From: an uncultured Lachnospiraceae bacterium
GTDB taxonomy: Bacteria > Bacillota > Clostridia > Lachnospirales > Lachnospiraceae
Direction: 5' to 3'
Length of the DNA: 39,565 nt
NCBI GenBank assembly: GCA_947626395.1
Contig: CANQRU010000033.1
Location: 1 to 39,565, forward strand
A program made the translations under genes and the position numbers. Under the pieces are notes generated by a model. It worked only from the letters and a program-made list of their open reading frames with translations. It was not told the DNA's origin and did no database searches. This document shows, in pieces, positions 1 to 39,565 of the stretch. How positions within the stretch are numbered: position 1 is the first letter of the stretch; every line of letters begins with the position of its first letter.

Positions 1-141
1 CGTCAGTCTTGCGCGTTTCCAAGTTCTTGATAGAAAGCATTGTGCTGTTCCACTTCCCGAAAAGTAGAAATTTACAGTTTTCCATTTGCTCCTGTCATTT
101 GTCAATATTCCAAGTTCTTTATAAAGCTCCGATTCACTCAA
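1..141 (-). CDS. 5' end of a gene leaving the window (HEAT-repeat-like N-terminus), TTG start
   Basis: An open frame begins at a TTG codon with a good AGGAGG Shine-Dalgarno seven bases upstream and stays open for 47 codons to the window edge. It starts LSESELYKELGILTNDRSKW, which resembles, from memory, the N-terminus of clostridial HEAT-repeat proteins of the form ELYxxLGxLTKDRxxW. After that point the translation no longer looks like that family, so the gene may be frameshifted or chimeric. The TTG overlaps the TGA stop of a 14-codon leader frame that begins ATG GAT CAG AGC GAA, so translation may be coupled. A second, degenerate copy of the CTT-TAT-AAAGAACTTGGAA stretch lies at about 19-38, which hints at a small internal duplication. 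Family assignment is tentative. Confidence 0.4.
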   Translation of the reverse strand, partial: MSESELYKELGILTNDRSKWKTVNFYFSGSGTAQCFLSRTWKRARLT

Positions 142-182
142 TCCAGCACCTCCTCAAACTCCAATTTTTCGCTCTGATCCAT
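139..182 (-). repeat. Leader motif copy A (cassette-like upstream element)
   Basis: On the minus strand this reads ATGGATCAGAGCGAAAAATT and then a TTTGAGGAGG stretch that supplies the Shine-Dalgarno for the gene at the left edge. It encodes a short frame MDQSEKLEFEEVLD whose stop overlaps the downstream TTG start. It is one of four related copies in the first 5 kb; the others end at the starts of the TfoX, NUDIX and LacI genes. Confidence 0.6.
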
Positions 183-199
183 TTCCCGTCAAACGGGAA
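183..199. other. Short hairpin after the phosphatase stop
   Basis: TTCCCGT and ACGGGAA form a perfect seven-base stem with a three-base loop, between the phosphatase stop and the leader motif of the next gene. There is no T-tract on either strand, so it is not a clear intrinsic terminator. A similar GTCCC/GGGAC hairpin (1156-1173) precedes the leader motif of the TfoX gene. Confidence 0.5.
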
Positions 200-203
200 G
201 CTG

Positions 204-770
204 TCAGAATAAATCATGTTTTCTTATTGCAAGTAATTTTGCGTTTTCATCAAACTCAAACTCCACTATCCACGGCATTTTACTCTTAATTTTCGCAAAA
301 TCTTCGTATCCAAAAGCATTATCATAAAAATTGATAATTGTACTTAGAGCAGTACCATGACTTCCTATAATAATATTTTTCCCTTGATATTTACCCAAAA
401 CGGATTTCAAAGCAGAAACGTTTCTATCCTGAACCTCTTGGAGACATTCTCCGTCTGATAATTTATATGAAAAATCATTCCATTGGCGCTGTGAAAATGA
501 AACAAAATCCTCGATCCATTCGCTGTCAACTTTCCTTTCCCGGAATTCGTCTATAATATCAATAGGAAGCCCAACTGAATCTGTAAAATCTCTAATCGTA
601 TCTATTGCTCTTTTATATGGACTCGATAAAGCTACATCTATTCCCTTGTCAGCCAAAAAAGCTGTAACTAATTTTCTGTCTTTCAATCCTTTGGCAGACA
701 ATTCCCGAAGAGAATCATCATGGTTGTTATAATTTGGCTCTGCATGACGGACAAAATATACTGTTGTCAT
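204..770 (-). CDS. Histidine phosphatase family protein (phosphoglycerate mutase-like)
   Basis: This 188-residue protein begins MTTVYFVRHAEPNYNN; the VRHAEP stretch is the catalytic RHG-type motif, with the phospho-accepting histidine at residue 9. The second conserved histidine sits in IIIGSHGTAL, and SSPYKRAIDT matches the phosphate-binding arginine segment. The family contains cofactor-independent phosphatases and mutases acting on small phosphorylated molecules; the substrate cannot be read from sequence. The start was placed at the ATG preceded by GGAGGAATA rather than at an upstream in-frame codon that would run into the TfoX gene. The gene is clearly more AT-rich than its NUDIX neighbour, suggesting a separate origin. 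It lies 25 bases after the TfoX gene and is probably co-transcribed with it. Confidence 0.88.
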   Translation of the reverse strand: MTTVYFVRHAEPNYNNHDDSLRELSAKGLKDRKLVTAFLADKGIDVALSSPYKRAIDTIRDFTDSVGLPIDIIDEFRERKVDSEWIEDFVSFSQRQWNDFSYKLSDGECLQEVQDRNVSALKSVLGKYQGKNIIIGSHGTALSTIINFYDNAFGYEDFAKIKSKMPWIVEFEFDENAKLLAIRKHDLF

Positions 771-795
771 TATTCCTCCACAAATTTGAACTTGC

Positions 796-1116
796 CTATT
801 TCTTTTTTTTCGGTTTTGGTGCTGGCAGTTCCTCATACATGGCGTTAAATAAACCCGCCAAAAACTCTCTGTTGTCAACTTCGTCCACCAACAGCATCTC
901 TTTTGCTCCCTCATAGGGTAATTCATAGGTCGCTGTCGGCATATAGCTGATTGCTGCTTTTATTGGTTTTACAAGCAATCTGTCATCATAGATACCGCCT
1001 ATGACTTTGCCACGGTAATAGATGATAAATTCTCCCATCATAGCCCGGTATGTAATTCCATCCAATTCGGATAGCTGCCCTAAAATAAAGTCTAAATACT
1101 CTTTACTCGACGCCAT
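796..1116 (-). CDS. TfoX N-terminal-domain protein
   Basis: The 106-residue product matches the TfoX/Sxy N-terminal domain. It has an N-terminal helix (MASSKEYLDFILGQL), the conserved ITYRAMMGEFIIYYRGKVIG stretch, and an LVKPIKAA strand. It ends in a lysine-rich tail (PKPKKKK). Full-length TfoX proteins regulate competence in Gammaproteobacteria. Stand-alone N-terminal-domain proteins like this one are common in Firmicutes, and their function is not established. Leader motif copy B precedes the start, and the start is only four bases after the NUDIX stop, so the genes are almost certainly co-transcribed. Confidence 0.85.
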   Translation of the reverse strand: MASSKEYLDFILGQLSELDGITYRAMMGEFIIYYRGKVIGGIYDDRLLVKPIKAAISYMPTATYELPYEGAKEMLLVDEVDNREFLAGLFNAMYEELPAPKPKKKK

Positions 1117-1155
1117 TATTTCACCTCAAATTTTCGATTTTTCGCTCTGGGCCAT
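1117..1155 (-). repeat. Leader motif copy B
   Basis: It reads ATGGCCCAGAGCGAAAAATC followed by an ATTTGAGGTG stretch, and matches copy A at most positions over about 30 bases. Here the motif is embedded in the 3' end of the NUDIX gene, read in a different frame, and delivers the GAGGTG ribosome binding site of the TfoX gene. A GTCCC/GGGAC hairpin sits immediately upstream at 1156-1173, as an analogous hairpin does at copy A. Confidence 0.6.
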
Positions 1156-1657
1156 GTCCCGAAAAATTGGGACGTTGCCGCTCGTCGTTCAGAAAATATT
1201 TGACTTCCCGGCCCGGAGCGAGGAGTTCTGTTCGGAAAAAGCCTGGATAGTACGACACCGGCGTATCAACAGGTACCCAATACAGGAATTCTTTCTGTCC
1301 GTCCTCGGTAAAGGAACCGCAGACAGGAGCAAAATCCGGGGGAACCTTCATGTAAAAATAGAAGGAGATTTCATAAATCAGCTTTCCCCTGTTGGCGGTG
1401 GCGTCGCCGTAAAAGTAGTTTTCATGCACAAAGCCGAGCCGATCGACCTTCATGTCCACACCGGTTTCCTCCCGCACTTCCCGCCTTACGGCCTCCTCGG
1501 CGGTCTCACCAAACTGGATGCGCCCGCCGACGGAATACAGGTACTCCGGGCTGCGCTTGTTGCCGACCATGAGGATCTGGTCGTCTTTCATGATGATAGC
1601 GCCGACGCGCAGGTTGATGATCCCGCTTTCGCAGGGGACGCACATATCCTTTCCCAT
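1121..1657 (-). CDS. NUDIX hydrolase
   Basis: The 178-residue protein carries a complete Nudix box in GGRIQFGETAEEAVRREVRE followed by ETGV, matching G-x5-E-x7-R-E-U-x-E-E-x-G-U. The family hydrolyses nucleoside diphosphates linked to another moiety, using a metal held by the REUXEE glutamates. The N-terminus contains MCVPCESGIINLRVGAIIM, typical of clostridial Nudix proteins that begin at the beta-sheet core. The ATG at MGKDMC was chosen because GGAGG lies eight bases upstream; an in-frame TTG six codons earlier has none. The last codons overlap leader motif copy B and end four bases before the TfoX gene. Substrate unknown. Confidence 0.9.
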   Translation of the reverse strand: MGKDMCVPCESGIINLRVGAIIMKDDQILMVGNKRSPEYLYSVGGRIQFGETAEEAVRREVREETGVDMKVDRLGFVHENYFYGDATANRGKLIYEISFYFYMKVPPDFAPVCGSFTEDGQKEFLYWVPVDTPVSYYPGFFRTELLAPGREVKYFLNDERQRPNFSGHGPERKIENLR

Positions 1658-1700
1658 TGTCTTTGCCTCCTTCAAATCCCAAGTTTTCGCTTTGAGCCAC
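1658..1700 (-). repeat. Leader motif copy C
   Basis: It reads GTGGCTCAAAGCGAAAACTT then GGGATTTGAAGGAGG, and supplies the Shine-Dalgarno of the NUDIX gene. Its upstream flank (about 1701-1727) also matches the flank of copy D over about 25 bases, so the repeat unit for C and D is close to 50 bases. The frame MAQSENLGFEGGKD runs out of frame into the NUDIX gene for 64 codons and is not believed to be a gene. Confidence 0.6.
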
Positions 1701-1723
1701 GTATCGTTCGCCTCACAGTCTTT

Positions 1724-2164
1724 TCACTTTTCTTTCCGGCCGGAGAAAAAGCCCCATGCGAACACCGCAGCCAGCAGCAAAAAGGCAAGCAGCATCAAAA
1801 CCGTCACGGGATGCGGGAACAGCCTGGCGAAGCGGCCAAGCAGGAATAGCGGCGTCGCGGTAAAGTATTTTTGGGAAAGCCCTGCCCAAAACACATCCCG
1901 CGTTTCAGAGCTTTGCAGTTCGAACTGCCACAGATACAACACCAACGAGATAAGTCCAATGGCATTGCCGATCAGCATGGCTCTGCCGGGGCCCCAGTCC
2001 GTTTTGGCGTACTGCCTGCCCAGCCAAAACCAGAATGCCGTCACCGCGAGCGGAACAAGGTAAAACGCAGCGCTCCCAACTACCGGGACGAGCGTGGTGA
2101 TATCGATCAAGTGACCAGCCGCCAGCGGGACAAGCGTCAAGGCAAACAACAACCATTTTTTCAT
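1724..2164 (-). CDS. Small integral membrane protein, four predicted helices
   Basis: This 146-residue protein has four hydrophobic segments, at about residues 3-17, 27-48, 62-79 and 117-140, and a short basic C-terminus (GRKEK). No catalytic motif is visible and I do not recognise a named family. The start is the ATG with GGAGGAAAAGCAAC upstream; the longer frame adds a non-hydrophobic extension without a ribosome binding site. A promoter lies directly upstream, so it probably heads the membrane protein-NUDIX-TfoX-phosphatase transcript. The 66 bases to the NUDIX start hold leader motif copy C. Confidence 0.75.
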   Translation of the reverse strand: MKKWLLFALTLVPLAAGHLIDITTLVPVVGSAAFYLVPLAVTAFWFWLGRQYAKTDWGPGRAMLIGNAIGLISLVLYLWQFELQSSETRDVFWAGLSQKYFTATPLFLLGRFARLFPHPVTVLMLLAFLLLAAVFAWGFFSGRKEK

Positions 2165-2200
2165 GTTGCTTTTCCTCCGTTTTTTTGCCGTTTTGCACTC

Positions 2201-2230
2201 AGTATAGCATACCTGCGGTACAAAATCCAA
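2201..2230 (-). promoter_or_regulatory. Promoter for the membrane protein/NUDIX operon
   Basis: TTGGAT and TATACT are separated by 18 bases, with an extended -10 (TGC before TATACT). The predicted start of transcription lies about 30 bases before the membrane-protein ATG. A small TGCCG/CGGCA hairpin overlaps the -35 box. Confidence 0.6.
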
Positions 2231-2252
2231 TGCCGCACGGCAAATTTTCGTC

Positions 2253-3599
2253 TTACGCTTTCAGTTGATTCATCCATCCGCGGCGCTTGAAAACGATGAG
2301 AGAAACGGCAAAGCGGATGCATTCCTCAAGCGACAGTGTGAGGTAAACCATCGGGACGGGCCAGTGGAACACGAAAGCCGAGAGAAAACCCAGGGGTACG
2401 CCGAAAAGCCAGGTGCCCATCAGATCGATGACCATGACGTAAGTTGTCTTTCCGCCGCTTCGCAGGATGCCGCTGCCGATGATCATGTTCAGCACCTTGA
2501 AGGGCATGACGGCAGCGTAGGCGGTCAGGATCTGGGCCGTCAGTTCGCGGATGTCCGCCTCCACCTTGAAAATGCGTACATACCATGGGCTGCCGTACAG
2601 GATCACCACACTCAGCAGCAGGGAGCCCGCCAGGCCGTAAAACAGGAGCTTTTTGGCTTCCCGGTAGGCCGTTTCCCGGTCCCCGTCGCCAAGGCGTTTG
2701 CCGATGAGGATCGCCGCGGCCTGGCTCAAGCCGCACAGGGCCCCGATCGCCAGTGACTGCACGGGGTTCGTCAGCGTCATGGCGGCGGTGGCGTCGGTGC
2801 CCAGGTGCCCATAAATGCCCGCGTACACATTTTCGCCCAGGACCCACATAAATTCGCTGACCAGCAGCGGCAGCAGCATGGAGAGGTACTGCATCCAGTC
2901 GAAGGGTCCCGGCGCGGTGTTCTCCGCTCTCTCCCGGTACTTTAGATACATCACAAAGATAAACGCGAAATATACAAGCTGCGAGAGCAGCGTGGCCAGC
3001 GCTGCCCCCGTGACGCCGAGAGCCGGTGCGCCCAGCCGCCCGAAGATCAATATCCAGTTAAGGCCCGTGTTGATCGCCGCCGAGGCAAGCCCGGCCCAGA
3101 GCGGAAGGGCCGCCTTTTCCATGCACCGCAGATACGTGGACAGGATCGTGATCCCCGCCGCCGGAAGGAAAGTGCCGGATACGATGGCGAGATACCGCCC
3201 TGCCGTTTGTGCGGTCGCTGTGTCCGCGATATAAAGGCCCATGATCTGCTCTGGAACAAGGATACCGGCCATCGTAAACAGCGCGGCAAGGAGAACGCAT
3301 ACCCGCAGATTGAGGGCCATGCTCCGCCGTGTCTCGGCAGTATTCTTCTGACCCATGTATTGCGAGACCATAATCCCCGCCACAGCGCCCACGGCGGAGA
3401 CCACCACGTTATAAATCCCCGTGAATTTCCCGGCAAGACCCACAGCGGCCACATCCACGCCCCCGAGCTGGCCGATCATCACCTGGTCCACCACGCCGAA
3501 GGACGCCTGAAGCATGGACTGCAGCGCCACGGGAACGGCGAGCGCACATACCGAGCGTAAAAAAGACTGCTTTTTTGAACTCATCATTTTTCGTTCCAT
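2253..3599 (-). CDS. MATE family efflux transporter
   Basis: The 448-residue protein has about twelve membrane helices in two similar halves, as expected for MATE (DinF/NorM-type) cation-coupled exporters of drugs and toxic metabolites. Typical sequence includes VPVALQSMLQASFGVVDQVM near the N-terminus, LGGVDVAAVGLAGKF, and the second-half counterpart FMWVLGENVYAGIYGHLGTD. Of the closely spaced ATG codons, the one five residues into the longest frame was chosen because GGAGG sits five bases upstream and overlaps the first ATG. The gene has its own promoter and reads in the same direction as the LacI gene upstream. Which compound it exports cannot be read from the sequence. Confidence 0.92.
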   Translation of the reverse strand: MERKMMSSKKQSFLRSVCALAVPVALQSMLQASFGVVDQVMIGQLGGVDVAAVGLAGKFTGIYNVVVSAVGAVAGIMVSQYMGQKNTAETRRSMALNLRVCVLLAALFTMAGILVPEQIMGLYIADTATAQTAGRYLAIVSGTFLPAAGITILSTYLRCMEKAALPLWAGLASAAINTGLNWILIFGRLGAPALGVTGAALATLLSQLVYFAFIFVMYLKYRERAENTAPGPFDWMQYLSMLLPLLVSEFMWVLGENVYAGIYGHLGTDATAAMTLTNPVQSLAIGALCGLSQAAAILIGKRLGDGDRETAYREAKKLLFYGLAGSLLLSVVILYGSPWYVRIFKVEADIRELTAQILTAYAAVMPFKVLNMIIGSGILRSGGKTTYVMVIDLMGTWLFGVPLGFLSAFVFHWPVPMVYLTLSLEECIRFAVSLIVFKRRGWMNQLKA

Positions 3600-3637
3600 G
3601 TCAGCCTCCATGATTGTAAAGATTCCTTCATTCGTCC

Positions 3638-3667
3638 ATTATAAGCGGATGGAGGAATTCTTTTCAA
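3638..3667 (-). promoter_or_regulatory. Promoter for the MATE transporter gene
   Basis: TTGAAA and a perfect TATAAT are separated by 18 bases; transcription would begin about 30 bases before the chosen ATG. Confidence 0.65.
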
Positions 3668-3746
3668 AACTTAAATCTGTAAGCTGTGACAAAAATGGAA
3701 CGTAGTTTTTGTTGAAAATGACAATACAATGTAAAAATCAATCCGT

Positions 3747-4745
3747 TCAGCAATTCCTTGTGCTGTCCCGGATCACCAGGGACGTGGAGAGGGTAATGAC
3801 CGGTTCCGCCGGCTCACCGGCCCGCATTTTTGCGATAGCGTCCAGTGCTGCCCTGGCGCGTTCCGCATTGTCCTGACGAACGGAGGTAAGAGACGGATAG
3901 ACCAACCCGCAAAGGGGCGTGTCGTCAAATCCGGCGACGGATATCTCGCCCGGTATATCGACGCCGCTGCCCTGCAAAAAACGGATGAGGTCAACCGCAT
4001 AGTAATCCGATACAGCAAAAACGGCTGTGAAGTTCCTGATCTTAGGCAGTTTCTCCCGGTAAAAGGTCATCCGCTCCGCCTTGATCATCGGGATCATCAT
4101 AAACTCCGCGCCGCTCCCGAAGCCTTCCCGAAAGCCCTTCCAGCGTTCCAGGTCCATGTCAATATCATTGTCGGACAGGCACAGGGCGCGCTCGTGCCCG
4201 CAAAGGCGAAAATACTCGCCCACCTGAAATCCCCCGTGCCGGTCGTCGATGTTCACGGCACAGACGCGTTCCGCTGTGACTCCGCAGGCGTCATAGACCA
4301 CAAAGGGTATGCGGACATTCTCCCGCAGGCGCCCGTAATCCGCACTGCAAAAGCCGATGAGCACCAGCCCCTCCAGGTTCCACATGGTGGCGAAGGAAAC
4401 AATTTCGTCAAGGGCGTTCACAGCCCTCACCATCATCTGTAATCCGCGTCTGGTCGTTTCCGCGCTGAGGGCGTTAAGCGCCGAGGCGATAAAGGCGTCC
4501 TCCAGGACGTGAGATTCATATTTTTCATGGGCATTGATGACCACTCCCACGATTTTCGCCGGGTTTTCTGCCAGCAGCACCTCCGCCGCCCGCGGCAGAT
4601 ACCCCCGCTCCTCTAAGGCGCGGCGCACACGCACCGCCGTTCGCTCCGACACCATGCCGGTCTTGCCGTGGAGTACATACGACACCGCCGCCGTGCTGAG
4701 TCCCAGCTCTGAAGCAATATCCGAAAGCCGCACTTTTTCTTCCAT
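3747..4745 (-). CDS. LacI family transcriptional regulator
   Basis: The 332-residue protein has the classic LacI helix-turn-helix at its N-terminus (VRLSDIASELGLSTAAVSYV, then LHGK), a hinge region, and a periplasmic-binding-protein-like ligand domain (KIVGVVINAHEK ... AVFAVSDYYAVDLIRFLQGSGVD) ending in the usual ISVAGFDDTPLC segment. Such proteins normally bind a sugar effector and repress nearby catabolic operons. No sugar genes are adjacent, so the target is unclear. The start with GAGG six bases upstream was preferred. A GTG nine codons earlier falls in leader motif copy D and is in frame. The gene follows the ABC permease by 38 bases and probably shares its transcript. Confidence 0.9.
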   Translation of the reverse strand: MEEKVRLSDIASELGLSTAAVSYVLHGKTGMVSERTAVRVRRALEERGYLPRAAEVLLAENPAKIVGVVINAHEKYESHVLEDAFIASALNALSAETTRRGLQMMVRAVNALDEIVSFATMWNLEGLVLIGFCSADYGRLRENVRIPFVVYDACGVTAERVCAVNIDDRHGGFQVGEYFRLCGHERALCLSDNDIDMDLERWKGFREGFGSGAEFMMIPMIKAERMTFYREKLPKIRNFTAVFAVSDYYAVDLIRFLQGSGVDIPGEISVAGFDDTPLCGLVYPSLTSVRQDNAERARAALDAIAKMRAGEPAEPVITLSTSLVIRDSTRNC

Positions 4746-4772
4746 GTCAAACCTCTTTTCGCTCTGCTCCAC
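4746..4772 (-). repeat. Leader motif copy D
   Basis: It reads GTGGAGCAGAGCGAAAAGAG and TTTGAC before the LacI ATG. Only in this copy is the motif in frame with the downstream gene (MEQSEKRFD then MEEK). The flank upstream, to about 4795, resembles that of copy C (AAA-TGAAAAGAC-GTGAG). Confidence 0.55.
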
Positions 4773-4783
4773 TTATTGTTGGC

Positions 4784-5515
4784 TCACTGTCTTTTCATTT
4801 GCCGCAAAAATGTGAATACCGCTATGGCAGTCACGGCGGCTGCGTAGCCGATTACCCACCAGATGTGAGGGAACACTCCCGTGTAATCGCCCTGAAGGAC
4901 GGCCCGCTCCATCTCCACGGCGTGGACGAACGGCAACAAATTTGCGATCTTTTGGAACGCACCGCCCAACAGCCTCAGGTCAAACCAGATGCCGGAAAGC
5001 CACGCCGTCAGGTTCGTCAACAGCGCTCCGCAGATGCCGCCCACCTGTTTATCCGTGAAAATGCTGCCGCAGAGCAGCCCCAGCGACACGAACAGCAGCG
5101 AAACGGGAATGGTGAACAAAACCGAAGTCAAAATATGAATCGTCACAGGAAGCCCTAAAAGCGCAGCCATCGCAAAGCAGATGACCGATTGCGCAATACA
5201 GATGGGCAAAATTGGCAGGAGATAGCCCAAAATAAAGTCTTCCGCCGTCAGGGGCGTGGTGTACAGCCTTTGCAGGAAGGAACTGCCCCTGTCTTTTGCG
5301 ATCAGCGTGGCGGAGAACAGCGTCATAAACGACAGCCCGAATACGACGATTCCCGGCGCAAGATGCCCGATTTCAAATAACGCCACCGGGATATTCCTCT
5401 GGATGACGGTCAAAAGGAGCAGCAGAACGATGGGAAAACCCACTCCGAAAAACAGGTTCAGCGGGTCACGCAAAATTTCCAGATCGTTCCGCTTGGAAAA
5501 AGCAAATACTTTCAT
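4784..5515 (-). CDS. ABC-2 type transporter permease
   Basis: The 243-residue protein has six hydrophobic segments and matches the ABC-2 exporter permease fold. After an N-terminal cytoplasmic stretch (MKVFAFSKRNDLEILRDPLN) come a first helix, the characteristic LIAKDRGSSFLQRLYTTPLT loop, and four further helices. It would form the channel of an exporter with the ATPase encoded just upstream; the two genes overlap by four bases (ATGA), showing translational coupling. The end of the gene contributes MKRQ and a TGA that lie in the flank of leader motif copy D. Substrate is not predictable. Confidence 0.9.
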   Translation of the reverse strand: MKVFAFSKRNDLEILRDPLNLFFGVGFPIVLLLLLTVIQRNIPVALFEIGHLAPGIVVFGLSFMTLFSATLIAKDRGSSFLQRLYTTPLTAEDFILGYLLPILPICIAQSVICFAMAALLGLPVTIHILTSVLFTIPVSLLFVSLGLLCGSIFTDKQVGGICGALLTNLTAWLSGIWFDLRLLGGAFQKIANLLPFVHAVEMERAVLQGDYTGVFPHIWWVIGYAAAVTAIAVFTFLRQMKRQ

Positions 5516-6240
5516 TGGGCCGCCTCCTTTACAATCCGCACGAACGCCTCGTCGAATTTGTCTGTACCCGCATGTCGCTTGATCTCCGCGGGTGTGCCGG
5601 TGAGCAGGAGCCGTCCGCTTTTCATGATCGCCACACGGTCGGAAAGCGCCTCGGCTTCCTCCATGTAATGGGTCGTCAGGATCACGGTCATGCTCCCTTT
5701 GAGGGCGCGGATCATGTCCCACAAATCGCTTCTGGCCAGCACGTCCAGCCCCAGGGTGGGCTCGTCGAGGAATAAAATCTGCGGGTCGCTAATCAGCGCC
5801 ATGGCGATGCTGAGCCGCCGCTGCCAACCGCCGGACAGCTTTCCGGCTCTTTTGTTTGCGACCTCCCCCAAACCGAACCGGTCGCACAATTCCGCGACCT
5901 TGTCCCTGGTCTGTGTTTGGGGAAATCCGTGAATGCCCGCCATCAGCTCCAGGTTCTCCCCGACTGTCAGATTGGGGGCCACCGCCGTTTCCTGGGGCGA
6001 TACCGCAATCATGACCTTGATGGCCGCGCTCTCGGTCAAAATGCTTTTCCCGAGAAGATATGCATCGCCGGAGGTGGGCCGTGTGAGGCCTGTCAGCATC
6101 TTGATAGTCGTGGTCTTGCCCGCGCCGTTGACGCCCAGAAGGGACAGCAGTTCCCCCTGCCGGACGGTGAGGTTCAGCCCATACACAGCGGTCACATCTT
6201 TGTATTTTTTCGTGAGTTCGACTGTTTTGATGGCGTCCAT
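5512..6240 (-). CDS. ABC transporter ATP-binding protein (exporter, DrrA/CcmA type)
   Basis: The 242-residue protein carries Walker A (GVNGAGKTT), a Q-loop (SPQETAVAPNLTV), the signature LSGGW, Walker B (ILFLDEPTLGLD) and the switch histidine (TTHYMEEAEALSDRV). It belongs to the ABC-2 exporter ATPase group that pairs with a six-helix permease, here encoded by the overlapping downstream gene. The ATG with GGAGG nine bases upstream was chosen. It follows the TetR stop by one base, so the TetR-ATPase-permease set is one operon, and drug or peptide export under TetR control is the likely role. Confidence 0.93.
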   Translation of the reverse strand: MDAIKTVELTKKYKDVTAVYGLNLTVRQGELLSLLGVNGAGKTTTIKMLTGLTRPTSGDAYLLGKSILTESAAIKVMIAVSPQETAVAPNLTVGENLELMAGIHGFPQTQTRDKVAELCDRFGLGEVANKRAGKLSGGWQRRLSIAMALISDPQILFLDEPTLGLDVLARSDLWDMIRALKGSMTVILTTHYMEEAEALSDRVAIMKSGRLLLTGTPAEIKRHAGTDKFDEAFVRIVKEAAQ

Positions 6241-6241
6241 G

Positions 6242-6808
6242 CTATTCTTCCTCCGCTGCACAGAAACGGGCCTTCAGCCCCATGTAGGCATCGGTCAGCA
6301 CGCCACTGACGGTTTCCATCTCCAGGTCCAGATAGGAGGTGGCGATCATGGATGCGATGCCATGCACGAATATCCACATTTCCAGATGAAACAGCTTCGC
6401 TTTCTCTCTGGAAAGTCCCGTGTTTTTCATAATAACAGGGATGATAACATCCATTTCCTTACCCGGCTTCAGCAGCTCCCCTTTGCGGTCGCACATGAAA
6501 AGCATCTTGAAGAGTTCCCTTTCCTCCCTGGCAAAACGGATATAGCCCATGCCGCTGGCCTTGTAGGCCGGATATTTCCCTGCGGCCATATCCTCGGCAA
6601 GATAGTGCTGGTACAGGTCCTGCGCGGCGGACAGAACCGCTCCCTGCACTTCCTCCATGTTCTTGAACAGCCCGAAAATCGGCTTGACCGAACAGCCAAG
6701 CTCCTCCGCAAGCGCCCGTGCGGTGAGTCCGTCGGGGCCGGCCTTGCGTGTCAGGTTCAGCGCGGCATTTGTAATTTCATTCCGTGTGAATTTGAATTTT
6801 GGCGACAT
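6242..6808 (-). CDS. TetR/AcrR family transcriptional regulator
   Basis: The 188-residue protein has an N-terminal TetR helix-turn-helix (ITNAALNLTRKAGPDGLTAR, then ALAEELGCSVKPIFGLFKN) and a helical ligand-binding C-terminal part (FARE-ERELFKMLFMCDRK ... LFHLEMWIFVHGIASMIA). It heads the operon with the ABC exporter one base downstream. A near-perfect 24-base dyad lies directly downstream of its promoter -10 box, so autorepression and control of the exporter are likely; the inducing compound is unknown. Confidence 0.92.
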   Translation of the reverse strand: MSPKFKFTRNEITNAALNLTRKAGPDGLTARALAEELGCSVKPIFGLFKNMEEVQGAVLSAAQDLYQHYLAEDMAAGKYPAYKASGMGYIRFAREERELFKMLFMCDRKGELLKPGKEMDVIIPVIMKNTGLSREKAKLFHLEMWIFVHGIASMIATSYLDLEMETVSGVLTDAYMGLKARFCAAEEE

Positions 6809-6833
6809 GACTCTATTCCTTTCATCATAAAGT

Positions 6834-6857
6834 AACTTATGTTGCGCAACCTATGTT
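6834..6857. promoter_or_regulatory. Operator for the TetR regulator
   Basis: A 24-base dyad is centred on the perfect ten-base palindrome GTTGCGCAAC, with flanking AAC-TA and TA-GTT arms that also mirror each other. It covers the predicted transcription start of the TetR-exporter operon, a standard position for TetR autorepression. Confidence 0.75.
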
Positions 6858-6861
6858 ATCT

Positions 6862-6889
6862 ATTGTACACACTTTTCTGAGAAAGTCAA
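6862..6889 (-). promoter_or_regulatory. Promoter of the TetR/ABC exporter operon
   Basis: TTGACT and TACAAT are separated by 16 bases, and the operator dyad begins five bases downstream of the -10 box. The rest of the intergenic stretch, up to the deacetylase stop, is AT-rich and holds nothing else recognisable. Confidence 0.7.
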
Positions 6890-7060
6890 GAAGAAATTTT
6901 GATATTGTAGTCAGCCCCTCATTGCAATAACCGAGAGAACCGAACGCAAAAGGAAAAAATCAAAATCTTCGCTCATCCCTGTGAAAGAAATACCCTAAGT
7001 TAAGCCTTACCTCCCGTCTTCCAATATCATTGTTTGTATAGCAGCATGTATCAAAGCCTA

Positions 7061-7786
7061 TCAGTTCAAAGCCCTCAGCCCCACCCTCGATGTAAGACAG
7101 CGAACAATCTCAATATTCGTCATGAACGCTACGTCCTCCGCCCGGGAGACACGGCGGAAGATGTCCTCCATTTTCCCCCACATATTCTCTGCATCAAGAT
7201 CGTAGGAGTGGCCCACGATCTGGCAGATGGCGAGCTCGGTGTCCGTCTCAAGAAAGCCGTCCACGAATTGATCAAGCTCCCCGTCAAGATGGAAAATGCC
7301 CGGGCGCCAGTAGTACGGATCCTCCGGCGGGTCATAAGAATGGCTCTCCTCAGAGATTCTCGCGTATGCAAAACCGCAGTCCTTGGCCGCTTCGGCCATC
7401 AAGGGGCTCCAGTAATCAAATGGCGCGGCAAAGCCGCTCACCTCCTGCCCGAAGAGGCGGCGGAGGTTGTCCCTGTCCTGCCCCATCTCATAGAGTATGA
7501 ACTCACGGGGCTTTCCTTCAAAATACGGGTGCGTCAGGCTGTGGCTGGCGATCTCGTGCCCGTCGTAAAGACCCAGCGCCGCGCTGGGCGGCAGGCGCTT
7601 AACCACCATGCCGCTCTCATGAACCCACGCAAACTCCGAACGCATGAGCTCAGAGTTCAGATTGAAGGTTCCCTTTATGCCGTATTTATTCAGAAGCTCC
7701 ACAAATCTCACATCCTGCGTGACACCGTCATCGTAGGAGACTGTGAAAACCTTTTTCTTCCCTCCGGGGTAAAGTAGCTTTTTCAT
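7061..7786 (-). CDS. Polysaccharide deacetylase family protein (NodB/CE4-like)
   Basis: The 241-residue protein shows the NodB core: motif 1 FTVSYDDGVTQD with metal-binding Asp at about residues 19-20, and motif 2 HEIASHSLTHP with His82 and His86. It has no signal peptide, so it should act in the cytoplasm. Its position after GH105, GH28 and CE8 genes in the same direction suggests it removes acetyl groups from pectic oligosaccharides; this role is inference. The ATG has only a weak AAGGGA upstream. A possible terminator stem-loop separates it from the pectinesterase, so its expression may be partly independent. Confidence 0.85.
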   Translation of the reverse strand: MKKLLYPGGKKKVFTVSYDDGVTQDVRFVELLNKYGIKGTFNLNSELMRSEFAWVHESGMVVKRLPPSAALGLYDGHEIASHSLTHPYFEGKPREFILYEMGQDRDNLRRLFGQEVSGFAAPFDYWSPLMAEAAKDCGFAYARISEESHSYDPPEDPYYWRPGIFHLDGELDQFVDGFLETDTELAICQIVGHSYDLDAENMWGKMEDIFRRVSRAEDVAFMTNIEIVRCLTSRVGLRALN

Positions 7787-7813
7787 TCCCTTATGCTTTT
7801 GCCTTTCCTAAAG

Positions 7814-7860
7814 ATTAAAAGGGAAACTACAGCACCGCAATGCTGTGCGTCTCCCTTAAT
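7814..7860 (-). terminator. Stem-loop between pectinesterase and deacetylase genes
   Basis: The outer arms (AAGGGA with TCCCTT plus flanking ATTAA/TTAAT) enclose an inner ACAGCA/TGCTGT hairpin. On the minus strand the structure is followed by CCCTTTTAATCTTT. It may terminate or attenuate transcription leaving the pectinesterase gene. Confidence 0.45.
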
Positions 7861-7919
7861 GACTGGTCTTATCATTGTCAGTCAAGCTTCCGGCTCATTC
7901 GTCCGGATTAGCAGTCATT

Positions 7920-8903
7920 CTACCGCCTGGCCCACTCTCCCAGCACTTTCTCCGGCGTATACGCCTTCGCTTCCTCCGGCGTGAGCTGCCGGCTCCAATA
8001 CGCACGGCGATCCGTCGCGGCGCCTTCACCGTAATTGCCGTACTCGGCGTAGAAGGCGGTCTCATGGGCAATTGGCTTGTTCCAGTCGTGCCATCCTTCG
8101 TGGCGAATGTGAGCGCCCAGATAGGAATTCAGGATCACCGTCTTCGCGTGGTCGCGCCAGGGACGTCCCAGATAGACGCTGTCCGGCTGGCAGTCGCCGG
8201 TAAAGCGGCAGCGGTCGAACACATAGCCGTACGCCTGGCCTTCCGGCGTGGAGGCCGCCGTGACATAGCCGTTGATCTCCTTTCCGCGGCTGGAAGAGAA
8301 GATCTCGCACTCCTCTAAATAAGCGGCCGCGCCGCCGAAGATGAAATCCACGTCCCCGCGGAGATAACAGCGGCGGTAATAATGCCTTCCCGGCCTGCGG
8401 GGCGCGGTTTCCTTCGGTCCCTTGAAACCGCCCGGCTGAAGCTCCTTCGCCGGTAATGGCGCAGTGAAAAGCGTGTCCTGACCGCCCAGGAACCGGCAGT
8501 GATCGAACAGGAGCCGGTCTCCATCGGCGTACAGCGCCAGCGCCTGACCGATCTCGGCGCCGGATCCCGCCAGGTTCGCGAATGTAACATTCCTCACAGT
8601 CACATCGTCCGCGTCGATCCGGACGGACGCGGTACGAAACGTGCCGTATTCCGAACCGTCCGGCATCATTTTCCTTGCAAAATCCCCGTAGCAGAGGATC
8701 GTGCTCTGGGGATCGTCGCCCTCCAGCAGAATTCCCGGCTGGTCAAATACCAGCTTCTCCTCGTAGACGCCCGGTTCCAGATGGATGCAGACCGGCTCGC
8801 CCGCATACCGTTTCGCCTCCGCAACCGCCTCCTGCACAGTCGCCAGACAACCGTCCAGATTCCGCCCCACACGGATCACATGATACTCTTTTTGCTCAGA
8901 CAT
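7920..8903 (-). CDS. Pectinesterase (carbohydrate esterase family 8)
   Basis: The 327-residue beta-helix protein has all the CE8 motifs: GQALALY (about 119-125), QDTLF (142-146, with the acid/base Asp143), GDVDFIFGGA (183-192, with the nucleophile Asp186) and YLGRPWR (244-250). CE8 enzymes remove methyl esters from homogalacturonan. There is no signal peptide, so this copy probably demethylates imported oligogalacturonides before GH28 and GH105 act. It is 94 bases downstream of the GH28 gene, separated by a strong hairpin, and is read in the same direction. Confidence 0.95.
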   Translation of the reverse strand: MSEQKEYHVIRVGRNLDGCLATVQEAVAEAKRYAGEPVCIHLEPGVYEEKLVFDQPGILLEGDDPQSTILCYGDFARKMMPDGSEYGTFRTASVRIDADDVTVRNVTFANLAGSGAEIGQALALYADGDRLLFDHCRFLGGQDTLFTAPLPAKELQPGGFKGPKETAPRRPGRHYYRRCYLRGDVDFIFGGAAAYLEECEIFSSSRGKEINGYVTAASTPEGQAYGYVFDRCRFTGDCQPDSVYLGRPWRDHAKTVILNSYLGAHIRHEGWHDWNKPIAHETAFYAEYGNYGEGAATDRRAYWSRQLTPEEAKAYTPEKVLGEWARR

Positions 8904-8944
8904 ACTCTCCCTTCCTTTCCTTGCACACCTTATTCATAGCCGCC

Positions 8945-8984
8945 GGCCGCAGCCGCTCGCTTATGGCTCTTACGGCTGGCGGCC
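8945..8984. other. Strong GC-rich hairpin between GH28 and pectinesterase genes
   Basis: GGCCGCAGCCG pairs with CGGCTGGCGGCC through an eleven-base stem with one bulge and a 17-base loop. There is no T-tract, so it is more likely an mRNA-stability or processing element within the operon than a terminator. Confidence 0.55.
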
Positions 8985-8997
8985 TGCTGCCTTTATC

Positions 8998-10554
8998 TCA
9001 CCGGTCCCACTCCCAGTGATCCACACCGTCGATATCCACCGGCTCGCCCCGATACCCGGTCAGTTCCACACCTTTCAGCACCACATTCTCCGCGTTGCGG
9101 ATGAAGATCCCCTTCCCGGCCGTCTCCTCGCAGCCGGTCATCATGGCCGCCGTCCCCGACTCCGGGTTCTCGGCAAACGCGATCTGCACATTCTCCATGA
9201 CTACCTGCTCGATCTTCGACTCCGGCAGACCGTAGAAATAGATTCCCGCCACATGGCAGTCCTTACAGACCACATTGCGGATCTCCACATTGCCCACGCG
9301 GGGCGTCCGGTCGTCCACCGGCAGCGTCTCCTTCGTGGCCACATACTCCGACTTGCCGTCGGGTCCGCAGTAGTAGAAGCTGTTGATCACGAACGCGGAA
9401 TGCACGCCGTCCATTTTGATATGGTCGAAGACAATGCCGCGCAGATAGGAATCCTTGCCGCGGCCCCGTCTGGTCTTCACGCGCAGGCCCCGGTCCGTCT
9501 CCACGAAATGGCAATGGCTGATATGGATCTGATCCACGCCGCCCGCGATCTCGCTGCCGATCGTGACGCCGCCGTGGCCCCGCTCCATCAGACAGTGGTG
9601 GACCCGGATATCCCGGGAAGGCGTGCGGTACGTCCGACCCATATAGTATTTGCCGGATTTGATGGCGATGCAGTCGTCGCCCACGGAGAAATGGATCCCC
9701 GCGATCTCCACGTCAGTACAAGACTCCGGATCGATGCCGTCCGTATTGTGGGAATTGGCCGGCGACTGAATATGCATATCGTAGAAACGCACATGCTCGG
9801 AGAAATACGGATGCATGTTCCAGGCCGGTGAATTCTTAACCGTAATCCCCATGACCGTCACATTCCTGCAGTGATTTAGGAACATGGCCCGCGGTCTGGC
9901 CGGACCGCCGGCGATATACTTCTTGTTCCACCAGTTATCGAAATCCGCGCACCCGTCCAGCGTTCCCCGGCCGCAGATGGTCACATCCTCCACATACATT
10001 CCCGTGATCAGACTGGCGTAGGCGTCAAGGGGATCCCCTTCCCAGGACGCCGGAAGGAACTCCGAGGTCTCGTCGTAGCTTTCGATCCGTCCCGGCAGAA
10101 CCGGCAGCTTATCCCGGTCCGGGATCGCCGAAAGCACCGCGCCTTCGCCCAGTTCCAGCGTCAGTCCGCTCTTTAAGAACAGATGGGTAAACTTATACAC
10201 GCCCTCCGGCACATAGACGCGGCTGTCCGCCGGGCATGTAAGAACCGCCGCCTGGAGCGCCGCTGTATCGTCGCTCTTGCCGTCGCCGCGGGCGCCGAAA
10301 TCACGGACGTTGAGCGTCACGAATTCACGGCGCGTTTTGACGCTTACCGTTCCGACAGTTTCTCCGCCCCGGCGTATCTGAATCTCATAGATACTGTCCG
10401 GCGTCAGACCGTAAATAGTCTCCACCGTCCGGTTCGTACGCAGGTACAGCCCGCCATTTACCAGCAGCTCATATTCCTTCGTCCGGTAATCCGCGTCGTT
10501 GTCCATCACCTGGATCACGGCGCTTCTCATCGTAACCGCAAGTACACGGATCAT
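8998..10554 (-). CDS. Glycoside hydrolase family 28 (polygalacturonase), intracellular
   Basis: The 518-residue protein has an N-terminal fibronectin-III-like region (about 1-85), then a GH28 right-handed beta-helix beginning NVRDFGARGDGKSDDTAAL. Catalytic motifs are NTDGID (270-275), GDDC (292-295), GHGG (326-329) and RVKT (358-361). The family hydrolyses alpha-1,4-galacturonosyl linkages, usually as an exo-enzyme when cytoplasmic. There is no signal peptide. The ATG chosen overlaps the GH105 stop as ATGA, which indicates translational coupling; an ATG three codons upstream is possible. Confidence 0.93.
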   Translation of the reverse strand: MIRVLAVTMRSAVIQVMDNDADYRTKEYELLVNGGLYLRTNRTVETIYGLTPDSIYEIQIRRGGETVGTVSVKTRREFVTLNVRDFGARGDGKSDDTAALQAAVLTCPADSRVYVPEGVYKFTHLFLKSGLTLELGEGAVLSAIPDRDKLPVLPGRIESYDETSEFLPASWEGDPLDAYASLITGMYVEDVTICGRGTLDGCADFDNWWNKKYIAGGPARPRAMFLNHCRNVTVMGITVKNSPAWNMHPYFSEHVRFYDMHIQSPANSHNTDGIDPESCTDVEIAGIHFSVGDDCIAIKSGKYYMGRTYRTPSRDIRVHHCLMERGHGGVTIGSEIAGGVDQIHISHCHFVETDRGLRVKTRRGRGKDSYLRGIVFDHIKMDGVHSAFVINSFYYCGPDGKSEYVATKETLPVDDRTPRVGNVEIRNVVCKDCHVAGIYFYGLPESKIEQVVMENVQIAFAENPESGTAAMMTGCEETAGKGIFIRNAENVVLKGVELTGYRGEPVDIDGVDHWEWDR

Positions 10555-11687
10555 GCCTTCCATCTCTCCGACACCTCCCACTTCTTATACAGCAGATACT
10601 GGGCGTAGGCCATGCACAGAGCCGCCACGCCCTTGTTATCGTCATCCACCACCGGTTCCGAGAAATAATACGCGAGGCTGCCGTCCCTCCGCCCCGGATC
10701 CGGGCCCAGGCCCGCCACGGCGCAGGTTCCGGTCATCACCAGTTTCCCGTCCTTCTCCACGATCCGGTCCCGGATCAGGCTGTCCAGGATCTTCTCCGCC
10801 GCCGGCAGGTATTTCTCCCCCAGGATCAGGCGCAGACGGCTGGCCTTAAAGATCGTGGCCGCGACCATCGCCGAGCCGGAGGTCTCCAGATAATTCCCCT
10901 TCGAGGCCAGATCCGCGCGGTCGATCACCTGCCAGAAAAGCCCGGTCTCGGGATCCTGGTATTTCAGAATACTCTGAAGCGCCTCCCGCAGCGTATCCTG
11001 CAGCGGGCGCAGATAGTCGTAGACGTGCCGGTCCATCTCCTCCATCGTGTCGATCAGGCTGACCAGATACCAGCCCATGGCGCGCAGCCAGAAATTCTGC
11101 GAACAGCCGCTTTCCGGATCCGCCCAGAAGATGCTCTTCGACTCGTCATAACCGTGGAAATAAAGGCCGGTCTTCGGATCCCGCATATTCTTCCGCACAT
11201 TCTCAAACTGGTTGCAGACGTCCAGGTACTGATCCTTCGAGCCGCGGCTTGCGTCCAGCGTCATCCGAAACGGCTGCGCCATGAACAGGCCGTCCAGCCA
11301 CACCTGGTTCGGATAGATCTTCTTGTGCCAGTAATTGCCGGAAGCTGTCCGCGGCTGGCCCGCCAGCTGGGTTCCCAGGCTCTCGATCGCCTTGTGGTAC
11401 CTCTCCTCGCCGGTCTGCTCCCACGCGAAGAACAGCGCACGTCCGGGAAGAACGTCATCCAGCTTGTAATCCTCCTGTTTGTATGTGCGGATCGTGCCGT
11501 CCTCCAGGACATACCGGTCCGCGTAGTTCAGCGCGTAATCCTTAAACTGTTCCTTCCCGGTCGCCCTGTAAAGCTGCACAGCGGCCAGCGCCAGGCAGCC
11601 GTCGGCGTAGTTCCATTTGTTCCACTGCAGACGGCTGTCGTCGGCGTAGAACCCGTCGATGAAACGGTCAAGTTTTGCAAAATCCAT
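10551..11687 (-). CDS. Glycoside hydrolase family 105 (unsaturated galacturonyl/rhamnogalacturonyl hydrolase)
   Basis: The 378-residue (alpha/alpha)6-barrel protein matches YteR/YesR-type GH105 enzymes: KLDDVLPGRALFFAWEQTG, NQVWLDGLFMAQPF (the Asp near 132 corresponds to the catalytic acid) and NFWLRAMGWYLVSLID. It hydrolyses the unsaturated uronic acid left at the end of oligosaccharides by pectin lyases. It has no signal peptide, fitting a cytoplasmic role. It heads the pectin gene run and its stop overlaps the GH28 start. GGGGG lies eight bases before the ATG as a ribosome binding site. Confidence 0.95.
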   Translation of the reverse strand: MDFAKLDRFIDGFYADDSRLQWNKWNYADGCLALAAVQLYRATGKEQFKDYALNYADRYVLEDGTIRTYKQEDYKLDDVLPGRALFFAWEQTGEERYHKAIESLGTQLAGQPRTASGNYWHKKIYPNQVWLDGLFMAQPFRMTLDASRGSKDQYLDVCNQFENVRKNMRDPKTGLYFHGYDESKSIFWADPESGCSQNFWLRAMGWYLVSLIDTMEEMDRHVYDYLRPLQDTLREALQSILKYQDPETGLFWQVIDRADLASKGNYLETSGSAMVAATIFKASRLRLILGEKYLPAAEKILDSLIRDRIVEKDGKLVMTGTCAVAGLGPDPGRRDGSLAYYFSEPVVDDDNKGVAALCMAYAQYLLYKKWEVSERWKA

Positions 11688-11768
11688 CTCCTGTTACCCC
11701 CTTATCCGTCAGAAAACTGACTGTTATTTTATCTCTCTGTACCGTACGTTTCCGCCTTCCCGGCGCAC

Positions 11769-12476
11769 TCAGTCGGTACTGTAATTGATAAACCGCACTA
11801 TTTTCACATATTTCTCGATGGAAAGGATCTCCACGATCTCATCCGGATTCTTGATCCGCGGCAGTCTCACGGAAATGATCGTGCTGCAGCCGCCGTCCGC
11901 GCCGTAACCGATGATCTCCTTCTCCGTAATATAGCCGCCTTCCCCTTCGATGATGCGGTACGCGACGGGCAGGTACTCGGCGGCCTGGACTTCAATAAAA
12001 AGGCCGAAGCAGTTGCATTCCCGCGAAAAATGATATGCCACCGGCTTCAGCCACGATACAGTCAGATATACGGCCAGAGTGCCCAGAAGCCCGCCGGAAT
12101 AAAAGCCCATGCCGATCGCCAGTCCGATGCAGGCCGCGACCCACAGTCCCGCCGCCGTCGTCAGACCCCGAACCTCCAGCTTCCGTCCGGTCATAATGCT
12201 GCCGGCGCCCAGAAAACCGATACCGCTGATGACCTGCGCGCCAAGACGCCCCGGATCACCGGTCTGATAATACGCGAACATATACTGCCCGGTCAGCATG
12301 ACGACAGCCGCGCCGATGCACACCAGCATATAGGTGCGCATCCCCGCCGACTGATTGCTCTTCGCCCGTTCGATTCCCAGAACGCAGCCGCAGCACGCCG
12401 CCAGAAAAATACGGAATACGATCGATACCATATTCAGGTCGTGCAGAACGGCCGACCACTCTGCAAGCTTTTCCAA
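11769..12476 (-). CDS. MgtC/SapB family membrane protein
   Basis: The 235-residue protein has four to five N-terminal membrane helices with the MgtC hallmark sequences CVLGIERAKSNQSAGMRTYM and GIGFLGAGSIMTGRKLEVRG, followed by a soluble C-terminal domain of about 85 residues that resembles the ACT-like tail of MgtC proteins. MgtC affects magnesium homeostasis and membrane potential in pathogens; the role in this commensal-type genome is unknown. The frame begins with TTG, with a GGCGGGG stretch eight bases upstream; the next in-frame ATG would delete part of helix 1. It is transcribed from its own promoter. Confidence 0.9.
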   Translation of the reverse strand: MEKLAEWSAVLHDLNMVSIVFRIFLAACCGCVLGIERAKSNQSAGMRTYMLVCIGAAVVMLTGQYMFAYYQTGDPGRLGAQVISGIGFLGAGSIMTGRKLEVRGLTTAAGLWVAACIGLAIGMGFYSGGLLGTLAVYLTVSWLKPVAYHFSRECNCFGLFIEVQAAEYLPVAYRIIEGEGGYITEKEIIGYGADGGCSTIISVRLPRIKNPDEIVEILSIEKYVKIVRFINYSTD

Positions 12477-12539
12477 AACTCATCCCCGCCTTCTCATTAA
12501 CCCCGCTCAAACAAACTCCAAATAATTCCAACTGTCTGT

Positions 12540-12569
12540 ATCATACCATTTTTTCACCCTGCGTGTCAA
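12540..12569 (-). promoter_or_regulatory. Promoter for the MgtC/SapB gene
   Basis: A perfect TTGACA is followed by 18 bases and TATGAT. The resulting leader of about 55 bases contains no other start with a good ribosome binding site. Confidence 0.65.
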
Positions 12570-12640
12570 CGAATAACCGCATACGGCAGACTGCCGCAAG
12601 ACCGCCGGGCATAGTCCCCCCCAAAGCGAAGGAATCCCTC

Positions 12641-13762
12641 TTAATGGTCGAACATTTTCGAGACCAGTTTCAGGTTCTCAATGACCGGCAGATGCTGCGG
12701 ACACACGCCCTCGCACTGGCCGCAGCCGACGCAGTCCCGTGCCCGGCCGAATTTCAGCGCCAGGACGTCGTAGCTGGCGAAACTGGCTGTCCAGCCCTTC
12801 TCCTCCATATTTTCCCGCTTCACCGCGTTATACAGGGAGAAATACTGCGGGATCGCGATCTTCATCGGGCACCCGGACGTGCAGTAGGAACAGCCCGTAC
12901 ATGGGATCGCGGTCTGGCCGTTGATGATCTCCGCGGCCTTATGGCAGAGCTCCTTCTCTTCCTCAGTAAGCGGCTTGAAATCCTTCATGGAACTGATATT
13001 GTCCTTCATCTGCTCCACATCCGACATGCCGGAGAGCACCACCATCACATGATCCAGCGACGCCGCGTAGCGGAGCGCCCAGCTCGGCACGGACTTATCC
13101 GGGTCGTGATCCTTGAAAAGCTTCTCCGCCTCCGCCGGAACATGGGCCAGGGTACCGCCCTTCACCGGCTCCATCACGATCACCGGCTTGCCGTGCTTCA
13201 CGGCCGTCTCGTAGCAGGCACGGGACTGGATCCATTCGCTCTCCCAGTCCAGATAGTTGATCTGCAGCTGGACAAATTCCATCTCCGGATACTTCGTCAG
13301 AAGCTCGTCCAGCAGTTCCGCGGAATCATGGAACGAGAATCCGGCATGCCGGACCAGCCCCTGGGCTTTCTTCTCCAGAAGCCAGTGGAAGCAGTCGTAT
13401 TTCTCATACTTCGGCAGCATGGCGCTCTCGACCCCGTGAAGCAGATAGTAGTCAAAATACCCGGCACCGGTCTGCGCAAGCTGCTCGTTAAACACCCGGT
13501 CCCGATCCTCAAAGGAATCGAAAAATCCCGCGTGCAGCTTGGTCGCCAACGTAAAGCTGTCCCGCGGGTAGCGGTCCACCAGCGCCGCTTTCGCCACGCT
13601 TTGGCTGGCGAATCCATTGTACATGATGGCGGTGTCAAAATATGTAAATCCGTTCTCCATGAACAGGTCCACCATCTGCTTCACCTGCTCGATATCCACG
13701 TCCGCCGCGTTGGTCTTATCGACCGTAGGCATACGCATTAAGCCAAATCCGAGTTTCTTCAT
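12641..13762 (-). CDS. Aldo/keto reductase with C-terminal 4Fe-4S ferredoxin domain
   Basis: Residues 1-270 form the aldo/keto reductase barrel; the DTAIMY segment (Asp43, Tyr48), the lysine in TLATKL (75) and YLLHG (His109) give the catalytic tetrad. The C-terminal 90 residues hold two ferredoxin motifs, CTGCSYCTSGCP (288-299) and CVGCGQCEGVCP (344-355), which bind two 4Fe-4S clusters. Such fusions are common in anaerobic Firmicutes and are thought to link NAD(P)H and ferredoxin redox pools. AGGAGG lies six bases before the ATG. It is a single gene, not in an obvious operon with its neighbours. Confidence 0.93.
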   Translation of the reverse strand: MKKLGFGLMRMPTVDKTNAADVDIEQVKQMVDLFMENGFTYFDTAIMYNGFASQSVAKAALVDRYPRDSFTLATKLHAGFFDSFEDRDRVFNEQLAQTGAGYFDYYLLHGVESAMLPKYEKYDCFHWLLEKKAQGLVRHAGFSFHDSAELLDELLTKYPEMEFVQLQINYLDWESEWIQSRACYETAVKHGKPVIVMEPVKGGTLAHVPAEAEKLFKDHDPDKSVPSWALRYAASLDHVMVVLSGMSDVEQMKDNISSMKDFKPLTEEEKELCHKAAEIINGQTAIPCTGCSYCTSGCPMKIAIPQYFSLYNAVKRENMEEKGWTASFASYDVLALKFGRARDCVGCGQCEGVCPQHLPVIENLKLVSKMFDH

Positions 13763-13850
13763 GCTGTTCCTCCTTTTATTTCTTTCCTTTTATTTCAGCG
13801 TCACGCCGCATCGCGTCTTCCGGCGGCGGGATCGTGGCTGCCGCGCGTGT

Positions 13851-14414
13851 TCATTCGATCATATGGCCCGTCAGTTCCGAGATATCCGCTTTGCTCCAGA
13901 ATTCATTCTCCCAGTAAAAATATTCACTCTTTCTTTTCTTGAAGATCCGGAACGGAATATCGGTATTGTCATAAATATGGCAGATATCGCATACCTCAAG
14001 AAGCTCCGGGATCAGACCGAGCGCACGGACATACCGCTTTTTGATCTTTTCCACAGGAACGCCGTGGCCGCCGGATGCGAATCTTCGCATCACACGATGT
14101 ACATTGATATTCACATCCGAGGTCAGAACATAGATACAGCGGATAAAATACCCCTGCTCCTTCGCCCTGCGCAGCAGCTTGATATTGCGGTCTGTGGACA
14201 TCACAGTCTCAAATGTAAAACTTTTATGAATATCCAGCGCATATTCGCGCATATCCTCCGCAAGCTCGGCGGCCTCCAGATCCGTACACTCCGTCGCCCG
14301 CTTGATATCGTCCGCGTTAATGTAGGGCCTGATGATCTTCGCCGCCTTTGTGACCGTGCTCTTGCCGCTGCCGTTCGGCCCCGCGAAGACGATGATCTCA
14401 GGTTTCCTCTCCAT
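13851..14414 (-). CDS. Zeta toxin family protein (P-loop kinase)
   Basis: The 187-residue protein starts with IIVFAGPNGSGKST (Walker A, residues 12-20) and has NADDI after strand 2, the ETVMS segment (69-73) and RRFASGGHGVPVEKIKKRYVR (110-130), which match COG4185/zeta-type kinases. Zeta toxins phosphorylate UDP-N-acetylglucosamine and related sugars and block cell wall synthesis; some homologues of this size are not toxic. The gene overlaps a small upstream gene by 17 bases, an arrangement seen in toxin-antitoxin operons. The upstream partner is not a recognised epsilon or PezA protein. Confidence 0.85.
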   Translation of the reverse strand: MERKPEIIVFAGPNGSGKSTVTKAAKIIRPYINADDIKRATECTDLEAAELAEDMREYALDIHKSFTFETVMSTDRNIKLLRRAKEQGYFIRCIYVLTSDVNINVHRVMRRFASGGHGVPVEKIKKRYVRALGLIPELLEVCDICHIYDNTDIPFRIFKKRKSEYFYWENEFWSKADISELTGHMIE

Positions 14415-14688
14415 ATACTCGCCTCCCGTCCGGGTATTCTATGTAAGACGCCTTCTTCTCATAGTCATAGCCGGTGACCGGCAGTCCCTGATTCCGGTTC
14501 GTCTCGTTCTCCTGCCGGATCACCTCGCGGAAGCGGCGAACAAACTCGTCGTCGGCGACGCCGCAGGTAGAATCCAGCTCGTTGGGCGCGGGCGTCTTAT
14601 TCTCCTGTTCCTTCAGCGCCTCGTAGAAACCCTTCAGGATGCTTCTCTTCGCCTCCTGGCCGTTATTCGCGCCGTTCTGATGATCCAT
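14398..14688 (-). CDS. Small protein upstream of zeta toxin, candidate antitoxin
   Basis: The 96-residue acidic protein is preceded by GGGAGG nine bases before its ATG and overlaps the zeta-type gene. It has a helical N-terminal part (EAKRSILKGFYEALKEQENK), a middle region (STCGVADDEFVRRFREVIRQ) and a terminal GYDYEKKASYIEYPDGRRVY that looks like a short beta-hairpin. It lacks a helix-turn-helix, so it is unlike PezA. By position it is the antitoxin candidate for the downstream kinase. I do not recognise a named family. Confidence 0.65.
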   Translation of the reverse strand: MDHQNGANNGQEAKRSILKGFYEALKEQENKTPAPNELDSTCGVADDEFVRRFREVIRQENETNRNQGLPVTGYDYEKKASYIEYPDGRRVYGEET

Positions 14689-14812
14689 GCGCACATCCCT
14701 CCCATGAAAATACGTTCCTGTTTCTATTATATCTCTTTTTTCTTCCCAGTGAAAGCATAATATCTTAATTTTTGCATACTGCCGCAATACACGCCGGGGC
14801 GTCGCCGGTGCC

Positions 14813-14874
14813 AATGCTCTTCCTGCATGGAAATACAAGAAGAGCGTCACTGGCGCCCTTCCTGCATGGAAATA
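14813..14874. repeat. Hairpin repeat locus 1 (CATGGAAATA-loop element, two units)
   Basis: Two tandem units share CTTCCTGCATGGAAATA. In the first, CTCTTCCTG pairs with CAAGAAGAG (eight of nine bases) around the ten-base loop CATGGAAATA. The stretch 14822-14874 is 50/53 identical, in the same orientation, to 35964-36016 inside the heparinase-like gene. It lies in the non-coding gap upstream of the candidate antitoxin and downstream of the hydratase stop. Confidence 0.8.
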
Positions 14875-14896
14875 AAAAAACAGGCCGGAAGATGTA

Positions 14897-16921
14897 TCAG
14901 GCTTCCGGCCCGCGGTAATAATTGATCAGACATCCGGCCATCAGGATCTTCCGCTCCTCGCCGGTCAGATGATCCAGCGTACAGGAGATCGTGCGGACGC
15001 AGTTTCCGTCCCCGTCAAGCACCTGCGCCGCCACCTGTTCGCCGCCCTCTTCAAGCGTTCTGCGGATGTCCTTCAGGAACAGATATGTTCCCACCGCAAG
15101 TTCCAGCCCCTCCTCTGTCCGCAGCGGAAGCAGCCCCCAGTTGATCAGATTGGAGCGGTAGCGCTTGGTGGCGTACTCGTTCGCCAGATTGGCGAAGCCG
15201 CCCAACACCTTCTGGGAACTGGCCGCCTGCTCGCGGGACGAGCCGTCGCCGATCTGATCGCTGACCACCAGACCGCCGAAGGTGATGCCGGACGGGCCGC
15301 AGCGCTCAGACGCTGACAGAGCGGCCAGAATGGCATCCAGTTCGGTGTCGCCGGATGCGGCGGCCGCATTTCCGCCCGTTCTCCGTCTCTCCAGCTCCCG
15401 CACCGCCTTCGCGCGGCTTACAAATTCCGCGTCCCGGCTCGCCATCATATACCCGGATATCTTCTCCGGATTGGAACGGAAGGAAGACGCTTCCCCGGAA
15501 GGGATCAGCTCATCGGTCGTCACGGAACCATGGTAGGAGCCGGTCACGCGAAGAAGCAGATGGTCCTTCAGCGGCTGCATTTCCGGCCAGTCCGCGATGT
15601 TCGGTCCCATGACCAGATTCTCGGAAGGGTCGCCTTTGCCGAAATTATCAAACACCTGATTCTCATAGATCTTCCTGTTGAAATGATGCCTAAGCCCCCG
15701 GTACTCCACATCCGCCAGTTCCGTAGCCGCCGTCAACCGGCCGCCGTTTCGCACCGTGGCCGCGATGGAGCGGGCGTCCATCAGGCAGGCTGCCGCCATC
15801 TGTCCCTGCCCGGGCTTTGATCCCTCCCGGTTGGGATAATTGCGGGTCATATGGCGGATGCTTACCTGATTGTTGGCCGGCACGTCCGTAACGCCGAAGC
15901 ACGGGCCGCAGATGGCCGGCCGCAGGGTCACGCCGCAGACTGCCAGCTCCGCCGCCACTCCCTGGTTCATCAGATCCTCCATCACCGGAAGGCTGGCCGG
16001 ATTGACTCCGAAAGACAGGCCGCTCCCGGGAATCCCGCAGCCCTTCAGGATATCCGCCACCGCCACGATATTTTCAAAAAGCCCGCCGCTGCAGCCGCTG
16101 ACCAGAGCCTGATCCACGTAGAACTCCCCGTCTCTCCTATGGGACATGATGGAAAATGGTTCTCCGTGACCGCCTTTGATCCTGTTTCCCTCCGCTTCCA
16201 CTTCCGCCAGAACTTCCGGTATCCTCTCCTTAAACTCCCGGATGGGCATGGCGTTGCTGGGATGGAACGGCAGGGCGATCATGCACTCCACGGAGGACAG
16301 ATCGATCTCGATCATGGCGTCATAGTACGCCCCGGCAGCCGGACGCATTTCCGCGTAATCCGCCTCCCGGCCGTGTTCCGCCAGATACTCCCTGGTCTTC
16401 TCATCCGTACACCAGATACTGGACAGAGCCGCGCTCTCGGTGGTCATCACGTCGATGCCCATACGGTACTCCATGGACAGGTTCGCGACGCCGTCACCCA
16501 CGAATTCCAGCACCTTATTCTTGTTGAAATTATTCTTAAATGTGGCCGCCGTCAGAGCCAGCGCCACGTCCTGGGGACCTACGCCGGGCCGCGGAGCGCC
16601 TGTCAGCTTCACCGCGACGACCGGCGGGTATTTCACATCGTAGGTGCGGCCCAGAAGCTGCTTCGCGACCTCGCCGCCTCCTTCGCCAATGCCCATGGTT
16701 CCCAGGGCGCCGTAACGGCTGTGACTGTCGGAGCCGAGGATCATCTTCCCGCAGCCGGCCATCATTTCCCGCATATACTGGTGAAGGACGGCCCGGTACG
16801 GAGGCACGAAAATACCGCCGTATTTCTTCACATTCCCAAGCCCGAAGACATGGTCGTCCTCATTGATCGTGCCGCCTACGGCGCAGAGCGTGTGGTGGCA
16901 GTTGGACAGCACATAGGGCAC
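14897..16921 (-). CDS. Aconitase-family hydratase, N-terminus missing
   Basis: The 674-residue protein is a member of the clostridial hydratase/aconitase group. It has GSDSHSRYGALGTMG (63-77), SGCSGG (Cys277), CGPCFG (Cys338 and Cys341) for the 4Fe-4S cluster, and the swivel-domain GDGSSREQAA (558-567). Family members are about 750 residues and begin roughly 75-80 residues earlier, including the IIQTARASG segment with a conserved active-site Gln. Here homology can be read back only to AARASGIRRFP, just after the PrpF stop codon, so the 5' part of the gene is absent. The listed start is a GTG without a clear ribosome binding site. The swivel domain contains a short alanine-rich insertion. Activity is doubtful. 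Confidence 0.8.
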   Translation of the reverse strand: MPYVLSNCHHTLCAVGGTINEDDHVFGLGNVKKYGGIFVPPYRAVLHQYMREMMAGCGKMILGSDSHSRYGALGTMGIGEGGGEVAKQLLGRTYDVKYPPVVAVKLTGAPRPGVGPQDVALALTAATFKNNFNKNKVLEFVGDGVANLSMEYRMGIDVMTTESAALSSIWCTDEKTREYLAEHGREADYAEMRPAAGAYYDAMIEIDLSSVECMIALPFHPSNAMPIREFKERIPEVLAEVEAEGNRIKGGHGEPFSIMSHRRDGEFYVDQALVSGCSGGLFENIVAVADILKGCGIPGSGLSFGVNPASLPVMEDLMNQGVAAELAVCGVTLRPAICGPCFGVTDVPANNQVSIRHMTRNYPNREGSKPGQGQMAAACLMDARSIAATVRNGGRLTAATELADVEYRGLRHHFNRKIYENQVFDNFGKGDPSENLVMGPNIADWPEMQPLKDHLLLRVTGSYHGSVTTDELIPSGEASSFRSNPEKISGYMMASRDAEFVSRAKAVRELERRRTGGNAAAASGDTELDAILAALSASERCGPSGITFGGLVVSDQIGDGSSREQAASSQKVLGGFANLANEYATKRYRSNLINWGLLPLRTEEGLELAVGTYLFLKDIRRTLEEGGEQVAAQVLDGDGNCVRTISCTLDHLTGEERKILMAGCLINYYRGPEA

Positions 16922-16972
16922 CGGAAATCTCCGGATCCCGCTGGCGCGGGCCGCCCACGCTTCTATGTCCGG

Positions 16973-18115
16973 TCAATTTCTGATATACAAAGTTCCCTCC
17001 ATGATCCGTCTCGCCGTCCTCTGCACCGCCACGCTCGGCAGCCTGATCTCACCGCCGTCCTTCTCGATATACGGAACCATGGTCATGACGCCGCTGGGAT
17101 GGCCGATGCGCACGGTCTTCTGCCCCGCCGCCGGAGCGCCCAGCGTCTGATAAAGCAGCGATCCTTCCAGAAACGCCGCCACGGAAATGGAACTGGCCGA
17201 TGTCAGCGGACACGCCTTATGGCATTTGAACACGGAAATGACCCTGGCGCAGATATCCATATCCGCCGCCTCCACCGTCTGCCCCGCGATGTCCGTAAAT
17301 GTCACCGGCTTCGTGAAGAATCCCACCTTCGGCACCGCCGGAGAGTTGGCCGCCGCGTCCTCCAGGTCTTTCGCGAACCCCATCATGCAGGCCGCCGTTC
17401 CCCGGATCTTCTCCAGAAGCGCGCAGACCTCCGCATTGCCGTTGATCTCCTCGGGAAGCTCGTTCCCCTTCATGCCGATATCTTCGGCCCGCACCAGCAC
17501 CATCGGATTCGACACATCCACAATGGTCGCCTGGATCGTCCCGAAGCCGGGAATCACCACTTCATCGGCCTCATGGCCTGTCGGCAGCAGCTTTCCGGTC
17601 TTGGCGCCGGCCGGATTCAGGAAATTCACCTGCAGCTCCGCCGCCGTGCCGTCCACGCCCGCGATGGCGCAGTCGCCGTCCTGGGCGAAGGTCTTCGTCT
17701 CCGGGTCGATGGGTACCGTCACATTGATGTACTTGTCCGTGTTGCGGTTCCGCATACGGACCGTGGTGACGGGCTCCGTGATCTCCACCATGCCTTCTTC
17801 CACCGCGTAAGGACCTACGGCCGCGGTCATATTGCCGCAGTTGGACTTGTAATCCACCTGGCTTTTGCCGACGATGACCTGTCCCACCAGATATTCCACA
17901 TCCACATCCGGCTCCTCGCTCTTCCATACGACGACGATCTTATTGTTGGACGAAACGGTGCCGCCCAGGCCGTCGATCTGCTTGGGATCCGGGTCGCCCA
18001 TGGCCTGCAGGAAGATGCTGTCCCACTCCGCGCGGTCTGCCGGAAGATCCTCCCGATGGAACATGCAGCCCTTGCTGGTGCCGCCGCGCATGAATACCGT
18101 TCTGAATTTCCTCAT
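16973..18115 (-). CDS. PrpF family isomerase (2-methylaconitate/4-oxalomesaconate type)
   Basis: The 380-residue protein matches the PrpF family throughout: FMRGGTSKGCMFHREDLP at the N-terminus, GGTVSSNNKIVVV, the catalytic-cysteine segment SNCGNMTAAVGPYAV (Cys93) and a family-typical end IGHPSGVMTM ... RTARRIMEGTLYIRN. Members isomerise allylic carboxylic acids such as 2-methylaconitate, methylitaconate or 4-oxalomesaconate, usually beside an aconitase-like hydratase, as here. Which acid is the substrate is not clear. AGGAGG lies eight bases before the ATG, and a promoter with a dyad in its spacer lies upstream. Confidence 0.92.
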   Translation of the reverse strand: MRKFRTVFMRGGTSKGCMFHREDLPADRAEWDSIFLQAMGDPDPKQIDGLGGTVSSNNKIVVVWKSEEPDVDVEYLVGQVIVGKSQVDYKSNCGNMTAAVGPYAVEEGMVEITEPVTTVRMRNRNTDKYINVTVPIDPETKTFAQDGDCAIAGVDGTAAELQVNFLNPAGAKTGKLLPTGHEADEVVIPGFGTIQATIVDVSNPMVLVRAEDIGMKGNELPEEINGNAEVCALLEKIRGTAACMMGFAKDLEDAAANSPAVPKVGFFTKPVTFTDIAGQTVEAADMDICARVISVFKCHKACPLTSASSISVAAFLEGSLLYQTLGAPAAGQKTVRIGHPSGVMTMVPYIEKDGGEIRLPSVAVQRTARRIMEGTLYIRN

Positions 18116-18178
18116 GGAAATGACCTCCTCTTTTACATTCTTGTCCTGCCTTTATCCGAAACCAGTTGTTATGAATGT

Positions 18179-18209
18179 ATTATATTCCCGGGAGTTCTCC
18201 CCTGTCCAA
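18179..18209 (-). promoter_or_regulatory. Promoter with internal dyad upstream of PrpF
   Basis: A perfect TATAAT has TTGGAC 19 bases upstream. The spacer contains the perfect 12-base palindrome GGGAGTTCTCCC (18190-18201), a plausible operator. The long spacer suggests that an activator or repressor controls it. Confidence 0.5.
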
Positions 18210-18275
18210 TATTTCCTTTCAATACGGGTTATACGATATTTTTTATAGATATAGGTTCCGACGATAGGTTTCTCC

Positions 18276-18920
18276 TTACTCTTCTTCTCCGAGAATTCCT
18301 ATCTTTTTTGATGAAAATGCTGTTCCGGGATCATATTCCAGCAGGCGGAACTCCCCGTTCTCCAGCGCGATCCGCGCGACGGCGCAGTTCCCCATCGGTT
18401 TCTCCCAAAAGCGCGCAATCGGAACGCCCGCAAGAGGATTGAGGATACTCCGGCCCGCCCCGCCGTGGGCGACGATCAGAACATGGCCATACGCCGCCTC
18501 CAGCGGGCGCAGTTTCTCATTCATGAACTTCCAGGTCCGACGATAGAGATCCTCAAAGGATTCCGCGGTCTGCGGTGCGGCGTACTGTCCCGGCTGCACG
18601 AAGAGATCGTGCAGCGGATGATCCTCGTTTGCCTGGATCTCCTTCAGCATATCTCCTTCCCACTGCCCGAAATTCATTTCCTTCAGAAGCGGCTCGTCCC
18701 ACGCCGGAACGTTCCGCCCGTCCAGAATGATCTGACGCGTCTGTCTCGCCCGCGTAAGGCTGGACGAGAACGCGGCGTCCAGTTCGACTTCCGATAGCTT
18801 CTCGCGCAGCATCGCCGCCTGCTCCCTGCCCTTTTCGTTCAGTTCAATATCCGTCTGTCCCTGGAGCCGGCCCGCCCGGTTCCAGTCTGTTTCGCCATGC
18901 CTTACAAGATATATGACCAT
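18276..18920 (-). CDS. Histidine phosphatase family protein (phosphoglycerate mutase-like)
   Basis: The 214-residue protein opens MVIYLVRHGETDWNRAGRLQ, with the RHGET motif, then SSSLTRARQTRQII and the second histidine in VLIVAHGGAGRSILNPLAG. This is the GpmB/CobC-like branch acting on small phosphate esters; no cobalamin genes are nearby to support CobC. The start with GGAG nine bases upstream was preferred to an ATG eight codons earlier that has no ribosome binding site. It is unlike the phosphatase near the left edge in sequence and base composition. Confidence 0.92.
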   Translation of the reverse strand: MVIYLVRHGETDWNRAGRLQGQTDIELNEKGREQAAMLREKLSEVELDAAFSSSLTRARQTRQIILDGRNVPAWDEPLLKEMNFGQWEGDMLKEIQANEDHPLHDLFVQPGQYAAPQTAESFEDLYRRTWKFMNEKLRPLEAAYGHVLIVAHGGAGRSILNPLAGVPIARFWEKPMGNCAVARIALENGEFRLLEYDPGTAFSSKKIGILGEEE

Positions 18921-18985
18921 GCCTGTTTTCTCCGTCTCATTCATTCGTAACGATCTGTTTCCATCCGTTCCTGGCTGCTCATTCT

Positions 18986-19014
18986 ATTATCCAACTTTTC
19001 AGAACCGATTTCAA
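18986..19014 (-). promoter_or_regulatory. Promoter for the second histidine phosphatase gene
   Basis: TTGAAA and GATAAT are separated by 17 bases, placing the transcription start about 60 bases before the gene. Further upstream, a ten-base inverted repeat (AATGCGCTTC near 19057 and GAAGCGCATT near 19134) and a CACTTCC/GGAAGCG hairpin fill the gap to the XRE gene. Confidence 0.5.
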
Positions 19015-19165
19015 CACCTTTATCGCATGGATGCCTCTCCGGATACCGACATAAGAAATGCGCTTCACACGTTCGGCCTGTCATAAGCCTCACAGTCTCA
19101 CGCATGAAACGCATTTTTTCACTTCCGCTTATGGAAGCGCATTATTTTCCATCTTCCGCCTGCAC

Positions 19166-20284
19166 TTAAGTCTCATAGATCGACTCGATCGCGCGGAGCG
19201 CTTCAATGAAGCGAACGTCGTCCCGCAGAACGTCATAACATGGCCGCGAAATATAGTCCTCGATGGCGGTCTGCGCCAGCGGCCGCGTATCGACGGTATC
19301 GCAAAGAGGCTCAAACCGGTCTCCCGCCACAAGCGGCGAGACGCAGACATACGGTTCCGTAAGCTCGCTGTCCAGCTGTAAATACTCCGCGGCGCGTTCG
19401 AATGCCTGAAGCGCTGCCTGCGTATCTCCAAGTTCCAGATACAGCGGTATTTTCGTCTCGAGACAGATACGGGCAAATTCACCGCACCAGATACGGAAAT
19501 CCGTCTCGTCGCTGTAGATCAGACGCACGATGTTCTCACAAAGATCAAGAAAACCGATCTTATCCCCCGGCGTCAGCGCCGGATCCCCGCTCTGCACGTA
19601 TCGCCAGATACACCAGATCAGCCGGCTGCAGGTCTCGGCGATCCTGCTGTGCAGATACCGGTACCGTTCGCTTCCGTGCACCGCCCAGTAAAGCAGCGCT
19701 TCCTTTGAAGAATCCTCCGACGGCAGCGACTCTATGATCTCCCGGCCCTTCTGTAACTCGCCGATCTCGCAGTAGTGAAAACCAAGCCGCGATTTGGCTT
19801 CCAGGCGGATCGCATCGTCTGTACACTCTCTCAGGATCATATTGCCGATCTCGATGATCTCCTCTTTGTATTTCTCCTGATTCTCTTTCCAATTGGGAAT
19901 ATTTCCCGAATCGTCGCCCGAAAGGAAAAGCGCGTACATCAGCATATTCTGAAGCGAATAATCCTTCGGAAAATCCTTCACGGCGGCGCGGGCGATCTCA
20001 ATGCAGTCCTCTGCCAGGCCATGATTGACCGCGTCCTGGAACTGCGCCTTATATTCCCCGATCTTTGCCTGTCTCCGGGCAATACTGACGCCGAGCAGTT
20101 CTTCGATGGAAATGCCGAAATAGTCCGCGATCGTCGGAAGCAGCGCAATGTCAGGATAGGCCGCGCTGCATTCCCACCGCGAAACAGCCTGCGGAGAAAC
20201 GCAGAGAACTTCCGCTATCTGCTCCTGCGTAAGGCCGCGTTCCTGGCGGTTCCGTCTGAATGTCTCACCAAAATAAAGTGTCAT
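19166..20284 (-). CDS. XRE-type helix-turn-helix regulator with long helical C-terminus
   Basis: The 372-residue protein begins MTLYFGETFRRNRQERGLTQ and has a Cro/C1 helix-turn-helix (EQIAEVLCVSPQAVSRWECS) within residues 7-65. The remaining 300 residues are helical and tetratricopeptide-like (YSLQNMLMYALFLSGDD, RLGFHYCEIGELQKGREII, LGDTQAALQAFERAAEYLQL). This architecture is common in Lachnospiraceae and often occurs beside transport or peptide-signalling genes. The start with GGAGG eight bases upstream was preferred to a longer frame beginning 28 codons earlier. A dyad 50 bases upstream may be its operator. Confidence 0.9.
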   Translation of the reverse strand: MTLYFGETFRRNRQERGLTQEQIAEVLCVSPQAVSRWECSAAYPDIALLPTIADYFGISIEELLGVSIARRQAKIGEYKAQFQDAVNHGLAEDCIEIARAAVKDFPKDYSLQNMLMYALFLSGDDSGNIPNWKENQEKYKEEIIEIGNMILRECTDDAIRLEAKSRLGFHYCEIGELQKGREIIESLPSEDSSKEALLYWAVHGSERYRYLHSRIAETCSRLIWCIWRYVQSGDPALTPGDKIGFLDLCENIVRLIYSDETDFRIWCGEFARICLETKIPLYLELGDTQAALQAFERAAEYLQLDSELTEPYVCVSPLVAGDRFEPLCDTVDTRPLAQTAIEDYISRPCYDVLRDDVRFIEALRAIESIYET

Positions 20285-20332
20285 AAAATCATCCTCCAAA
20301 AATGTATTCCAGCGCGGATCCATCGCCTGTAT

Positions 20333-20352
20333 CCATGGTATCATACCTATGG
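20333..20352. promoter_or_regulatory. Dyad operator upstream of the XRE regulator
   Basis: CCATGGTATCATACCTATGG is a near-perfect dyad (CCAT-GGTAT around ATACC-ATGG), 50 bases before the XRE start and 38 bases after the flavodoxin stop. Binding by the XRE protein itself is inference. Confidence 0.5.
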
Positions 20353-20390
20353 AGGAGAAATCAAACAACCATTTTGAGAGATTGATTCAA

Positions 20391-20873
20391 CTAAACCGAC
20401 AGCTTCCTGCAGAACTCCTCGATCGCTTTCTCATTCTCCGGCTTCTGCTTCTGCTTCGGCTCCACAAGCCACAGCGTCGGCACATCGCCGGTCACGCCCA
20501 GAAGGGCCTTCAGCGCCGCGAAGGTCTTTTCGGCGCTTCCGCCCAGACTGCAGGCCGCCAGCGCGAACTGCCTGCCCGCCAGATCCTCCGTCTGAATAAA
20601 CGTCCGAAGCGGCGGCGTGACCGTCCCGGCCCAGACCGGCGTCACGAATACGATCCGGCCGTATTTCCCAGGATCCGCCTCGTACGGTTCCAGCTCCGGC
20701 GTCTCCTTCATGACGGCGCTGCCGCCTCCGAAGAAATATTTGCCGAACCCCTTCGCCGGATACGCCTTCTTCGGCACCAGCCGCAGCATGTCCGCGGAAA
20801 GCGCGGCCGCGATCCGCTCCGCCATCCACTGTGCGTTTCCGCTCTGAGAATAATATACAACGAGTGTTTTCAT
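20391..20873 (-). CDS. Flavodoxin family protein
   Basis: The 160-residue protein starts MKTLVVYYSQSGNAQWMAER; the YYSQSGN loop is the FMN phosphate-binding site of flavodoxins. Later segments IVFVTPVWAGTVTPPLRTFI and FALAACSLGGSAEKTF correspond to the two isoalloxazine-binding loops. It is an electron carrier or WrbA/FldA-like quinone reductase; the partner is unknown. AAGGAG lies six bases before the ATG. It is transcribed divergently from the glycosyltransferase gene. Confidence 0.9.
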   Translation of the reverse strand: MKTLVVYYSQSGNAQWMAERIAAALSADMLRLVPKKAYPAKGFGKYFFGGGSAVMKETPELEPYEADPGKYGRIVFVTPVWAGTVTPPLRTFIQTEDLAGRQFALAACSLGGSAEKTFAALKALLGVTGDVPTLWLVEPKQKQKPENEKAIEEFCRKLSV

Positions 20874-20984
20874 CTTCTTCTCCTTAACAGAAAAATGCTT
20901 TGACAGTTCCGCATCTTATCATACCACATTCGAGACTTCATTTCACTATCTTTTATTTACTGATCAGACGTCTTTCTGCGGGCA

Positions 20985-21013
20985 TTGTAAAACCGGTCCT
21001 TTTATGATATTAT
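20985..21013 (+). promoter_or_regulatory. Promoter for the glycosyltransferase fusion gene
   Basis: TTGTAA and TATTAT are separated by 17 bases; transcription would start about 70 bases before the ATG. Confidence 0.55.
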
Positions 21014-21092
21014 AACTTTAAAGTCATGAAATCTGCGCCGCCAGGCAGCTTCCTCCGCGGCGCGGAATACCGAAAAAGGAGATTACGAAACA

Positions 21093-22481
21093 ATGCCGCT
21101 GGTAAGCATTATTGTCCCGGTGTATAACGCCGAGAAAACGATCGACCGATGCGTGAACAGCATCCTGAACCAGGAATACCGGGATTTTGAACTGCTCTTA
21201 TTGGACGACGGAAGCACAGATACTTCGGGGGAGATCTGTGACGCTTACGCTAAAAAGGATCCGCGCGTCCGGGTGCTTCATAAGGCGAATTCCGGCGTTT
21301 CCGACACGCGCAACCGGGGGATCGCGCGGGCCAAGGGGAAGTATCTGCAGTTCGCGGACAGCGACGACTGGTTCACGCCGGAAGCGACCAAATTTCTGGT
21401 ACAGGCCATCACGGATCACAACTGCGACATGGTCATCGCCGACTTCTACCGGGTGATCGGGGAACGCGTTTCCCAGAAGGGGAACATCGAAGAAGAAGGC
21501 GTCATGGAGCAGACTGATTTCGCCATCAAGATGATGCAGAAGCCGGCGGATTTCTATTACGGCGTCCTGTGGAACAAGCTGTACAAACGCTCTATCATAG
21601 AAAAGCACCATTTACGGATGGACAGTTCTGTCAGCTGGTGCGAGGACTTCATGTTCAATCTGGAATACGTCCGGCATGCCAGGACGATCTACGCCCTTAA
21701 GATCCCGGTGTACTATTATGTCAAGACAAAAGGCTCCCTGGTCTCCCAGGGAATCAGCGTGAAGAAGACGATCCAGATGAAACGCACCGTTTTCGCCTGC
21801 TATAACGATTTCTACAAAGACGTCTTCGACGATATGGATTACGAGAAGCGAAAGGGGCAGGTGTACCGCTTCCTGTTCGACGCCGCCAGCGACGGCAGCG
21901 TCTCCCCCTTAAATATCCCCGGAACCTACCGGCTGGGCTACGAACGGACGCGGATCGGCGAAGGCGCCCTGGAAGGGGAAGGCGTTTTCTTCGACGCCTA
22001 CCGGGAGAGGAAGCTGCAGGAGCGGCTGCTCGACATCGTGGCGCTGCGGAACGATCTGGCCACCGTCGACGTGAAGCTATTGTATTTCCTGGGCCAGCCC
22101 CACGAGAAATGCACCTTAAAAGAGATCGCGGACCTTCTGAATATTACCAGGCGCGAACTGTCCGCGTCGATCCAGAAGCTTCTCAGCAAGGAAATGATCG
22201 CGGCTGTCGAGAAAGACCGCGCGAAGGCCAGAGCCGAAGCAAACGGACTGCAGAAGGAAGAAAAGCAGAAGGAGTCCAAACAGAAAGAGGAAAAACAGAA
22301 AGCCGGCGAGAAGGAATACATAGTGACGCAGGAAGCGGAAAATGTGATGTCGGAGCTTCTGTTCGTCCTGTGCGATCTGGAACAGATCCAGTACGAAGGC
22401 TTCTCCCCGGAAGAACGGGCGATGTACGAGAAGCTGAACGAGAGACGGAAACACAATATCCAGGACGCGCTGAGAAGTTAA
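21093..22481 (+). CDS. Glycosyltransferase family 2 fused to a MarR-like module
   Basis: Residues 1-215 are a GT-A fold: MPLVSIIVPVYNAEKTIDRC, LLLLDDGSTDTSG (nucleotide-sugar DDG at 38-40) and the DXD-type ADSDDW (88-93). Residues 215-310 are a helical linker. Residues 316-375 look like a winged helix of MarR type (DVKLLYFLGQPHEKCTLKEI, then ADLLNITRRELSASIQKLL). A lysine/glutamate-rich stretch at 375-408 follows, in the position of the wing. Residues 409-462 then resemble the C-terminal dimerisation helices of MarR proteins (VTQEAENVMSELLFVL ... EERAMYEKLNERRKHNIQ). A soluble sugar transferase carrying a DNA-binding-like module is unusual. GGAG lies upstream. It is flanked by a divergent flavodoxin gene and a convergent flavin reductase gene. 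Confidence 0.85.
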   Translation: MPLVSIIVPVYNAEKTIDRCVNSILNQEYRDFELLLLDDGSTDTSGEICDAYAKKDPRVRVLHKANSGVSDTRNRGIARAKGKYLQFADSDDWFTPEATKFLVQAITDHNCDMVIADFYRVIGERVSQKGNIEEEGVMEQTDFAIKMMQKPADFYYGVLWNKLYKRSIIEKHHLRMDSSVSWCEDFMFNLEYVRHARTIYALKIPVYYYVKTKGSLVSQGISVKKTIQMKRTVFACYNDFYKDVFDDMDYEKRKGQVYRFLFDAASDGSVSPLNIPGTYRLGYERTRIGEGALEGEGVFFDAYRERKLQERLLDIVALRNDLATVDVKLLYFLGQPHEKCTLKEIADLLNITRRELSASIQKLLSKEMIAAVEKDRAKARAEANGLQKEEKQKESKQKEEKQKAGEKEYIVTQEAENVMSELLFVLCDLEQIQYEGFSPEERAMYEKLNERRKHNIQDALRS

Positions 22482-22558
22482 ACGCCGGCTGATCGACAGC
22501 AAGGGTGCCTCCAGAATCGAAAACGGAAATGCGGAAAAACGCCAATATCATAACACCG

Positions 22559-22603
22559 AAAAAGCCGTGCCGGGAATCAGCTTTTCCCCATGCACGGCCT
22601 TTT
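22559..22603. terminator. Bidirectional terminator between convergent genes
   Basis: GCCGTGC pairs with GCACGGC, with an inner GGGAA/TTCCC stem, flanked by AAAAA on the left and TTTT on the right. It serves both the glycosyltransferase gene (plus strand) and the flavin reductase gene (minus strand). Confidence 0.8.
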
Positions 22604-22616
22604 GGCTTAAGTCACA

Positions 22617-23189
22617 TTATTTCTTCATCAGCCCCGCGCCGCTGTGCCATGCCTGGCCGATCTTCTCTCCCACAGCATAGTAACCGTTCTGCATCTGGTC
22701 GAAAAGGAACGCGTTCAGTTTCCCTGCGTCGATCTTTCCCTTCTCGTCAAGCACCCTCTCGTCGGCCAGGACATTCTCGATCCGGCCCAGCACGCGCAGG
22801 CCGTAAGGCTCATCCTCCATCTTCACGACGGTACACTCCAGCGTGACCGGGTATTCTTCAATAACCGGCGCGTCCACCCGGCTGCTCTTAACCGCGTGAA
22901 GGCCGGTGCGCTCGAACTTATCGGCCATCTTATTCGCGGTGGCGATACCAAAGAAATCCGACGCCTCCAGCGTATCCGTCCCCGGAATCGCCAGCGTGAA
23001 CGCTCCCCGCGCCCGGATATTCGCGACCGTCTTATGAGCGGCCTCCAGATTCAGCGCCACCATATCCTCGGCGCAGATACCGCCCCACGCCATCATCATC
23101 TCATCCACAGTGCCGTCCTCATTGTATGTGCCGATCATGTACGTCGGCATCGGGAACAGATACGGCTGTACCCCAAAATCTTTCTTCAT
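22617..23189 (-). CDS. Flavin reductase family protein (FMN-binding split barrel)
   Basis: The 190-residue protein has the split-barrel flavin reductase signature: PMPTYMIGTYNEDGTVDEMM, MAWGGICAEDMVALNLE, and KTVANIRARGAFTLAIPG followed by SDFFGIATANKMADKFERTG. It would bind FMN and reduce it or a bound substrate; the anaerobic context suggests a flavoredoxin-like role. It is transcribed divergently from the HxlR gene. HxlR regulators often control such neighbours, and an eight-base inverted repeat lies between them. Confidence 0.92.
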   Translation of the reverse strand: MKKDFGVQPYLFPMPTYMIGTYNEDGTVDEMMMAWGGICAEDMVALNLEAAHKTVANIRARGAFTLAIPGTDTLEASDFFGIATANKMADKFERTGLHAVKSSRVDAPVIEEYPVTLECTVVKMEDEPYGLRVLGRIENVLADERVLDEKGKIDAGKLNAFLFDQMQNGYYAVGEKIGQAWHSGAGLMKK

Positions 23190-23223
23190 CGTTTCCCGCT
23201 CCTTTAACAGATAAATTTTTGAT

Positions 23224-23270
23224 TGTCCGGGCTCTGTCCACGCCTCTATTGACTTTAGGTCACCCGGACA
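23224..23270. promoter_or_regulatory. Inverted repeat in the flavin reductase/HxlR intergenic region
   Basis: TGTCCGGG (23224-23231) and CCCGGACA (23263-23270) form an exact inverted repeat with a 31-base spacing. The second half-site sits inside the promoter spacer of the HxlR gene. The arrangement suits binding by HxlR and possible looping or control of both divergent genes. Confidence 0.55.
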
Positions 23271-23277
23271 CTATAAT
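23249..23277 (+). promoter_or_regulatory. Promoter for the HxlR/FecR-lipoprotein operon
   Basis: TTGACT and a perfect TATAAT are separated by 17 bases, giving a leader of about 63 bases that ends in GGAGG eight bases before the HxlR ATG. Confidence 0.75.
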
Positions 23278-23346
23278 TATAGCCAGCGCAGTTATCAAAA
23301 ACAAGTACGTTCATTTAAGATATATACTATCCCGGAGGAAAGTATT

Positions 23347-23694
23347 ATGAGTAAGGAATGCATTGCGAACTGCAAACTGGAGAATACAGGCTTCAACTAT
23401 ACCATGTCCCTCATTCAGGGCAAATACAAAATGTTCATCCTCTATACGCTGATGGAGTTCCGGATCGTGCGCTTCAATGAAATGCAGAAATACATCGGCG
23501 GCATCACATACAAAACGCTCAGCTCTACCCTAAAGCAGCTCGAGGCGGACGGACTTGTGAACCGAAAGGAATATCCGCAGATCCCGCCGAAAGTAGAATA
23601 CAGTCTGACCAAAAAAGGAAAATCCCTTATTCCTATATTGGATCAGATGTGCGAATGGGGCGACCAAAATCAAGGGGAGGCAAATGCGCAATGA
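23347..23694 (+). CDS. HxlR family transcriptional regulator
   Basis: The 115-residue protein is a winged helix of the HxlR type: CKLENTGFNYTMSLIQGKYK at the N-terminus, FILYTLMEFRIVRFNEMQKY, then GGITYKTLSSTLKQLEADGL and the wing VNRKEYPQIPPKVEYSLTKK. HxlR proteins commonly sense redox or aldehyde stress through cysteines; here Cys6 and Cys10 lie at the N-terminus. Its stop overlaps the start of the lipoprotein gene by four bases (ATGA), so the two are translationally coupled. It is divergent from the flavin reductase gene, the expected target. Confidence 0.93.
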   Translation: MSKECIANCKLENTGFNYTMSLIQGKYKMFILYTLMEFRIVRFNEMQKYIGGITYKTLSSTLKQLEADGLVNRKEYPQIPPKVEYSLTKKGKSLIPILDQMCEWGDQNQGEANAQ

Positions 23695-25154
23695 AACAAT
23701 TCAATTGGAAAAAAATGATTTCTCTGGCCCTGACCACCTGTCTGCTGCTGTCCTGTACCGCCTGCGGCGGGCCGGACAAGTCCAACGCCTCTTCCTCAGC
23801 AGCCGATACCGCAGCCTCTGCCGCTGCTGAAGCCTCCGCTTCCGCCATGATGAACACTGTCGGATCGGTGGAAGCGGCCAGCATGTGGCTGGTGAAAACC
23901 GAAGGCACCGTGGCCGTCACTGATGGCGACGGCGCAGACGTGTCCCTGATGGACCGGTTGGGCCTGTTCAGCGGATACGGCGTAGCCACCCGGGCTGCCA
24001 GCTACGGCTGGATCAACCTGGATGACACCAAACTGACTAAAATGGACGAAAACAGCGACGTAGATATCCAAAAAGAGGGGAAACACCTGACGCTGACCGT
24101 CAACAGCGGCAGCCTGTTCTTCAACGTTACCAAACCGCTGGCAGAGGACGAAACGCTAAACATCCGGACGTCCACTATGGTTACCGCCATATGGGGTACC
24201 TGCGGCTGGGTAGAAGTGACCGGCACCGACCATATGAACGTCTACATTCTGGAAGGCACGGTGGAGTGTTCGACAGGAGATGTAACTGAATCCGTTACCG
24301 CCGGACAGACCGCCGCCATAGATGCCGGCGCCTCTTCCATCACTGTGAAAGAATTCACCGTGACCGACATTCCTGATTTCGTGATGACAGACGTGACTCA
24401 GGATGAGACTCTTTGCACTGCTATTCTGGATTCCTCCGGGCTGGATCTTCTGAACAGCGGAGAATGGGACAGCACTGCCATTCTGCAGGAGACCGGTTAC
24501 TTCGGTGACCCCGCTGCCTCAACTATGACCGCCGATCAGGCCGTCCAGCTGGGTGAAGCCCTGCAGCAGCTGGTAAACGAATCCCAGGCCGAATATGTGA
24601 CCGGCTCCGAACCGATCGGCGGGGACGAATTTCACTGCTATGCCGCACTTTTCGACGCAGGAGACGGTTCTCCAGCCGCAGTATTCCTGAATAACGGAGT
24701 CATTCCCTTCGACTTCAGCAATGGCGGCAGTTTCCCCGATTACTCCGGCATCATCGTAATGCACTTCCAGAACGGACAGCTGGTCCGCATGCCCAACGAT
24801 GGGCTTAATTTACTGGATCTGTCCAACCGCTATGCCATGTTCAGCGGTTACATGACCCCGGAAGGAGCGGCCAGCGACGTCATTCAGTACTGGGTCTGCG
24901 ATCTGACGGCCGGCGGTATGCACGGTTCCATTGTCTCACAGGCTTCCTATGATGAATTCGGTCCCGGCGGTATCACCATCGACGGCGCAGCCGCCACCCA
25001 GGAACAGTATTCCGCCTGGTTAAGTCAGTGGCGCAATTCCGACGGCGGACCGACCGCCGCCTTTAACATCGGCAACGGCGGCTTCGGCATGGCCACCGGC
25101 GCGCAGGATGCCGCTGATCTGGCTGCCGCACTCTTGAGCTCCGCGGAGGAATAA
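23691..25154 (+). CDS. FecR-domain lipoprotein
   Basis: The 487-residue protein has a lipoprotein signal peptide (MKQFNWKKMISLALTTCLLL, with the lipid cysteine at about 22 or 25), an Ala/Ser-rich linker to residue 52, and a FecR-like beta domain (about 55-245: ATRAASYGWINLDDTK, LTLTVNSGSLFFNVTKPLAE, NIRTSTMVTAIWGTCGWVEV, NVYILEGTVECSTGD). The C-terminal 230 residues are acidic and not recognised. FecR domains sense extracytoplasmic signals in Gram-negatives; in Firmicutes such secreted proteins are of unknown function. Translational coupling to an HxlR regulator is an odd pairing. The start with GGGGAGG ten bases upstream was chosen. Confidence 0.85.
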   Translation: MKQFNWKKMISLALTTCLLLSCTACGGPDKSNASSSAADTAASAAAEASASAMMNTVGSVEAASMWLVKTEGTVAVTDGDGADVSLMDRLGLFSGYGVATRAASYGWINLDDTKLTKMDENSDVDIQKEGKHLTLTVNSGSLFFNVTKPLAEDETLNIRTSTMVTAIWGTCGWVEVTGTDHMNVYILEGTVECSTGDVTESVTAGQTAAIDAGASSITVKEFTVTDIPDFVMTDVTQDETLCTAILDSSGLDLLNSGEWDSTAILQETGYFGDPAASTMTADQAVQLGEALQQLVNESQAEYVTGSEPIGGDEFHCYAALFDAGDGSPAAVFLNNGVIPFDFSNGGSFPDYSGIIVMHFQNGQLVRMPNDGLNLLDLSNRYAMFSGYMTPEGAASDVIQYWVCDLTAGGMHGSIVSQASYDEFGPGGITIDGAAATQEQYSAWLSQWRNSDGGPTAAFNIGNGGFGMATGAQDAADLAAALLSSAEE

Positions 25155-25171
25155 CAAATAAAGATACAAGG

Positions 25172-26848
25172 TTATTCACCCGCTCCTGCCTGCTCTCCAG
25201 GATTGCTCAAGCTGCACACAGTCTCAATGTTCGCCGACGAAGGGAACATGTCCACGCAGCAGATCTTCTCCGGCACATACCCATACGCCATCAGCTTCTC
25301 CAGATCCCGCGCAAGGCTGGTGGGCTTGCAGCTGACATAGACGATCCGCTTCGCGCGGATCTCGCCGCCGATGCGGTCCAGAGCCTTCGGATGAATGCCG
25401 TCGCGGGGAGGATCCAGAATGATGATATCCGGGGATACGCCGGCGCCGAAACCGCCCCCCGCTCCCCACGCAGCCAGCACCTTCATCACATCACCCACGA
25501 TGAATTCGCAGTTATCAAGTCCGTTCCGCGCCGCGTTCTGCCGGGCGGCCTCCACTGCCTCGGCCACGATCTCCACTCCGATGGCCTTCTCCGCCACCGG
25601 AGCCAGCATCTGGGCGATGGTTCCGGTGCCGCTGTAGAGATCGAACACCACTTTGCCGTTCGTATCCCCCACATATTCGCGGACCGTGTCGTAGAGAACC
25701 TCCGCTCCCAGCGAATTTGTCTGGAAGAAGGAAAACGGAGATATCTGAAAACGCAGTCCCAGCAGTTCTTCGTAGAAATAGTCCTGGCCGTACAGCACCG
25801 TCGTCTCGTCGCTCTGTACCACGTCCGCCAGGCTGTCGTTGCGGATATGCAGGATCCCGGCGAAACGGCCGTCAAGCTGCAGAGACAGGATCGCATCGCG
25901 CCAGCCGGCGAGAAGCGCGGTTTCGTCTGATTTATTAAGCGGTAATCCATGACGGATCTTATCGTTTAAAGCATCTTTCACTCCGATTATCCGATTGCCT
26001 TCTGGCAACTGCTTACACTCTTCTATGCTGTTTTTTCCGACAGCCTGTTTACAATCCAGACTCTCGCCTTTTCCTTCCGGCCTCTCCAGCCCTGCAGACT
26101 CGCTCTCTCCCCTTGACTGCTCCATCCCTGCAGCCTCCATCTGCGGCTGTTCTGCACCCCCACTTTCCATCTGCCCCGACGTCACCAGCGCGACCAGGAT
26201 CTCCCCGGTCTTCACCGCCCGGCGCACCAGCAGATGGCGCAGATAGCCGCTGTGCTGCAGCTTCCTGTAAAATGAAATTCCTTCCGCCGCGAAATATTCC
26301 CGCGTCGCCGCAAGGATCCGCGTGAAATCCGGATGCACGATCCGGCAGCCGTCCACATTTACCACATCGTGAAAGCTGCCGCGGCGGTGAAGTCCGAGGG
26401 CCAGCGGGCCGCCTTTTTCCTCGTCGCCGAACGAGAACTCCATTTTGTTCCGATATTCCGACGGCAAGGGGCTGGGCTTCACGCCCTCGAAAATATGGTC
26501 GAACGTGCCGCTCTGCCGGTCGGCCACCGGCTGCAGAAGCTCCCGCACCTGCTGCTCCTTGATCTTTAACTGCTCCTCATACGGAATGCTCTGAAACGTA
26601 CAGCCGCCGCAGATCCCGAAATGCGGGCAACGCCCCGGTTCGCACTCTAACGGCGACGGTGTGACCACGCGAAGAAGGCGGCCCTCGCAGCGGCCGTTCC
26701 GCTTTTTACCGACCGCAAATTCCACCTCCTGTCCGGGCAAGGCGTTCTTCACGACGGCGGTCTCTGTCTCGCCGTCAACTGTAACAATTCCCCGGTTGGG
26801 AAACGCCATGCGGGCAACTGTTCCGATATATCTCTCACCTTTTTTCAT
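25172..26848 (-). CDS. rlmD: 23S rRNA (uracil-5-)-methyltransferase RlmD/RumA family
   Basis: The 558-residue protein has an N-terminal TRAM domain (1-60), four cysteines for a 4Fe-4S cluster (C69, C74, C80, C83 in CEPGRCPHFGICGGC), the SAM site VFDLYSGTGTIAQ (401-413), the ILDPPRDG motif (487-494) and the catalytic cysteine in RIVYVSCKPTSLARDL (Cys507). The family methylates uridine C5 in 23S rRNA. About 85 residues (226-313) rich in Glu, Gly, Ser and Gln are inserted between EILVALVTSGQ and LLAGWRDAILSL, where relatives run on directly. The start with AAAGGA six bases upstream was chosen. Whether it modifies U1939, U747 or both is not clear. Confidence 0.9.
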   Translation of the reverse strand: MKKGERYIGTVARMAFPNRGIVTVDGETETAVVKNALPGQEVEFAVGKKRNGRCEGRLLRVVTPSPLECEPGRCPHFGICGGCTFQSIPYEEQLKIKEQQVRELLQPVADRQSGTFDHIFEGVKPSPLPSEYRNKMEFSFGDEEKGGPLALGLHRRGSFHDVVNVDGCRIVHPDFTRILAATREYFAAEGISFYRKLQHSGYLRHLLVRRAVKTGEILVALVTSGQMESGGAEQPQMEAAGMEQSRGESESAGLERPEGKGESLDCKQAVGKNSIEECKQLPEGNRIIGVKDALNDKIRHGLPLNKSDETALLAGWRDAILSLQLDGRFAGILHIRNDSLADVVQSDETTVLYGQDYFYEELLGLRFQISPFSFFQTNSLGAEVLYDTVREYVGDTNGKVVFDLYSGTGTIAQMLAPVAEKAIGVEIVAEAVEAARQNAARNGLDNCEFIVGDVMKVLAAWGAGGGFGAGVSPDIIILDPPRDGIHPKALDRIGGEIRAKRIVYVSCKPTSLARDLEKLMAYGYVPEKICCVDMFPSSANIETVCSLSNPGEQAGAGE

Positions 26849-26926
26849 AGCTGATCCTTTCCTTGCTGTTACGGATATTACTTTGACCGCTCCGTCCGCG
26901 CCGGGCACCTCGAAAACGCTCCGCGC

Positions 26927-26963
26927 AAAAGAAAAGGCGTGCCCCCCGTCTTAGAGGCACGCC
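26927..26963 (-). terminator. Intrinsic terminator after the small membrane protein gene
   Basis: GGCGTGCC pairs exactly with GGCACGCC around a 12-base loop. On the minus strand the stem is followed by TTTTCTTTT, a clear rho-independent terminator 16 bases after the stop codon. Confidence 0.85.
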
Positions 26964-26978
26964 CTCTGTTCTCTTAAC

Positions 26979-27287
26979 TTATTCCGCCGGCGCTGCTTCC
27001 GGTGCGGGCTCCGGCTCCTTCTCATCCTCAAAGAAATCGTCATCAAAGTCATCGTCAAAATCATCCTCGAAGTCATCCAGATAATCCGGTGTGAAGAAAC
27101 GGTACACCGCGTAAGCGATGGCCGCCACCGCCGCTACCGCGCCGATGATCGCAAGCACCCACAGGATCGTGTTCAGCTTCTTATCCGCGTCCTCACGCTT
27201 CTTGATCAGTTCATTCAGCTTCGAAGCGCTGACCAGATCTTCCACACGGCTTAACGCCTCTTTGCCCATAGCATCCAGTTTATTCAT
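26979..27287 (-). CDS. Small single-helix membrane protein with acidic tail
   Basis: The 102-residue protein has an N-terminal amphipathic helical region (MNKLDAMGKEALSRVEDLVS), a basic turn (KKREDADKK), one membrane helix (TILWVLAIIGAVAAVAAIAY, about 41-60) and a very acidic tail of repeated DDF/DDD units ending in PEPAPEAAPAE. It resembles small conserved Lachnospiraceae proteins of unknown function. GGAGG lies nine bases before the ATG, with its own promoter and terminator, so it is a single-gene transcript and probably well expressed. Confidence 0.85.
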   Translation of the reverse strand: MNKLDAMGKEALSRVEDLVSASKLNELIKKREDADKKLNTILWVLAIIGAVAAVAAIAYAVYRFFTPDYLDDFEDDFDDDFDDDFFEDEKEPEPAPEAAPAE

Positions 27288-27335
27288 CTCAAACACCCTC
27301 CTTCTCATTTCCTTTTAAGATCATATTCCTTCTTT

Positions 27336-27364
27336 ATACTATCATAATCTGTACAGTTTTGCAA
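27336..27364 (-). promoter_or_regulatory. Promoter for the small membrane protein gene
   Basis: TTGCAA and TAGTAT are separated by 17 bases, about 50 bases before the ATG. The upstream part of this gap is the 3' region of the PcrA gene and holds no other signal. Confidence 0.6.
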
Positions 27365-27470
27365 TTTTTATTTGACGAATTCGCAAACTTTCGTTCTCTT
27401 TCACCCGCACGCTCCGCCCCTGTCTGTACAGCCGCCGGGACTTCGCGGCCGGCACCGTCAGAAAGCAGGC

Positions 27471-30082
<2,612 letters not shown>

Positions 30083-30086
<4 letters not shown>

Positions 30087-30337
30087 CTGGATTCCTCGTA
30101 AGCCCTGCGTACCGCGATCGCCAGCTGGTCCGCGCAGGAGGTCTGCTTAAATCCGCAGAGATTGCCCTTCAGCTTCCCCTCGATCTGATCCACCGTCATG
30201 CCGTCCACCAGCTTGCTGACAGCTTTTAAATTGCCGTTGCAGCCGCCGTCAAACTTCACATTCGTTACCACGTCGCCGTTCAGATCGAAGGTGATCTGGG
30301 AGGCGCACACGCCCTGTGTCTTCATCTGATATCTCAT
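30083..30337 (-). CDS. TSCPD domain protein (TIGR03905 type)
   Basis: The 84-residue protein reads MRYQMKTQGVCASQITFDLN, then VTNVKFDGGCNGNLKAVSKL, VEQ-type VDGMTVDQIEGKLKGNLCGF and TSCADQLAIAVRRAYEE, matching the small stand-alone TSCPD proteins with a conserved Cys-rich C-terminus (TSCPDQL in relatives). The domain occurs at the C-terminus of some ribonucleotide reductases; the stand-alone function is unknown. Its stop overlaps the PcrA start (ATGA), so the two are coupled. AAAGGA lies nine bases before the ATG. Confidence 0.88.
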
Positions 30338-30384
30338 GGGAATATTCCTTTCTATGTTATAAATCTCTTTTATCAGCCGTAGGT

Positions 30385-30771
30385 TTACTTCTCCCCGCAG
30401 TAGGCCACCGCCTCGATCTCCACCAGAGCCGCCCGCGGGATCGCCGCCACCTCGAAGGCTGCCCGCGCCGGGCATACGCCGGTAAAGAACTTCGCGTACT
30501 CCTCGTTCATCCGTGAAAAATCATTCATATTCTTCAGAAGCACCGTCGTTTTCACCACGTCGTCCATCGTAAGTCCGGCTTCCGCCAGGATATTCTTGAT
30601 ATTGGTCAGGGACTGCCTGGTCTGGCTTGTGATGTCCTCTCCCGCGAAGGATCCCGTAGCCGGATCAATGGGGATCTGCCCGGACACATAGACGAAATCT
30701 CCGGCCTTCACCGCCTGGGAATAGGGCCCGATAGCCGCCGGCGCTTTCTCTGTACTGTATGCTTTTTTCAT
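30385..30771 (-). CDS. ridA: RidA family protein (YjgF/YER057c/UK114)
   Basis: The 128-residue protein has the RidA hallmarks AYSTEKAPAAIGPYSQAVKA, FVYVSGQIPIDPATG, and the arginine-bearing CPARAAFEVAAIPRAALVEI, with Arg in the substrate pocket and Glu near the C-terminus (IEAVAYCGEK). RidA hydrolyses reactive enamine/imine intermediates released by PLP enzymes and protects cellular metabolism. GAGG lies nine bases before the chosen ATG; an ATG five codons earlier is less favoured. It shares its promoter with the TSCPD and PcrA genes. Confidence 0.95.
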   Translation of the reverse strand: MKKAYSTEKAPAAIGPYSQAVKAGDFVYVSGQIPIDPATGSFAGEDITSQTRQSLTNIKNILAEAGLTMDDVVKTTVLLKNMNDFSRMNEEYAKFFTGVCPARAAFEVAAIPRAALVEIEAVAYCGEK

Positions 30772-30809
30772 GGAAATGTACCTCACTTTCTTATCAATGA
30801 CTGTCCTTT

Positions 30810-30838
30810 ATTATACAGGAAATCGGTGCATCCTTCAA
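30810..30838 (-). promoter_or_regulatory. Promoter for the RidA-TSCPD-PcrA operon
   Basis: TTGAAG and a perfect TATAAT are separated by 17 bases, giving a leader of about 35 bases. Confidence 0.7.
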
Positions 30839-30889
30839 CTATGTTTTTTATTTCTTCCTCCGGTTTCGAACAAATCGCTCATTTTTCTC

Positions 30890-30918
30890 TTGTCATCTGG
30901 TTTTGAATACTATATAAT
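30890..30918 (+). promoter_or_regulatory. Promoter for the DUF1836 gene
   Basis: TTGTCA and a perfect TATAAT are separated by 17 bases; transcription starts about 50 bases before the ATG, which has GGAGG four bases upstream. Confidence 0.7.
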
Positions 30919-30973
30919 GTAACGTAGTTAGTTTGATCATGATACGACAGACATCGCCAATACAGGAGGCTAT

Positions 30974-31591
30974 ATGAAAAGCAACCACGACAGGCTTCGG
31001 GACATTTTCGCCCGGCTGGACAGCCTGGACTACGTAAAACCGGAGCAGATCCCGAATATCAATCTCTACATGGATCAGGTGACCACCTTCATGGATGAGA
31101 ATCTGGAGAAATCCAAACGCTATCCGGACGACAAGGTCCTAACCAAGACCATGATCAATAATTACGCGAAGAACGATCTGCTTCCTCCGCCGATCAAGAA
31201 GAAATACACCCGCGAGCATATGCTTCTGCTGATCTATATCTACTACTTCAAGAATATGCTCTCCTTCAATGATATCGCGGCCCTGTTCTCGCCCATCACG
31301 GAAGACCATTTCATGGATTCGTCCGGCCTGTCCCTGCAGGACATCTACGAGCAGATCTTCTCCCTGGAGAAGGAGCAAATGAAGCGGCTGAAAGAGGATG
31401 TGATCCGCAAATACCGCAACGTCCAGGATATGTTCCCGGATCAGGACGAGGAAGACCGGTCGTATCTGCAGCTCTTCGCGTTCATCTGCGAACTGGGCTT
31501 CGACGTATACCTGAAGAAGCAGGCCATGGAGATGCTGATCGACCAGATCCGCGAGGAACATCCGGCCGAATCGAAGAAGAAAAAGCCGTGA
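30974..31591 (+). CDS. DUF1836 domain-containing protein
   Basis: The 205-residue protein matches DUF1836: PEQIPNINLYMDQVTTFMDE, then KVLTKTMINNYAKNDLLPPP, KKKYTREHMLLLIYIYYFKN and SFNDIAALFSPI. The segment from KVLTKTMINNY to YFKNMLS resembles a MerR-like helix-turn-helix, so a DNA-binding role is likely though unproved. The last codons (KKKKP and stop) lie in the stem of the downstream bidirectional terminator. The gene is divergent from RidA and convergent with the YerC gene. Confidence 0.9.
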   Translation: MKSNHDRLRDIFARLDSLDYVKPEQIPNINLYMDQVTTFMDENLEKSKRYPDDKVLTKTMINNYAKNDLLPPPIKKKYTREHMLLLIYIYYFKNMLSFNDIAALFSPITEDHFMDSSGLSLQDIYEQIFSLEKEQMKRLKEDVIRKYRNVQDMFPDQDEEDRSYLQLFAFICELGFDVYLKKQAMEMLIDQIREEHPAESKKKKP

Positions 31592-31610
31592 GCGTTACGC
31601 CCACGGCTTT
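31582..31610. terminator. Bidirectional terminator overlapping the DUF1836 stop
   Basis: AAAGCCGTG pairs exactly with CACGGCTTT around an 11-base loop that contains the DUF1836 stop. On the minus strand the stem is followed by TTTTTCTTCTT, so it mainly serves the YerC gene; on the plus strand the T-tract is short. Confidence 0.7.
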
Positions 31611-31656
31611 CCTGTAATATCCCTCACTCTTTGCCTGGCAACCACCGTGCATCCGC

Positions 31657-31980
31657 TTACTGCTCTTCCGCGTTCTTCGGCGCGTCCGCCGCGCGTTCCT
31701 TCAGCCGGTTGATCACCATATCATATCCGTCATTACCATAATTCAGCGACCGGTTCACCCGGCTGATCGTCGCGGTGGACGCCCCAGTCTTCTCGGCAAT
31801 ATCCAGATAAGTCCTCTTCTCCCGAAGCATCTTCGCGACCTCGTACCTCTGCGACAGGGATAAAAGCTCGTTCACAGTACACACATCCTCGAAGAACGCG
31901 TAACATTCATCCGTATCGCGGAGGGTCAGAATCGCTTCGAAGAGATCGTCTACCGCTTCCGTCTTAATCTTCTTGTTCAT
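31657..31980 (-). CDS. YerC/YecD family TrpR-like protein
   Basis: The 107-residue protein matches the YerC/YecD family: EAVDDLFEAILTLRDTDECY, AFFEDVCTVNELLSLSQRYE, VAKMLREKRTYLDIAEKTGA and STATISRVNRSLNYGNDGYD. The second half contains a TrpR-like helix-turn-helix (TYLDIAEKTGASTATISRVN). Homologues are widespread in Firmicutes and of poorly known function, though they bind DNA. AGAGG lies nine bases before the ATG, with its own promoter, and a terminator follows. Confidence 0.93.
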   Translation of the reverse strand: MNKKIKTEAVDDLFEAILTLRDTDECYAFFEDVCTVNELLSLSQRYEVAKMLREKRTYLDIAEKTGASTATISRVNRSLNYGNDGYDMVINRLKERAADAPKNAEEQ

Positions 31981-32024
31981 CTTCAGTTACCTCTTTTTGT
32001 TGGTGAATCTATTACTCTTCTACC

Positions 32025-32053
32025 ATTTTAGCACAGTAAATTCATAAAGTCCA
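32025..32053 (-). promoter_or_regulatory. Promoter for the YerC gene
   Basis: TGGACT and TAAAAT are separated by 17 bases with a TG-type extension before the -10 box. Confidence 0.55.
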
Positions 32054-32164
32054 TAGATACTGAGTACAAACAGAGGTAAATTTTCCGTTTAACCGGTACA
32101 ATTCCGCCGGAAAGAGCAGACACCCCGCCGCACGCGCTCAAAAACGGCCGATTCCCCGCACCGC

Positions 32165-32686
32165 CTACACCCAGGAAATATTCTTCTCCTTATCATAGGT
32201 ATGAGGCTCCTTCGTGACGGCCTTGGTTCCCACCGCCACAGCCACCTGATACGCGTAGCCTTCCGGGAATTTAAGGGCCTTCGCGAAATACTCCTTCTTC
32301 TCGCCGGACAGCGCGTCGCGGATGCAGCCGATGATCAGACTGCCAAGGCCAAGTCCCTCCGCCGCCAGGCAGATATTCTCCACCGCGATGCCCGCGTCCA
32401 CCGCCGACCAGTGGAACGCCGTATCGCCGCTTAAGATCATTACCACAGGCGCCTCATAGTAGAAATTATGGGGCGGAACCGCGCCCTTCGTCCGCTCTTT
32501 CTCGATCTCCGCCAGGATCGGATCGGAACCGTCCACAACCGAGATGTGGATCTCCTGCCGGTTGGCCGCCGTCGGCGCCTGCAGCGCCGCGTTCAGCAGG
32601 GCGTCCATCTGCTCCTTCGTCGGTTTCTGATCCGTATAGCCGCGGGTGGAACTGCGCGTTTCGATCGCTTTCAGAATGTCGTTCAT
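32165..32686 (-). CDS. Nitroreductase family protein
   Basis: The 173-residue protein is a short nitroreductase: AIETRSSTRGYTDQKPTKEQ, then LLNAALQAPTAANRQEIHIS (FMN phosphate contacts), the VENICLAAEGLGLGSLIIGC segment and YQVAVAVGTKA near the end. Members bind FMN and reduce nitro or other electrophilic compounds with NAD(P)H. The ATG with GGAGG eight bases upstream was chosen over one seven codons earlier. It has its own near-consensus promoter and follows a terminator, so it is probably monocistronic. Confidence 0.93.
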   Translation of the reverse strand: MNDILKAIETRSSTRGYTDQKPTKEQMDALLNAALQAPTAANRQEIHISVVDGSDPILAEIEKERTKGAVPPHNFYYEAPVVMILSGDTAFHWSAVDAGIAVENICLAAEGLGLGSLIIGCIRDALSGEKKEYFAKALKFPEGYAYQVAVAVGTKAVTKEPHTYDKEKNISWV

Positions 32687-32743
32687 GTCTGTTTCCTCCT
32701 TATTCATTTTTCAAAATCCGTCATGTGTATCCAGTTGTAAAAT

Positions 32744-32772
32744 ATTGTACTTCTTTCCGAAGGCATTGTCAA
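32744..32772 (-). promoter_or_regulatory. Promoter for the nitroreductase gene
   Basis: A perfect TTGACA is followed, after 17 bases, by TACAAT, one of the closest matches to consensus in the window. Confidence 0.75.
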
Positions 32773-32800
32773 TTCGATCCTTCTGTTCTGCCAGTCATCC

Positions 32801-32845
32801 AAAACGGAGTATTGCAGATATTTTCCATCCGCAATACTCCGCTTT
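32801..32845. terminator. Terminator after the epimerase gene
   Basis: CGGAGTATTGC pairs exactly with GCAATACTCCG (11 bases) around a 15-base loop. On the minus strand it is followed by TTTT, ending the epimerase transcript; on the plus strand it is followed by CTTTTT. Confidence 0.8.
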
Positions 32846-32899
32846 TTAGCATACAAATGCAACCGCACATACTGACTCTTCACGCGCACGGCGCTGCGC

Positions 32900-33919
32900 T
32901 TATTTCCCGCGCACCTTCCGAAGCGCCTCTTCCTGCGCGGCGATCACCCTGTCGCACCACGCGTCAAATTCAGGATCTTCCGCCTGGCATTCCGGATGGC
33001 TTAAAATGTACGCCGCAGCTTCCCTCGCCCCCTGGTCGAAGCGCACCGTGGCGGTGAAATCTGGCACCAAACGCTTCAGCTTGCTGTTGTCGAAGACCAC
33101 GCTGTGGGTCTTGTCGCCCAGAAGCCCGTCGCCCAGCCCATCCGGCGCCGCGGCCGCCAGGAACGCCGACGATACGTAATACGGCTTTAACGTAACTCCC
33201 AGCACATGTGCCACGATCTGATGGATCTGGTTCCAGGTCAGCGTCTCGTCACCGGTGATCTGCACCGCCTCGCCAATGGCGTGGATATTTCCGATCAGCC
33301 CCACGAACGCCTTCGCGAAATCCCGGCTGTGGGTCAGCGTCCACAGAGACGTGCCGTCGCCGTGGATCAGCACCGGCCTGCCCTCCATCATCCGCTTCAG
33401 GACCTGGTAGCTTCCGTTCTTCCCGTGGAAACCGATCGGCATGCTGCGCTCGCAGTAGGTGTGGCTGGGCCGCACGATGGTGACCGGAAATCCCTCTTCC
33501 CGGTACAGCTTCATCAGATACTCCTCGCCCGCGATCTTATTGCGGGAATACTCCCAGTAAGGGTTGGAAAGCGGCGTGCCCTCGTCGATTCGGTAATCCG
33601 ACAGCGGCTTCTGGTACGCCGACGCGGAACTGATGTAAATAAACTGCCCGGTCTTTCCCCGAAACAGCCGGTAATCCCGCTCAAGCTGCGCCGGAACGAA
33701 CGCGATGAAATCCGCGACCGCGTCGAAGGACTGACCCGCCAGCAGCGCGGCCGCCTTCTCCTCGTCGCTAATATCCACAGTGATCGTATGCGCGCCCTCC
33801 GGAAGTTCATGGTTCCGGTTTCCGCGATTGATAAGCCACAGTTCATGGCCGTCCCGGAGCAATTTCTTCGAGATCTCCGTGCTGATGGTTCCGGTCCCGC
33901 CGATCAATAATACCTTCAT
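32900..33919 (-). CDS. NAD-dependent epimerase/dehydratase family protein (extended SDR)
   Basis: The 339-residue protein has an NAD-binding Rossmann start MKVLLIGGTGTISTEISKKL (GxxGxxS variant), FIYISSASAYQKP, the YSRNK pair of the YxxxK catalytic motif, and VTIVRPSHTYCERSM. This type of SDR is close to sugar-nucleotide epimerases and to the stress-protein group with GGTGxxS. The substrate is not clear. GGGAGG lies seven bases before the ATG. A near-perfect promoter is shared back-to-back with the heparinase-like gene; the two may be linked in uronate or polysaccharide metabolism, but this is inference. Confidence 0.92.
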   Translation of the reverse strand: MKVLLIGGTGTISTEISKKLLRDGHELWLINRGNRNHELPEGAHTITVDISDEEKAAALLAGQSFDAVADFIAFVPAQLERDYRLFRGKTGQFIYISSASAYQKPLSDYRIDEGTPLSNPYWEYSRNKIAGEEYLMKLYREEGFPVTIVRPSHTYCERSMPIGFHGKNGSYQVLKRMMEGRPVLIHGDGTSLWTLTHSRDFAKAFVGLIGNIHAIGEAVQITGDETLTWNQIHQIVAHVLGVTLKPYYVSSAFLAAAAPDGLGDGLLGDKTHSVVFDNSKLKRLVPDFTATVRFDQGAREAAAYILSHPECQAEDPEFDAWCDRVIAAQEEALRKVRGK

Positions 33920-33954
33920 TTCCGCACCTCCCTGCGTATGATCAATATGTAAAT

Positions 33955-33984
33955 ATTATAGATTTTCCCAGCGGCGTTTGTCAA
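33955..33984 (-). promoter_or_regulatory. Promoter for the epimerase gene
   Basis: TTGACA and TATAAT, both perfect, are separated by 18 bases. It lies about 20 bases from the divergent promoter of the heparinase-like gene, so both could share control. Confidence 0.75.
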
Positions 33985-34005
33985 CGATTCTGATGAAGGG
34001 AATGC

Positions 34006-34034
34006 TTGACTTTTGCCGGAAACCATATCATACT
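34006..34034 (+). promoter_or_regulatory. Promoter for the heparinase-like gene
   Basis: TTGACT and CATACT are separated by 17 bases. The leader to the ATG is about 100 bases and shows no recognised riboswitch. Confidence 0.45.
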
Positions 34035-34138
34035 CTGGATATAGAGTCTCAGAGATCCGACGACGGAAACAGAACGCGAAAATGGAATTACAAGAGCAGA
34101 ATCTTTACAGAAAATAATGAAAAACGGAGAATCGACCT

Positions 34139-36178
34139 ATGCTCGCTGAAATTGCTTCAAACATTGTGATAGAATCATCTGCCGTATACCGCGGTCTTCC
34201 TGCCGCCGCGGACCGGGCGGCGTGGGAGAACCTGCCGGAAGATCTGAAGGCGGCGCTGATCACCGAAGGGGAGAACTATCTGGGTTACGCATACCCGCAG
34301 ATCCTGGCCACGGACTACATGGAATTTACAAGGACCGGCAACCGGGTTCATTACGAGGACAAGCAGTTCGCCCGCCGGACGGCGCTCTGTGCGCTGGTCC
34401 TGGCAGAATGCGCGGAATATAAAGGACGGTTTCTGGATGATATCGTCAACGGCATCTTCCTGATCTGCGAGGAAAGCGGCTGGCAGCTTCCGGCCCACAA
34501 TTCCGCAGACGGGCCGCAGATGCCGCTGCCGGATGTGACCGAACCAGTCGTCGATCTGTTCGCCGCCGAGACCGCGGCGGTTCTCGGCGTGGCGGAATAT
34601 CTGCTGCGGGACGCGCTGGCGAACGTAAGCCCGGCCATTTCCACTTTAGTCAATGATAATCTGCAGAGAAGAATCTTCGTTCCGTATCTGACCAGATACT
34701 TCTGGTGGATGGGCAACGGTTCCAGACCGCTCAATAACTGGACGTCGTGGTGTACGCAGAATGTGCTGCTGGCGGCGTTTACGAGAGAACCGATCCCGGC
34801 AGTGAAGCAGAACGAGGCATCATTCTCTGCAACTACAACTCAGACGGATGGTTCTACTCCGGAATGCGGCAAAACAGCAGTTTCCACAACTATGTCTCGG
34901 ACGGACGGTACTGCGGCGGAAAGTACCGCATCGGCATCGATTCTCCCACCCGACTGGAAAGACCGCGTCTTCCGTCAGGCCTGCGCAAGTCTCGATTATT
35001 TTCTGGCCGACTATGAGGAGGACGGCTGCTGCGACGAGGGAGCGCAGTATTTCGGCCACGCGGCGCTGACGCTCTTCGAGTCGCTGGAAGTGCTGAACGA
35101 TATCACCGGCGGCCGGTTCAGCGGTGTGTACCGGGAAACAAAGATCCGCAACATGGCCGCCTACATCCTGAACGTCCATGCAGCCGGACCGTACTATCTC
35201 AATTTTGCGGACTGCTCGCCCCTGGCGGGCCGCCGCGGTGCGCGGGAATATCTCTTCGGAAAACGGACCGGCAGCGACGCCCTGGCGGCATTCGCCGCCC
35301 GGGATTATGCGGAGAGCTCCGTATCAGAGAAACTGGCCGTGGAAGAACACAACCTGTTCTACCGCGCTCAGGCTGTATTCTGCCATGAGGAAATGATGGC
35401 GGCGGCCGGCTCCCCGTCCGTTGCAGCGCCCCCCGACATCTTCTACCCCAGCACCGGCCTCTTCATCGCCAGGGACGATCATTTCTGCCTGGCCGTCAAA
35501 GCCGGAGACAACGATGACAATCATAATCACAACGACACCGGCAGCTTCATCATTTACAAGGACGGACGGCCGCTGTTCATCGACCTGGGCGTGGAATCCT
35601 ACACGCAGAAGACTTTCTCCGACCGGCGCTACGAGATCTGGACCATGCAGTCTGCCTGGCACAACCTGCCCACCATCGGCGGCGTGATGCAGGCGGCAGG
35701 ACCTCAGTACGCGGCGGCCGGCGTAATCATGCATCAGAATCGCGCCGAATCCCGCATCTCCATGGACATCGCCCCCGCTTATCCAGATAACCGGATCCGC
35801 TCTTACATCCGCGCTGTCTCTCTGGAAAAGGGGCGCCGGATCGTGATCCGCGACGCCTGGGACCTGGCGGAGGCGATGCCGGTGGTTCTTACGCTGCTCA
35901 CCTGCGAAAAACCCTCTCTTTGTTCCTGCACGGAAACAGGAACAGAGTGTCACCCGCGCCCTGCCTGCATGGAAGCACAAGAAGCGCGTCACTGGCGCCC
36001 TTCCTGCATGGAAATACAGATCGGCGCCCTTGCCGCATGCCGCGTCAGAGGCGCCGAACAGATCAACATGGAGGAGATCCCGATCACCGATCCCCGTCTG
36101 GCCAAAGCCTGGCCGAAAAGCATATACCGTATCCTCATCACCGCGGGCAGCGATTCCTGTGAGCTTGAGATCATCTAG
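34139..36178 (+). CDS. Heparinase II/III-like polysaccharide lyase with in-frame insertions
   Basis: The 679-residue protein has an alpha/alpha-barrel N-terminal half (ENYLGYAYPQILATDYMEFT; RYFWWMGNGSRPLNNWTSWC; LADYEEDGCCDEGAQYFGHA) and the C-terminal heparinase II/III domain (LAVKAGDNDDNHNHNDTGSF, IDLGVESYTQKTFSDRRYEI). Members cleave uronic-acid polysaccharides. No signal peptide, so cytoplasmic. Two insertions stand out. Residues 216-270 are Thr/Ser-rich with an internal imperfect repeat. Residues about 593-628 are encoded by the CATGGAAATA hairpin repeats and fall in the beta-sheet C-terminal domain between LLTCEKP and IQIGALA. GGAG lies nine bases before the ATG. It ends two bases from the convergent solute-binding gene. 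Confidence 0.9.
   Translation: MLAEIASNIVIESSAVYRGLPAAADRAAWENLPEDLKAALITEGENYLGYAYPQILATDYMEFTRTGNRVHYEDKQFARRTALCALVLAECAEYKGRFLDDIVNGIFLICEESGWQLPAHNSADGPQMPLPDVTEPVVDLFAAETAAVLGVAEYLLRDALANVSPAISTLVNDNLQRRIFVPYLTRYFWWMGNGSRPLNNWTSWCTQNVLLAAFTREPIPAVKQNEASFSATTTQTDGSTPECGKTAVSTTMSRTDGTAAESTASASILPPDWKDRVFRQACASLDYFLADYEEDGCCDEGAQYFGHAALTLFESLEVLNDITGGRFSGVYRETKIRNMAAYILNVHAAGPYYLNFADCSPLAGRRGAREYLFGKRTGSDALAAFAARDYAESSVSEKLAVEEHNLFYRAQAVFCHEEMMAAAGSPSVAAPPDIFYPSTGLFIARDDHFCLAVKAGDNDDNHNHNDTGSFIIYKDGRPLFIDLGVESYTQKTFSDRRYEIWTMQSAWHNLPTIGGVMQAAGPQYAAAGVIMHQNRAESRISMDIAPAYPDNRIRSYIRAVSLEKGRRIVIRDAWDLAEAMPVVLTLLTCEKPSLCSCTETGTECHPRPACMEAQEARHWRPSCMEIQIGALAACRVRGAEQINMEEIPITDPRLAKAWPKSIYRILITAGSDSCELEII
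35912..36055. repeat. Hairpin repeat locus 2, inside the heparinase-like gene (three to four units)
   Basis: Unit 1 has a strong stem, GTTCCTG with CAGGAAC and outer CTCT/AGAG arms, around the loop CACGGAAA. Units 2 and 3 carry CCTGCATGGAAGCA and CTTCCTGCATGGAAATA. A degenerate fourth unit follows. GGCGCC recurs at 35994, 36023 and 36050. The 53 bases 35964-36016 match 14822-14874 at 50 positions. The reading frame of the host gene stays open throughout. Confidence 0.8.
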
Positions 36179-36180
36179 GA

Positions 36181-37452
36181 TCAAAACCCTTCCGCACCGT
36201 ACTTCTTCGCTTCCTCCTTACGGGCGTCGTCCATCATCTTCACGCATCCCGCGGCGTCCGTTTTGCCGCGCAGGAGGCTGTTATACGCCGCCGCCACGTC
36301 GTCCGCACTGTAGCCGACGATCCGGGAAGCCGCGGTGGAGACCCTTTCCTTTTCCGCGATGGACGCCTGCGCGTCCGTCACCATTTCCGACTGGATATTG
36401 GTGGTCTGTCCCTTAAAACAGCTCACCGTGGAGATCCCGTCGAAGGCCACGTTATAATTCTCCGGGGACGCGCAGAAAGCGAGGAATTCCTTTGCCGCCT
36501 CCAGCTGCTGCCCGTTCTTATTGATCATCATCATGTTCAGATTGCCGCCCTCGTAGGTGCCCTCCTCCGCGGTGTTCATGAACACCGGCATGACGGCGAA
36601 ATCATCGATGCCGTACTTCTGTCCCTGTTCAAAATCCGTATAGAACCAGGTATCCCATATAAACGTCATGACGGCGTCGCCGCTGCCGAGATCCGGACTG
36701 ATATCCGACCAGCCGGTCCGCAGATAGTCCGATCCGAACCAGCCTTTCTCCGCCGCGCTGCCGATCCATTCCGCCATACTCTCCACCTGCGGGATCCCGG
36801 AGTAGGATATCTCGTTCCGGTTCAGCTTCTCCAGAAGCTCCGGATCATCCGCGAAAACAGGATCCAGCCCGAACTGGTACATCCATGTACAGCCGTCCGC
36901 CGGCCAGCAGATCGGCGTATAGCCGGTTTCCGAAAGCACCTGACAGAGTACGTCAAACTCCGCCTGCGTCGTAGCGGGCTTTATCCCCAGACTGTCCAGG
37001 ATCGTCTTGTTGTAGTAGCAGCCGGATACAGAGTTCTCCCAGAACGGCAGCCCCAGAAGGTTCCCGTCCCTGTCCTCGCAGTAGGCCCGGGCGCTGTCCG
37101 TCAGATCATCGGCCCACGCCTCGTCATTCAGATAACAGAAATTACCGGCCACATCGAACCGGTTCAGATCCGCGTTATGAAAATGGAGAAATACATCCGG
37201 AACATTTCCCGCCGCGAAACGCTTCGCGGCCTGCGTCTCAAAATCAGCGTCCTCAATTTTGATGAGATTCAGCTTATTGCCGGTTGTTGACTCGTAGTGT
37301 CCGAAAAGCGCGGTCATGTAACTTTTCTCCATATCGCTCTTTCGGCCCATCACCGACAGGGTGGTATGCTTCTGGCCGCCTCCCCCGCCGCAGGCTGTCA
37401 GGCAGACCATTACTGCAAGTATCAGCAGAGCGGAAACGCGCTGTCTTTTCAT
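36181..37452 (-). CDS. Extracellular solute-binding lipoprotein (family 1)
   Basis: The 423-residue protein has a lipoprotein signal (MKRQRVSALLILAVMVCLTA then lipid Cys21 and GGGGG), and a family 1 sugar-binding-protein body: FAAGNVPDVFLHFHNADLNR, LLGLPFWENSVSGCYYNKTI, WDTWFYTDFEQGQKYGIDDF and the C-terminal AKEFLAFCASPENYNVAFDG. Proteins of this family deliver sugars to ABC importers. No permease or ATPase gene is adjacent; instead a hybrid histidine kinase gene lies 18 bases upstream in the same direction, so it may deliver a ligand to a sensor kinase. GGAGG lies eight bases before the ATG. Confidence 0.92.
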   Translation of the reverse strand: MKRQRVSALLILAVMVCLTACGGGGGQKHTTLSVMGRKSDMEKSYMTALFGHYESTTGNKLNLIKIEDADFETQAAKRFAAGNVPDVFLHFHNADLNRFDVAGNFCYLNDEAWADDLTDSARAYCEDRDGNLLGLPFWENSVSGCYYNKTILDSLGIKPATTQAEFDVLCQVLSETGYTPICWPADGCTWMYQFGLDPVFADDPELLEKLNRNEISYSGIPQVESMAEWIGSAAEKGWFGSDYLRTGWSDISPDLGSGDAVMTFIWDTWFYTDFEQGQKYGIDDFAVMPVFMNTAEEGTYEGGNLNMMMINKNGQQLEAAKEFLAFCASPENYNVAFDGISTVSCFKGQTTNIQSEMVTDAQASIAEKERVSTAASRIVGYSADDVAAAYNSLLRGKTDAAGCVKMMDDARKEEAKKYGAEGF

Positions 37453-37470
37453 GGCTCTCTCCTCCTTCGG

Positions 37471-39462
37471 TTACTCTTCGCGCTCTGATCTATCTTTCGT
37501 TCTGTTCAGAAGCCGTCCCACCATTTCCTTCACCGCGTTCATATCGATGGGCTTGCCCAGATGCCCGTCCATACCGGCCGCAAGCGCGTCCCGCACGTCC
37601 TCAGCGAAGGTATTGGCCGTCATGGCCACGATCGGGATCGTCTTCGCCTCCGGATGGCTGCCGGCGCGGATCTTCCGCGTGGCCTCATATCCGTTCATCA
37701 CCGGCATCTGCACATCCATCAGGATCATATCGTAATATCCCGGCGCGGACTTTTCGAACATCTCCACCGCTTCCCGGCCGTTTTCCGCCAGCTCGCATCC
37801 CGCGCCTTCGATATCAAGCATCTCCGTCAGGATCTCCGCGTTCAGCTCATTATCCTCCGCCACCAGGAACAGCTTTCCTTCCATCGCGCCGGCAGTCTGC
37901 GCCTCCGAAGCGCCTTCCTGCCGGGCATTCGGATCCGCTGACAGCTGCTCCTGCGACCGGAGATCCTCCTGCTCCGGCAGAGCAAAGGACAGTTCCACCG
38001 TAAAAGTGCTGCCCCTGCCGGGCGCGCTCTCCACATGGATGATGCCGCCCATCAGGTCCACCAGATTCTTCGTGATCGCCATGCCGAGCCCTGTTCCCTG
38101 GATCTTATTGGTAACGGAGCTGATCTCACGGCTGAAGGGAGCGAATACATGCTTCTGGAATTCTTCGCTCATGCCGATGCCGTTATCCTTCACCTCAAAA
38201 CGCAGCTTCACATACTGCCCGGCCGGCTGCGCCTGCGGAAGCTCCGTCACGGTAAATTCGATATTGCCGCCGTCCGGCGTATATTTGACCGCGTTCGACA
38301 GGAGGTTGATCAGGATCTGGTTCAGCCTCAGCTTGTCGCCGACCAGCTGCTTGGGCGGCGTTCCCTGCACGCGGATCGTGAAATCCTGCTTCTTCGCTTT
38401 CGCCTGCGGCATCAGGATGATATTCAGCTCCTCCAGAAGCTCCGGCAGGCTGAACCGGTCCACGTTCAGCGACGTCTTTCCGCTCTCGATCTTGCTCATA
38501 TCCAGCACGTCGTTGATCAGGCTCAGCAGATGATGACTCGACGCCATGATCTTGCGGGTGTATTCCCGCACCTTGTCCGCATCGTCCGCGTCCTTCTCCA
38601 GAAGCACCGAGAAGCCGACGATGGCGTTCATCGGCGTGCGGATATCGTGGGACATATTGGACAGGAAATTGCTCTTGGCCTCATTGGCGCTGCGCGCCGC
38701 CGTCAGGGCTTCCTGCAGCTTCTGGTTCATCTGCTGCTCCTGGGTGCGATCCGACAGTACGATGATATATTTGACCACGTTCTGAATGCTCTGGTGGTAT
38801 ACGGTCATACGGTACCAGCGGCGCTCCCCGGTGGTCTGGTGCATGTACTCGCATTCCCGGTACCGGCTGCCGCCGATCGGGATCGCTTCGATCTCCTGCT
38901 TCGGGATCACCACATCGAAATTGACCGCGCACTTCTCCATCACCCGGATGTCGGCGCGGGCCTCCTCCGCCGAAATGCCCAGGAGCCGCTCGATATTAGG
39001 ACTGATGTAATCCACCGACTGATCTGTGCCGTCCAGCATGATGAAAATATCATCCACGCTGCTGGAAAGCACATCGAACATCAGTTCCCTGTACTGAAGC
39101 TCCGTCCGGTTCTTCCGCGACTGGTTATAGCCGCGCCAGATCACAAACACAACCGCGGCCACTCCCAGCAGCAGAAAGACAACGGCCAGCACGTTCACAG
39201 TGGTCTTCTGTACCGCAAGGAATCCGGCGCTGACCACATTTAACGGAACCGCGCTCAGAAGGATATAATCCTGATAGCCCACCGGCTGATACAGGATACA
39301 GTTGTCGACACCGCCGATTTTGCACCGCACGAGACCGGAAACCCCGCTTTCCCAGTCGCTTCGGACCCTGGCTGCCTCCGTATCGCTTAAATCGGACGCG
39401 GCCTGCAGATAGACAAGATAATTGCTGAATACATTGCCTCCGGTCCAGGTAGAAAGAAGCAC
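37471..39462 (-). CDS. Hybrid histidine kinase/response regulator, N-terminus truncated
   Basis: From the listed GTG the product has the end of an extracytoplasmic sensor domain (to about 85), a membrane helix (87-109), a PAS domain (about 125-235), a dimerisation helix with phospho-acceptor His272 in SNFLSNMSHDIRTPMNAIVG, an HATPase domain (Asn396-region LLSNAVKYTPDGG, DNGIGM, GTGLGMAI) and a receiver domain (530-655; phosphorylated Asp583 in LMDVQMPVMNGYEA, Lys637 in GKP). It has no output domain. Homologous-looking sequence continues upstream (CFVIHSDGR) but a TAG at 39499 stops the frame, and beyond it lies AT-rich DNA with an inverted repeat. The gene is therefore 5'-truncated or frameshifted. 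Confidence 0.85.
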   Translation of the reverse strand: MLLSTWTGGNVFSNYLVYLQAASDLSDTEAARVRSDWESGVSGLVRCKIGGVDNCILYQPVGYQDYILLSAVPLNVVSAGFLAVQKTTVNVLAVVFLLLGVAAVVFVIWRGYNQSRKNRTELQYRELMFDVLSSSVDDIFIMLDGTDQSVDYISPNIERLLGISAEEARADIRVMEKCAVNFDVVIPKQEIEAIPIGGSRYRECEYMHQTTGERRWYRMTVYHQSIQNVVKYIIVLSDRTQEQQMNQKLQEALTAARSANEAKSNFLSNMSHDIRTPMNAIVGFSVLLEKDADDADKVREYTRKIMASSHHLLSLINDVLDMSKIESGKTSLNVDRFSLPELLEELNIILMPQAKAKKQDFTIRVQGTPPKQLVGDKLRLNQILINLLSNAVKYTPDGGNIEFTVTELPQAQPAGQYVKLRFEVKDNGIGMSEEFQKHVFAPFSREISSVTNKIQGTGLGMAITKNLVDLMGGIIHVESAPGRGSTFTVELSFALPEQEDLRSQEQLSADPNARQEGASEAQTAGAMEGKLFLVAEDNELNAEILTEMLDIEGAGCELAENGREAVEMFEKSAPGYYDMILMDVQMPVMNGYEATRKIRAGSHPEAKTIPIVAMTANTFAEDVRDALAAGMDGHLGKPIDMNAVKEMVGRLLNRTKDRSEREE

Positions 39463-39494
39463 CCGGCCGTCGCTGTGAATGACAAAGCAGGTTC

Positions 39495-39565
39495 TTCTCT
39501 AAAAGTTGGTGATTCTTCTCCATTTCCTGGTGTTTCACCAACTTTCATAGAAGATCTTCTCCATT
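39495..39565. other. AT-rich right-edge segment with inverted repeat, breaking the kinase gene
   Basis: AAAGTTGGTGA and TCACCAACTTT form an exact 11-base inverted repeat with a 22-base spacer. TTCTTCTCCATT and ATCTTCTCCATT recur within the same 70 bases. The segment is clearly more AT-rich than the kinase gene and has no open reading frame continuing the sensor domain. It may be the end of a mobile element or a sequence-assembly artefact at a contig edge. Confidence 0.5.

Follow-up and report, generated by a model that had tools for sequence, protein, structure and literature searches.

The window, that is, the whole stretch of 39,565 nt analysed here (contig C33 of a host genome of 3.46 Mb in 87 contigs), contains a polysaccharide lyase gene with a tandem hairpin repeat in its coding sequence and a similar repeat between genes near 14.8 kb. 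The question raised by this locus is whether both belong to one family of elements that can settle between genes and also inside them without breaking the frame, as a sequence-only reading had proposed. The answer favoured here, with a probability of about 0.8, is a family of short palindromic elements, restricted to the genus, with defined ends, a covarying stem, arrays and in-frame residence in genes, whose insertion would be linked to the tetranucleotide AATA. The features of the window and the genes hosting units elsewhere in the genome are collected in Table 1.

Table 1. Features of the window and genes of the same genome with units inside the protein (positions refer to the window, L handles to other loci).
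Feature	Location	Strand or orientation	Basis
Heparinase II/III-like polysaccharide lyase gene, 679 aa, host of the intragenic array	34139..36178	+	ORF; Pfam PF07940, E 4.6e-12
Degenerate first lyase unit, remnant (right arm and tail)	35918..35935	+	read from sequence
Lyase full unit 1, in frame	35936..35974	+	register of the 30-unit alignment; 9/14 pairs kept
Lyase full unit 2, codes for AQEARHWRPSCME	35975..36013	+	covariance model 35972-36019, 66.5 bits, E 1.1e-15
Intergenic array, degenerate first unit	14787..14832	+	read from sequence; within the -54.9 kcal/mol fold, z -3.75
Intergenic full unit, top score among the listed genome copies	14833..14871	+	covariance model 14830-14877, 74.2 bits
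EPSP synthase	L195		
CobQ	L188		
Gfo/Idh/MocA oxidoreductase with Cys-rich domain	L199		
Glycosyltransferase	L201		
GH95	L204		
ABC-F-like ATPase	L207	antisense	
Alpha/beta hydrolase-like protein	L208	antisense	by look, no Pfam match
Anti-sigma-type protein	L141		sub-threshold DUF4179 match
Transglutaminase-like membrane protein	L125		

The repeat unit and its arrays in the window

The unit comprises 39 nt, equal to 13 codons, and forms a hairpin with a covarying stem around the loop CACTG, the left end being AATAC and the right end GGAAATA. The stem consensus is CAGGGCGT-CACTG-GCGCCCTG, and with the loci laid side by side the unit reads roughly ATAC RRGCRGRGCGT CACTG GCGCYCTGCYYG CAT GGAA and recurs head to tail every 39 nt. 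A single element consists of AATAC, the hairpin and GCATGGAAATA, and AATA is therefore present at both ends. These ends were delimited on 35 single-unit elements of the same genome, selected in part by their right tail, with up to 3 mismatches, and independently of the left end. The majorities were 0.80, 0.83, 0.89, 0.91 and 0.91 along AATAC and 0.74-1.00 along GGAAATA, falling to 0.37 one base outside on either side. A minor second tail, GCATACTGACG, was identified in about 7 units as against 110 with the main tail, a count left from ten matching rows once L129, L177 and L193 had been dropped by eye as chance or degenerate. There is also a minor unit type with an A/T-rich stem in which the tail GCATACTGACGTAA replaces GCATGGAAATA (L171 2153, L185 1998 and L196 2771, on the hit strand).

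The stem was analysed in an alignment of 30 units, one of 31 having been dropped for a 3-base insertion. It comprises 14 pairs, with standard pairing in 84.0% of 420 cells, which fell to 28-48% when the pairing was slid by 1-3 columns. Two-sided changes were counted in 31 cells against 15.1 in shuffles, a value reached by none of 500. Of five covariation measures two were not above shuffles: 7 pairs had two-sided changes, and 18 further pair types were counted. RNAalifold, unaided, predicted only the four inner stem pairs plus two linker pairs, and support for the outer stem comes from the count made for the named structure. Single-sequence folds of both arrays in the window also pair neighbouring units, a right arm with the left arm that follows it, and within arrays both pairings, the CACTG hairpin and that between neighbouring units, are predicted as possible.

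The similarity first noticed between the two arrays is exact as described, 35964-36016 and 14822-14874 being identical at 50 of 53 bases, and the lyase ORF is indeed open throughout the repeat stretch. The units in the lyase are in tandem, but they are fewer than the three to four proposed: two full 39-nt units, preceded by the right half of another. In the search of the window, the covariance model alone picked the second full unit and missed the first. The stretch CATGGAAATA, taken before as a conserved loop, is conserved but is the linker between units, since the stem of the family surrounds CACTG. Hairpins around CATGGAAATA are predicted by single-sequence folding at both places, but single-unit elements can form only the CACTG hairpin. 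The argument for recognition drawn from loop conservation is not supported, the conserved stretch being a linker. The array at 14.8 kb folds better than its shuffles (z -3.75, none of 200 as good); the repeat stretch of the lyase, taken whole, shows no such advantage (z -0.72, equalled or surpassed by 43 of 200).

Copies in the genome and in the genus

The repeat is abundant in the host genome. The 12-mer CCTGCAYGGAAA occurs at 27 places, its reversed control at 2, and the covariance model gave at least 133 matches at E<=1 and at least 130 at E<=0.01, both lower bounds from 150 scored candidates out of 2174, so the family occupies many more than the two places first seen. Sampling of 300 kb from the two largest contigs identified 13 units at 11 sites, equivalent to about 150 per genome. 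A sample of 440 kb, in which the two largest contigs are joined by the window and by parts of C4 and C6 chosen with knowledge of the hits, contained 29 units at 24 sites, equivalent to about 230. By extrapolation the total is about 150-230 copies.

The taxonomic range is narrow. With 100 candidates scored per genome, E<=0.01 was reached in 17 of 61 genomes, made up of 16 of the 26 members of the genus and one genome of another genus with a weak match (0.0099). Within the genus ten members have at least 67 matches, six have 1 to 9 and ten have none. A search of 299 genomes of the family, with 20 candidates scored per genome and stricter filters, found matches at E<=1e-4 in two, both from the genus, and in none of the 297 sampled from other genera. 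An exact 31-base pattern was identified among GTDB genomes in 15 stretches, every one in uncultured Lachnospiraceae MAGs named Lapin, which may come from rabbit if the name is so read. The exact 29-base repeat pattern is absent from viral contigs, exact matches only being considered. G021, a close relative, gave just 9 matches where its neighbours have about 80-100, which would reflect either loss of the repeat or loss of its mobiliser.

Most copies are intergenic. The 24 sites of the 440 kb sample, with gene calls made by an own hexamer script in place of a standard gene finder, fall mostly in tandem gaps (15) and convergent gaps (6), with 3 inside genes and none in divergent gaps; the in-gene share is far below the coding share of the DNA, about 89% (p 1.3e-17), and in the two largest contigs alone 1 of 11 sites is inside a gene (p 2.8e-9). 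Roughly 1 site in 8 to 11 is intragenic. Another 67 hit-centred sites were distributed as 9 in genes, 25 in tandem, 23 in convergent and 7 in divergent gaps, with 3 at edges. Combined, the 76 intergenic sites are 29 convergent, 40 tandem and 7 divergent. Convergent gaps number 27 among the 311 gaps of the 440 kb sample and make up 13% of the total gap length, and their excess is firmer than an avoidance of divergent gaps. Such avoidance was discarded because divergent gaps hold 7 of the 55 hit-centred intergenic sites, against 0 of 21 for the 440 kb sample.

This location bears on the strongest alternative, by which the units are selected RNA hairpins, that is, 3' UTR elements serving as mRNA stabilisers or as RNase or terminator-like sites, and the intragenic copies are side products. 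The convergent excess would be expected of such elements, as would the stem covariation, G-U pairs included, and the slightly weaker stems of intragenic units, which keep a mean of 10.5 of 14 pairs against 11.9 (p 0.012, 3 of the 21 gene rows being chance or off-register matches). However, units in tandem gaps are evenly split in their orientation to the genes, with 19 sense and 21 antisense, the occupancy of sites differs among close species, and no match was obtained in ten of the 26 members of the genus. At the gathering threshold Rfam identified no RNA family at the units, only two tRNAs elsewhere. The RNA explanation is considered unlikely, and the family of palindromic elements is retained as the preferred reading.

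Units inside genes

Ten unrelated genes of the genome carry in-frame units inside the protein (Table 1), which bears out the earlier proposal that a hairpin repeat spreads to sites between genes and also into coding sequence with the frame intact; three more copies at gene ends (L172, L191 and L185) may not belong to the true protein. The units occupy four frames, three sense and one antisense, and the sole stop-containing frame is not used. Whole-unit insertion would keep the frame because 39 is 3 x 13 and five of the six frames of the consensus are without stops. A designed openness of the frames was rejected, 31% of composition shuffles being equal or better.

The spacing of units inside genes was 39 in 29 cases, 42 in two and 36 in one, all multiples of 3, although in-gene sites were found partly through open frames, a bias toward such spacing. 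Five rows had been set aside (38 in three lyase rows, 41 in two anti-sigma-like rows), where the second match was by eye ordinary gene sequence. Between genes 29 of 36 spacings were 39 and the others 34, 38, 38, 40, 45, 37 and 38, only one of these seven being a multiple of 3 (Fisher p 0.033 against the in-gene spacings, indicative only, as orthologous arrays were counted repeatedly). The pattern suggests that the intragenic arrays are under selection for frame, as if translated.

Orthologs were compared in up to ten relatives. Copies without units were found for seven of the ten genes; GH95, the hydrolase and the anti-sigma-type protein presented only differences in unit number. The lyase has units in G000, G004, G009 and G012 and none in G001, and across the same stretch the protein of the window is 24 residues longer than that of G001, so the insertion proposed earlier stands with fewer than the about 35 residues then given to it. 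Unit-free lyases are also present in G003, G006, G007, G010, G011 and G022, genomes without any repeat match, and the inserted residues are not a conserved part of the domain. In several repeat-rich species other loops of the lyase (window 34780-34960, 35400-35440 and 35710-35740) also contain in-frame expansions, which are unrelated to the hairpin unit. Examples are a KEADLTR-type tandem repeat in G001 and, in G004, G009 and G012, a long insert rich in Q, D and N.

The remaining genes vary in the same way. CobQ has two units in G000, G004, G009 and G002 and none in G012, where the flanks are identical to those of G000 and the empty site may represent a loss. The Gfo oxidoreductase has none in G018 and G002, two in G000 and G004 and three in G012 and G009. 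The glycosyltransferase has one in G000 and G004 and none in G018, G012, G021, G001 and G019; the ABC-F protein has one in G000, G012 and G001 and none in G002, G021 and G003; and the transglutaminase has one in G000, two in G012 and none in G004, G018, G009 and G002. Three units are present in the anti-sigma-type protein of G000, two in five species and one in G012, while the hydrolase has 1 to 4 among six species and GH95 1 or 2 among four. Between genes, locus L190:1827 of the own genome equals that of G004 plus exactly one 39-nt unit, and L190:6680 has 3, 3, 1, 0 and 0 units in G000, G004, G009, G018 and G021. On alignment these differences show gain and loss of whole units.

The EPSP synthase of G000 has one unit where ten other species have none, several of them with unrelated inserts there. 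In G001 two units are found elsewhere in the protein (L254 1892-1960), an insertion that, judged by its position, is independent of that in G000; the remaining nine species were compared at the G000 unit site rather than over the full length. Against the solved structure 3rmt, residues 181-223 of the query (43 residues) face residues 213-217 of the chain (5 residues), which fits an insert at a surface turn. The repeat thus appears, as far as sequences tell, to have added 13-residue blocks to unrelated proteins. An MtaB-like protein (named by eye; L185 2046-3683) has a tandem block of a different kind, QAEERRHLSGADR and variants, and the clade seems rich in coding insertions generally.

Proposed mode of spread and relation to known elements

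The AATA at both ends, together with AATA-like empty sites, suggests insertion at AATA with a new AATA left at the right end, which would account for the exact head-to-tail period. AATA was identified at the empty sites of CobQ (AAATAC, G012), of Gfo (GAATAC, G018 and G002) and of L190:6680 in G021, where a gene ends in GAATAG; the near match GAGTAG takes its place in G018. Only partial AATA was found at those of the glycosyltransferase (GCATAC, G021 and G018), the lyase (GGAAATCA) and ABC-F (GGAAAACGC). The EPSP synthase copy of G000 is an exception to the model: it lacks the left AATAC, and its flank shows a duplication of about 10 nt.

In the mechanism preferred here, site-specific insertion regenerating its own target, an element would insert beside an AATA-like target and every insertion would leave a fresh AATA at the right end as the next target. 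Arrays would be built by repeated insertion at the regenerated AATA or by slippage, and insertions would persist where 13-residue blocks are tolerated. The favoured guess for the chemistry is a tetranucleotide-specific single-strand (HUH-type) transposition, perhaps inactive now or acting in trans. The full picture of a self-targeting mobile hairpin, inserting at AATA, growing head to tail by 13 codons and lengthening many enzymes in three sense frames and one antisense frame, is put forward only tentatively. If true, a free-living gut lineage would have a standing supply of in-frame protein extensions.

No transposase was identified by Pfam in the eight unit-enclosed genes of the examined loci, which are housekeeping, regulatory or of no known role (two without any family), and such genes were discarded as a hidden mobiliser. 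IS200/IS605 elements and their non-autonomous derivatives have subterminal hairpins and a short target of fixed sequence, and here no tnpA with matching end hairpins was found. The sole Y1_Tnp gene of the own genome is IS200-like (L028 1210-1923), with end hairpins unlike the unit by eye. Its presence does not track the repeat: it was not found in the repeat-rich G002, G004, G009, G013, G018 and G023 and is present in G005, G007, G010, G011 and G015, none of which gave a repeat match. An IS200 or RAYT gene as present-day mobiliser was rejected on these two grounds, although the incompleteness of the MAGs weakens the negatives from both the Y1_Tnp comparison and the enclosed genes.

The same results weigh on a classical REP system moved by a REP-associated tyrosine transposase. 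Size, hairpin, location at gene ends, intragenic copies and a conserved tetranucleotide at the hairpin foot are all REP-like as REPs are described in PMC3733652; one unit lies upstream of the tnpA at L028, behind an apparent ribosomal protein gene, and Y1_Tnp matches were also found in the repeat-rich G001 (a fragment), G008 and G012. This alternative is nevertheless held to be improbable, somewhat more so than the RNA one, because the GTAG tag is missing, CGTC is within the stem and not at an unpaired end, the arrays run head to tail and the transposase gene is distributed as above. Local tandem repeats arising by slippage separately in each protein, with no mobile element, would explain unit numbers changing in 39-nt steps and have a parallel in the unrelated expansions of other lyase loops, but this is already contradicted by the DNA sequence shared across frames, one unit sequence being found in ten unrelated genes, in several frames and at many intergenic sites, and is very hard to credit.

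Elements within genes have reportedly been found in Methanocaldococcus in a similar way. The preferred family of palindromic elements can be compared with several described systems. In-frame residence in genes is established for Rickettsia palindromic elements (RPE), ERIC and Yersinia elements in the accounts of PMC2229807 and PMC10969869. The proposed comparability in principle with RPEs proved sound, as palindromes are dispersed between genes and in frame in genes of conserved enzymes within one lineage only (PMC10969869, PMC2229807). Classical RPEs are 105-150 bp long, whereas the unit here has 39 nt, the comparison being one of descriptions. RPE-4 and RPE-6 are short and are given in PMC3733652 as equivalent to CGTC-tagged REPs, in contrast to the Lachnospiraceae unit, which is untagged, forms head-to-tail arrays of whole 13-codon units and has AATA at both ends. 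The repeat works like an RPE and is not filed as one.

REPs are presented in PMC3733652 as palindromes of 20-40 bp in high copy, mainly in convergent and tandem gaps and in some ORFs, where clusters encode 43 to 82 residues; head-to-tail dimers are there absent, under-represented or negligible. The Lachnospiraceae unit is also a high-copy palindrome of convergent and tandem gaps with some copies in ORFs, but in column profiles it has no GTAG or terminal CGTC tag, it forms head-to-tail arrays, and no linked transposase was found, the single unit near the IS200 tnpA leaving the RAYT linkage of the GTAG type without a counterpart. PARCELs (PMC2996958, as described there) are tandem repeats in coding sequence whose DNA has dyad symmetry, features shared with the present repeat, and have a 25-residue amphipathic motif in ORFs without assigned function; here the repeat has 13 residues, is read in several frames, is mostly intergenic and enters conserved enzymes.

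Protein-modifying palindromes are described, in PMC3733652 and PMC2229807, from obligate intracellular Rickettsia and from some REP-rich Proteobacteria and Verrucomicrobia; searches of open-licence literature found no paper on such a family in Lachnospiraceae. The present one, in gut Lachnospiraceae, is of high copy, and many close species differ in the number of units at the same place of an enzyme (none, two or three; one to four). Such a series allows direct tests both of the movement of the element and of the relevance of the residues, and the mechanism can be approached through the defined ends and the AATA pattern.

Units also flank a rearrangement at L125 (10577-11625), where the gene at 10937-11566 has units on both sides and is inverted with respect to eleven relatives (G001, G002, G012, G013, G015, G017, G018, G019, G020, G021 and G023) and not with respect to G004. 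Near-palindromic repeats of this kind may mediate inversions.
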